Shown here piece after piece: positions 1 through 45,201 of a stretch of DNA of 45,201 bases (positions within the stretch are counted from its first letter, which is position 1; every line of letters begins with the position of its first letter). The DNA comes from Gemmatimonadota bacterium (GTDB lineage Bacteria > Gemmatimonadota > Gemmatimonadetes > Longimicrobiales > Gaopeijiaceae), in the NCBI GenBank assembly GCA_028874995.1, contig JAPPGM010000050.1, forward strand, positions 1 through 45,201, written 5' to 3'. The notes beneath the pieces are model-generated. The model did not search any database, had not been told where the DNA came from, and was given only the letters and a program-made list of their open reading frames with translations. Position numbers and translations under genes: made by a program.

Positions 1-2645
1 TCCATCAGGTAGTGGTCGAAGAACTGCTGCATGCGGATCGCCCAGTCCTTGCGGTCGGCGTAGAAGACCGGCGAGTTGTGGATGTACTCGGCGGTGGACT
101 CCCACAGGGTGCCCCCGATGCGGCTCTGGGTGCGCTCGTACTGGAACATGCGGCTCATGCCCGACGACCAGCGGATGCCGCCGTACGCACTCGTCATGTT
201 GCTGACCGGGGCGCCGGCCTCGGCCGCGGCGAACAGGTTGGTCTTGGTGATCATGTACGCGATCTGGTAGCCGCCCCATGAGTGGCCCTGCACGCCGATC
301 CGGTCGCGGTCCACGAACCCCCGCGCCACGATGCTGAGCACCCCCGGAACCACCGCGTCCAGGGCGCTCTCGCCCGGGTAGCCCACCTCGTAGGGGATGT
401 CCGGCACGAAGACCACGTAGCCGCGGCTGGCGTAGAAGGAGTACGAAATGGATGACCCTCCGGGCGTCGGCGCGCGATAGGAGTGGAGGCCGTCGGAGCT
501 GCGCTCGTAGAAGTACACCATCATCGGGTACTTCCGTGACGGGTCGAAGCCGTCGGGCTTGATGAGGATGCCCTGGAGCGGCGTTCCGTCGTTCGAGGTC
601 CACTCGGCGACCTCGGCCGTGCCCCACCGGTACTCGGACTGCTGGGGATTGGCGGCGGTGAGCTTCACCATGTCGGTGATGTCGCCGTCCGTCACCCAGA
701 GGTCCGGGAACTCGCGGAAGTCCTGGCGGGTCATGAGCCATCGGTCCGCGTCGTCGGCATGGCCGCCGAAGTTGAAGCGGATGGCCTTGTCGGCCATGAT
801 GATCTGCTCGGGGGCGGCCTCGCGGTCGGTCCGTCCGCGGTAGAAGCCGGACTGCTTGCTCCGGTAGTGGAAGGCGCCCCAGAGCGCCTCGCCCTCGGCC
901 AGATGGGGGTCCTCGAAGTCGGTGCGGGTGTAGTGGAAACGCATGTTCCCGGCGCGTCCGGCGCCCGCGGTCACGTTGGTGGTCTCGCCGGTGGCGGGCT
1001 CGAAGCGCCAGACGTCGTGGCGGTCGTAGAAGAGGAACGCCTCGTCGTCCTCGGTCCAGCCGGCCGAGCCGTAGGAAGGCGGCAGGTCGGGGTGGTCGTC
1101 GAGTTCGTTCCAGACCGGATAGGGGACACCGGCGCTCGCCGCGACCGGGTCGCCGCCGGCCAGCGGGGCCACCATCCAGTGCCGCGCCGCGCCATCCCAC
1201 CAGGAGATGTAGCGACCCGAGGGGGACGGCGAGGCGAAGGCCTTGGTACTCTCGGCGATGAGGCGGTGCTCGCCCGTGGCGACATCGATGGCGTAGAAGT
1301 CGTTGTAGCGCCCGTCCCAGGAGATGAGCTGGCGGTAGGGGAGGTTGGAGACGCCCAGCGCCCAGGGCCGGTCCCCCGCCGCGGGGAAGCTCACGTTGGG
1401 GATGCTCTCGGTTCCGAGCTGGACCACCGTGCCCTCGTCGAGATGAGCCACCGCGGTGTAGGTGCGGTTGCGCTCCTGACCCGCCTGCACGAGCTGCATC
1501 GGCTGCAGGTACGGGTCCTTCCAGTTCCAGATGTCCAGCGTCACCTTGTCCTCGTCCAGCGTCTCGTCCTCCTCCTCCGGCTCGGGTCTGGGAGCCGTGC
1601 CGAAGCGGAGTCGTCCGCCCCCGTCCGAGAAGCCGACGCTCCCGTTCTCGCTGACCCACCAGCCGTCCGGGATTCCCGCGGTGGCCGAATTGGCTATTGC
1701 CGCGCCCGCCCAGTCCGGCGCGGCGCCGCGGTACACGGTGAACTCGGGATCGTCGGCCTCGTAGTCGTCAAGATCGGAGAGAAAGGCGACCTGCGACCCG
1801 TCTTCGGCAACGACCAGCCGCTTGTAGTTCCCCTTGCCCTCCATGACCGCGTGCCGTCCCATGTCGTCCAGTGTCACGACGAAGACGCCGTCCCCCTCGC
1901 CGTCCTTTGCGGAGGTCGCGAAGGTCATCACGGCGGCCTCGTCGGCGAAGAAGTAGGCGGTCACCTTTTCGTAGCGCACCTCTTCGCCGGTTGCCAGGTT
2001 GAGCAGGACCAGGGGCGATCCCTCGTCCTTCTTCTTCTCTTCCTCTTCGTCCTCTTCCTCGCCTTCTCCGGGTTCCGGCTCCGGTTCGGGTTCGGGTTCC
2101 GGCTCGGCCTCAGGCTCCTCGGCGCCCTCCTCCCCGGTGCCCTCGCCCTCCTTTTCCTCGTCCTCCTCGGCGGGTGTGTACGCAACCCAGCTCCCCTCGC
2201 CCGCAACCTTGAAGTGCTCCACCGCGCCTATCGTCCGGCCCACCGCCCCTTCCACCGCAATCACCCCGAGCGAGTCCCCCGGCAGGTCGTCGCCCCGCTT
2301 CCCCTCCCGCTTCAGCGAGTCCACCACCGCCTCGACAGGCGGGATGGAGTAGACGACGAAGCGTGAATCCGAGGTGAAGGTGGGACGGGTTCCGCGGAAG
2401 GTGACTTCGTCGGCCCCTGCACGGGCCGCCTTGAGCGCGAGAACGGGGTCGCCCTCCATGGCGGCCAGCACGTAGACGAGCCACGCGCCGTTCGGCGAAA
2501 GTGCCGAGCCCGTGATCCGGTTCCAGCGCAGGGCGTCGTCGTGGTCGAGGGCGCGTTGCTGGGCGAAGACCGGCGTGGCGGTCGCCGCGGCCAGCAAGGT
2601 GAACGAGAGGGCGAAGGCGAAGGGGCGGAAGCGCCGGTGTGTCAT
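1..2645 (-). CDS. Secreted S9 (prolyl oligopeptidase family) peptidase, C-terminus cut by window edge
   Basis: Read on the minus strand from ATG at 2645 (MTHRR, then a hydrophobic signal peptide ending VFA-QQ), open for 881 codons to the window edge. A propeller-like N-terminal part is interrupted at about residues 160-210 by a very acidic Glu/Pro-rich stretch. The C-terminal alpha/beta hydrolase domain has the nucleophile elbow GHSWGGY with Ser789 (codon 281-279). Family members cleave peptides in the periplasm or outside the cell using a Ser-Asp-His triad. Here the text runs YADR directly into KDWAIRMQQFFDHYL (junction near base 50). In relatives about 50-60 residues carrying the catalytic Asp and His lie between these two motifs, so the triad seems incomplete. 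It follows a small redox gene on the same strand by about 100 bp. Confidence 0.88.
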   Translation of the reverse strand, partial: MTHRRFRPFAFALSFTLLAAATATPVFAQQRALDHDDALRWNRITGSALSPNGAWLVYVLAAMEGDPVLALKAARAGADEVTFRGTRPTFTSDSRFVVYSIPPVEAVVDSLKREGKRGDDLPGDSLGVIAVEGAVGRTIGAVEHFKVAGEGSWVAYTPAEEDEEKEGEGTGEEGAEEPEAEPEPEPEPEPEPGEGEEEDEEEEKKKDEGSPLVLLNLATGEEVRYEKVTAYFFADEAAVMTFATSAKDGEGDGVFVVTLDDMGRHAVMEGKGNYKRLVVAEDGSQVAFLSDLDDYEADDPEFTVYRGAAPDWAGAAIANSATAGIPDGWWVSENGSVGFSDGGGRLRFGTAPRPEPEEEDETLDEDKVTLDIWNWKDPYLQPMQLVQAGQERNRTYTAVAHLDEGTVVQLGTESIPNVSFPAAGDRPWALGVSNLPYRQLISWDGRYNDFYAIDVATGEHRLIAESTKAFASPSPSGRYISWWDGAARHWMVAPLAGGDPVAASAGVPYPVWNELDDHPDLPPSYGSAGWTEDDEAFLFYDRHDVWRFEPATGETTNVTAGAGRAGNMRFHYTRTDFEDPHLAEGEALWGAFHYRSKQSGFYRGRTDREAAPEQIIMADKAIRFNFGGHADDADRWLMTRQDFREFPDLWVTDGDITDMVKLTAANPQQSEYRWGTAEVAEWTSNDGTPLQGILIKPDGFDPSRKYPMMVYFYERSSDGLHSYRAPTPGGSSISYSFYASRGYVVFVPDIPYEVGYPGESALDAVVPGVLSIVARGFVDRDRIGVQGHSWGGYQIAYMITKTNLFAAAEAGAPVSNMTSAYGGIRWSSGMSRMFQYERTQSRIGGTLWESTAEYIHNSPVFYADRKDWAIRMQQFFDHYLM

Positions 2646-2747
2646 CGGTGTGGACTCCGGTTCGGGGGACAACGGGTCGTTACGGGAAAGCTTGCGCACG
2701 ATTGGGTGCCATCGCCAGTGGGGAGCGGCCCTCGTGGGAGATGTCCG

Positions 2748-3104
2748 CTACGTCCCGAATACCGACGCGAGCATCTCCTGGTTGAACCCGACCACCAGCA
2801 TGGTGCCGACCTTCATGGTCGGGGCCCTGAGCTTCCCCCAGCGGCTAACCATGAGTTTGACGAGTTCGCTGTCCGGCGGCCGGTCGGCGGCCGAGAGGTC
2901 CACGCGCACGACCTTCCTGCCCTTGGCGACGCGAAGCTCGGTCATGCCTTCGAGCAGGGTGAGCGCTTCGTCCGCGACCACCGGATCTCGGGTCGCGTTG
3001 CGTGTCTGGGCCGCTTCGATTCCGTTCTGCGCAAGAAACTCCTGCGTGCGTTTGCAGCCGGTTCAGCCGGGGCGGTGATACCGCCATTCGAGGTTGTGGC
3101 TCAC
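2748..3104 (-). CDS. Candidate selenoprotein: thioredoxin-fold ArsC/glutaredoxin-like protein with UGA at the first active-site Cys
   Basis: Reading starts at GTG 3104, with AAGGAG 9 nt upstream, and runs 118 residues to a stop at 2750-2748. An in-frame UGA lies at codon 14 (3065-3063), inside YHRPG-U-TGCKR. Both sides are in the same frame and form one protein: redox motif UTGC (Sec14, Cys17), helix EFLAQNGIE, then LRAPTMKVGTMLVVGFN, where the Pro fits the cis-Pro strand of thioredoxin folds. As I recall the family, ArsC/Grx-like proteins of this length have GC-x-x-C at exactly this place, so UGA replaces the nucleophilic Cys. A hairpin fitting a bacterial SECIS starts just after the UGA. 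The gene sits 67 bp after the beta-propeller gene. Conventional gene callers would report only the 77-residue fragment 2981-2748. The alternative is a nonsense mutation or a base error. Confidence 0.7.
3022..3061 (-). promoter_or_regulatory. Possible bacterial SECIS hairpin after the UGA codon
   Basis: On the minus strand, CGCAGG (3046-3041) pairs with CTTGCG (3035-3030), six pairs including one G-U, around the loop AGTTT (3040-3036). An outer CCG (3061-3059) can pair with CGG (3024-3022). The loop begins 22 nt after the UGA, and a G is the second loop base. Bacterial SECIS elements are known to put the apical loop roughly 16-37 nt after UGA with a G early in the loop. The folding was done by eye and no energy was computed. 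Confidence 0.45.
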
Positions 3105-3171
3105 TGGGGACGTCTCCTTGGGTGACATGGGTGGAAATGGTGTGCCGGCGGGGCATGTGGCGCCGGGGCGG

Positions 3172-4416
3172 TCACTTGAAGCTAAGGTCCCGCACCTCCA
3201 CGCGCTCGACCCCCAGTTCGTCCGTCGCGATCCCGACGACCTGGCCGCGGCTGACCTCCTCGACCTGGAAGGACGCGGGAACGTTGACACGCCCGAGATG
3301 AACGCCGTCGGCCGAGAACACGTCCCAGTGGTCCATTGATTCGCCCCGCATCCGATAACGTTGCGCCCAGAGCTCTCCCGTGTCGGCGAAGAGGACGAGG
3401 GTGTAGGCCGGAAGCGATTCCGGCAACTCCAGACTCCGGTATCGTTCCAGCCGCTCCCGAACCCATGCTTCGTCGCGCTCGCGGCCCCCGGGATTCCTGA
3501 CCCAGGTCTCCAGATGCTCATCCGTCCGGACCGCGGGGGCTTCGTCGAGGCGCGCGATCAGGCGGAGGTCGCCGGCATGGTCGAAGACCTTGACCTCGTA
3601 GGTGGCGCCGTTCGTGAACACGACGCCGTGCACGGATCCCGCGGCGGTCGGGCGCGGTGCGAAGGGCGCCGGCCCCGTATGCACCTGCATGCGCGTACCG
3701 CCACTACCGGTCGAGAAGACGGCCACGGGCGGGTTGATTCCCTCTGCAAGAGTATCGAGCAGGATTCCGTCGAGTCCGTGGCGCAGGAAGAAGACAATCT
3801 CGCGATCCTTCGCGAACATGCTCTCCATGACGTCCTCGAGCGATCCGGCCAGCGATTCGGACGAGGGCACGCCGACGGAGGTCGCGCTGCTCAGTACCGC
3901 ACCGGTTCCGCCGAGCCCTATCGGAAGGACCAACAGGTCGTCCGGGCTGGAAAGGGTCGCCGTTTCAACCGTCGTGCCCTCCGCGCCGAACCGGGTGATC
4001 CTGTCCAAACGGCTGTCCAGCACGAGAATGCCTCCATCCGCGAGCGGCCAGGCGCCGCGCAACGTCAGGAATTCCCCGGGGGCCTCCCCTTCTCTCCCAA
4101 GCGACCGCAGATGGCCTCCGTCCGGGTCGAAGACGCGGATCTCGAGGGCCCGCCCGTCAGCCACGATCAGGTTCCCCATCGCGTCACGCGCCACGGACTC
4201 TATACCCCCGAAGAGCAATTCCTCCGGACCGTCGAGAAGGCCGATCGACAGCGCCGGTTCCGGGGCCAGCTCCGCGAAAACCGCGTCGCCGGGCGGGCTG
4301 GCGACGATTCGGGTTCCCGCCGAGTCGGTGATTTCGACGCCGGCGGAGGTGGCGTCAGGCGATTCGCCGCATGCGAAGAGCAGGATCGTGGCTGCCGCAA
4401 CAACCATGCGTCTCAT
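3172..4416 (-). CDS. 6-bladed beta-propeller lipoprotein (second of a tandem pair)
   Basis: 414 residues from ATG 4416 (MRRMVVAAATILLFAC; ATG 4407 is an alternative start) to a stop at 3172. The lipobox-like LLFAC puts a lipid-modified Cys at residue 16. The body carries the repeats of this family: VARDAMGNLIVADGRALEIR, an IRVFDPDGGHLRSLGREGEGPGEF-like blade and a WPLADGGILVLDS blade. Such propeller lipoproteins are common in Gemmatimonadota and Bacteroidota; their ligands are mostly unknown. It is a clear paralog of the gene 22 bp upstream, with the same order of blades and the same C-terminal VEVRDL ending. Intact frame. It probably shares a transcript with its paralog and with the redox gene downstream. 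Confidence 0.82.
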   Translation of the reverse strand: MRRMVVAAATILLFACGESPDATSAGVEITDSAGTRIVASPPGDAVFAELAPEPALSIGLLDGPEELLFGGIESVARDAMGNLIVADGRALEIRVFDPDGGHLRSLGREGEAPGEFLTLRGAWPLADGGILVLDSRLDRITRFGAEGTTVETATLSSPDDLLVLPIGLGGTGAVLSSATSVGVPSSESLAGSLEDVMESMFAKDREIVFFLRHGLDGILLDTLAEGINPPVAVFSTGSGGTRMQVHTGPAPFAPRPTAAGSVHGVVFTNGATYEVKVFDHAGDLRLIARLDEAPAVRTDEHLETWVRNPGGRERDEAWVRERLERYRSLELPESLPAYTLVLFADTGELWAQRYRMRGESMDHWDVFSADGVHLGRVNVPASFQVEEVSRGQVVGIATDELGVERVEVRDLSFK

Positions 4417-4438
4417 GGACCGCTGCCGGGGGAAAGGG

Positions 4439-5697
4439 CTATCGCGCAACAAGGTTGAGATCCCGTACCTCGGCACGCTGTACGTCCAGGTCGCCCGTCG
4501 CGATCCCGACAGCCTGGCCACGGGTGATCTGCCGGATCCGGAACGAGGTGGGAACCTCCACGCGGCCGAGGTGGCGTCCGTCGTCGCCGAAGACATCCCA
4601 GTGCTCCATTTCGCTTCCGGGCACCAGGTACCGCCGCGCCCAGAATTCCCCGTATCGGCAAGGAGGAGTTCCACATACCCGGGCAGCCGCTCCGGAAGGG
4701 GCAAACCCTGGTACATCTCCACCATCGCGCGAATCGAAGCCTCGTCGTTCGCGAAGGGATTGCCCGAGTTCCGGACGAAGGCCTCGAGGTGCGCGTCCGT
4801 GCGCGGGGGCGGGGCTTCGCCGAGACGCACGATCCTTCGCTGCACGCCATCTTCGCCGAAGAGGGCGACTTCGTATTCGCCGCCCCCCGTGACCGCGATT
4901 CCCCGCGCGGATCCCGCCGCGTAGGGCTGGCGGGAAAAGGGAACGACCAGCACCTGCACCATCGCCATCTCTCCCTCTTGCGTCACCGAACTCACCGATC
5001 TTCGACCCCGTCTTCGGGCCAGGGTGTCGATCAGCTCGCCGTCCACGCCATGCCTGAGGAACAGGACCAATTCACCCTCATCCTTGAGAGTCTCGTGTTG
5101 ATCCCGCATCGCGGACTCGTCGTCCGATGGCATTCCCAGGTCCGTCATCTGGCTCACCACGACCTCCAGGCCGGCCATGCCCCTGGCTTCGAGGCTGGCC
5201 GTCTCGCCGACGCCGGAGAAGCGGGCGGTTCCGATCAGCGCGCCCTCCGCATCGAAACGCGTGATCCGCGCCATTCGCCGGTCCACGGCTGCCACACCGC
5301 CATTCTCGGCGGGCCATGCACCGCTGAGGTATCCGAACTCGCCCGGTCCCTCGCCCCTGCGTCCGAAAGTCCGCAGATGGCGCCCCAGGGCATCGAAGAC
5401 GCGGATCTCGCCGGCGCGGCCGTCGGCCACGACCAGGTTGCCCTCCCCGTCGCGCGCCACCGACGCGATCCGGCCGAAGAGGTATTCTTCGGCTCCGTCC
5501 ACCTCTCCGACCGAGAGTGCGGGCTGCCCGGCCAGTCGGGCGTAGACCGCATCGCGGGGCGGGCTGGTCACGATGCGGATGTCGGCCGAGTCGGTGAACT
5601 GGCCGGCTGCGTCGGGCGGCGCGTCCGGCTGGGTGCACCCCACCACGAACAGGAGCGCTGCAAACCACAATGAGCGATGACCGGGTTCGACATTCAT
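4439..5697 (-). CDS. 6-bladed beta-propeller lipoprotein, broken by a 1-nt frameshift
   Basis: Starts at ATG 5697 with GGAGG 5 nt upstream; signal MNVEPGHRSLWFAALLFVVGC with lipobox VVGC. Propeller blades such as VARDGEGNLVVADGRAGEIR match the downstream paralog. In frame as far as LLLADTG at about 4652. After that the paralog-like continuation (EFWARRYLVPGSEMEHWDVF, ending at stop 4441-4439) lies in another frame. One extra base in the C run at 4648-4651 (G run on the coding strand) restores a 419-residue protein with the expected C-terminus. Without it, the frame runs on through the intergenic gap into the next gene, giving a false 841-codon fusion. I favour a homopolymer sequence error; a recent pseudogene is possible. 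Confidence 0.72.
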
Positions 5698-5816
5698 TCG
5701 ATCCTCCCTTCCCCCTGTTAGTCCGTGGAAAACCCCCGCGGCATTCGACCGGCGATGTATCCGGGCGATCTGGATCGCGACGCTCCGCGTGGCTGCACGG
5801 GTGCGGGACGCTCCCC

Positions 5817-5846
5817 TTGCCGTGCTTCGTGGAATCCGCGTAAACT
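5817..5846 (+). promoter_or_regulatory. Possible sigma70-type promoter for the ridA-like gene
   Basis: TTGCCG (5817-5822) and TAAACT (5841-5846) are separated by 18 bp in the 236-bp divergent gap, about 87 bp before the ATG at 5934. Each hexamer matches 4 of 6 consensus bases. No other good pair was seen in this gap. Confidence 0.3.
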
Positions 5847-5933
5847 CGCAGCCGGACGACCGCGTGTCCGACGCGCAAAGGTAGGACCCATGCGCCCATC
5901 GGACGACCCCAACCCTCTTCCGGAGACATTCCG

Positions 5934-6431
5934 ATGAACCGTCCCCTGACGCTCATCCTGTCCCTCGCCGCGCTCGCCGCCGCCTGCAACTACGAGGTCG
6001 GCGATGGCGACGGCGAGACAGACGCCCCACCCACCGTCGAGTACGTCAACCCCCGGTCGCCCGCCGACGGCGAGGTGTTGCCCTTCAGCGGAGCGGTCTG
6101 GGTGGGACACACGCTCTACGTGTCCGGAATGCTCGGGCTGGAGGGCGGCCAGGTCCCCGAGACGGCCGAGCAGGAGGCCACCAACGTCCTCGACAACGTC
6201 AAGTCGGTGCTGGAGACCGCGGGGCTGACCATGGACGACCTGGTGGTGGTGCAGGTGTACGCCTCGGACGTGGGCGACTACGGAGCCTTCAACGGCGTCT
6301 ACCGCACCTACTTCACCACCGAATTCCCGGCGCGCGCCTTTCTCGGGTCCGGAACGCTGCTCTTCGGGGCGCGCTTCGAGGTCATGGGGATCGCAGTGCG
6401 GCGCGAAGCGGCCGAAGCCGAGACGGGTTAG
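5934..6431 (+). CDS. RidA/YjgF family protein with a lipoprotein signal peptide
   Basis: 165 residues from ATG 5934, with GGAG 8 nt upstream. The N-terminus MNRPLTLILSLAALAAAC is a clear lipobox signal with Cys18. It is followed by a short acidic linker and a complete RidA domain: PFSGAVWVGHTLYVSGMLGL, QEATNVLDNVKSVLETAGLT, DLVVVQVYASD and the closing FEVMGIAV. RidA proteins normally deaminate 2-aminoacrylate and related imines in the cytosol; here the domain is predicted to be tethered in the envelope. The Arg usually found near the end (R-V-E-I-E region) is not obvious, so activity is uncertain. Followed 16 bp later by dapB on the same strand. Confidence 0.85.
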   Translation: MNRPLTLILSLAALAAACNYEVGDGDGETDAPPTVEYVNPRSPADGEVLPFSGAVWVGHTLYVSGMLGLEGGQVPETAEQEATNVLDNVKSVLETAGLTMDDLVVVQVYASDVGDYGAFNGVYRTYFTTEFPARAFLGSGTLLFGARFEVMGIAVRREAAEAETG

Positions 6432-6447
6432 CCGGAAACAGCACCGA

Positions 6448-7251
6448 ATGAGGCGTCGCGTCTGCGTCGCGGGCGTGACCGGATGGACCGGCCGCGCCGT
6501 CGCCGCGGCTGTGCTGCGGTCGGAGGACCTGCGTCTCGTGGCCGGGCTGGCGCGGGAGGCGGCAGGCCGGGACGTGGGCACCGCCATCGGCCACCACGCA
6601 CCCACCCGCGTTGCGATCACGGCGGACCCCGCAGGGGCACTGGCCCGGGACCCCGACGTCTGGATCGACTACACGCACCCGTCGGCGGTGAAGGGGCACG
6701 CCCTGGCCGCCCTCGAGGCGGGAGTCCGGGTGGTGATCGGCACCTCGGGACTGAGCGCGGCGGACTACCGCGACCTCGACGCGGCCGCCCGCGCCGCGCA
6801 CTCCGCCGTGATCGCTGCGGGGAACTTCTCCCTCACGGCCACCCTCCTCAAACATCTGGCCGGGATCGCGGCCCGGCACCTGCCCCACCGCGAGATCGTC
6901 GACTTCTCGCACGCGGACAAACCCGACGCCCCCAGCGGCACGGCGCGCGAGCTCGCGGACCACCTGGCAACGATCTCGCCGAACCACCTGTCCCTGCCCG
7001 TCGAGGACACTCTCGGAGAGCCCGCCACGCGAGGCGCATCGCTGGGGGGAACCCAGGTGCACTCGGTACGGCTCCCGGGATACGTCCTCTCCGTCGAGGC
7101 ACTGTTCGGGCTGCCGGGCGAACGGCTGACCATACGCCACGACGCGGGCCAGAGCTCCGAGCCCTACGTGGCCGGCACGTTGCTGGCGGTCCGCAAGGTG
7201 GGAGAGGTGACGGGTCTGGTGCGGGGACTGGATACGCTGCTCTTCGGCTGA
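6448..7251 (+). CDS. dapB: 4-hydroxy-tetrahydrodipicolinate reductase
   Basis: 267 residues from ATG 6448, normal length for DapB. The Rossmann nucleotide site is GVTGWTGR (residues 9-16), followed by VIGTSGLS (97-103) and the catalytic/substrate block SHADKPDAPSGTA (154-166), with His155 and Lys158 in the positions of the E. coli His/Lys pair, and then GTQVHSVRLPGY. The enzyme reduces dihydrodipicolinate with NAD(P)H in lysine and diaminopimelate synthesis in the cytosol. It may be cotranscribed with the ridA-like gene 16 bp upstream. No other dap gene is present in the window. Confidence 0.93.
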   Translation: MRRRVCVAGVTGWTGRAVAAAVLRSEDLRLVAGLAREAAGRDVGTAIGHHAPTRVAITADPAGALARDPDVWIDYTHPSAVKGHALAALEAGVRVVIGTSGLSAADYRDLDAAARAAHSAVIAAGNFSLTATLLKHLAGIAARHLPHREIVDFSHADKPDAPSGTARELADHLATISPNHLSLPVEDTLGEPATRGASLGGTQVHSVRLPGYVLSVEALFGLPGERLTIRHDAGQSSEPYVAGTLLAVRKVGEVTGLVRGLDTLLFG

Positions 7252-7268
7252 GCGGCCGGCCGGGCCGC
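7252..7268. terminator. GC hairpin between convergent genes, possible terminator
   Basis: GCGGCC (7252-7257) pairs perfectly with GGCCGC (7263-7268) around a 5-nt loop, directly after the dapB stop and before the convergent aminotransferase end at 7301. No T-tract follows, so intrinsic termination is only suggested. Confidence 0.3.
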
Positions 7269-7300
7269 CCAGCGGGGGCACCGCGCGGCTGACGCCCGCC

Positions 7301-8581
7301 TCACCCCAGAATCACCTCGCGCAGCGCGCGCATCCCCTCCACGGCGCGCTCCACGTGCGCCATCGTGTTGTACACGTGCGGGCACAGCCGCAGCCCCCCC
7401 GTCCCCGCCCCCGCAATCCCGTGTTCCTCGTACAGACCGTCGAGTGCCGCGCGCCGGTCCCCCGGCACCTCGCCGATGCACACGCCACCGGAAAGATCCG
7501 GGTCCATCGGCGTGACCGGCGTCATCTCCAGCTCTGCCATCCCCTCCTTGAGCACCGTCGCCAGCCGGCGCACGCGCGCTTCGACCTCCGCCGCCCCGAT
7601 CGCCGCGTGAAACTCCGCCCCGGTCCCCACCGCCGCCAGACAGGCGTCGTCCCGCTGCCCCAGCGACTCGAACTTGCGCGCGCCCCTCACGTCGGGGTCG
7701 GCGTCGCTTCCCCACCCGGGCGCCACGATGTTGGGCCAGATCTCGCCGATCCGGTCCTCGCGCACGTAGAGCAACCCCGCCTCCTTCGGCCCCATGAACC
7801 ATTTGTGCGCGGACGCGGCATAGGAGTCACAGCCGAGCCCGCGCAGGTCGACATCCAGCGCTCCCCAGCTCTGGGCGCCGTCCATGTGGACGTGGATGCC
7901 GCGCCGCTGCGCCACCTCGCACAGCTCACGCACCGGGAGACGGATTCCGCTCACATTCGACACGTGCGTGAGGGACAGCACGCGGGTGCGATCGGTCAGC
8001 GCCGCGGCAAAGGGGTCGATGAGGGCTTCGATGGTCGTCGGCCGGGGCGGCACGGACACGCGCTTCACCACGATCCCGAAGCGGGCCGCCCGCACCTCCC
8101 AGGCAACGTTGTTGGTGGGGTGGTTCTGGTCCCAGATGACCACCTCGTCGCCGGCGCGCAGCGGGACCCCGTTGTTGATGGTGTTGTTGGCCTCGCTCGT
8201 GTTGCGGACAAGGGCGATCTCGTCGGCGCTGACGCCGAGCTGTGCGGCCACCGCGCCACGCGACGCCTCGGTGAGGTCGCGGAACTTGGCGCGGTTGTTG
8301 AAGGAGCAGTCCCGGTCGATGTCCCGGGTGAGTTCCTCGACGCGAGCGGCCACCGCACGGGGGGAGGGGCACAGGTTCGCCGCGTTCATGGGGACGCGTT
8401 CCTCGTGAAACGCGAACTGGGCGCGGACCAGTTCCCAGTACGACTCGTCTCGCGGCGAACCGGGGTGGGGGAGGGGCGGGGGGGCGGTCCCGGGGCGAAC
8501 GCCGGAGAGCGCAGCCGGGGCCGCGGCGGCTCCGGCGGCCAGCGTGGCGAGGAAGGTTCGGCGGGTGGATGGTCTTTTCAT
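7301..8581 (-). CDS. Tat-exported class V aminotransferase (isopenicillin N epimerase/cysteine desulfurase superfamily)
   Basis: 426 residues from ATG 8581; an in-frame ATG at 8602 is an alternative, and neither has a good Shine-Dalgarno. The N-terminus MKRPSTRRTFLATLAAGAAA is a twin-arginine signal (TRRTFL). Fold-type I PLP motifs are present: RNTSEANN phosphate contact, HMDGAQSWG with Asp234 for the PLP ring, and SAHKWFMGPKEAG with Lys260 as Schiff-base lysine. The family includes epimerases, desulfurases and hercynylcysteine sulfoxide lyases; no Cys loop typical of desulfurases is seen and the substrate cannot be named. Export of a PLP enzyme by Tat fits folding with its cofactor in the cytosol. 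Transcribed divergently from the class I aminotransferase across a 244-bp gap. Confidence 0.87.
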   Translation of the reverse strand: MKRPSTRRTFLATLAAGAAAAPAALSGVRPGTAPPPLPHPGSPRDESYWELVRAQFAFHEERVPMNAANLCPSPRAVAARVEELTRDIDRDCSFNNRAKFRDLTEASRGAVAAQLGVSADEIALVRNTSEANNTINNGVPLRAGDEVVIWDQNHPTNNVAWEVRAARFGIVVKRVSVPPRPTTIEALIDPFAAALTDRTRVLSLTHVSNVSGIRLPVRELCEVAQRRGIHVHMDGAQSWGALDVDLRGLGCDSYAASAHKWFMGPKEAGLLYVREDRIGEIWPNIVAPGWGSDADPDVRGARKFESLGQRDDACLAAVGTGAEFHAAIGAAEVEARVRRLATVLKEGMAELEMTPVTPMDPDLSGGVCIGEVPGDRRAALDGLYEEHGIAGAGTGGLRLCPHVYNTMAHVERAVEGMRALREVILG

Positions 8582-8746
8582 GGTTCGCAGATTCGGAATC
8601 ATCGGCCAAGAGCCCCCGTCGACCCGGGGTCGTCCCCATCAAAGGGTGGCGCCGCTCGCGGCAACACAAGACTCACCCAATGTTGCCCCGCCACCGACCC
8701 ACTACGCTCGCGCCCTCACGATGTCATGCCCACATTACATTCTGTC

Positions 8747-8761
8747 ATGTATAGTATACAT
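8747..8761. promoter_or_regulatory. 15-bp palindrome in a divergent promoter region
   Basis: ATGTATAGTATACAT is a perfect 7-1-7 inverted repeat in the most AT-rich part of the gap between the two divergent aminotransferase genes. It contains -10-like hexamers on both strands (TATACA plus, TATACT minus). A dimeric repressor of GntR type commonly binds GT-rich, AT-centred sites of this form; the regulator is not in the window. Confidence 0.4.
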
Positions 8762-8825
8762 TGTGCCCCGCCTCGTTCACCTAACGCCGGGTCACCGCCA
8801 CCCCACAACCCAAAGGAGCCCCCCC

Positions 8826-10133
8826 GTGCCGCTGATCGCCCGCCGCATGAGCCACCTGGGCACCGAAAACGCCTTCAAGCTCGGCGACGACATTCAGCAA
8901 TGCGTCGACCGGGGCATGGACGTCATCCGCTTCAACCTGGGCGCCCCCGACTTCCGCAGCGCGCCGCACCTCAACCGCGTGGCGACCGAGGCCCTCGACG
9001 CCGGCCGCTCCGGCTACTGCGATCCAGCCGGCATCCTTCCCTTCCGGCAGGCCATCGCCGATCATGTCGGCCGCACTCGCGGCGTGGATGTCACCCCGGA
9101 GCGCGTCGTCGTCACCCCCGGGGCCAAGCCGCCCATCGGTTACACGCTGCAAACCTACGTGGACGAGGGCGACGAGGTCATCTACCCCTCCCCCGGCTTC
9201 CCCATCTACGAGTCCTGGGTGCGGTTCGTGGGGGCCGTCCCGGTGCCGCTGCCCCTCTCCGCCGACCGCAACTTCGCTTTCACCGCCGACGACCTGGCCG
9301 CGCTCGTCACCGAACGAACCAAGCTGATCATCCTCTGCTCGCCATCGAACCCGACCGGGGGCGTGCTATCGCGGGACGAACTCGCGGGGATCGCCGAACT
9401 GGTCCGCGACCGGTGCCGTCCCGACGCGCGCGTCTACTCGGACGAGATCTACGAGCAGATCCTCTTCGACGGCCTCGAACACGAGAGCATCGTGTCCCAC
9501 CCGGGAATGTCCGGGCGCACGGTGCTGGCCAGCGGCCATTCGAAGGGCTTCGCCATGACCGGGTGGCGGCTCGGCTGGGCGGTTCTCCCCACCGAGGAGG
9601 AGGCCGCCATTTTCAAGCGGATCAACATCAACATCATGTCCTGCGTTCCGCCCTTCCTGCAGGAGGCTGGCGCGGCGGCCTACGAGGACCCGGCGTCCGC
9701 CGTGGAGGTGCGCACGATGGTGGCCGCCTTCGAGAGGCGGCGCGACTGGATCGTGCCCGCGCTGAACGAGATCCCCGGGGTGAGGTGCCGGACGCCGAAG
9801 GGCGCGTTCTACGTGTTCCCGGATGTGTCGGGGGTGTGTGAGCGGCTGGGCGTGTTCAAAGCTTGTGAAAAGATTCACAAATCGGCCCGGGACCGGACCA
9901 CCCCCGCGGGGATGTTGCAGATGTTCCTGCTGTACCGCTACGGGGTGGCCTCGATGGACCGGGCATCGTTCGGAAGGATCGGGGCCGAGGGGCAGCACTT
10001 CCTGCGCCTGTCGATCGCGAACGGCATGGACGACATCCGTCGCGGGGTGGGGCGCATCGAGGCGGCCGCGGAAGACACGCGCGGCTTCGCGGAGTTCGTG
10101 CGGAGTGACGACGGCAGAGCCCTGTTCGGGTGA
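8826..10133 (+). CDS. Class I/II aminotransferase (aspartate aminotransferase-like)
   Basis: 435 residues from GTG 8826, chosen because AAAGGAG lies 6 nt upstream and VPLIARRMSHLGTENAF matches the usual N-terminus of these enzymes. PLP residues are visible: CSPSNPTGG (Asn175), YSDEIYEQ (Asp206), SGHSKGFAMTGWRLGW (Lys240 Schiff base, Arg248) and a C-terminal LRLSIANG carrying the substrate-carboxylate Arg. The protein transfers amino groups between amino acids and 2-oxo acids in the cytosol. An insertion at about residues 340-370 (CEKIHKSARDRTTPAGML) is longer than in typical AspB, so substrate specificity is open. It ends 16 bp before a convergent metalloprotease gene. Confidence 0.9.
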   Translation: MPLIARRMSHLGTENAFKLGDDIQQCVDRGMDVIRFNLGAPDFRSAPHLNRVATEALDAGRSGYCDPAGILPFRQAIADHVGRTRGVDVTPERVVVTPGAKPPIGYTLQTYVDEGDEVIYPSPGFPIYESWVRFVGAVPVPLPLSADRNFAFTADDLAALVTERTKLIILCSPSNPTGGVLSRDELAGIAELVRDRCRPDARVYSDEIYEQILFDGLEHESIVSHPGMSGRTVLASGHSKGFAMTGWRLGWAVLPTEEEAAIFKRININIMSCVPPFLQEAGAAAYEDPASAVEVRTMVAAFERRRDWIVPALNEIPGVRCRTPKGAFYVFPDVSGVCERLGVFKACEKIHKSARDRTTPAGMLQMFLLYRYGVASMDRASFGRIGAEGQHFLRLSIANGMDDIRRGVGRIEAAAEDTRGFAEFVRSDDGRALFG

Positions 10134-10149
10134 GGACTACCTTCCCTGG

Positions 10150-11949
10150 CTAGCCCGTCGGAATCCCCCGAGTGATCGTGATCCTCGAGTCACCTTCACC
10201 CGGAAGCGCTCCCCCGTCCCAGTTCCTGATGATGGCCCGGATCCTCCCGCCGGCCGGATCCGTAACCACCGCGACCGGGGACGAACCGGTACGGGTCACC
10301 GTGTCGGTCCCCTCGGGCCCCGTCAGGACCAGGCGGTCGAGCGTCTCGGCCCAACCGGGCTCGTACGGAACGAGGAAGACGAAGCCGCCTCCACCAAACT
10401 CCAGCGGCGTCGGTGCAAACGACAGCGAGAACTCGGCCCGTCCGTCCTCGCCGATCCCGTCCACCCGGTACGGACCGTCGCGCTCGGGAAGCACCGCGGG
10501 CCCGTTCACGACGAAGGCGGGATCGAGCGTGACCTGCCCACCCCTGACCATGCCCCACAACACGAGCATCTCGCCCTCCCGGCCGCGGGCGGCCGAGGAC
10601 TCGACGTCGAGAACGACCCCACCGTCCCCGCTGAGCCGGTGGGTCATCGCCTTGTCGAAGTGGTAGTCACTGACCCAGTCATTGCTGCAATAGCCCATCA
10701 GGTCGTTGTACACGTTTGGATCGACCAGTTGATCCTCGGCCGAATCGTACCCCCAGATTCCTATGGTGCCCCCTCCGTACGGATACCTGAGATCCGGCCC
10801 TCCGGCACCACCGCAGGGAGCGTGCAGCAGATTCATGTTGTGTCCGAGTTCGTGCGCGTAGATCGGGCCGCTGGTAAGGCCCACACTTACCGGAAAGCCG
10901 ATGTAGCCGAGCCCGCCGTAAGCCGGACCGGTGATCCTTGCGACCCCGTAGTAGTAGCCGCGCCGTCCCTCCTGCTCGTACAGGACGCGGGTTTCCCGGA
11001 TCCATTCCCCCCATCCGTCCCCCGTCCTCAGATCCGCTCCGGTGTTGTAGTCCTCATGGACCTCCACCTGCATCCTCCAGACGGGCATCAGGGTTCGGCT
11101 CATCCGCACCTGACGGCTGTCCGGGTTGATCCCGTTGGTCCAGCTGTGAACACCCCGGTCCGGGGTCAGCGCCGCGATGGTGGGAACGAAGATCTGACGC
11201 AGGGTCGGTGGCTCCGCCACATCGAGCGCCATCGTGCCCACCTCGGGATACCGCGTCTGCGATCCCGGAGCCAGAGGTACCACCCCCTCCGGATCCAGCT
11301 CGACCACCATGCTGACGCCGGGCCGGATCAGGTGCCCGGGTATGCGAGCGTTGTATGAATCCTCCAGATTGGACTCCACCACCACTTTCGACGTCGAGTC
11401 TCCCAAAGCCGGCAACAGCTCCTGGAAGATCTCCGTGTCCCCATCGAAGAGCCTGACCCGGACACTGGGATAGTAGTAGCTCGTCTGATCGCCGACCACG
11501 AAAACCCGGAAGAGGGCCGGCCGCCCGGGGATAAGGGAAACCGCGCCACGCTTGTTCTGCGCGACCTGGTTCAGGTAGAACACCGCGGAGAGCTCGACCT
11601 CGCTGGGGTTCATTCGGAATCGCGTGGCGGTCGCAAGTCCGCCCAGCTCCACCCCGACAACGACCTCGCCACCGCCGACCGCGGTCATCGTTCCGTTCAG
11701 GGACACTTCCGCGATCGTCGCGTCCGAGACCTTCCACTTCGGTGCCCAGCTGGGGATCGGCATGAGCTCGCCGTGCTGGTCCCTGACCTCGACGGTCAGC
11801 CTTTCCGACTCCCCCTCGGTGTAGAATCCGCCCCTCGGCGAAATGTCGATCGTCGTCGGGATCCGATCCGATTCCAGGGCCAGGTCGGCGCAGGCCAGGA
11901 AAACCCCCGCCGTCAGTAACAGAGATTCCTTTCGGAACAGAATCTTCAT
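10150..11949 (-). CDS. Metzincin-like zinc metalloprotease lipoprotein (paralog 2 of tandem pair)
   Basis: 599 residues from ATG 11949. Signal MKILFRKESLLLTAGVFLAC, with Cys19 the likely lipidated residue (FLAC is a loose lipobox). Residues about 30-105 look like a bacterial Ig-like (Big2) domain (VEVRDQHGELMPIPSW, TIAEVSLNGTMTAV). The catalytic zinc motif is HELGHNMNLLHAPC (His366, Glu367, His370, His376), followed about 45 residues later by NDLMGYC, which fits a metzincin Met-turn. The C-terminal 150 residues are beta-rich. Secreted or surface-bound proteolysis is expected. It is 129 bp downstream of a paralog of the same length and order. Confidence 0.78.
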   Translation of the reverse strand: MKILFRKESLLLTAGVFLACADLALESDRIPTTIDISPRGGFYTEGESERLTVEVRDQHGELMPIPSWAPKWKVSDATIAEVSLNGTMTAVGGGEVVVGVELGGLATATRFRMNPSEVELSAVFYLNQVAQNKRGAVSLIPGRPALFRVFVVGDQTSYYYPSVRVRLFDGDTEIFQELLPALGDSTSKVVVESNLEDSYNARIPGHLIRPGVSMVVELDPEGVVPLAPGSQTRYPEVGTMALDVAEPPTLRQIFVPTIAALTPDRGVHSWTNGINPDSRQVRMSRTLMPVWRMQVEVHEDYNTGADLRTGDGWGEWIRETRVLYEQEGRRGYYYGVARITGPAYGGLGYIGFPVSVGLTSGPIYAHELGHNMNLLHAPCGGAGGPDLRYPYGGGTIGIWGYDSAEDQLVDPNVYNDLMGYCSNDWVSDYHFDKAMTHRLSGDGGVVLDVESSAARGREGEMLVLWGMVRGGQVTLDPAFVVNGPAVLPERDGPYRVDGIGEDGRAEFSLSFAPTPLEFGGGGFVFLVPYEPGWAETLDRLVLTGPEGTDTVTRTGSSPVAVVTDPAGGRIRAIIRNWDGGALPGEGDSRITITRGIPTG

Positions 11950-12078
11950 CGTCGCACCACCGTTTCAGCAAAGGCCACCACAGCCGAACCTGTCGGCCGC
12001 GAATTCACGCACGACACGCGCCGTCCCGGCTGCCGACGGCCGACCGGGTGCACTAAAACCCGGTCGGCCGTCCTCCAA

Positions 12079-13893
12079 CTACCTTCTGGCGCCCGTCGGG
12101 ATTCCGCGCGTAATCTCCACCCTGTTGACTCCCTCACCCGGCAACGCCTCGCCGGCCCAGTCCCTGATGATGGCCCGGATCTGCCCGTTGGACGGGTCCG
12201 TGACCACCGCCATCGGTTGTCCACTGGAGCGGGTCACCGTGTCGGTACCCTCGGGCCCGGTGAGGACCATGCGGTCGAGCGTTTCGGCCCATTCGGGCTC
12301 GTAGGGAAGGAGGAAGACGAAGCCGCCGCCGCCGTACTCCATCGGGTCCGGCGTGAACGACAGCGAGAACTCGGTCTGCCCGTCCACACCGATCCCGTCC
12401 ACGCGATACGGGCCATCGGACTCGGGAAGCGCCGGCGGCCCGGTCACGACGAATGCCGGATCGAGCGTGATTTCTCCGTTCAGAACCTGACCCCGAACCA
12501 CGAGCATCTCGCCGGTCGGGTCGGAGGCGGCGGCGGCGGCGGGCGGCGCGTAGATGTATCCGCCGTCTCCACCCAGCCGGTGGCGCGTCGCAAGGTCAAA
12601 GTTGTAGTCGCTGACCCAGACCCGGTCACAGTAGGTCATCACATCCAGGTATTCGCGCGGGTCCTTCAGCGTGTTGCGGAACAGGTCGTACCCCCAGACC
12701 CCGATGCCTCCGCCGCTGTAGGGAAAGTTGGGGTCGGGGCCACCGGCACCACAACCGGGAGCGTGGCGCAGGTTCAGGTTGTGGCCCACCTCGTGGGTGT
12801 GGGTATCGGCCCGGTTGACCCCGATGGACGCCGGTACACCGAAATAGCCCACGCCCAACAGACCCTGGGCCGACTGATGCGTGGCCCCGTAGTAGTAGCC
12901 GCGCCGACCCTCCTGGTGAAAGATGGTGCGGATGTCGGCGAGCCAGGAGAACCAACCATTGAACGTGTCGATCGACGAAGTGCTGTACGTTTCGTGGATC
13001 TCCAACTCAGTCCCGCTGATCGGCCAGAGTGACTTGAGCAACGACATGTACGGGTGGTCGGCATGCAGTGTGTTGGCCCAGGAAACGACGGAGGTGTTGC
13101 CTGTCGTCGGGGAGACGGTCGGGACGATGACGTGACGGAAGGGCTGCAGTTCGACGACTTGAAGGGGTATCGATCCTTCCGCCGGATAGCGCAACTGCGA
13201 ACCTGGCGCCAGCGGTACAACGCCCTCCGGGTCGAGTTCCACGACCATGCGAATACCGGGACGAATCACCGACCCGGGTATTTCGGCGTTGACCGACCCG
13301 TCCACCTCCGACTCGATGACCTCCTCGGGAGTCCGGTCCCGCACCGGCGGGAAGACCTGGTGGAAAATCTCATCACCGTCGAGCAGAACCCGGATCCGGA
13401 CGCCGGGCCCATAGAAGCTGGTCTCGTTTCCGACCATGAAGACGCGGACCATCGCCCGGCGCCCCGCAACCAGCCTGACATCACCGTCGTGGTTCTGGGT
13501 GCTCTGCGTGACGTAGATCAGCGGGGCCGACAGGAGCACCTGGTCGGGATTGACGCGGACCCTCGCCGCGGCGCCCAGGTCGGCCAAACTCACCCACACC
13601 CGGGTTTCCCCGCCCCGTAGTGTGCTGACCGTGCCGTCCAGCGCCACTTCGGCGATGGCAGGATCTTCCAGTCTCCATTCGAGTGGGGCCCAGGACGGAA
13701 GTTCCATTACCTCGCCGTTCTGATCCCGCACGACCACATCCAGCTTCGTGGTCTCTCCCTTCGTGATCAGGACGCTGTTCGTGGAGATCTCCATCGACTC
13801 CGGTATCCGGTCCGATTCCATGGCCAGGTCGGCACACGCCAGAACCAGCATCGTGACCGCCAATGGAAGTGTTCTTTGCACGATCGTCTTCAT
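12079..13893 (-). CDS. Metzincin-like zinc metalloprotease lipoprotein (paralog 1 of tandem pair)
   Basis: 604 residues from ATG 13893 with GGAGG 5 nt upstream. Signal MKTIVQRTLPLAVTMLVLAC, lipid Cys at 20. The layout is the same as in the downstream paralog: Ig-like domain (VVVRDQNGEVMELPSW), a beta middle domain sharing IRPGIRMVVELDPEGVVPLA, zinc motif HEVGHNLNLRHAPGC (His367, Glu368, His371, His377), Met-turn DVMTYC, and a beta-rich C-terminus with SFTPDPMEYGGGGFVFLLPY. Similarity runs along the whole length, so the pair arose by tandem duplication and has diverged well beyond a recent copy. An Ala-rich insert (APPAAAAASDP) follows the catalytic domain. Confidence 0.78.
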   Translation of the reverse strand: MKTIVQRTLPLAVTMLVLACADLAMESDRIPESMEISTNSVLITKGETTKLDVVVRDQNGEVMELPSWAPLEWRLEDPAIAEVALDGTVSTLRGGETRVWVSLADLGAAARVRVNPDQVLLSAPLIYVTQSTQNHDGDVRLVAGRRAMVRVFMVGNETSFYGPGVRIRVLLDGDEIFHQVFPPVRDRTPEEVIESEVDGSVNAEIPGSVIRPGIRMVVELDPEGVVPLAPGSQLRYPAEGSIPLQVVELQPFRHVIVPTVSPTTGNTSVVSWANTLHADHPYMSLLKSLWPISGTELEIHETYSTSSIDTFNGWFSWLADIRTIFHQEGRRGYYYGATHQSAQGLLGVGYFGVPASIGVNRADTHTHEVGHNLNLRHAPGCGAGGPDPNFPYSGGGIGVWGYDLFRNTLKDPREYLDVMTYCDRVWVSDYNFDLATRHRLGGDGGYIYAPPAAAAASDPTGEMLVVRGQVLNGEITLDPAFVVTGPPALPESDGPYRVDGIGVDGQTEFSLSFTPDPMEYGGGGFVFLLPYEPEWAETLDRMVLTGPEGTDTVTRSSGQPMAVVTDPSNGQIRAIIRDWAGEALPGEGVNRVEITRGIPTGARR

Positions 13894-14002
13894 CTCATCC
13901 TCCCTTGTGTTGGTACCAGCCGCTCGGAACTGTCAGTAACGTAATCCCCGGATCGCCGCCGGGCCAGCGCGACGACACTGCTACGACCGGGACCACCGCC
14001 CG

Positions 14003-14830
14003 TTACGCCCCTGCTATTGCGATCTCGAACATGCTGGACCAGAGCTTCCCGGTCACATAGAAGGTCCCGCTCGCCCGATCGTAGGCGATGCCGTTGAACA
14101 CAGCCCCCGCATCCGCCGGGCGGCCGCCGTACACGGAGAGCGAAAACGCGTCCAGGACACCGCTTATCTCACCCGAGACCTTGTCGATGCGCACGATCTC
14201 GTCCTTCATGTAGATGTTGGCGTAGATGTGGTCTCCCACACATTCGAGTTCGTTCAGGTTGCGCACCGAGAAGCCGTCACGGGTGACCCGGATTTCCCCC
14301 ACGAGGTCGAAGGTGCCGGGATCGCGGCGCTGCAGGGTGCCGCTTCCGTCGGACATGAAGAGTGACTCCCCGTCGTGGCAGAGCCCCCAACCTTCTCCTT
14401 CGTATTCAAGGGTGTCCACCGGCGCGAGCGTCGCGGCGTCGTAGACGAAGGCCAGTCCGGCCTTCCAGGTGAGCTGCACCAGCCGGTCCCCGACCAGGGC
14501 GAGACCCTCGCCGAAGTGCTCGTCCCCAAGGGCGTGGATGCGAAGCACCTCTCCGGTGGCGATGTTCACCTGCCGCACATCCGATTTTCCGTACTGGCCC
14601 GTGCTCTCGTAGAACACCCCGTCGTGGATGAGAAGCCCCTGGGTATAGGCTTCGGGATCATGCGGAAGGGTGCGCCGCAGCTCGTACTGCAGCTGGGCCA
14701 CGGGGTGCTCGCAACCCCCGGAGACCGCGGCCAGGCCGGCGAGCAGCAGCCCGCGGATGACTCCGGACGAGCGGCGGGCGTGGCGCCTGTTCGGGGCAGC
14801 GGCGTGCACTGAAGGGCGAATGGCTGTCAT
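14003..14830 (-). CDS. Glutaminyl-peptide cyclotransferase-like lipoprotein
   Basis: 275 residues from ATG 14830 (MTAIRPS), chosen because it places a signal peptide (RGLLLAGLAAVSGGC, lipobox SGGC) properly; the upstream open frame to 15148 has no such logic. The body is a five-bladed propeller of the plant-type glutaminyl cyclase family: PHDPEAYTQGLLIHDGVFYE, STGQYGKSDVRQVNIATGEV, FGEGLALVGDRLVQLTWK, LNELECVGDHIYANIYMKDE and FNGIAYD. These enzymes form N-terminal pyroglutamate on proteins; here the enzyme is tethered in the periplasm or on the outer membrane. It lies downstream of nothing obviously related. Confidence 0.87.
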   Translation of the reverse strand: MTAIRPSVHAAAPNRRHARRSSGVIRGLLLAGLAAVSGGCEHPVAQLQYELRRTLPHDPEAYTQGLLIHDGVFYESTGQYGKSDVRQVNIATGEVLRIHALGDEHFGEGLALVGDRLVQLTWKAGLAFVYDAATLAPVDTLEYEGEGWGLCHDGESLFMSDGSGTLQRRDPGTFDLVGEIRVTRDGFSVRNLNELECVGDHIYANIYMKDEIVRIDKVSGEISGVLDAFSLSVYGGRPADAGAVFNGIAYDRASGTFYVTGKLWSSMFEIAIAGA

Positions 14831-15011
14831 CTTGCTCTCTCGGTTACCGGACGGGGCGGGACTGCTCCGGCCACCGGCCGACGTATTCTCATGGCTTGCC
14901 CGGTTCGCTAACCTATCACTTTCCCGGGAGCCGACGGTAGGAAAACCTACGCGGCCATCGAGCGCGGCGGCGAGCCGCCGACAGTTCCCGGCCATCCAAA
15001 AGGAGGAAACA

Positions 15012-16172
15012 GTGCCCGGGTTGCTTCCCGACATCGATCCCGACGGGCTTCTTGAATACTCGGTCGTCTTCAGCGACCGGTCATTGAACCACATGTCGCG
15101 GCGTTTCCGCGACGTCATGAAGTATCTGTCCGCCACCCTAAAGCGCACCTACGGGGCCGAAGGCGTCGCCGTGGTGCCGGGAGGCGGCACCTACGCCATG
15201 GAGGCGGTCGCGCGGCAGTTCGGCACGGGCAGGCGATGTCTGGTCATCCGCAACGGGTTCTTCAGCTACCGCTGGACCCAGATCTTCGACGCCGGGGCCA
15301 TCCCCGCGGAATCGACGGTACTCCGGGCGCACCCCGTGAGCGGCGGCCCGAAGTCACCCTATGCTCCGCCCCCGGCCGACGAGGTCGCGGCGGCGATCCG
15401 CGCCGGGCACCCCGATGTAGTCTTCGCTCCCCACGTCGAGACCTCGTCCGGGATCATCCTGCCGGACGAATACCTTGGCGTCGTGTCGGCAGCCGCACGT
15501 GATGTGGACGCCCTCTTCGTGCTCGACTGCGTCGCTTCGGGAGCGATCTGGGTGGACATGGGGCGGTGCGGGGTCGACGTGCTCATCAGCGCGCCGCAGA
15601 AGGGGTGGAGCGGGTCGCCGTGCGCGGGTCTGGTCATGCTGGGGCCGGAGGCGATCGCCCGCATGGACGCGAGCGCGAACACCAGCTTCAGTTGCGACCT
15701 GCTGCGCTGGCTGGAGGTCATGGGGAGCTACGAGGCGGGCGGCCACACCTACCACACCACCATGCCCACCGACGCGCTTCGCCTGTCCGCTGAAGCGATG
15801 GCGGACACCGAGGCGTTCGGGTTCGCGGAAGCGACGCGGAAGCAGTGGGAACTGGGGGGCCGCGTGCGGGGATTGCTGGCCGAGCGCGGATTCGCGAGCG
15901 TTGCGGCCGCAGGGTACGAGGCGCCCGGTGTGGTGGTCAGCTACACCGACGACCGGTCGGTTCAGAACGGCTCCCGTTTCGCCGCGGCGGGCCTGCAGAC
16001 CGCCGCGGGCGTCCCGCTTATGTGCGGCGAGCCGGAAGGATTCCGAACCTTCAGAATCGGGCTTTTCGGGCTCGACAAACTGGCCCGCGTGGACCGCACC
16101 GTGCGCAGTTTCCGGTCGGCGCTCGACAGGATGTGCGCCGGGGGTTCTCACTTGCGCGGCCATTGCCGGTGA
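15012..16172 (+). CDS. Class V aminotransferase, alanine-glyoxylate/serine-pyruvate type
   Basis: 386 residues from GTG 15012, with AGGAGG 5 nt upstream, so this start is well supported over longer frames. Fold-type I features: VPGGGTYAMEA (56-66), VETSSGIILP, FVLDCVASGAIWVDM with Asp172, and SAPQKGWSGSP with Lys197 as PLP lysine. The C-terminal FRTFRIGLFGLDK fits the carboxylate-binding Arg segment. Enzymes of this group use glyoxylate or pyruvate as amino acceptor; substrate cannot be fixed from the sequence. It precedes the RND efflux operon by 92 bp on the same strand, but a functional link is not evident. Confidence 0.86.
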   Translation: MPGLLPDIDPDGLLEYSVVFSDRSLNHMSRRFRDVMKYLSATLKRTYGAEGVAVVPGGGTYAMEAVARQFGTGRRCLVIRNGFFSYRWTQIFDAGAIPAESTVLRAHPVSGGPKSPYAPPPADEVAAAIRAGHPDVVFAPHVETSSGIILPDEYLGVVSAAARDVDALFVLDCVASGAIWVDMGRCGVDVLISAPQKGWSGSPCAGLVMLGPEAIARMDASANTSFSCDLLRWLEVMGSYEAGGHTYHTTMPTDALRLSAEAMADTEAFGFAEATRKQWELGGRVRGLLAERGFASVAAAGYEAPGVVVSYTDDRSVQNGSRFAAAGLQTAAGVPLMCGEPEGFRTFRIGLFGLDKLARVDRTVRSFRSALDRMCAGGSHLRGHCR

Positions 16173-16264
16173 AGGAATGTTTTGCGCGTGCGCAGAGGTC
16201 CCGCCGGTTGCGGGACGGACGCCACCACAGCGAGTCCACACAAGCCACCAACGCGAGAAGGCTC

Positions 16265-17851
16265 ATGAGATCGAGACGGACCCCGGCGGCCGCCGGATTC
16301 GGCCCGGCCTGGCGCGGGCTGGCTGCGATCGCCGCCCTCCTGCACGCCGCCGCCTGCTCCTTCGCACCCGCACCCTCGGTTCCGGAGCCGGTCGCCGAGG
16401 TTCCCGCCAGCTTCGCGGGCGGCGACCTGCCCGGCGACTACCAGGCCCGCGAGTGGTGGGCGGCCTTTGACGATCCGGTCCTGAACACCGTCATCGATTC
16501 CGTGTTGGCCGCCAACTTCGATCTTGCCGAGGCCGTGGCGCGGGTGCAGCAGGCTCGCGCCCAGGCCGGAATCGCCCGTGCCGGGCTTTTCCCCTCGGTT
16601 CAGGCCAGCGCCTCCGTGACCGACCAGAACACGCCCGCCAACGCGGGGTTCGGAGAACAGTTCCGCAAGCTGGCCGGCGGAGAGGATGGAGGGCTGCCGG
16701 GCGGCATCGAGTTCCCCGACCGGCTCGAGTTCACCACCTATTCTCTGGGCGCGGACTTCGCGTACGAACTGGACTTCTGGGGGCGCGCCCGCAACGATGC
16801 GCGCGCCGCCGGCGCACAGTACCTGGCATCCGAAGCCGACTACCACGCTGCCCGCATCGGGGTGCTGGCCACGACGATCACGACGTACTTCGAGATCGTC
16901 GCGCTTCGGCGCCAGACGGCTCTTACTCGGGAACTCATCGAGGTTCTGCAGGAGCGTGAGGATCTGACCACAACCCGGTACGAAAGGGGATTGGTGACCT
17001 CTTTCGAGTTGTACCAGGTGGGCCTGGACCTCCTCAACACACAGGCCGGCCTGCCCCAGCTCGAGACCCGGCTCAACGACGCCGAAGGGCGTCTCGCGGT
17101 GCTGCTGGGCGGCTACCGCTCCAGGCTGGACGCGATCGTGCCGGAGTCCCTGGCCCCGGCCGCGCTGTCGGATCCTGTTGCCGCCGGCGTCCCGGCCGAC
17201 CTGCTCTTTCAGCGGCCCGATGTGCGCGCGGCGGGGCTGCGCCTCGACGCGGCCCGGTTCACCATCGGCGCCCGCCGCGCGGAATTGTTGCCCTCTCTGT
17301 CGATATCCGGCACGATCGGCGTGCAGTCCTCGGAGGCCGACGGGCTCTTCAGGGTGGATCAGTGGTTCCGCAATCTGTTGGGCAACCTGACCGCGCCGAT
17401 CTTCCAGGGTGGGCGCATACGCAGCAACATCGCGCTCGCGCACGCCCAGTTCAACCAGCTCGCGGCGGCGTACGGCCGGGCTGTGGTTACGGCGGTCTAC
17501 GAGGTCGAAGCCGCGCTGGCCGCACTCGCCAACGAGGACCGGCGCCACGCCTTCCTCGCTTCCCAGCGGGAGGAGGCCCAGGCATCGGTCGCCCTTCAGT
17601 CGGAACGCTATGAGTCCGGGATCGGGGGATACACCGACTACCTCGACGCGCTCCGAACCCTGCTGAACGTGGAGTCGACGCTGGCGGCGGCGGGCCGCGA
17701 CCTGGCACTGGCCCGCCTCGCCGTCCACCGCTCGCTGGGGGGCGACTGGAAGCCCGAGGCAGAGACGCCGGAAGGGCCCCGGATGGTCCCCGCCGACGAT
17801 GCGAACCGCACGGAAGGACCCTCCGAATCCAAGTCCCAAGGGAGCAAGTAG
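16265..17851 (+). CDS. RND efflux outer-membrane factor lipoprotein (TolC/NodT family)
   Basis: 528 residues from ATG 16265; signal AAIAALLHAAAC with lipid Cys31, as in NodT/OprM lipoproteins. The two-fold repeat of the outer-membrane efflux domain is clear: WWAAFDDPVLNTVIDSVLAAN, a long coiled coil with LAEAVARVQQARAQAGIARA, and a second copy starting DLLFQRPDVRAAGLRLDAAR, followed by LLPSLSISGTIG and APIFQGGRI. It forms the trimeric exit duct of a tripartite pump. The stop at 17849-17851 abuts the ATG of the membrane fusion gene, so the two are translationally linked. Confidence 0.92.
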   Translation: MRSRRTPAAAGFGPAWRGLAAIAALLHAAACSFAPAPSVPEPVAEVPASFAGGDLPGDYQAREWWAAFDDPVLNTVIDSVLAANFDLAEAVARVQQARAQAGIARAGLFPSVQASASVTDQNTPANAGFGEQFRKLAGGEDGGLPGGIEFPDRLEFTTYSLGADFAYELDFWGRARNDARAAGAQYLASEADYHAARIGVLATTITTYFEIVALRRQTALTRELIEVLQEREDLTTTRYERGLVTSFELYQVGLDLLNTQAGLPQLETRLNDAEGRLAVLLGGYRSRLDAIVPESLAPAALSDPVAAGVPADLLFQRPDVRAAGLRLDAARFTIGARRAELLPSLSISGTIGVQSSEADGLFRVDQWFRNLLGNLTAPIFQGGRIRSNIALAHAQFNQLAAAYGRAVVTAVYEVEAALAALANEDRRHAFLASQREEAQASVALQSERYESGIGGYTDYLDALRTLLNVESTLAAAGRDLALARLAVHRSLGGDWKPEAETPEGPRMVPADDANRTEGPSESKSQGSK

Positions 17852-19027
17852 ATGAGTCGCCGCAAGAGTTTCATGCTGGCCGCGGGAATCCTCCTCGGGG
17901 CCGTCGCCATCGCCTTCGTCATGATCCAGCTCAGGCCCGAGCCGCCGCTGCGCGAGCCGCCCTCCCGGGTGCCGTTCGTGACGACGGGCTCCGCCGTCCC
18001 CGGCGAGGGGGCGATCCCGGTGTACGGCGCCGGCACGGTTCGTCCACGGGCCGAGATCGATGTGGCCGCGCAGATCAACGGCAAGGTCGCCTGGGTCAGC
18101 CCGTCCTTCCAGGGCGGGGGACGGGTGGGCGAGGGCCAGATCCTGTTCCGCATCGACGACGCCGACTACCTGAACCGGGTGCGGCAGGCGCAGGCCAACG
18201 TGGCCGCGGGGCAGGTCGCGCTTCTGGAGGCGGAGGAGGACGCGCGCATCGCCAGGGAGGAGTACGAGCTGTACCGGAAGCGGCAGCCGGAGGCGGCCTC
18301 CGGCAGCGCGAATCCCCTCACGCTGCGGCAACCCCAGCTCGAGGCCGCGCGCGCCGCGCTCGCCCGTGACAGCGCGGCCCTCGCCGACGCCGAGCTCGCC
18401 CTGTCGCGCACCGAAGTGCCGGCGCCCTTCACCGGGATCGTGCGCAGCGAATCGGTCGACGTGGGCCAGTTCGTGGCGGCGGGACAGGGAGTGGGGCGCC
18501 TGTACGCGTCCAACGCGGTGGAGGTCGTCGTCCCCCTCTCCGATGCCGAAGCGGCCCTGATCCCCAACCTGTGGGGGCTGCGCGCGGGTGACGGCAACCG
18601 CAGTGTGCGCGCGACCGTCAGCGCCGAGTACGGTGAGCAGGACCATGACCGCGAGGGCTACGTGGACCGCGCCGAGGCCGCGCTCGACGAGCAGACGCGC
18701 ACCATAGACGTGATCGTGCGGGTGCCGCGCCCATTCTCCGGGACCGGTCCGCCGCTCCTCGTCGGCCAGTTCGTCGAGGTCGAGATCGAGGGCGTCGCGC
18801 CCGAGCGCTACTTCACCGTCCCCCGCGCCTCGCTCAGGACCGGCAACGAGGTGTGGGCGCTGCGCGCCAACAACACCATCACCATCGTGCCCGTGCAGGT
18901 CCTGCAACGCTCCGACGAGGTGGTCTACGTCACGGGGAACCTGGAAGCGGATCAGGCGGTGGTCGTGAGCGGCATCCAGATCGCCACCGAAGGGATGGTC
19001 GTTCGGACCGGCGATAGCGGCGGCTGA
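17852..19027 (+). CDS. RND efflux periplasmic adaptor (HlyD/MFP family)
   Basis: 391 residues from ATG 17852, directly after the previous stop with GGGAG upstream. The N-terminal membrane anchor is at about residues 5-25 (SFMLAAGILLGAVAIAFVMI). Lipoyl-like half-motifs are present: GTVRPRAEIDVAAQINGKV and VPAPFTGIVRSESVDVGQFV; between them is a coiled-coil hairpin (about 90-185), followed by beta-barrel and membrane-proximal domains ending ALRANNTITIVPVQV and VVSGIQIATEGMVV. It bridges the inner-membrane pump and the outer-membrane factor. The last base of its stop is the first base of the permease ATG. Confidence 0.92.
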   Translation: MSRRKSFMLAAGILLGAVAIAFVMIQLRPEPPLREPPSRVPFVTTGSAVPGEGAIPVYGAGTVRPRAEIDVAAQINGKVAWVSPSFQGGGRVGEGQILFRIDDADYLNRVRQAQANVAAGQVALLEAEEDARIAREEYELYRKRQPEAASGSANPLTLRQPQLEAARAALARDSAALADAELALSRTEVPAPFTGIVRSESVDVGQFVAAGQGVGRLYASNAVEVVVPLSDAEAALIPNLWGLRAGDGNRSVRATVSAEYGEQDHDREGYVDRAEAALDEQTRTIDVIVRVPRPFSGTGPPLLVGQFVEVEIEGVAPERYFTVPRASLRTGNEVWALRANNTITIVPVQVLQRSDEVVYVTGNLEADQAVVVSGIQIATEGMVVRTGDSGG

Positions 19028-22000
19028 TGACCGACACGGGCGGCCCGCCACCGGAGTCGCGCGGCCCCATTTCGTACATGGCCCGCAACGGTGTTGCGGC
19101 CAATCTCCTCATGCTCTTCATCCTGGTCGCGGGGCTCTTCGCGCTGCGGGGCCTGGTGCAGGAGGTGTTTCCCGAAATCTCGATGGACCGGGTCATGGTT
19201 TCGGTGGCCTACCCCGGTGCCACGCCGGACGAGATCGAGGAGTCGATCATCCTCAAGGTCGAGGAACAGATCGAGGGCGTGGAGGGCCTGAAGCACATCC
19301 GCTCGACGGTCTCGGAGGGGCGCGGATCGGTGGTGGCGGAACTCAATCTGGGAGAGGACCTGAACCGCGCCCTGGACGACATCAAGGCGCAGGTCGACCG
19401 GATCCAGACCTTACCGGCCGGGGCCGGGCGGCCCGAAGTCTCCGAAATCACCAACCGGCAGAGCGTGATCCGGCTCGTTCTTCACGGCGACGTGTCGGAG
19501 CGCACGCTGAAGGAACTCGCCTACCGCACGGAAGACGCGCTCTCCGCGCTTCCCGAGGTGTCATACGTGGAGACGACCGGTGTCCGCGAATACGAGATCT
19601 CCATCGAGGTGCCGATGCGCCAGCTGCGGGCACTGGGCCTGACGCTGGGGGACATTGCGAACGCCGTCCGGGGAGGCTCGCTCGACCTTTCGGCGGGAAG
19701 CATCGCCACCCGCGACGAGGAGGTGCGGATCCGTACAGCGGGGCAGAACTACACACAACAGGACTTCGAAGAGATCATCGTCCTGAGCCGTGCGGACGGG
19801 ACCGTGGTAAGGCTCGGGGACATCGCCGAGGTTCGGGACGGGTTCCGCGACGTGGACCTGATCGGCCGGTACCGGGGCCGGCCCGCCGCCTACGTCGAGG
19901 TTTTCCGGACCGCCGACGAGAAGGTTCTGGAAATCGTCGCCGCGGTGGAAAGGCACCTCGAAGAGGAGGTGACCCCCTCGATGCCCGCGGGGGTGGAACT
20001 CGAGATCTGGAACAACGACGCAGACATCCTGCAGTCGCGTCTGGGGCTGCTGGTCAAGAACGGCTTCCTGGGGCTGGCCCTGGTGCTGCTCGCGCTGGCG
20101 CTCTTCCTGGAGATCCGGCTCGCCTTCTGGGTGGCGGTGGGCATCGCGGTTTCGTTCGTGGGGACATTCGCGGTGATGTCGGCGCTGGGCGTGTCCATCA
20201 ACCTGATGTCGCTCTTCGCCTTCATCCTCGCCATCGGGATCGTGGTCGACGACGCGATCGTGGTGGGCGAGAACATCTACGCCGAGCGCGAAAAAGGGTC
20301 CAGGGGCGTCGTTGCCTCGATCCGCGGCACCCGCCGGATCACCAGGCCGGTGATCTTCGCGGTCATGACCACGATGGTGGCCTTCTGTCCGCTCTTCTTC
20401 ATCCCGAGTTCGATCGGAAAGATCATCGGGGAGATCCCGATCATCGTGATGTCGGTCCTGTTCTTCTCGCTGATCGAGTCGCTGCTGGTCCTGCCGAACC
20501 ACCTCTCGCACCTCCCCCGCCGCAGCAACCGCAGCCACAGCTCCACCCGGCGCCAGCCGCACCTGATCTCCCGCGTCCAGTCACAGGTGGAGTCGGCGCT
20601 CAAGCGCTTCATCGCGGGGCCGCTCGACCGGTGCCTCCGCCTGGCCACCGGCCGCCCCGCAGTCGTGATCGCGTCGGGCATCGGGATGATCATCGTCTGC
20701 GTGGCGATGATCCCGGCGGGCATCATCAAGGTCGACTTCATGCCCTCGGTGGAGGGCGACCTGGTCATTGCCAGCCTGGAGATGCCCGAAGGCACGCCGG
20801 TCCAGCGCACGACCGATGTGGCCCGCACCCTGGAGACCACCGGATACCGGGCGCTCGAACGGCTCGCTTCCGGGGCGGACGCGGAGGTCGACGCCCTCCT
20901 CACCGGCGTCAACGTCACCATCGGCCTCCCGGCGCGGCAGTCCGGGCCCGGCGGCGCGGCGGCCGATGCGGCCAGCCCGCAGGCCAACATCGCGGCCGTC
21001 GAATTCAAGCTCGTGAACCCCGAAGAGCGGGCGGTGTCCGCGATCGACTTCCAGCATGAGTGGCGCGCGGAGGTGGGATCGTTGCCCGAGGCCAAGTCGC
21101 TGGGGATCACGGCGGAACTCATCAGCTTCGGAGCACCGGTCCACGTCGAACTCTCCCACCCGAACCCTGACCACCTCGCCGTCATCGGCGACACGCTCAT
21201 GGCGCGACTCCAGGAGTTCGCCGGCGTCTTCGACATCCAGGCCGACCAAGACCAGGGGCTCCGCGAGATCCAGCTCGATCTGCTCCCCGAGGCCCGCACG
21301 CTGGGTCTCACCCTCGACAATCTGGCCCGGCAGGTCCGCTCCGCATTCTTCGGCAACGAAGCCCTGCGCGTGCAGCGCGGCCGCGAGGACATGCGCGTCT
21401 ATGTGAGGCTGCCCGAAGAGGAACGCAACGCCATCGCCGACGTGGAGAGCTACCAGGTCCGCACGCCGGGCGGCGGCGTGGTCCCGCTCGGCCGGGTCGC
21501 GTCGGTGCGCTTCGGCAACTCGCCCACGACCATTCGGCGCAAGGACGGCCAGCGGGTCCTCACCGTGACCGCCGACGTGAACACCGCAGTCGTAACCGGC
21601 GACGAGGTCACCGGCCTTCTTGAAGCCTCGGTCCTGCCCGAAATCGCGGCCCTCAACCCGGGTCTGGCCTACACCTTCGGCGGCGAGCAGCAGGAGCAGG
21701 TCGAGTCGTTCGGTGCGCTGGGGAGCGGCTTCGCCCTGGCGCTGCTGGCCATCTACGCCCTCCTGGCCATCCCCTTCGGCTCGTACACGAAGCCGCTGAT
21801 CATCATGGCGGCCATTCCGTTCGGGATCATCGGGGCGGTGCTCGGCCACGCGATCCTCGGTCTCCAGATGGCGATCATGTCGCTCTTCGGCGTGATCGGG
21901 CTGAGTGGCGTCGTGGTCAACGACTCGCTGGTCATGATCGACTTCATCGACGAGCGCCTGCGCCGCGGCATGCCCGGCCGGGAGGCCATCATCGAGGGGG

Positions 22001-22263
22001 CGAAGGCGCGCTTCCGCCCGATCTTCCTCACCTCGATCACGACTTTCCTGGGCGTCGCGCCGCTGGTGTTCGAGACCAGCATCCAGGCGCAGTTCCTGAT
22101 CCCGATGGCGGCGTCGCTGGGGTTCGGAATCCTTTTCGCGACCGTAGTGCTGATGATGATCGTGCCGGCGCTGGCGATGGTACAGTACCGGTTGATGGAG
22201 GGGCGGGGGGTTCGGAAAGTCGCTCCCGGTGCGAGTCCATATCAGGTTCCTACTACTGTTTGA
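19027..22263 (+). CDS. RND family efflux permease
   Basis: 1078 residues from ATG 19027, overlapping the adaptor stop by one base (TGATG). Twelve-helix RND layout: helix 1 at about 20-40 (GVAANLLMLFILVAGLFALR), a periplasmic loop, and helix 4 with AIGIVVDDAIVVGENI, where Asp408/Asp409 match the proton-relay aspartates of AcrB. The second half repeats the pattern, with SGVVVNDSLVMIDFI lacking the acidic pair, as usual. PAGIIKVDFMPSVEGD and FGNSPTTIRRKDGQRV are typical of the export-of-lipid/drug RND clade rather than of heavy-metal pumps. Substrate unknown. End of the three-gene operon. Confidence 0.93.
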   Translation: MTDTGGPPPESRGPISYMARNGVAANLLMLFILVAGLFALRGLVQEVFPEISMDRVMVSVAYPGATPDEIEESIILKVEEQIEGVEGLKHIRSTVSEGRGSVVAELNLGEDLNRALDDIKAQVDRIQTLPAGAGRPEVSEITNRQSVIRLVLHGDVSERTLKELAYRTEDALSALPEVSYVETTGVREYEISIEVPMRQLRALGLTLGDIANAVRGGSLDLSAGSIATRDEEVRIRTAGQNYTQQDFEEIIVLSRADGTVVRLGDIAEVRDGFRDVDLIGRYRGRPAAYVEVFRTADEKVLEIVAAVERHLEEEVTPSMPAGVELEIWNNDADILQSRLGLLVKNGFLGLALVLLALALFLEIRLAFWVAVGIAVSFVGTFAVMSALGVSINLMSLFAFILAIGIVVDDAIVVGENIYAEREKGSRGVVASIRGTRRITRPVIFAVMTTMVAFCPLFFIPSSIGKIIGEIPIIVMSVLFFSLIESLLVLPNHLSHLPRRSNRSHSSTRRQPHLISRVQSQVESALKRFIAGPLDRCLRLATGRPAVVIASGIGMIIVCVAMIPAGIIKVDFMPSVEGDLVIASLEMPEGTPVQRTTDVARTLETTGYRALERLASGADAEVDALLTGVNVTIGLPARQSGPGGAAADAASPQANIAAVEFKLVNPEERAVSAIDFQHEWRAEVGSLPEAKSLGITAELISFGAPVHVELSHPNPDHLAVIGDTLMARLQEFAGVFDIQADQDQGLREIQLDLLPEARTLGLTLDNLARQVRSAFFGNEALRVQRGREDMRVYVRLPEEERNAIADVESYQVRTPGGGVVPLGRVASVRFGNSPTTIRRKDGQRVLTVTADVNTAVVTGDEVTGLLEASVLPEIAALNPGLAYTFGGEQQEQVESFGALGSGFALALLAIYALLAIPFGSYTKPLIIMAAIPFGIIGAVLGHAILGLQMAIMSLFGVIGLSGVVVNDSLVMIDFIDERLRRGMPGREAIIEGAKARFRPIFLTSITTFLGVAPLVFETSIQAQFLIPMAASLGFGILFATVVLMMIVPALAMVQYRLMEGRGVRKVAPGASPYQVPTTV

Positions 22264-22345
22264 CCCTTCCGGCCTCTCGCGCTTCCCGGTCGGCGGCTCC
22301 ACACCCCCGTCCGTGGACTGCTCGGGTCGAGGGTTGTCCAGGTTC

Positions 22346-22852
22346 CTATCGCTTTCGCGTCACCCCGTCCCGTTCGGCCTCGTAATACCCTTCGCCACAG
22401 TCGAAGATCAATCGGTACCACACCCGCCAGACACCTTCATCCTCTTCCCAGGTAAGCAGACGATTTGGCCGAGTCCAGACGGCGTAGCGCCTCTCCATAT
22501 CCGGGTTTGGCAGATCGGATACCCGCGCCAGCGCATTCATGCAGCTCATGAAGGCCCGGGCCTCTCCGGCGCTCGGGTCGCCCGGTACACTGCAAGCCGG
22601 GTCGGTCAGCACGACCGCAGGACGTGGATCAGCCGGAAGAACCTCGAATTCCCCGTCGTCCTTCAGCGGCGCGATCGTCGCCCGTCCTCCCAGTTCCTCA
22701 GCCTCCTGTAACAACACAGCCCAGGCCGTCCCCACCCAGGGGTCGATGTCTTCGTGCTCGACCGCGGGATCCACTGTGTCCGGATCCTGGCACGTGGTCG
22801 ACGCCAGCAACATCGCCAAGGGCACGCCTGATCCCAGTGCTCTGATCTTCAT
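22346..22852 (-). CDS. Hypothetical exported protein
   Basis: 168 residues from ATG 22852, preceded by GGAGGG at 6 nt spacing, a strong ribosome site for this window. N-terminus MKIRALGSGVPLAMLLASTTC suggests a signal peptide; STTC is a poor lipobox, so lipidation at Cys21 is uncertain. The mature part is acidic with several Cys (DPACSVPGD, FMSCMN, FDCGEGYYEAE), perhaps forming disulfides in the periplasm. I do not recognise the family. It lies 153 bp after the end of the abiEii reading frame on the same strand and converges with the RND permease; the 82-bp gap shows no clear hairpin. Confidence 0.6.
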   Translation of the reverse strand: MKIRALGSGVPLAMLLASTTCQDPDTVDPAVEHEDIDPWVGTAWAVLLQEAEELGGRATIAPLKDDGEFEVLPADPRPAVVLTDPACSVPGDPSAGEARAFMSCMNALARVSDLPNPDMERRYAVWTRPNRLLTWEEDEGVWRVWYRLIFDCGEGYYEAERDGVTRKR

Positions 22853-23005
22853 GGCAGGCCCTCCGCGGAAACTGGCGACTCCTCCATGTCTCCGTTTACA
22901 CCGCCCCCGGTCTGGCGTTCCTGGAGATCCCGGCCCGGCGTGGGCGAGTCGACGCTCAGCCTGACGGACCCGATGGCCACATGCCTGCGAGCCCGCGCCC
23001 CCGGC

Positions 23006-23802
23006 CTACCCGGCGAGCAGGCCCAGAAGCTCCCCCCTCCCCACCATCTCCACTCCGCCTTCCAGGAACGGCCGCACGTCCCCGTGGATCGCCTCCCAGT
23101 CCAGGCTCGCAACTCGCTCCGCCACCGAAGCACGCCACGTCCCCCCGGTCACTTGAACCGCCGCCGGGTCCCCCTGCCGCAGCGCCGCATTCAGCAACGC
23201 CAGATTCGGTTGCGGCCACCCCGATCGCTCAGATACCACCCCAGGTCGAAGACGTCCCTGCCCTTCGTCCACGGACGCCGCAGCATAGCGTGCAGTTTGC
23301 CCGCCAGCAGTGAAGCGCGGTCGTGGTGGTGAAGGCGCAGGGACACATGCCTGCGGACGAGTCGCGTTTCCGTGACGGCACCCGCGGGCGGCCTGGTGTC
23401 CACATCGAGTTTGATCCCCAGGACCTCGTCACGGTGAGGAGACAGTCCCACATCGTGAAGCACCGCCCGGAACCGCAGCCATCCAGAGTGGACGGCGCTT
23501 CGATCCCGCAGCGAGCCCGTCACATCGTAGCCCTCCCGTTCGAACTGTCTCGCGATCCCGGTCATCCATGCCTTCAGGTCGTACGACTCACGGGCGCCCT
23601 CGAGCGCGAAGTCGAGATCCTCGGAGTACCTGGGCAATCCGTAGAGGAACCGCAGGGCCGTGCCACCCTGGAAGGCCAGTGCCGACATCGCACCGGCCCG
23701 CTGCAGACCTTCCAGCATCCGGGCCTGCAGGTATTCGCGCAGGATGTTTCGGCCGGCCAGTGGGTCAAGCCCCCGGACGAGTTCGCGCAGATGGTCCCTC
23801 AT
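23006..23802 (-). CDS. abiEii: AbiEii-type nucleotidyltransferase toxin, frameshifted
   Basis: Starts at ATG 23802, overlapping the antitoxin stop by 4 nt (ATGA). The nucleotidyltransferase core is intact: FQGGTALRFLYG and YSEDLDFAL (the G-G-T and D-x-D metal site), then IKLDVDTRPP and the C-terminal LLAGKLHAMLRRPWTKGRDVFDL helix block. After WYLSDRG the frame ends early at 23191. The family-like continuation (GWPQPNLALLNAALRQGD to a stop at 23008-23006) lies in another frame. One extra C in the run 23219-23222 joins them into 265 residues. AbiEii toxins modify nucleic-acid targets such as tRNA and stop growth. I favour a sequence error over a dead toxin, but either is possible. Confidence 0.75.
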
Positions 23803-24437
23803 AGGGGCGCGTAAGCCATAGCGGGATCACTCGCCAGCCGGGATACGCAGGCTGCGGCGCGTACCAGTTTCGGACTCGCCGCGGCGGCGGCCATGGCTTC
23901 CAGGGTCTCCGGTCCCAGCGCTTCGACATTCAGCCTCAGCCCATCGATCCAGACCGGATCGTCACCCCGAGGCTGAAGGTGGACCAGGTCGAGGAAGGCC
24001 TTTTCGGGAGTGGCCACGAACGCCTGCTGATCACCCCCGAGTTCCACCTGCCGGTAGCCCAGGCGAAGCGCCGTTTTCAGGTAACGGAAGGAAAAGCGTC
24101 CGAGCGGTGTCTCCCTGACGTGCGGCCGTCCCGGCCCACAGCTGGTCACTTCAGGGACGAATTCCGGAATCGCGTTGGCGAACGCCAGCGCCGAGAGTCC
24201 GCTCACATACGAGCCGGGCACCAGTCGGTTGGCGACGAGAAACGGGTGCGGAATGACCTTGCGCCACGGAGGCGCCAGCGCGAACAGTCCGCGCCGCAGC
24301 CGCAGCAGTTTGCCGGAAGCACACCAGCGGCTGAGCTGGGCCGGCAGCCCGGGCTCCGGCGGATGCCCGGCGACCAGGAAGCCGGTTTCGAAAACGGGCT
24401 CGTCCTCGACGATTTCGAGCAATGTGGAGAATTTCAT
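23799..24437 (-). CDS. abiEi: AbiEi-type antitoxin and autorepressor of a type IV toxin-antitoxin system
   Basis: 212 residues from ATG 24437 (MKFSTLLEIVEDEPVFETG); a TTG two codons upstream is less likely. The N-terminus looks like the winged-helix DNA-binding part (LPAQLSRWCASGKLLRLRRGLFAL), and the body carries SYVSGLSALAFANAIPE and ATPEKAFLDLVHL, typical of AbiEi proteins. In studied systems AbiEi represses its own promoter by binding inverted repeats and counteracts AbiEii without binding it directly. Toxin gene follows with a 4-nt overlap. Upstream there is an unusually AT-rich leader (24438-24610) with two related operator-like repeats. No ribosome site is visible before ATG. Confidence 0.83.
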   Translation of the reverse strand: MKFSTLLEIVEDEPVFETGFLVAGHPPEPGLPAQLSRWCASGKLLRLRRGLFALAPPWRKVIPHPFLVANRLVPGSYVSGLSALAFANAIPEFVPEVTSCGPGRPHVRETPLGRFSFRYLKTALRLGYRQVELGGDQQAFVATPEKAFLDLVHLQPRGDDPVWIDGLRLNVEALGPETLEAMAAAAASPKLVRAAACVSRLASDPAMAYAPL

Positions 24438-24564
24438 GTGCAAAAAATGCTTAAATTAGCAAATTCATGCAATAAAATTGACGAAACTCCAAAAGAGGTG
24501 CCCTCGGGCTCGTCCCCTGTCAAGCACTTCCACTTCAAGCTCGGGTCGCGTGGGTCGGCCATTC

Positions 24565-24603
24565 TGTAAATCATGATTTACATTTTGTAATGTATGATTT
24601 ACA
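24565..24603. promoter_or_regulatory. Doubled operator-like palindrome upstream of abiEi
   Basis: TGTAAATCATGATTTACA (24565-24582) is a perfect 18-bp palindrome. A second site, TGTAATGTATGATTTACA (24586-24603), keeps the right half-site TGATTTACA exactly 21 bp away, two helical turns. The pair lies about 130 bp before the antitoxin start and 15 bp from the end of the rhodanese gene, in DNA far richer in A/T than its surroundings. It fits the two-inverted-repeat operators described for AbiEi autorepression. Confidence 0.55.
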
Positions 24604-24617
24604 TATCTGCCCAACAA

Positions 24618-25580
24618 TCAGCGTGGGACCGGCAACCCTCCCTCATCTCGCGGATCCCGCCCCAGCTCGGCGGGCAGGTCCACCCTGTCTCCCCAGTCGC
24701 GCCAGCTGCCGTCGTAGAAGTACACGTCCAGACCGGTCATGCGCGCGGCCATGTAGTCGACGCTCGCCCGCATGCCGATCATGCAATACACGACGTGCGT
24801 CTTCCCCGCCCCTGCCCCATGCCGCTCCAGAATCGAGGCAATCTCCTCGCGCGGACGGAAACGCGTGTTGTTGGCCGGGTCCATCAGCTCCTCCCAGTAG
24901 AGCTGCGCGGCCCCGGGGATGTGGCCCGGACCGCCCCCGTCCCCCAGCCCCCCGTCCTCTCCCGTGTACTCGTCGTCGGGCCGGGCGTCGAGCAGGACCA
25001 GCGACTCGTCGCCAAGGCGCGCATGGATCCATTCGGCGGAAACACGAAAGTCGACCGGGTCGACGGGGACGACATCACCCTGCTCCACGACAGCGGCAGG
25101 CCCGCTCTCCACCACACCCCCCACAGCCTTCCACGCAGTCATCCCGCCATCCAGAACGAAGGCCCGGTCACCCAGACCAAGCAGGTCGAAGGTGACCCAG
25201 GCGCGCGCGGTCGCGGTCATGCTTGCGCCGTAGATGACGACCCGCGAGTCGCGGCCGACCCCGGCCCGCCGTAAAGCCGCCACGATCTCGTCCCGTTCCC
25301 GGAACTCGGCGATCCACCCCTCCTCCCCCTCCCATGCGATCTCATCGAAGCGGAGGCGCCGCGCCCCGGCGATGCGTTCCGCCTCGAACCGTCCCGACCT
25401 GCGCTCCATGTGCAGGACCACCACGTCGTCATCGTCAATGTGTTCGAGTAGCCAGGCGGCCTCGACGAGGGGCTCGACGGGTGTGGTTTGGAGGGCCGGC
25501 GACTGGGCCGAGGCAGGAGAGGAAGGGACCAGGAGAGTCCCCACGAAGAAAAGGATGAGACCCGGCCGCCCGGCGATCAA
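24618..25580 (-). CDS. Exported tandem-domain rhodanese (thiosulfate/3-mercaptopyruvate sulfurtransferase type)
   Basis: 320 residues from TTG 25580; its start overlaps the receptor stop by 4 nt, so translation is probably coupled. Signal peptide LILFFVGTLLVPSSPASAQ. Two rhodanese domains: an inactive first domain (residues about 35-160) with VIYGAS in place of a Cys loop, and an active second domain (about 175-310) with the persulfide Cys266 in VVYCMIGMRAS, preceded by LLDARPDDEYTG. The CxxGxR loop is a variant of mercaptopyruvate/thiosulfate types, so the donor is unclear. Expected in the periplasm. Last gene of an operon with a TonB receptor and a small lipoprotein. Confidence 0.88.
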   Translation of the reverse strand: MIAGRPGLILFFVGTLLVPSSPASAQSPALQTTPVEPLVEAAWLLEHIDDDDVVVLHMERRSGRFEAERIAGARRLRFDEIAWEGEEGWIAEFRERDEIVAALRRAGVGRDSRVVIYGASMTATARAWVTFDLLGLGDRAFVLDGGMTAWKAVGGVVESGPAAVVEQGDVVPVDPVDFRVSAEWIHARLGDESLVLLDARPDDEYTGEDGGLGDGGGPGHIPGAAQLYWEELMDPANNTRFRPREEIASILERHGAGAGKTHVVYCMIGMRASVDYMAARMTGLDVYFYDGSWRDWGDRVDLPAELGRDPRDEGGLPVPR

Positions 25581-27736
25581 AAGCGGGATGTCAGGGTCAC
25601 CCGAAAGCTCCGCGAGGCCCCCGGGTTCCGCTCCTGGATGTCCACGTACTCCGCCTGCAGCAAGTTGGCGACCTTGGTCTGAACATCCACGTCCATGACC
25701 TCGAAGTTCAGCCGCAGGTCGACGAGAGTCACGTCACCGCGCTCGTCCAGCGGATACGCGAGAACCACCTCGGGCCGCGTGCGGTAGCGCATGTCGAGAC
25801 CGATCACATCTTCCCAGGCCGACAGCGTCGTTGTGAGGTTGTGTCGCGACCGGTAGGGCAACTCCCGGCCGGTTCCGAGATCCTCGGTGTGGAGCAGGAG
25901 GTAGTTGGTGCGCAGGTTGAGTTTGTTCGGTATCACGCCCACGCGCACGCCGGTGTCGAGTCCCCTGATCCTGGCTTCGGAGACGTTGCGGAACTGGAAG
26001 GTGAAGAGTTCCTTGACCCCCTGGGCCGCCGCCACCTCGATGAGCCCGTCATACTCGCTCCAGAAGACCCCCGCATCGAACCACAAACGGTCCCCGGGAG
26101 TCGCGGTCGCACCGATTTCGCCGGACCAGGCCGACTCGCCCCGCAGGTCGAGATTCGGGACGACCCGGAACCCGAAGACGGTCGTGGACGTGAACTGCTC
26201 CGACACGCTCGGGGCCCTGTAGCCGCGGCTGATCGAGGTGCGCAGACTCAAGCGGTCCGAGGGGTGGTAGACCACGCCGATCTTAGGATTGAACGCCAGA
26301 TCATTCTCCACGAACGACGCGCGGTGCGTGTCGAACCGCACGCCTATGGAACCGTGCACGTGCTCGGTGAAGTCGATTTCATCCTGTGCGAACAGGGCCA
26401 GATCCGCGACGCTCGGGTTGGGTTCAAGGAAGTTCGACGACACACCGGTGTACGCCGCCTCTCCTCCGAGCGTGACGGTGTGCCGGCCACCCGAATAGAG
26501 GGACAGCTGCAGATCGGAACCGTACCGCGTGGAGCGGTGGTAGTCGTCGCTGTCGTGAAAGTGGTTCTGCGATCGGACGTGCTGGACCTGCGGACGCAAC
26601 TCCATCTTGACGCGCGGCGTGACCAGGGGCCTCGCCGTGAGACCCACGATCAGGTCCGAATCCCGCTTCCAGTCGTTCAGATAGTCCGGATCGACCTCCA
26701 GGGGACGCTCCGGCGACACCCAGGTGAAGAACTCCTGGAGGTCCTGGAGTTTCCAACTCGCGAAGAACTCCCACGGTGCGGCCGACTCGGCGCGGAAGAT
26801 CGCCTTCGCGCGCACGTGCCAGCGGTCCATCTCGCCATTCTGCCGGAAGCCGTCGGATCCCTCACGCCCCAGGAAGACCGTGGTATGGGCGCCCCCGACC
26901 TTCTGGGAATGCTGAATCTGAATCCCCCGCATGCTGAGACGCTCGTCGGAGAAGTCCAGGTGACCGGGGGTATCGAAGAGCCCGTAGTACCCGCGCACGA
27001 CCGTGCGGGTCCCGCCCAGCGGAGGCCGCGTGATCACGTTCACGACGCCCCCCAGCGCGTTGGAGCCCCACAGGGTCGAGTGGGGCCCCTTGACGATTTC
27101 GATGCGCTCCACGTCGAGGATCGGCATCACTCCGAAGTCGATGGCCGAGGTCACGCCCCCCAGCGTGCGGTGACCGTCGAGCAGCATCAGCACCCGGCTG
27201 CCCACGCCCCGCGAGATACCGCTGGAGCCGCGGATGTCCATCTCTCCCGCGTTGAAGGTCACCCCCTGGGCGAAGGGCAGCGCCTCGCCGAGGTGGGTGA
27301 CGTTGCGCTGGACCAGCTCGTCGCCGCTGACGACCGCGACGCTGGTGGGCGCGTCACCCGGATGCGCTCCCCGATTGGCCGTGACGACAAGGTTCGGAAC
27401 CTCGAAGAGGAGCCGTTCCATTTCGATGCGGATCGGTGGGTCATCCGCCGCCATGGGTTGGATCGTCCGTTCGACGTTGCGGAACCCGTGCGCCGCCACG
27501 ACGAGGACGTAGGTGCCCGGGGCCAGCAGGGTGATCTCGAAGCTGCCGTCTTCGGTGGCGCTGGTGCGTAGCGGTGTCGAACGGATCAGGACGCTCGCGC
27601 CCGGGAGCGGTTCCCCGGTCTCGGCATTGATGACGATTCCGCGTATGGCGGGCTGCTCCTGGGCGGCCAGGGACAATGGTGCCGCCAGGAGGGCCAGAAG
27701 GAACCAAGCCCGGGTTCCGGACCGACCGAACCGCAT
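25577..27736 (-). CDS. TonB-dependent outer-membrane receptor
   Basis: 719 residues from ATG 27736. Signal peptide ends LSLAAQEQ. Residues about 28-115 are a carboxypeptidase-regulatory-like Ig domain (IRGIVINAETGEPLPGASVL), common in Bacteroidota-style receptors. Next come the plug (TSVAVVSGDELVQRNVTHLG, GSRVLMLLDGHRTLGG, IEIVKGPHSTLWGSNALGGV) and a 22-strand type barrel ending in the usual aromatic residue (VTLTSRF). It imports a ligand through TonB energy; cobalamin/siderophore-like plug wording does not fix the substrate. It starts 3 bp after the lipoprotein stop and overlaps the rhodanese start, so the three genes form one operon. Confidence 0.92.
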   Translation of the reverse strand: MRFGRSGTRAWFLLALLAAPLSLAAQEQPAIRGIVINAETGEPLPGASVLIRSTPLRTSATEDGSFEITLLAPGTYVLVVAAHGFRNVERTIQPMAADDPPIRIEMERLLFEVPNLVVTANRGAHPGDAPTSVAVVSGDELVQRNVTHLGEALPFAQGVTFNAGEMDIRGSSGISRGVGSRVLMLLDGHRTLGGVTSAIDFGVMPILDVERIEIVKGPHSTLWGSNALGGVVNVITRPPLGGTRTVVRGYYGLFDTPGHLDFSDERLSMRGIQIQHSQKVGGAHTTVFLGREGSDGFRQNGEMDRWHVRAKAIFRAESAAPWEFFASWKLQDLQEFFTWVSPERPLEVDPDYLNDWKRDSDLIVGLTARPLVTPRVKMELRPQVQHVRSQNHFHDSDDYHRSTRYGSDLQLSLYSGGRHTVTLGGEAAYTGVSSNFLEPNPSVADLALFAQDEIDFTEHVHGSIGVRFDTHRASFVENDLAFNPKIGVVYHPSDRLSLRTSISRGYRAPSVSEQFTSTTVFGFRVVPNLDLRGESAWSGEIGATATPGDRLWFDAGVFWSEYDGLIEVAAAQGVKELFTFQFRNVSEARIRGLDTGVRVGVIPNKLNLRTNYLLLHTEDLGTGRELPYRSRHNLTTTLSAWEDVIGLDMRYRTRPEVVLAYPLDERGDVTLVDLRLNFEVMDVDVQTKVANLLQAEYVDIQERNPGASRSFRVTLTSRF

Positions 27737-27739
27737 GAT

Positions 27740-28207
27740 CTACTGCTTCCTCCAGACGGTGTACGAAACCGCCAGCGCCGGCTCGGTTACCTCAACGCTC
27801 AGGGTATTGCCTACGAGGGTATAGGTCCCCGTGGCCTGAAACCCCTCCGTTGATTCCTGCTCCCAGGTGCCATCGAATCGATTCCGGTAGACGCCCACCA
27901 TCTCGAGGGTGGTGCCGGGGCCGGATTCGTCCGGAAAAGTGATCATGAGGTCCAGCGTCCCGGAGGCTTCCTGACCCACCACCGCGGTCTGCACCAGCGT
28001 GAACGAACCTTCGGCCGCCGGTGGCGTGATCGTGTCTCCGGCGGTGAAGGTGGAGGTGAAGGAAACCAGCGTGTAGGAACCCGACAGGTCGGGGGGCGTT
28101 TCGTCCGGCTCCACCGGTTCGTCGTCACAGGCCGCCGCGAGGAGAACCGCCGTGAAGGCCGACGCCACCATCCGCGATGCGAGTCGCTTCGGCTCAATAC
28201 CCGACAC
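27740..28207 (-). CDS. Small lipoprotein, lipocalin-like beta fold, first gene of the receptor operon
   Basis: 155 residues from GTG 28207, chosen because AGGAGG lies 4 nt upstream; the longer frame from 28288 adds an Arg-rich stretch with no ribosome site. Signal RMVASAFTAVLLAAAC with a good lipobox (Cys27). The mature part begins with acidic DDEPVEPDETPPD, then beta-rich repeats: LSGSYTLVSFTSTF, GSFTLVQTAVV, GTLDLMITFPD, TGTYTLVGNTLSVEV. This alternation suggests a small lipocalin-like barrel. I do not know a function. Position three bases before a TonB receptor suggests an accessory role for the same ligand. Confidence 0.68.
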   Translation of the reverse strand: MSGIEPKRLASRMVASAFTAVLLAAACDDEPVEPDETPPDLSGSYTLVSFTSTFTAGDTITPPAAEGSFTLVQTAVVGQEASGTLDLMITFPDESGPGTTLEMVGVYRNRFDGTWEQESTEGFQATGTYTLVGNTLSVEVTEPALAVSYTVWRKQ

Positions 28208-28331
28208 AAGACCTCCTAGCCAGCGGCGGGATTCCTTCCGGATGCGCCGCCCGCTGTTCCGCGCACCCTTGGACAACAGGAGGGACATTCAACAACATAC
28301 GGTTTCGCATTTGTATACACCAGAAGGAGGA

Positions 28332-28907
28332 ATGGATTCCCTGACCGACATTCCAAATCTGATCGGCGGCGAGGTTCCCAGGGGGCCGCGCGACCTCTTC
28401 CGCCGACTCGACGAACTCGGGATCGTCCACGCGACCATGCGGCACGACCCGGTCTTCACCGTGGAGGAGGCCCTGCGCCTGCGCGGCCGGATACCCGGGG
28501 CGCACTCCAAGAACCTCTTCGTCCGCGACAAGAAGGAGCGGCACTGGCTGGTCTCCTGCCTCTCAGACCGGAAACTGGACCTGAAATGGCTGGCCGGGGA
28601 GCTGGGCACCAAGCGCCTCACCTTCTGCAACCGGCGCCGTCTCGAAGGCTACCTGGGAATTCGGCCCGGGGCCGTGTCCCCGTTCGCGATCCTGAACGAC
28701 CTGGCCGGGGTCGTCCGCGTGGCCCTAGACGCCGGTCTCCTGGCAAGGGAGCCGCTCAACTTTCACCCCCTGGACAACGCCAGAACCACGACGGTGTCCA
28801 GGGCCGGACTACTACGCTTTCTCGAGGCGGAGGCGCATCCCCCGCTGATTCTGCGGTTTCCGGCGGGATCCCCTTCCCGGCAAACGCTCAGCGGAAGGCC
28901 GGAATGA
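28332..28907 (+). CDS. YbaK/ProX-type aminoacyl-tRNA deacylase
   Basis: 191 residues from ATG 28332. AAGGAGG sits only 1 nt before the ATG, unusually tight, so the true start could differ slightly; no better in-frame ATG is near. Family features: an N-terminal LGIVHATMRHDPVFTVEEA, GAHSKNLFVRDKKERHWLVSCLSD with the conserved Lys of the active site, LTFCNRRRLEGYLGIRPGAVSPFAI (G-x-x-P-G-x-x-P-F-type loop) and LNFHPLDNARTTTVS. These proteins hydrolyse mischarged tRNA, such as Ala-tRNA(Pro), in the cytosol. Its last 20 bp overlap the end of the convergent serine-hydrolase gene. Confidence 0.88.
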   Translation: MDSLTDIPNLIGGEVPRGPRDLFRRLDELGIVHATMRHDPVFTVEEALRLRGRIPGAHSKNLFVRDKKERHWLVSCLSDRKLDLKWLAGELGTKRLTFCNRRRLEGYLGIRPGAVSPFAILNDLAGVVRVALDAGLLAREPLNFHPLDNARTTTVSRAGLLRFLEAEAHPPLILRFPAGSPSRQTLSGRPE

Positions 28908-30045
28908 TGTAGTCCACCAGCACATTCATCGTCTCCCGCTCGTAGCGGCCCGCATCCCCCCCCACCCCGCGCCAGTTGTTCGTCGTTACGATCACCAGAT
29001 ACAGCTCGGGCACGACCACCACATACTGGCCGCCGAACCCCCACGCGAAGTACAGCGGCCCGGGGGCAAGCGGCACGACCCACCAGAGGAACCCGTACGA
29101 GATGCCCGTCATTCTCCCGACGTTGAAGCGCCAGTCGTAGTGCTCGACCAATGAGCGGGCCACCCATTCCTCGGGAACGATGGGGCGGCCGGCACTGGCT
29201 CCCCTCTGCAGATGAAGCTGGCCGTAGCGGGCCAGATCGCGAGGGCGCAGATCCAGTCCCGCCCCCCCGTTGTGGAACCCGTCGGGAAACGGCTCCCAAC
29301 GGCTTCTCGAGATGCCGATCCGGCTGAAGAGAAGCTCGTCCGCGAGCTCCGGCAGTCGCATGCCCGCGGCCTGCTCCAGGACCACGCCCAGCACATGTAC
29401 CGCTCCCGAATTGTAGTTGTACTGCGTCCCGGGCTCTTCAACGAGGGGTTTGCCCAGGACGTAGCGGAGACGGTCGTCGGACCGGATCCACTCCGTGTAG
29501 TCCCCGAAACCACCGGACTCGTCCCATTCCAGGCCGCTGGACATGGTCAGGAGGTGCTCGATCGTGATCGCGGCCTTCGCCGGTTCCAGGTCGCCTGCAA
29601 GCGTATCGAGATAGCCGCCGATGGCTTCGTCGGCGCTGCCGATGTCGCCTCGCTCGATCAACAAGCCGGTGAGGGTGGAAACCACGCTCTTCGTCACGGA
29701 ACGTACGTCGTGCAGATCTTCCCGCTGTGCGTTGCCGAAATACTCCTCGACAACCAGTCTCCCGCTCTTCACCACCAGCATGCTCAGCAGCCGGTCGTTG
29801 TCGCGCGCCTGTTCCAGGCCATCCTCCACCATGTCGGTGGACCCTCCCGCCTGGGCGACCGATGCGGTGGCCCAGGGCAACGCCAGATCGACGTTCGGCG
29901 GCCCGGTGAACTCCGGCACCACCGTCTCGCCACCGCACGCGCCAAGCAGGAGGGCGACGGTCAGCAGCCCGTTCAGGGCAGCAGCGCCGGGCGTGAAGCA
30001 GCGACCGTGTTCCCGCACGGGCGGGTAAGCGGGAGGACGACGCAC
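28888..30045 (-). CDS. Serine hydrolase of the class C beta-lactamase/penicillin-binding family, lipoprotein
   Basis: 385 residues from GTG 30045 (GGGAGA 7 nt upstream; ATG 30066 is an alternative). Signal NGLLTVALLLGAC with lipobox LGAC, Cys37. Catalytic motifs: S116-V-T-K119 (SxxK), the YNYNSG block near residue 210 for the second Tyr motif, and WGFGGQYVVVVPE at the HxG/KTG-equivalent position. Sequence style (LLTMSSGLEWDE, DLARYGQLHLQRG, FLWWV) matches family hydrolases and esterases rather than true resistance enzymes. Likely in the periplasm, acting on peptides, amides or esters. Converges on, and overlaps, the deacylase gene. Confidence 0.88.
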   Translation of the reverse strand: MRRPPAYPPVREHGRCFTPGAAALNGLLTVALLLGACGGETVVPEFTGPPNVDLALPWATASVAQAGGSTDMVEDGLEQARDNDRLLSMLVVKSGRLVVEEYFGNAQREDLHDVRSVTKSVVSTLTGLLIERGDIGSADEAIGGYLDTLAGDLEPAKAAITIEHLLTMSSGLEWDESGGFGDYTEWIRSDDRLRYVLGKPLVEEPGTQYNYNSGAVHVLGVVLEQAAGMRLPELADELLFSRIGISRSRWEPFPDGFHNGGAGLDLRPRDLARYGQLHLQRGASAGRPIVPEEWVARSLVEHYDWRFNVGRMTGISYGFLWWVVPLAPGPLYFAWGFGGQYVVVVPELYLVIVTTNNWRGVGGDAGRYERETMNVLVDYIIPAFR

Positions 30046-30306
30046 GGAGAGGTCTCCCAATGGCATATGGTTCTCGCGAGGACTGAATCTGTGCACGCCG
30101 ACGGCGGCGCGCCAGCGCACTCCTCGGCGGGTGGTGTCCGGAGCGGCGATCCCCCGAGATTTGTCCGCTCGGCACCGGAGCCAGCCGGTTGCCGGACAAG
30201 GCTCCCTCTGGCGCAACCACTTACTTCATCGGAATGTTGGACGCCGCAGGTGGGTTGCCCGGAATCATCCACATACAAGCCCTCGACTCGCCCAGGGAGA
30301 TCGAAC

Positions 30307-30906
30307 ATGAAACGCATGACCCCAGCAGCTCACGGACTGCTTGCCCTGACCGCACTGGCCATTTCAGGCACATGGAGTTGCGCGTCGCCACAGGTCGCGA
30401 ACCCGGAAGAGCAGATCGCCCAGGCGCTGCTTGCCGCGCCGGAGGACAAATCCGAGGCAGCCCGCATTCTGGGATACGCCACGGACGGAAGCGTGATCGA
30501 ACTGAGGGCGGGCACGAATGATCTGGTATGTCTCTCCTCGAATCCCACCCGGGAGAACTTCTCCAGCTCGTGCTACCACGAGTCGCTTGAACCGTACTTC
30601 GCCCGCGGCCGCGAGCTGGACACTGAGGGGGCCTCCCGCGAAGACCGGTACCGGATCCGGTTCGAGGAGATGCGGGCCGGGACCCTTCCCATGCCGGTGA
30701 TGTCGGCCACCCAGTATATCTTCGACGGGAGCTGGGACTCGGAAACCGGCGTGGGGGAGGGACGGGTGCGTTGGGTCATCTACGTTCCCGACGCAACACC
30801 CGGGTCCACCGGTCTCTCTCTGCAGCCCCAGGAGGGGGGACCCTGGCTGATGATGGAGGGGACCCCCGGAGCGCATATCATGATCATGCCTCCACGGGGC
30901 GGGTAG
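30307..30906 (+). CDS. Hypothetical exported protein
   Basis: 199 residues from ATG 30307. N-terminus MKRMTPAAHGLLALTALAIS is a signal peptide; TWSC could be a weak lipobox at Cys25. The mature part contains EEQIAQALLAAPEDKSEAAR, then VIELRAGTNDLVCLSSNP, and ends with a hydrophobic, Met-rich tail (GGPWLMMEGTPGAHIMIMPP). I do not recognise the family; the LVCLSSNP and tail style recalls uncharacterised secreted proteins of environmental bacteria. It lies 261 bp from the divergent serine hydrolase start and 154 bp before cls. The latter gap shows no gene or clear hairpin. Confidence 0.7.
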   Translation: MKRMTPAAHGLLALTALAISGTWSCASPQVANPEEQIAQALLAAPEDKSEAARILGYATDGSVIELRAGTNDLVCLSSNPTRENFSSSCYHESLEPYFARGRELDTEGASREDRYRIRFEEMRAGTLPMPVMSATQYIFDGSWDSETGVGEGRVRWVIYVPDATPGSTGLSLQPQEGGPWLMMEGTPGAHIMIMPPRGG

Positions 30907-31060
30907 GCGAGGGCGGGCCGAGAGCCGGGAATGCCGTTCGCGGCGGCGGGCAGATGAAGAATCCGCAACGTCGCACGGGTAACACATTGTCCCGGGACCC
31001 CCCGTCCCGGCACCTCGCCGCTCCCTGTGCCGGCGCGGCTCCATCCACGGAATTGTAGGC

Positions 31061-32512
31061 ATGTTGGACGCTTTCGACGCACTCGCAGCATTCGCTTCCG
31101 CCGCGGCTCTGTTTGTGGTGAACGCGGTGTTCGTGGTCTTCGTTCTGTTGCGTCCGCGGGTGCGCCAGCCTTCCTCGCTGGCGTGGATCCTGGTCATCGT
31201 CGTGCTGCCGGTTGCGGGGATCGTTCTCTACCTGGCCGTCGGCGAGGTTCGGACCGGCAGCCGACGGAAACGACGGCATCGTACGATCCAGACGAACATC
31301 CGCGCGGTGGTGCAGAAGGCCTGGAGCGCCACGTCCAGAAGCACGATCGTTCCCTGGGGCACCGAATCCATCGCCCGGCTGGCGCGGCTCGGAGACGAAA
31401 CACAGCCGCGCCAGGGCAACCGGCTGGCGCTGCTGGCCACCGCCGACACCTTTGTGGAGTCGCTGGTCGCGGACATCGATGCCGCCGACCGGCACGTCCA
31501 CCTGCTCTTCTACATCTATCTGGACGACGAGGTGGGACAGGCGGTGGCGGCGGCCCTGGTCCGGGCTCGCAGGAGGGAGGTCCCGTGCCGACTGCTGGTG
31601 GACAACGTGGGTTCGAGCGACTTTCTGAAGTCACGTCTCTGCCGGGAGTTGCGGGAGGCGGGCGTCCAGGTGGTGGCGGCGCTCCCGACCCGCATCACGC
31701 AGATCGTCTCCATCCGGTTCGACATGCGCAACCACCGGAAGATCGGGGTGGTGGACGGAAGAGTGGGTTATACGGGGAGCCACAACGTGGCCTCGGAGCA
31801 CTTCCATCCCAAACCGCGTTTCGCCCCGTGGGTGGACGCGACGCTCAGGATCGAGGGACCGGCGGTGCGCGATCTCCAGGCGCTCTTCATCGAGGACTGG
31901 TACATGGACACCACCGAGAACCTGGACCACATGATCGCCTACACGCCGGATGAACATCCGGATGGCCGGATCGTGCAGATCGTGGGGACGGGGGTGAACT
32001 CGCAGAACCAGGCGCTCGTGCGCGTGATTCAGTCCGCCATTCACATGGCCCGCGAGGAGCTGATCATGACGACGCCCTACTTCGTCCCGGACGAGGGAAC
32101 ACTGGCCGCGATCACCACGGCGGCGATCCGGGGGGTGCGCACGATCATCGTCGTGCCTGCACGCAACGACTCACCGCTCGTGGCGCTGGCCAGCCGCAGC
32201 TTCTACGACACGCTCCTGGACGCGGGCGCCGAGGTGCACGAGTACACCCACGGGCTCCTCCACGCCAAGACCATCACCGTGGACCGGGACTTCGCTCTGG
32301 TCAGCACCGCCAACCTCGACCGGCGCAGCTTCGAGATCAACTTCGAAATCAGCACCCTGATCTACGACAGCGACTTCGCCTCCGAGCTCCGCCTCCTTCA
32401 GATGCGCTACCTGGAGGACTGCGTCGCGGTGGACGCGGCCAGGTGGGCGGCACGGCACTGGCCGCGCAGGCTGGCGGAGAATGTGGCCGGGCTGGTCAGC
32501 GCACTGCTGTGA
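31061..32512 (+). CDS. cls: Cardiolipin synthase (phospholipase D family)
   Basis: 483 residues from ATG 31061. Two N-terminal membrane helices (about 10-30 and 40-60) anchor it in the inner membrane, as in ClsA. Two HKD motifs: HRKIGVVDG (His225, Lys227, Asp232) followed by GYTGSHN, and HAKTITVDR (His401, Lys403, Asp408) followed by STANLDRRSFEINFE. The length and FYIYLDDEVG, TPYFVPDEG segments are standard. The enzyme joins two phosphatidylglycerols, or a similar pair, into cardiolipin. All catalytic residues are present. It is followed 45 bp later by the methyltransferase gene on the same strand. Confidence 0.93.
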   Translation: MLDAFDALAAFASAAALFVVNAVFVVFVLLRPRVRQPSSLAWILVIVVLPVAGIVLYLAVGEVRTGSRRKRRHRTIQTNIRAVVQKAWSATSRSTIVPWGTESIARLARLGDETQPRQGNRLALLATADTFVESLVADIDAADRHVHLLFYIYLDDEVGQAVAAALVRARRREVPCRLLVDNVGSSDFLKSRLCRELREAGVQVVAALPTRITQIVSIRFDMRNHRKIGVVDGRVGYTGSHNVASEHFHPKPRFAPWVDATLRIEGPAVRDLQALFIEDWYMDTTENLDHMIAYTPDEHPDGRIVQIVGTGVNSQNQALVRVIQSAIHMAREELIMTTPYFVPDEGTLAAITTAAIRGVRTIIVVPARNDSPLVALASRSFYDTLLDAGAEVHEYTHGLLHAKTITVDRDFALVSTANLDRRSFEINFEISTLIYDSDFASELRLLQMRYLEDCVAVDAARWAARHWPRRLAENVAGLVSALL

Positions 32513-32557
32513 TTCCCCGGGCCTGATGGGTCGCACAACCGCGGAGATAGCGGCGCT

Positions 32558-33610
32558 GTGACCGCCGTGCGCGGGGAAATGGCCTCTCCGATGGCCGCCG
32601 AGTGGGCCCGGTCGCGTCCACAGACCGACGCGGCCACCGCCTCATCCGCATCCACCGCCCTCGTACTGTGCGACCCCGCCCCCCACCTCGCCCTCGCCCT
32701 GGAAGAATCGGGCACCACAGTGACCCGCTGGCACCGCTTCCTCTCGCCCGGCCAGAAATGCACGCCGTGGCCACCGCCCGGCCCCTTCGACGAGGTCTGG
32801 GTGCGCATGCCGCGGTCCTCGCTGGAGGCCGCCATGCTCCTGCACGCCGCCGCAGCCCGCGTCGGGGACGGCAGCCCCATCCACCTCTTCGGCGCCAGCG
32901 ACGAGGGCATCCGCTCGGCGGCAAGACACTTCCCTGCGGGCACCGGCGAAGTTCAAGCGGCCCTGATCAAACGCCGCTGCCGCCTGCTGGTCGCGGCAAG
33001 GGTGGCACCTCCTCCCCGCGGCGACGGCCTCGACAGCTGGCAGACCCAGGTCTCCATCGATTGGGGAACCGGCCCCCGCGACTGGATCTTCTATCCGGGG
33101 GTCTTCGCCCACGGCCGTCTCGACGCGGCTACCACCCTGCTCATCGAATGTTTGCCGCGCGTCCCGCAGGGGGGTCGCATCCTGGACTTCGGCGCGGGCA
33201 CCGGTCCCCTCGCGGCGGCGGCGCTGGAACGCGCCGGCGACGGCGCTGAAGTCGTGCTCCTCGAGCCCGACGCGATCTCGCTGGCCGCGGCGGCACGGAA
33301 CGTCCCGGGTGGTCACCGCGTGCTCGGCGGCGTCCTCACGGACATCTCCGGCCCCTTCGACCTGCTCGTCTCCAACCCACCGGTCCACGCGGGCAAACAA
33401 CAGAGCCTGCGTACCGTCGAGGCTCTGGTCCGCGAAGCACCGCTCGTCCTGGCGCACGGAGGAGAACTCGCGATGGTGGCGCAGAGACGGTTGCCCGTGG
33501 GCGACCTGCTGGACCACTCCTTCAAGCACGTGCGGTCGGCGGCCGACCGCGGCCCGTTTCGGGTCTGGAGGGCCCGGGGGACCCCGGATCCGCCGCTGGA
33601 GGCCAGCTGA
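32558..33610 (+). CDS. RsmC-like 16S rRNA (guanine-N2) methyltransferase
   Basis: 350 residues from GTG 32558; ATG 32579 is an equally possible start. It has the two-part RsmC layout. A degenerate N-terminal half (residues about 30-150) includes IHLFGASDEGIRSAARHF. A catalytic C-terminal half carries YPGVFAHGRLDAATTLLIE, the SAM-binding loop LDFGAGTGPLAAAAL (209-223) and the base-flipping motif VSNPPVHAG (271-279), where NPP[FV]H marks N-methylation of a guanine exocyclic amine. RsmC methylates G1207 of 16S rRNA; RsmD- or RlmG-like specificity cannot be excluded. It converges with the phosphate operon. Confidence 0.82.
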   Translation: MTAVRGEMASPMAAEWARSRPQTDAATASSASTALVLCDPAPHLALALEESGTTVTRWHRFLSPGQKCTPWPPPGPFDEVWVRMPRSSLEAAMLLHAAAARVGDGSPIHLFGASDEGIRSAARHFPAGTGEVQAALIKRRCRLLVAARVAPPPRGDGLDSWQTQVSIDWGTGPRDWIFYPGVFAHGRLDAATTLLIECLPRVPQGGRILDFGAGTGPLAAAALERAGDGAEVVLLEPDAISLAAAARNVPGGHRVLGGVLTDISGPFDLLVSNPPVHAGKQQSLRTVEALVREAPLVLAHGGELAMVAQRRLPVGDLLDHSFKHVRSAADRGPFRVWRARGTPDPPLEAS

Positions 33611-33650
33611 GCCACCGCGTTCGAACCTGACGAGGTAGCCCGCCCAACTC

Positions 33651-33682
33651 GATCCGGCACCGCCTCAGCCGTGAGCCGGATC
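33651..33682. terminator. Hairpin between convergent rsmC-like gene and pst operon
   Basis: GATCCGGC (33651-33658) and GCCGGATC (33675-33682) form a perfect 8-bp stem with a 16-nt loop in the 77-bp convergent gap, six bases before the end of the last pst gene. It could terminate both transcripts. No long T-tract is present on either side. Confidence 0.4.
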
Positions 33683-33687
33683 TCCTC

Positions 33688-34473
33688 CTACCCGTACCGC
33701 CCCTCGATATAGTCGGCCGTCTCCGAGTGCTCGGGAGACAGAAACAGCTCCTCCGTCCGCCCGTGCTCGATGATCCGGCCCAGCAGCATGAACACGCACT
33801 CCTCCGATGCCCTGCGGGCCTGCGCCATGTTGTGCGTGACGATCAGAATCGTGTATTCGCCGCGCAGCCTCCAGATCAGCTCCTCGACGGCCTCGGTGCC
33901 CGCGGGGTCCAGCGCCGAACACGGTTCGTCCATCAGGAGCACCTGCGGCTTGACCGGCAGCAGCCGCGCGATGCACAGCTTCTGCTGCTCCTCCAGCGAC
34001 AGCCCCGTCGCGGGCTTGTCCAAGCGGTCCTTCACGGTGTCCCACAGCAGGACCTGGCGAAGCGAAGACTCCAGCACCTCGTCCTCCTCCGCCGCGCTCA
34101 CCTTGCGCAGCCGCGCCTCGTGCAGCTTGAAGCCGAAGAGGACGTTGTCGCGAATCGAGATCGGGAGGGGATTCGGTCGCTGGAAGACCATGCCGATCTG
34201 TTTGCGGACCTGCACGAGCTCGACATCGTCGCCGAAGATGTCATGGCCCAGCACAAAGACGCTCCCGGTCGTGCGCACGTATCCCAGCCGTTCGATGATG
34301 CGATTGCAGGTCCTGAGCAGGGTGGTCTTCCCGCACCCCGAGGGGCCGATCATCGATGTGATCATGCCGCGTTTCACCCCCAGGTCGACATCGAAGAGCG
34401 CCTGGAAGTCGCCGTACCAGAGGTTCAGGCCCCGGGTCTCGATGGCGAAGTCGCCGTTGTGGCCGCTATCCAA
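33688..34473 (-). CDS. pstB: Phosphate ABC transporter ATPase PstB, paralog with degenerate signature motif
   Basis: 261 residues from TTG 34473 (GAGGG upstream), overlapping the previous gene by 8 bp. Full PstB layout: Walker A GPSGCGKTT, Q-loop GMVFQRPNPLP, Walker B VLLMDEPCSALDP, H-loop VTHNMAQA, and the C-terminal YIEGRYG. The ABC signature reads LSLEEQQKLCIAR instead of LSGGQQQRLCIAR, so the two glycines that contact ATP across the dimer are lost. This chain can supply a good nucleotide-binding half-site but a poor signature. Together with its neighbour it suggests a heterodimer (see findings). Last gene of the pst operon. Confidence 0.92.
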   Translation of the reverse strand: MDSGHNGDFAIETRGLNLWYGDFQALFDVDLGVKRGMITSMIGPSGCGKTTLLRTCNRIIERLGYVRTTGSVFVLGHDIFGDDVELVQVRKQIGMVFQRPNPLPISIRDNVLFGFKLHEARLRKVSAAEEDEVLESSLRQVLLWDTVKDRLDKPATGLSLEEQQKLCIARLLPVKPQVLLMDEPCSALDPAGTEAVEELIWRLRGEYTILIVTHNMAQARRASEECVFMLLGRIIEHGRTEELFLSPEHSETADYIEGRYG

Positions 34474-35281
34474 AACGTCCCTCGATGTAGCCGGTGGTGC
34501 GCTTGTCCCTCACCTCGCCTTCGAAGAGATCCTCTGTGGCGCCGATCTCGACCAGTTCGCCCATCAGGAAGAAGGCGGTGCGGTCCGCCAGCCGGCGGGC
34601 CTGCTGCACCAGGTTCGTCACCAGCACGATCGTCAGCTCGGAGCGGAGTTCCTTGAGCACGTCCTCGATGCGCATGGTGGTGACCGGATCGACCGCAATG
34701 GAAAACTCGTCCAGGAGAAGCAGCTCGGGCTCCTGCGACAGGGCGCGCGCGATCGTGAGGCGCTGCTGCTGGCCCCCCGAGAGCAGGCTTCCCAGCGAAT
34801 CGAGGCGATCCTTGACTTCGTCCCAGAGGGCGGCGCGGGTAAGACACCTCTCGACCACCTCATCCAGCTCGGCCTTCTTGCGGATCCCCCGCAGGCGCGG
34901 CGAAAACGCCACGTTTTCGTAGACCGTAAGCGGCAGCCCCACGGGAAGCGGAAACACGACCCCGATCCGGCTCCGCAGCGCGTATTCGTTGCGCCAGTCG
35001 TTGATGTTCTTGCCGTTGATGCGGATGCTCCCCGACACTTCCATGGCCGTGTTGAAGGCGTCCATGCGGTTGAGCGCGCGCAGGAATGACGTCTTCCCGC
35101 TGTTGGCCGGTCCGATGATCCCGAAGATCTCGTGCCGGTGGATATCCAGGGTGACCTTGTCCAGGGCGGGCTTGCCGCGGTAGGCGATGGACAGATCACG
35201 GACTTCGATGATGGGCGGCTCGTCGTACGCGGGGCCGGGGAACCCGTTCGCGACAGCCGCCTCGGCCGCGAGGTCTACCAT
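34466..35281 (-). CDS. pstB: Phosphate ABC transporter ATPase PstB, paralog lacking Q-loop Gln and H-loop His
   Basis: 271 residues from ATG 35281, which overlaps the pstA stop (ATGGTAG). Walker A is GPANSGKTS, the signature is the canonical LLSGGQQQRLTIAR and Walker B is LLLLDE. The Q-loop, GMVFQ in E. coli PstB, reads GVVFPLPVGLP here (Gln to Pro). The H-loop, VTHNM in E. coli, reads VTNLVQQA (His to Asn), and the D-loop is SIAVDP instead of SALDP. This subunit should bind ATP but is unlikely to hydrolyse it at its own Walker site; it can offer its intact signature to a partner. Cytosolic, bound to PstC/PstA. Confidence 0.92.
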   Translation of the reverse strand: MVDLAAEAAVANGFPGPAYDEPPIIEVRDLSIAYRGKPALDKVTLDIHRHEIFGIIGPANSGKTSFLRALNRMDAFNTAMEVSGSIRINGKNINDWRNEYALRSRIGVVFPLPVGLPLTVYENVAFSPRLRGIRKKAELDEVVERCLTRAALWDEVKDRLDSLGSLLSGGQQQRLTIARALSQEPELLLLDEFSIAVDPVTTMRIEDVLKELRSELTIVLVTNLVQQARRLADRTAFFLMGELVEIGATEDLFEGEVRDKRTTGYIEGRFG

Positions 35282-36165
35282 TTCTTCATTCCCCTGAGAT
35301 AGACCCGGAACCCGATGGACACCGCGTTCATCATGAGCACGATCGCGATCAGCACCAGGGCCACGCCGAAGGTGAGCTCCTCGGGTACGTCGGTCAGCTG
35401 GGTCGCGACGTTGTACAGATGGTAGGACATCGCCATCGTCTGGTCGAAGACACTCTCGGGCAGGAAGGGCACGAACATGGCGGCTCCCGTGAACATGATG
35501 GGAGCGGTCTCTCCGGCCGTCCGGGAAACCTCCAGGATCACACCGGTGAGGATCCCGCTGATTGAATTGGGGAGAACCACCTTGCGGATCGTCTGCCAGC
35601 GCGTCGCCCCCATGTTCCAGCACGCTTCCCGAAACGCCTGCGGAACCGCCTGGAGCGACTCGCGTGTGGCGACGATGACGACCGGCAGCGTCATGATGGC
35701 CAGAGTGAGGCTGGCCGCAAGGATCGACTGTCCCATTCTGAAGAAGAGCACGAAGGCGCCGAACCCGAAGAGTGCGTGCACGATCGACGGCACCCCCGCC
35801 AGGTTGATGATCGCGAGGTTGATGGTCCTCGTCAGCAGGTTGTCCGGAGCGTACTCGCTGAGGTAGAGGGCCGCGGCCACCCCGACCGGCACCGACGCCA
35901 GGAGCGCGACCACCACCAGCCAGATGGTACCGACCAGCGCGGGGAATATTCCGCCCGCGGTCATGTTGTCCGTCGGCGCCGTGAAGAGGAATTCCCAGGA
36001 GATCGCCGGCGCGCCCTTGACCACCAGCGTGCCCACGATGAGCAGCACCGGAATCACGAGAACCACCGTCATCAGAAAGAACACGGCCTTCGCGAGGCTC
36101 TGGTTGCGGTAGCTCCGCCGATTGAGCGGCGTGGCGGTGAACATGGCCGGGGGGACTTTGTCCAC
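35275..36165 (-). CDS. pstA: Phosphate ABC transporter permease PstA
   Basis: 296 residues from GTG 36165, 7 bp after the pstC stop. Six membrane helices, beginning with AVFFLMTVVLVIPVLLIVGT. The permease coupling loop is clear: SLQAVPQAFREACWNMGATRWQTIRKVVLP (EAA-type loop that contacts the ATPase), and AGETAPIMFTGAA is a typical PstA segment. It forms the inner-membrane channel with PstC. The stop overlaps the ATG of the first pstB. Nothing unusual in length or motifs. Confidence 0.94.
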   Translation of the reverse strand: MDKVPPAMFTATPLNRRSYRNQSLAKAVFFLMTVVLVIPVLLIVGTLVVKGAPAISWEFLFTAPTDNMTAGGIFPALVGTIWLVVVALLASVPVGVAAALYLSEYAPDNLLTRTINLAIINLAGVPSIVHALFGFGAFVLFFRMGQSILAASLTLAIMTLPVVIVATRESLQAVPQAFREACWNMGATRWQTIRKVVLPNSISGILTGVILEVSRTAGETAPIMFTGAAMFVPFLPESVFDQTMAMSYHLYNVATQLTDVPEELTFGVALVLIAIVLMMNAVSIGFRVYLRGMKKW

Positions 36166-36172
36166 GGGCTGC

Positions 36173-37105
36173 CTACTTCTTCCGTATTCCGCGGACCACG
36201 ATGTCCGCCGTGAGGTTGATCAGGAATGTGACGACGAAGAGAAGGATCCCCAGGGTGAACAGGGAGCCCCAGTGGGCGCCTCCGGTCACGGTGTCCCCAA
36301 GTTCGGAGGCGATCGTCGCGGTCAGGGCGCGCACCGAATCGAACACGCTCGTGGGAAGGTTGATGGCGTGCCCCGAAGCCATCAGCACGGCCATGGTCTC
36401 CCCGAATCCCCTTCCGACCCCGAGCAGCACAGCCGCCAGCAGCCCGTTCCTCGACGCCGGAATGACCACCTTGACGATCACCTCCCAACGCGTCGCCCCC
36501 AGGGCTTCCGCCGCCTCCCGGTAGGTATCCGGCACGGCCTTGAGCGCGTCCTCGGCGATCGTCGTCATGATCGGCGCCGCCATCAGCCCGAGGATCAGTC
36601 CGGCATTCAGCACCCCAAGTCCCAGCGGCACATCGAAAACCTGGATGATCAGGGGATTCATGATCGACATTCCGACGAATCCCCACACCACGGACGGAAT
36701 CGCCGCCAGCATCTCAACCAGGATCTTCAGCGTCTCGCGCGTCCTGCCCGTGGCGAACTCCGCGATGAAGAGCGCCGCCCCCAGGGACAGGGGCACCGAG
36801 AACAGCATCGCGAAGCCCGTCACGCTCGCGGTACCCACAATGAGCGCCAACGCCCCGTAGGTCGGGTTGTTCGAGGTTGGCCGCCACGCGATCGAGGTGA
36901 AGAACTCTCCCAGGCTCAGCGGTCCCAGGACGAAGTCGAGACCCTCCTTGGTGATGAAGACGAAGATCCCGATGATGAAGACGATCGCCGAAATCCCCCC
37001 GACGAACACGAGAACCCGGGCGGCGCGGTCCACATACCACGCCATGTCCCTGCGATCCATTGCGCCGAGACCCGTCACGGCGCCGGGACTATCCGCCGGC
37101 GTCAC
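36173..37105 (-). CDS. pstC: Phosphate ABC transporter permease PstC
   Basis: 310 residues from GTG 37105, which overlaps the phoU stop (GTGA), giving coupled translation; ATG 37060 is the alternative start. Helix 1 is VLVFVGGISAIVFIIGIFVF. Family segments include SVPLSLGAALFIAEFA, IPSVVWGFVGMSIM, the EAA loop ALKAVPDTYREAAEALGATRWEVI and GVGRGFGETMAVLMASGHA. Partner of PstA in the inner membrane. The long upstream frame to 37219 lies inside phoU and is not coding. Confidence 0.93.
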   Translation of the reverse strand: MTPADSPGAVTGLGAMDRRDMAWYVDRAARVLVFVGGISAIVFIIGIFVFITKEGLDFVLGPLSLGEFFTSIAWRPTSNNPTYGALALIVGTASVTGFAMLFSVPLSLGAALFIAEFATGRTRETLKILVEMLAAIPSVVWGFVGMSIMNPLIIQVFDVPLGLGVLNAGLILGLMAAPIMTTIAEDALKAVPDTYREAAEALGATRWEVIVKVVIPASRNGLLAAVLLGVGRGFGETMAVLMASGHAINLPTSVFDSVRALTATIASELGDTVTGGAHWGSLFTLGILLFVVTFLINLTADIVVRGIRKK

Positions 37106-38184
37106 TCGTCGTCCCGCACTCCGAGGGTCGTCATGAGGCCGCGGACGCGGACCATGAGGCTGCGGTACAGGTCCTCCACCTCCGAATCGCTTGAGACCCC
37201 GTCTTCTGCCAGGTCCCACTGAAGTACGGCGGTCCGATAGGGGACGTCAAAGTGCCGGGACGGGTCCACACCGATGCCAACAACCACATGGTAGTGCGGG
37301 CCCACGTCGAGCGCCTCATCGAAGGAGCGTGGGGAGTCGTCTTCGGGCAGGGTGATGCCCCGTCGCCGGCAGAAGTCCACGAGCCTGCCGTCGAAGTCGC
37401 TTGCGGGTTCAAGTCCCGCCGAGCCGAAGCGTCCGGCGTACGGATAGCTCTCCGCGAGCGCGACTTCGGCCAGCTTGCTCGCCAGCGAGTGGTCCGCATC
37501 CACGAAGAGGATCCGGTAGCGCTTTTCCGTCTTCCGCTTCCCCTTGACGGCAAACAGGGTCATTTCGCACGCGTTGTCCGCCTGTTCCGCCGTCCTTTGC
37601 AGGAGCCTGAAGACGAGCAGTGCCCCGAACAGGTCCCGGGCAGGACAGCGTTCGGACTCGGCGGCCGCGATCAGCACCTCGAAGGCGTACGGATAGATTG
37701 CGGCCGTCTGCGACGCAATTCCACGCGAGACCCGCGCGCTGTCGGGATCTCCTTCAACGAATCCCTTGAGTGCGGTTCCGAGCGCCTTGCCGGCATGCTC
37801 GCTCATCATCCCGATATTGTGCACGAGCGTGTCGGGCAGCGGGGACTCGATATGGCGCGCCACCCGGCAGATGGCCACCGAATAGTCACCCACCCGCTCC
37901 AGGGCCACGGCGAGCCGGAGCACGGCCGAAATGAACCTCAGGTGACTCCCGCTGGGGAGGTGGCGCGCCACGAACAGATGGCACAGATGGTCAAGGTCCC
38001 GGATATCCTGATTGACCGCCCGGTCCTTGATCAGCGTCTCGTTGGCGAGGCGCGGGTCGGAATCGAGGACCGCCCGGACACTGTGTCTGAGATTGTCCTC
38101 GACCTGTTCCGCGACCAGTCGGAGGCGGGCCCGGACCTCGAGCAGGTCCGCTTCCAGCCGCTCTTCGTAGAGGCTCAAGCGCAC
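37102..38184 (-). CDS. phoU: PhoU fused to an inactive low-molecular-weight phosphatase-like domain
   Basis: 360 residues from GTG 38184, overlapping pstS by 10 bp. Residues about 1-215 are two PhoU three-helix bundles: AVALERVGDYSVAI and LQRTAEQADNACEM carry the metal-contact E-x-x-x-D repeats. Residues 222-350 align with low-molecular-weight Tyr phosphatase/ArsC: ILFVDADHSLASKLAE stands where the family has ILFVC-x5-R-S-x-x-AE, followed by GRFGSAGLEPASDFDGRLVD and a late WDLAED. Asp229 replaces the catalytic Cys and Ala235 the Arg, so no phosphatase activity is expected. PhoU normally relays PstSCAB state to PhoR; the extra domain may sense phosphate or arsenate. Confidence 0.85.
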   Translation of the reverse strand: MRLSLYEERLEADLLEVRARLRLVAEQVEDNLRHSVRAVLDSDPRLANETLIKDRAVNQDIRDLDHLCHLFVARHLPSGSHLRFISAVLRLAVALERVGDYSVAICRVARHIESPLPDTLVHNIGMMSEHAGKALGTALKGFVEGDPDSARVSRGIASQTAAIYPYAFEVLIAAAESERCPARDLFGALLVFRLLQRTAEQADNACEMTLFAVKGKRKTEKRYRILFVDADHSLASKLAEVALAESYPYAGRFGSAGLEPASDFDGRLVDFCRRRGITLPEDDSPRSFDEALDVGPHYHVVVGIGVDPSRHFDVPYRTAVLQWDLAEDGVSSDSEVEDLYRSLMVRVRGLMTTLGVRDDE

Positions 38185-39059
38185 TCCATTTCCGTGTAAG
38201 GTGCATACCCTCGCTCAAGGATGACACACTGGCCCTCGGCGGAGAGGATCCAGTCCATGTAGTCCTTGACCGCGCCCTGGGGCTGGCCCGCCGTGTACAT
38301 CATGAGCGGGCGGGCGATAGGATAGCTTCCGTCGACGGCCGTGGCGATGGTCGGCTCCACGCAGTCGCCGCCCTCCTCGACCGTGACACACGGCATGCCC
38401 ACATGCTCGGTCGCGTAGGCGAGTCCGCTGTACCCGATCGCGCAGGGGGTGTTTTCCACCAGGTCGACCACATCCTTGGAGCCGTGCATGTCCCGGGACC
38501 CGAGCTTGTACTCGGCGTCGTCGCCCAGCACCGTCTCCTTGAAGTAGACGTAGGTTCCCGAGTTGTTCTGGCGGCTCACCAGTACGATCTCGTCGGAATC
38601 GCAACCGGGCACGCTCACCCCCAGGTCGGACCACTGCGTGATCGTTCCCCCCTCGCCGTAGATGCCCTTGAGCTGGGCCACGCTGAGGCCTTCGATGGGG
38701 TTGTCCTCGTGCAGGTAGACGGCAAGCGCGTCGTACCCGACGATGAACTCGATGGGCTCGACACCGTTCTCACGGGCCAGTTCGATCTCCGATTCACGCA
38801 TCTTCCTCGATGCGTTGGCGATGTCGACGGTGCCGTTGATCATCGCGGAGATCCCCGTGCCGGACCCGCCGCCCGTCACCGCAACCGCCACGTCGGCATT
38901 GACCGCGGCGTATGCCTCGGCCCAGGCCTGGGCAACGTTGAGGAGCGTGTCGGAGCCGCGGTTCTGGATGACGGCCCGCTGATTGCGGTCGCCGCCGCCC
39001 CCGCAGGCGAGGACGCCCAGCGCGACGAACGGAACGACCCGCTGCGCGATTTGCTTCAT
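38175..39059 (-). CDS. pstS: Phosphate-binding lipoprotein PstS
   Basis: 294 residues from ATG 39059 with GGAG 7 nt upstream. Signal MKQIAQRVVPFVALGVLAC with lipid Cys19 and a Gly-rich linker. Phosphate contacts: NRGSDTLLN, TGGGSGTGISAMINGTVDIA (the S-G-x-G loop), VSRQNNSGTYVYF and IGYSGLAYA. Extra Cys residues (PGCDSDE, TPCAIGYS, PCVTVEEGGDC, GQCVI, MECA) are more than in E. coli PstS and may form disulfides. It captures phosphate in the periplasm and delivers it to PstCA. First gene of the operon, with a candidate Pho box and -10 about 35 bp upstream. Confidence 0.94.
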   Translation of the reverse strand: MKQIAQRVVPFVALGVLACGGGGDRNQRAVIQNRGSDTLLNVAQAWAEAYAAVNADVAVAVTGGGSGTGISAMINGTVDIANASRKMRESEIELARENGVEPIEFIVGYDALAVYLHEDNPIEGLSVAQLKGIYGEGGTITQWSDLGVSVPGCDSDEIVLVSRQNNSGTYVYFKETVLGDDAEYKLGSRDMHGSKDVVDLVENTPCAIGYSGLAYATEHVGMPCVTVEEGGDCVEPTIATAVDGSYPIARPLMMYTAGQPQGAVKDYMDWILSAEGQCVILERGYAPYTEMECA

Positions 39060-39093
39060 TCTTTCTCTCCGTTCTCTTGTTGGAGACCGTGGG

Positions 39094-39127
39094 ACTCTAC
39101 CGGTCCTTTGTCACGGCGGAGTCACCG
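39094..39127 (-). promoter_or_regulatory. Candidate Pho box and -10 element of the pst operon
   Basis: On the minus strand CGGTGACTCCGCCGTGAC (39127-39110) is two 7-nt direct repeats (CGGTGAC, CCGTGAC) with a 4-nt spacer, the known geometry of PhoB sites. Ten bases later comes TAGAGT (39099-39094), a possible -10. The same arrangement lies before the porin gene. An overlapping inverted repeat, GTCACCGTGCGGTGAC (39121-39136), extends it. Confidence 0.55.
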
Positions 39128-39215
39128 TGCGGTGACGACACTGTATCGATGTCTTCCGGGAACCCGGACCGGCGAGGTTCATCCGCATGCCCGGGGACAC
39201 GATCCGACTGATGGT

Positions 39216-40286
39216 TCAGTAGTACAGATAGGTCTGGAGTTTGAAGGAGTACTGCATGGAATCGGGCCCGTGGTCGTAGATGTCCAGGTTCACCCCGATG
39301 CGGTTCTTCCCTTTCACGTAGAGGAACAGGCCGGGAGTGACGACCATCCCGGTGTCGGCAGGGGCCCCCCGGTCCGGGTCTCCCCAGCTGACGCGCGCCA
39401 GGGGCTCGATCCCCACCAGCCGGTATTCTTCCAGGGCGACGTAGTGGCTTGCGATCCCCTGCCAGGTGAGAAACCGGGGCACTCCTCTCCGCGACCGCTC
39501 AATCAGCCAGTTCTTGCCACTGACAAAGCCCAGCTGGAGATGGGTGTCGCTGCGGAAACCGCCGATCTCGAGGTCCATTCCGTATGCCGCGGCGGTCTGG
39601 GTCTTGCCATCGAGGTAGTCGTGTGTTGACACGTTGCCCGAAAGCGTAATCTCATCGGTCAGGCCCAGGGACAGGCGGGCGGCGACCGACTTCACCGAAT
39701 TCTCATCCGCGCCCGACGTACCCGTCCCGTTGGTGAGCGTGGCCATGTAGCTGACCCGCTCCCCAAGCGACCCGTCCACCCTGACCCCGATGTCACGGTC
39801 CGAATACCCCAGCTTCTCGGTGAACCGGCTGAGCGTGCACACGCCGCCCGGCCCCGCACACCCGTCCACCCCGTCGATCCGGCCGGTCCTCTCCACCACC
39901 ACGATGTCGGTCGAACTGTCGAGTTGGAAGATATCGAATGCGCGCTTGAACTGGCCCATGGAGAGCCGGAAGGCGCGGTCGAAGTTGAGACGGAAGTACG
40001 CGTCCTTGAGGTCCAGCTTCCCGCCCCCGAAGTCGGGCTGCACCCGGGCGTCGAGGAGCGGGGTGACGCGGACATCGATGGTGAGCCGGGCCCGCCGCGT
40101 GAAGAAATCGGTGACCTTGCCTCCGTCGGCCGAACTGGTTGCGAATTGCGAATGGAGACGGCCGCCGAAGCGGATCTGCGCGTCGCGCGCGTTGATTTCC
40201 ACCTGTGCGGACAACGCCGAGGGAGCTACCGTGGCGGGCACCAGTAGCCCGGCTCCCAAAGCCACTGCAACCAGACGCCTGCACAC
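39216..40286 (-). CDS. Phosphate-selective porin (OprO/OprP family)
   Basis: 356 residues from GTG 40286, selected because GGAGG lies 9 nt upstream and it gives a clean signal peptide (VCRRLVAVALGAGLL to ALSAQ). The 16-strand porin style is clear: IRFGGRLHSQFATSS, FFTRRARLTIDVRVTP, DLKDAYFRLNFDRAFRLSMG, the repeated dark-loop GQFKRAFDIFQLDSS, and the terminal aromatic YLYY. It resembles the O/P porins that pass phosphate or pyrophosphate. A two-Cys loop (DGCAGPGGVC) is unusual. It lies 157 bp upstream of pstS on the same strand, with its own Pho-box-like promoter, so it belongs to the phosphate response. Confidence 0.86.
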   Translation of the reverse strand: MCRRLVAVALGAGLLVPATVAPSALSAQVEINARDAQIRFGGRLHSQFATSSADGGKVTDFFTRRARLTIDVRVTPLLDARVQPDFGGGKLDLKDAYFRLNFDRAFRLSMGQFKRAFDIFQLDSSTDIVVVERTGRIDGVDGCAGPGGVCTLSRFTEKLGYSDRDIGVRVDGSLGERVSYMATLTNGTGTSGADENSVKSVAARLSLGLTDEITLSGNVSTHDYLDGKTQTAAAYGMDLEIGGFRSDTHLQLGFVSGKNWLIERSRRGVPRFLTWQGIASHYVALEEYRLVGIEPLARVSWGDPDRGAPADTGMVVTPGLFLYVKGKNRIGVNLDIYDHGPDSMQYSFKLQTYLYY

Positions 40287-40366
40287 TATGGGCAACCTCC
40301 AAGACCTTAGGAATCGGATGGACCGGAAGCAGGGCTCAGTCTCCCCCTGCATCGGCCGTGAGACCT

Positions 40367-40400
40367 ACAGTAGGGGACCTATGTAACGATTGTGTTACCG
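40367..40400 (-). promoter_or_regulatory. Candidate Pho box and -10 element of the porin gene
   Basis: Minus strand CGGTAACACAATCGTTAC (40400-40383) is followed after exactly 10 nt by TACTGT (40372-40367). Aligned with the pstS site it reads CGGT[GA]AC-N4-[CT]CGT[GT]AC, with the same 7-4-7 spacing and the same distance to the -10. It also forms the inverted repeat GTAAC-N6-GTTAC. Confidence 0.5.
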
Positions 40401-40424
40401 ACAGCGCACCAAACAGCGCACCAA
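40401..40424. repeat. Perfect 12-bp tandem duplication next to the porin promoter
   Basis: ACAGCGCACCAA occurs twice with no gap (40401-40412 and 40413-40424), immediately upstream of the candidate Pho box of the porin gene. It may be extra activator binding sites or a chance slippage duplication. Confidence 0.6.
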
Positions 40425-40493
40425 TCGGTCACGACCGCGCGCTTCCGCAACGGGATGCGTCGGTCAGGTGACGCGGGCGGGCCCGCGGCGCCG

Positions 40494-40663
<170 letters not shown>

Positions 40664-40671
40664 ACCGCATG

Positions 40672-41964
40672 CTACGCCTCCATCGTCGCCTCTTCGACCT
40701 CCCCACCGACCGCGCGCTGCAACACCTTCTGAATGTCCAGCCCCAGCACCGAAGCCAGCCCCTCCATCGTCCCGTACGCCCCCCTGACCCGCTGGTTCAG
40801 CGCGTTGGACACCCCCTGGCCCTCTCCCCCGTCCATGACCACCACCCGGTCGATGTCGACGCCCTCGACCGCCCCCACCGCGATCTCCAGCAACTCCGGC
40901 AGCTTCTCTGCGATGAACACAGCGAAGGCCGCCTCGCCCCCCGCCCCCACCTCCCCGTAGAGCCGCCTCAGCACCTCGACCTGCGCCTTCCCGCGCTCCA
41001 GGATCGGCGCGGCTTCCGCCTCGGCGCGCGCGAAGGCGGCCATCTTCTCAGCCTTGGCCGGTTCCACCACATCGGCGAGCAGTCGCTGCTCCTCCCTCTC
41101 CACGCGCTTCATCTCGAGAATCCTCTCGGCCTCAACCTCGGCCTCCTGCGCCTTCACGCGCGCGATCTTCTCGGCGGTCTCGCCCTCGCGGTCCAGCTCC
41201 GCCTGGCGGACACGCAGCGCGTTCTTCGCCTCGGCCACCTTGATCGCCGCCGCCGCTTCCCGCACCTCGGCCCGCCGGCTAGCCTCGGCCTGCGCCTCGC
41301 GCGTGTCGGCCCGCTTCCGCGCCTCGGCGATCTCCGCCTGCCGGATCGCCTCGGCCGATTTCTCGCGCCCGATCGCGGCCAGATAGCCCCGCTCGTCGCT
41401 CACGTTCTGGATCTTGAGCACGTCCAGGTGGAATCCCAGCGAAGCCAGGTCCTCACCCGCATCCTCGGAAAGCGCCTTGGCGAACCCCAGGCGGTCCTCG
41501 TTGACGGCCTCGGGAGTGAGGGTGGCAAGCACGCCACGCAGGTTGCCGGTCAGGGTGTCCTGCGCCAGCGCCTTGATCTCGTTTTCACTTTTCCCAAGCA
41601 GGCGCTCGACGGCGTTGTTGAAGACCCACTCGGGCTCGGACGCGATCTTGACGTTGGCGATCGCCTCCACGTTGAGCGGGATGTTGCCCTTCGAAAACGC
41701 GTTGCTGACGGAGACCTCGATGGGGATGGTCTCCAGGTTCATGTGTTGAACCGTTTCGATGATCGGAACGCGGAAGACGCGTCCCCCCGAGATCGACCGG
41801 TATCCAACGCGCTGCCCGTCGGTGAGCATACGGTTGCGCCCGGTCAGGACCGCCGCCTGGTTCGGCGGCGCGATGACGATGAGGCTTTTGATGGTCGCGA
41901 TCAGCACGGTGATCACGATGACGAGGACCACGCCCGCTATGAGGGCCACGATCGGGTCAGGCAC
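40672..41964 (-). CDS. Flotillin family membrane-scaffold protein (SPFH domain)
   Basis: 430 residues from ATG 41964. One N-terminal membrane segment (IVALIAGVVLVIVITVLIATI), then an SPFH/band-7 domain (about 30-200: APPNQAAVLTGRN, IPLNVEAIANVKIASEPEW, LRGVLATLTPEAVNEDRLGF, ISDERG-type VSDERGYLAAIGR), followed by a long Ala/Glu/Arg coiled coil (about 200-345: EKSAEAIRQAEIAEARKRAD) and a flotillin C-terminal oligomerisation part (LPELLEIAVGAVEGVDIDRVV). These proteins build ordered inner-membrane domains. NfeD-type partner lies 110 bp upstream, the usual pairing. The stop at 40674-40672 is just beyond a homopolymer block. Confidence 0.92.
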   Translation of the reverse strand: MPDPIVALIAGVVLVIVITVLIATIKSLIVIAPPNQAAVLTGRNRMLTDGQRVGYRSISGGRVFRVPIIETVQHMNLETIPIEVSVSNAFSKGNIPLNVEAIANVKIASEPEWVFNNAVERLLGKSENEIKALAQDTLTGNLRGVLATLTPEAVNEDRLGFAKALSEDAGEDLASLGFHLDVLKIQNVSDERGYLAAIGREKSAEAIRQAEIAEARKRADTREAQAEASRRAEVREAAAAIKVAEAKNALRVRQAELDREGETAEKIARVKAQEAEVEAERILEMKRVEREEQRLLADVVEPAKAEKMAAFARAEAEAAPILERGKAQVEVLRRLYGEVGAGGEAAFAVFIAEKLPELLEIAVGAVEGVDIDRVVVMDGGEGQGVSNALNQRVRGAYGTMEGLASVLGLDIQKVLQRAVGGEVEEATMEA

Positions 41965-42074
41965 TTACTTTCTCCTTTTTCTCACGGTTCGGGGGCTCTC
42001 GCCCCGCTACGGTTCGACTCTCCGGAACCCGGCCCGCTTCCGGTTCGACGGCGGGCTCGGGTCCCGGTTCCGGT

Positions 42075-42656
42075 TCATTCTTCAAGAAGCTTGGGTCCGA
42101 CAGGGGTCACGGAGGCGATCCCGTCCTTCATCTCGACGACCACGACCGGATGTCCGGCGGTGAGCGCCTCGGCGGCCCGGTAGGTGTCCGCCATCTGCGC
42201 GCGGATCCGAACGCGGCGATCTCCCCTGCGCACCGTCACGCTGCCCCGGCTGCCGGGCGCGATTTCCAGCGACACCTCGCCGGTCAGGCCGACGAACGAC
42301 TGCTCCCCGCGCAGGGCCCCGCTTTCCGTGCGCTTGAGGTAGCCGAAGACCGTGCTGATCAGCGCCCCCGAGGCCAGCCCCGTGCCGCCCGCGATCGCAG
42401 CGGTCAGGATCGGCTGGCCACCGCCCCACACGAGGTGAAGCAGCGACCCGGCGGCCCCGAAACCGAACAGCGCGTTGATCGCGGCCCGCAGCGAGAAGAG
42501 CTGCGCGATGCCGCTGCCATGTGCAAGCGCGTCCATGTCCGCGTCAACGTCCACATCCGCGTCGATGTCGACATCGCCTTCCAGGAAATCGCCGAAGAAA
42601 GACAGAGCGAGAAAGCCGCCGCCGACCGCCAGGCAGAAGATGTACGCTGTAAGCAT
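42075..42656 (-). CDS. NfeD-like membrane protein (flotillin partner)
   Basis: 193 residues from ATG 42656 (GGAG 10 nt upstream); longer frames upstream have no ribosome site. A first helix (MLTAYIFCLAVGGGFLALSFF) is followed by a striking alternating acidic loop (DVDIDADVDVDADMDA, residues about 27-42), two or three further helices (AAINALFGFGAAGSLLHLVW, ILTAAIAGGTGLASGALI) and a C-terminal OB-fold: GLTGEVSLEIAPGSRGSVTV, DRRVRIRAQM and HPVVVVEMKDGIASVTPV. NfeD proteins accompany flotillins or stomatins and are thought to stabilise their membrane assemblies. The acidic repeat might bind divalent metal ions. Confidence 0.85.
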   Translation of the reverse strand: MLTAYIFCLAVGGGFLALSFFGDFLEGDVDIDADVDVDADMDALAHGSGIAQLFSLRAAINALFGFGAAGSLLHLVWGGGQPILTAAIAGGTGLASGALISTVFGYLKRTESGALRGEQSFVGLTGEVSLEIAPGSRGSVTVRRGDRRVRIRAQMADTYRAAEALTAGHPVVVVEMKDGIASVTPVGPKLLEE

Positions 42657-42853
42657 TGCTGCGGTGCTCCGTTTCCGTTGTCGCCACTTTTCTACGAGCG
42701 GCGGGGGGGTCATCTTCACGCGTTCACCCGTCGGCAAAGCTATGTTCCGGGCCGCGCCGCCGACACCTGAACGGAACCGGAGACCGCCCCTTGCAGAATC
42801 GCCATCCCACACAGGCCACTCCCGGCACAACGCACCGCTTCAGCCGTAACCGG

Positions 42854-44815
42854 ATGCGCCGTCACCTGTTGGCCGCCGGGCGGCTGGCGCTCCTGGCGGC
42901 GGTCGCCCCGTGGACCGCCCCGGCCGCAGCGCAGAACGGCACCGCCGACGGGGAGTGGCGGTACAACGGTGGCGACCCCGGCAGCACCCGCTACGCGCCG
43001 CTCGACCAGATCGGCCGCGACAATGTGGCCTCGCTGGAGATCGCGTGGCGCTGGAAGTCGGCCAACTTCGGTCCCGCCCCCGAGTACAACTACCGAACCA
43101 CGCCCCTCATGGTGGACGGCGTGCTCTACGCGACCGCCGGATATCGTCGCGCAGCCGTGGCCATCGACGCGGGGACCGGCGAGACGCTGTGGACCTACCG
43201 CCTGGACGAAAGCGGCAGGTCCGCGCCGCGGCGCAATTCGGGGCGCGGCGTTGCCTACTGGGAGTCGCCCGCCACCGGTCCGCGCATATTCCTGGTGACG
43301 CCCGGTTTCCACCTGGTGGCGCTGGACGCCCGGTCGGGCATCCCCGTCAACGACTTCGGCGACGACGGCGTGATCGACCTGCGCCTCGATCTGGGCCGCG
43401 AAATCAACCTCGAGCGCGCGCCCATCGGGTCCAGTTCACCCCCCCTCGTGGTCGGCGGCGTCGTCGTGGTGGGTTCGGCGATGCCCTCGGGCGGGCGGCC
43501 CCCTACACTGACGATGCCCCCGGGCCACGTGCGCGGCTACGACGCGGTCACCGGAGCGCTGCGCTGGACCTTCCACACCATTCCCCAGCCCGGCGAGTAC
43601 GGCAACGATACCTGGGAAGACGGCTCCTGGGAGTACACCGGCAACGCGGCCGTCTGGACCGCGATCAGCGCCGATCCCGAACTCGGCTACGTGTACCTCC
43701 CCGTCGAACTGGGCACGGGCGACTACTACGGAGGCCACCGCCCCGGCGACAACCTCTTCTCGCAGAGCCTGGTCGCCCTCGACGCCGCAACCGGCCAACG
43801 GGTCTGGCACTACCAGACGGTCCGTCACGGCATCTGGGACTACGATCCCCCCGCCGCCCCCATCCTCGCCGACCTGCTCGTCGGCGGACGCGAGATCGAG
43901 GCGGTCGCGCAGATCACCAAGCAGACCTTCACCTTCGTCTTCGACCGCCGCACCGGCGAGCCCGTCTGGCCGATCGAGGAGCGGCCCGTCCCCCAGAGCG
44001 ACGTTCCCGGCGAGCGCACCGCCCCCACCCAGCCCTTCCCAACGAAACCGCCACCCTACGACCGCCAGGGCGTCGATCCCGACTCTCTCATCGGTTTCAC
44101 TCCCGAGCTTCGCGCGGAAGCCGAGGAGATCCTGTCGCAACTGCGCCTCGGCCCCCTCTACACGCCGCCGTCCGTGGCCGTGGAGGGAGGAACCCAGGGC
44201 ACACTCATGGTGCCCGGCAACCTGGGCGGCGCCAACTGGCCCGGCGGCGCCCTGGACCCCGAGACCGGCCACCTCTACGTGCAGTCGGCAACCGCACCCA
44301 GTGTGATCACCCTCGTCCAGGATCCCGACGCCTCCGAAATGGACTACATCCAGGGCCGCGGGGCACTCCGTCTAAGGCGTGGCGGCGGTCCCCAGGGGCT
44401 CCCGCTCTTCAAGCCGCCGTGGGGACGGATCACGGCGATCGACCTGAACGCGGGCGAGATCGCGTGGCAGGTGCCGAACGGGGATGCGCCTGAATACGTG
44501 AAGGAGCACCCCGCGCTCGAGGGGATCGACGTGGGGAGGACCGGGCGGCCGGACCGGGGTGGGCTCCTGGTCACCCGCACGCTGCTCCTCGCGGGAGAAG
44601 GTGGCGGGATGTACGCCGCGTTCGGGTCGGGGGGAAACATGCTGCGCGCCCACGACAAGGCCACGGGCGAGGTGGTGGCCGAGATCGAACTGCCCGCCAA
44701 CCAGACCGGGCTGCCGATGACCTACATGCACGAGGGGCGGCAGTACATCGTGGTGGCGGTGGGGGCGCGGGGCCGGGCGGGGGAGTTGGTGGCGCTGGCG
44801 TTGCCGGAAGGGTGA
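42854..44815 (+). CDS. PQQ-dependent dehydrogenase, soluble periplasmic type
   Basis: 653 residues from ATG 42854, giving the signal MRRHLLAAGRLALLAAVAPW cut after PAAAQ. Eight-bladed propeller with family marks: EWRYNGGDPGSTRYAPLDQI, LEIAWRWKSANFGP, RTTPLMVDGVLYAT, RNSGRGVAYWE, IGSSSPPLVVGGVVVVGSAM, TVRHGIWDYDPPAAPILADL, TFVFDRRTGEPVWPIEERPV and GLPMTYMHEGRQYIVVAVG. Members oxidise sugars or alcohols with PQQ and pass electrons to the respiratory chain. There is no CxxCH haem motif and no N-terminal membrane domain, so an external electron acceptor is needed. Substrate not predictable. No pqq synthesis genes are in the window. Confidence 0.91.
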   Translation: MRRHLLAAGRLALLAAVAPWTAPAAAQNGTADGEWRYNGGDPGSTRYAPLDQIGRDNVASLEIAWRWKSANFGPAPEYNYRTTPLMVDGVLYATAGYRRAAVAIDAGTGETLWTYRLDESGRSAPRRNSGRGVAYWESPATGPRIFLVTPGFHLVALDARSGIPVNDFGDDGVIDLRLDLGREINLERAPIGSSSPPLVVGGVVVVGSAMPSGGRPPTLTMPPGHVRGYDAVTGALRWTFHTIPQPGEYGNDTWEDGSWEYTGNAAVWTAISADPELGYVYLPVELGTGDYYGGHRPGDNLFSQSLVALDAATGQRVWHYQTVRHGIWDYDPPAAPILADLLVGGREIEAVAQITKQTFTFVFDRRTGEPVWPIEERPVPQSDVPGERTAPTQPFPTKPPPYDRQGVDPDSLIGFTPELRAEAEEILSQLRLGPLYTPPSVAVEGGTQGTLMVPGNLGGANWPGGALDPETGHLYVQSATAPSVITLVQDPDASEMDYIQGRGALRLRRGGGPQGLPLFKPPWGRITAIDLNAGEIAWQVPNGDAPEYVKEHPALEGIDVGRTGRPDRGGLLVTRTLLLAGEGGGMYAAFGSGGNMLRAHDKATGEVVAEIELPANQTGLPMTYMHEGRQYIVVAVGARGRAGELVALALPEG

Positions 44816-44873
44816 GCGGCGGGAGCCGCCTGCGAGGGATTGGTCAATCTCCGAACTCCCGGACCACCGCCGA

Positions 44874-45201
44874 CTACTGCGCCGACACGGGACGTCGAGG
44901 TTCGTACGAGCCCTCCAGGGCGAGGATCGCGGCCAGCATTTCCGTTCGCGTGTCCTGCAGACCGGCCTTGAGCTCACGGAACGAGGCCACGTTGCGTTCG
45001 TCAGAGCGGTCCAAACGCCGCATGATGCGTTCTTCCGAGTTGGTCATCCGCTCCTCCGACCGGTCGATGCGCCCGCTCAGCTCGCCGAACGAGTGCGTCA
45101 TCCGCTCCCCCGACCGGTCGATGCGCTCGCCCAACTGGCCAAGCGCCTCCGTCATCCGCTCCTCCGACCGGCCGATGCGCTCGCTCAGCTGGCCCAGCGA
45201 C
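44874..45201 (-). CDS. Coiled-coil protein with 18-residue repeats, N-terminus outside the window
   Basis: Open from the window edge to a stop at 44876-44874, 108 complete codons seen. The visible part is built of 18-residue units (LGQLSERIGRSEERMTEA, LGQLGERIDRSGERMTHS, FGELSGRIDRSEERMTN) that decay into EERIMRRLDRSDERN, then a C-terminal helix FRELKAGLQDTRTEMLAAIL. The spacing of Leu/Ile and charged residues predicts a long coiled coil without membrane segment. It resembles uncharacterised coiled-coil proteins with tandem ER-rich repeats. The start is unknown; ATG 45155 is internal to a repeat and probably not the start. It converges with the PQQ gene (58-bp gap). Confidence 0.65.
   Translation of the reverse strand, partial: SLGQLSERIGRSEERMTEALGQLGERIDRSGERMTHSFGELSGRIDRSEERMTNSEERIMRRLDRSDERNVASFRELKAGLQDTRTEMLAAILALEGSYEPRRPVSAQ
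45043..45201. repeat. 54-bp tandem coding repeat, continues past the window edge
   Basis: GTCATCCGCTC recurs at 45043, 45097 and 45151, each 54 bp apart. Two full units and 51 bp of a third are seen, with only scattered substitutions. Each unit encodes 18 residues, so copy number changes keep the reading frame. Confidence 0.75.

Follow-up and report, generated by a model that had tools for sequence, protein, structure and literature searches.

An additional member of the ArsC-related UxxC selenoproteins predicted in a Gemmatimonadota bacterium

A UGA codon at the catalytic position of a small thioredoxin-fold protein

Does an in-frame UGA within a short gene of a Gemmatimonadota bacterium encode selenocysteine (Sec) and, if so, what kind of protein carries it? 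The question is raised by a locus in the window, i.e., the entire 45,201-nucleotide stretch of DNA that we analyzed, in which one minus-strand frame runs from a GTG (3104-3102) to a TAG (2750-2748) and whose sole internal stop is a TGA at 3065-3063, in the context YHRPG-U-TGCKRTQEFLAQN (Table 1). Counting residue 14, the product has 118 residues and a UxxC motif of the form U14-T-G-C17, while the first start past the UGA, a GTG at Val42, gives a 77-residue piece. The initial annotation had described the same frame, broken only by the UGA within PG-U-TGC, together with an AAGGAG upstream of the GTG and a downstream piece of 77 residues, all of which we recovered from the sequence. Taken alone, the bare in-frame-TGA pattern is weak evidence for a selenoprotein; the window has a GC content of 67% and holds 145 TGA codons with at least 13 open codons before and at least 90 after them, 14 of which are also accompanied by a UxxC or CxxU motif.

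Table 1. Features of the candidate selenoprotein locus (window coordinates)
Feature	Positions	Strand	Remarks
ArsC-family selenoprotein gene (very probable)	2748..3104	-	118 aa, GTG start, TAG stop; NF041106 110.1 bits, cut-off 85
In-frame UGA, codon 14, very probably read as selenocysteine	3063..3065	-	UxxC with Cys17; TGA at the same codon in 46/47 relatives
Bacterial SECIS hairpin	3030..3046	-	7-bp stem (3040-3046 with 3030-3036), GUU apical loop 3037-3039; loop 23 nt past UGA
Ribosome-binding site AAGGAG	3114..3119	-	purine-rich GGAG-like sites in the same place in many relatives

The protein matches the family model NF041106 (ArsC_rel_Se_1, ‘ArsC family (seleno)protein’) above its cut-off and nearly from end to end, with residues 5-111 aligned to positions 1-106 of the 107 in the model, and shares with that family the UxxC motif with a UGA codon at the Sec position. 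An AlphaFold2 model, built from 28 sequences with Cys replacing Sec, has a mean pLDDT of 94.3, and among solved structures it comes closest to Spx, YffB and members of the ArsC family, with middling scores (VIA Z up to 8.7; best Foldseek E 5e-5) that indicate a shared fold only. The modeling thus points, with high confidence, to a thioredoxin fold of the ArsC/Spx type, in which Sec14 and Cys17 lie where helix 1 begins.

Conservation of the UGA codon

Scanning a single genome for each species yielded 47 relatives, and it is this homology that raises the codon-14 TGA above chance, since 46 of the 47 have a TGA at the aligned codon, while the remaining relative, the most distant (L066, 28% identity), has a Cys in its place (TCSKC). 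The initial annotation had regarded a chance nonsense mutation as unlikely, and had proposed inspecting codon 14 in homologs for Cys or UGA and searching their genes for random stops elsewhere; the first inspection agrees with its view, and no such stops were found. The relatives are labeled as Gemmatimonadota, Latescibacterota, Planctomycetota, Actinomycetota, KSB1, Myxococcales and Vicinamibacteria, although titles of metagenome bins can err. Against close relatives, the codons past the SECIS stretch show dN/dS values of 0.07-0.32, and the part behind the UGA is therefore maintained as protein by purifying selection.

Across 298 genomes of the phylum, NF041106 scores above its cut-off 54 times, and each of these hits holds exactly one TGA. 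By a comparison of lists made by hand and disregarding relatedness, selA is present in 69 of the 70 genomes with a TGA-bearing match versus 226 of the 298 overall; the lone exception (G211) is 88% complete and has a partial match. Among 13 genomes with only weak stop-free matches to NF041106, 12 lack selA, a count that likewise ignores relatedness. These stop-free matches, at 21-39 bits, are general ArsC/Spx relatives rather than orthologs.

Several individual records deserve mention in their own right. One relative (L034, 1382-1735) has UTGY rather than UTGC, with TAC for TGC at Cys17, and is either a monothiol-like variant or a sequence error. Three further weak matches to NF041106 of about 21-22 bits, each with one TGA (G085:C59:17422-17724, G181:C68:97645-97947 and G280:C5:9889-10191), may form a branch of the ArsC fold that is distinct and also contains Sec. 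Four records titled Gammaproteobacteria (L038, L041, L043 and L044) share both the gene and its neighbors with Gemmatimonadota/BD2-11 records, and their titles are hence probably wrong.

A SECIS hairpin and the machinery to use it

The hairpin downstream of the UGA has the sequence CGCARGA-GUU-UCUUGCG and occupies codons 6 to 12 past it. The constraint on these codons is seen in their synonymous sites: the Phe codon in the SECIS is TTT in 36/36 cases, as against 5/54 elsewhere in the same genes, and the Leu codon is CTT in 36/36, as against 23/408 elsewhere in them, with both fixed codons running counter to the GC-rich codon use. The GUU loop is found in 45 of 47 sequences, being absent from the planctomycete-labeled L064 and L065, and in distant relatives the stem is altered with compensatory changes; in the pair labeled Vicinamibacteria, the stem is a new one of 8 bp and the loop is GUUC. 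The covariation score of the SECIS is 0.230 versus 0.140 in shuffles, none of 500 of which scored as high. Sliding the pairing by -2 gives a near score of 0.199, but leaves only 68.7% of cells paired as compared to 89.6%.

Folded alone, the SECIS of the window has an unexceptional and non-significant energy (z 0.4 to -1.1), and 11% of its synonymous recodings fold equally well. The case for the SECIS is therefore built on the related sequences. A search of the SECIS stretch against Rfam gave no family match, with two weak hits far under the cut-offs. The published criteria for bacterial SECIS elements ask for a loop of 3-9 nt with a G in its first two places, a stem of 4-16 bp, a loop position 16-37 nt past the UGA and a minimum free energy of at most -7.5 kcal/mol (PMC13188914); the hairpin, with a 3-nt GUU loop, 7 bp, a spacing of 23 nt and -8.2 kcal/mol, falls within all of these limits.

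The source genome (4.52 Mb in 191 contigs, 96.7% complete) encodes the full set of components that mark a selenoprotein-making bacterium, viz., selA (497.8 bits), selB (314.6 bits), selD (386.7 bits) and a tRNA-Sec, as the initial annotation had suggested checking. The tRNA-Sec, with a UCA anticodon and a score of 68.9-69.3 bits, was found by Infernal at the edge of contig C88; ARAGORN did not report it in this genome, probably because the contig edge cuts off its 5' end. The selD gene (L017, G000:C58:31638-32564) is itself a selenoprotein gene, with an in-frame TGA of its own followed by ACKLGQ and a hairpin with a GUC loop downstream of that TGA.

Taking these lines of sequence evidence together, we conclude that the window gene is almost certainly a genuine selenoprotein gene, with the UGA read as Sec at the active site. 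A gene caller without Sec decoding would be expected to truncate it at the UGA or miss it altogether, and the present evidence suffices for its correct annotation.

The family is already catalogued. A 2026 review of selenoproteins in prokaryotes includes NF041106, described there as arsenate reductase-like and of the UxxC type (PMC13188914), ArsC-like selenoproteins appear in a 2006 survey (PMC1794560), and an ‘Arsenate reductase 2’ with UxxC (cd03032) was reported in the GOS survey of 2008 (PMC2398784). The groups of the two older surveys, that of GOS with UxxC, resemble the window protein at the level of a Sec-bearing ArsC-like class. Between NF041106 and the window protein we see no difference of substance; the latter is one more, well-supported member, from Gemmatimonadota, and is neither novel nor an artefact. 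Thus, the initial annotation's placement of Sec at the first CxxC position of an ArsC/Grx-like thioredoxin-fold protein is borne out by the sel genes, the tRNA-Sec, the UGA conservation, the SECIS and the family model, but its suggestion of an undescribed branch is contradicted by NF041106 and the review cited above.

Alternative readings of the protein and of the codon

The foremost alternative is that the selenoprotein is a true arsenate reductase. The fold matches arsenate reductases (Z 6.3-7.6), the Pfam ArsC model gives 19.5 bits, just under its cut-off of 24, and Sec14 aligns with the catalytic Cys12 of E. coli ArsC, with which the window protein also shares proline 95. However, the three arginines on which arsenate reduction by E. 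coli ArsC depends, Arg60, Arg94 and Arg107, are replaced in the alignment by Ala, Ala and Phe, the position of the first being less sure due to a 3-residue gap shortly before it, and the E. coli enzyme has a single Cys where the window protein has UxxC. Moreover, TIGR00014, the model to which E. coli ArsC belongs, does not match the window protein up to E = 1, and among the 28 family members scanned it matches one, probably the Cys-containing L066. No ars genes were recognized adjoining the gene when its neighbors were viewed, though not systematically. On this balance we regard arsenate reduction as unlikely.

A second alternative would have the selenoprotein act as an Spx-like regulator that binds RNA polymerase, with the UxxC serving as a redox switch. 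By both sequence and fold the nearest solved structures are those of Spx, and the window protein shares with Spx/MgsR the ArsC-type thioredoxin fold, the position of the CxxC and a VG[FY]N motif near the C-terminus. Yet, it differs from them in that Sec replaces the first Cys, and it reaches just 33.8 bits with TIGR01617 (Spx/MgsR), whose cut-off is 75.05, making such a regulatory function improbable.

Turning from the protein to the codon, one could suppose that the UGA serves as a regulated stop, or that a general suppressor reads it as Trp or Cys without selenocysteine. The evidence on residue 14, be it Sec or another, is at the level of genes; this reading would have to accommodate the location of codon 14 at the catalytic Cys position of the fold, a SECIS with a G-U loop and compensatory changes, and the co-occurrence of SelA, SelB and SelD with a tRNA-Sec with a UCA anticodon, and we accord it very little probability. 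Practically no credence can be given to the UGA being a chance nonsense mutation or a miscalled TGC/TGT in an ordinary Cys-containing ArsC/Grx-like gene: the source assembly is indeed fragmented, the neighboring propeller gene shows a frame break and 14 TGA codons lie near a Cys motif in the window by loose criteria, but the sel machinery is present, purifying selection extends past the UGA, and a base-call error is untenable because the same TGA recurs in 46 other records drawn from many assemblies. A general reassignment of UGA was rejected along with the pseudogene and the sequencing error, the codon being conserved; furthermore, many relatives end in a TGA stop and so TGA is not generally reassigned in them.

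Proposed mechanism and the possible role of selenium

For the preferred reading, a selenoprotein of NF041106, we envisage that SelB would bind the hairpin that closely follows the UGA and bring to codon 14 the Sec-tRNA(Sec) whose synthesis involves SelA and SelD, such that the full-length protein is produced. This would adopt a thioredoxin fold of the ArsC/Spx type and carry Sec14-Thr-Gly-Cys17 where helix 1 begins. In thioredoxin-fold proteins with UxxC or CxxC motifs, the first residue attacks and the second, a Cys, resolves. By analogy, the Sec14 selenolate is predicted to attack the substrate, Cys17 to resolve the intermediate by forming a selenenylsulfide, and the protein to be recycled by a cellular thiol system. 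Computation shows the family assignment, the conservation of the UGA, the SECIS and the sel machinery; the role is probably that of a thiol/selenol-disulfide oxidoreductase.

A search for a conserved operon partner found none across phyla, the neighbors being common only within close lineages; the context therefore gives no clue to the substrate. In our sample we found no close ortholog with Cys. Since Sec use in the subfamily is almost without exception, we tentatively raise the less favored idea that its reaction truly needs selenium and acts on something other than arsenate or a general disulfide. According to the 2026 review, what such selenoproteins do is still largely uncharacterized (PMC13188914), and the near-exclusive use of Sec makes this family a good candidate for learning what selenium buys a small protein of the ArsC/Spx fold.

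Neighboring genes

On the same strand, a single ORF of 841 aa at positions 3172-5697 combines two 6-bladed beta-propeller genes that lie in tandem. The first copy goes out of frame near its 3' end, with its expected continuation, MEHWDVFGDDGRHLGRVEVP, in another frame at approximately 4440-4640 in plus-strand coordinates; this break is either an assembly error or a broken copy. The next gene downstream (3-2645, minus strand) encodes an S9 peptidase of the prolyl oligopeptidase type that contains a long insert, acidic and of low complexity, EPEPEPEPEPEPGEGEEEDEEEEKKK.
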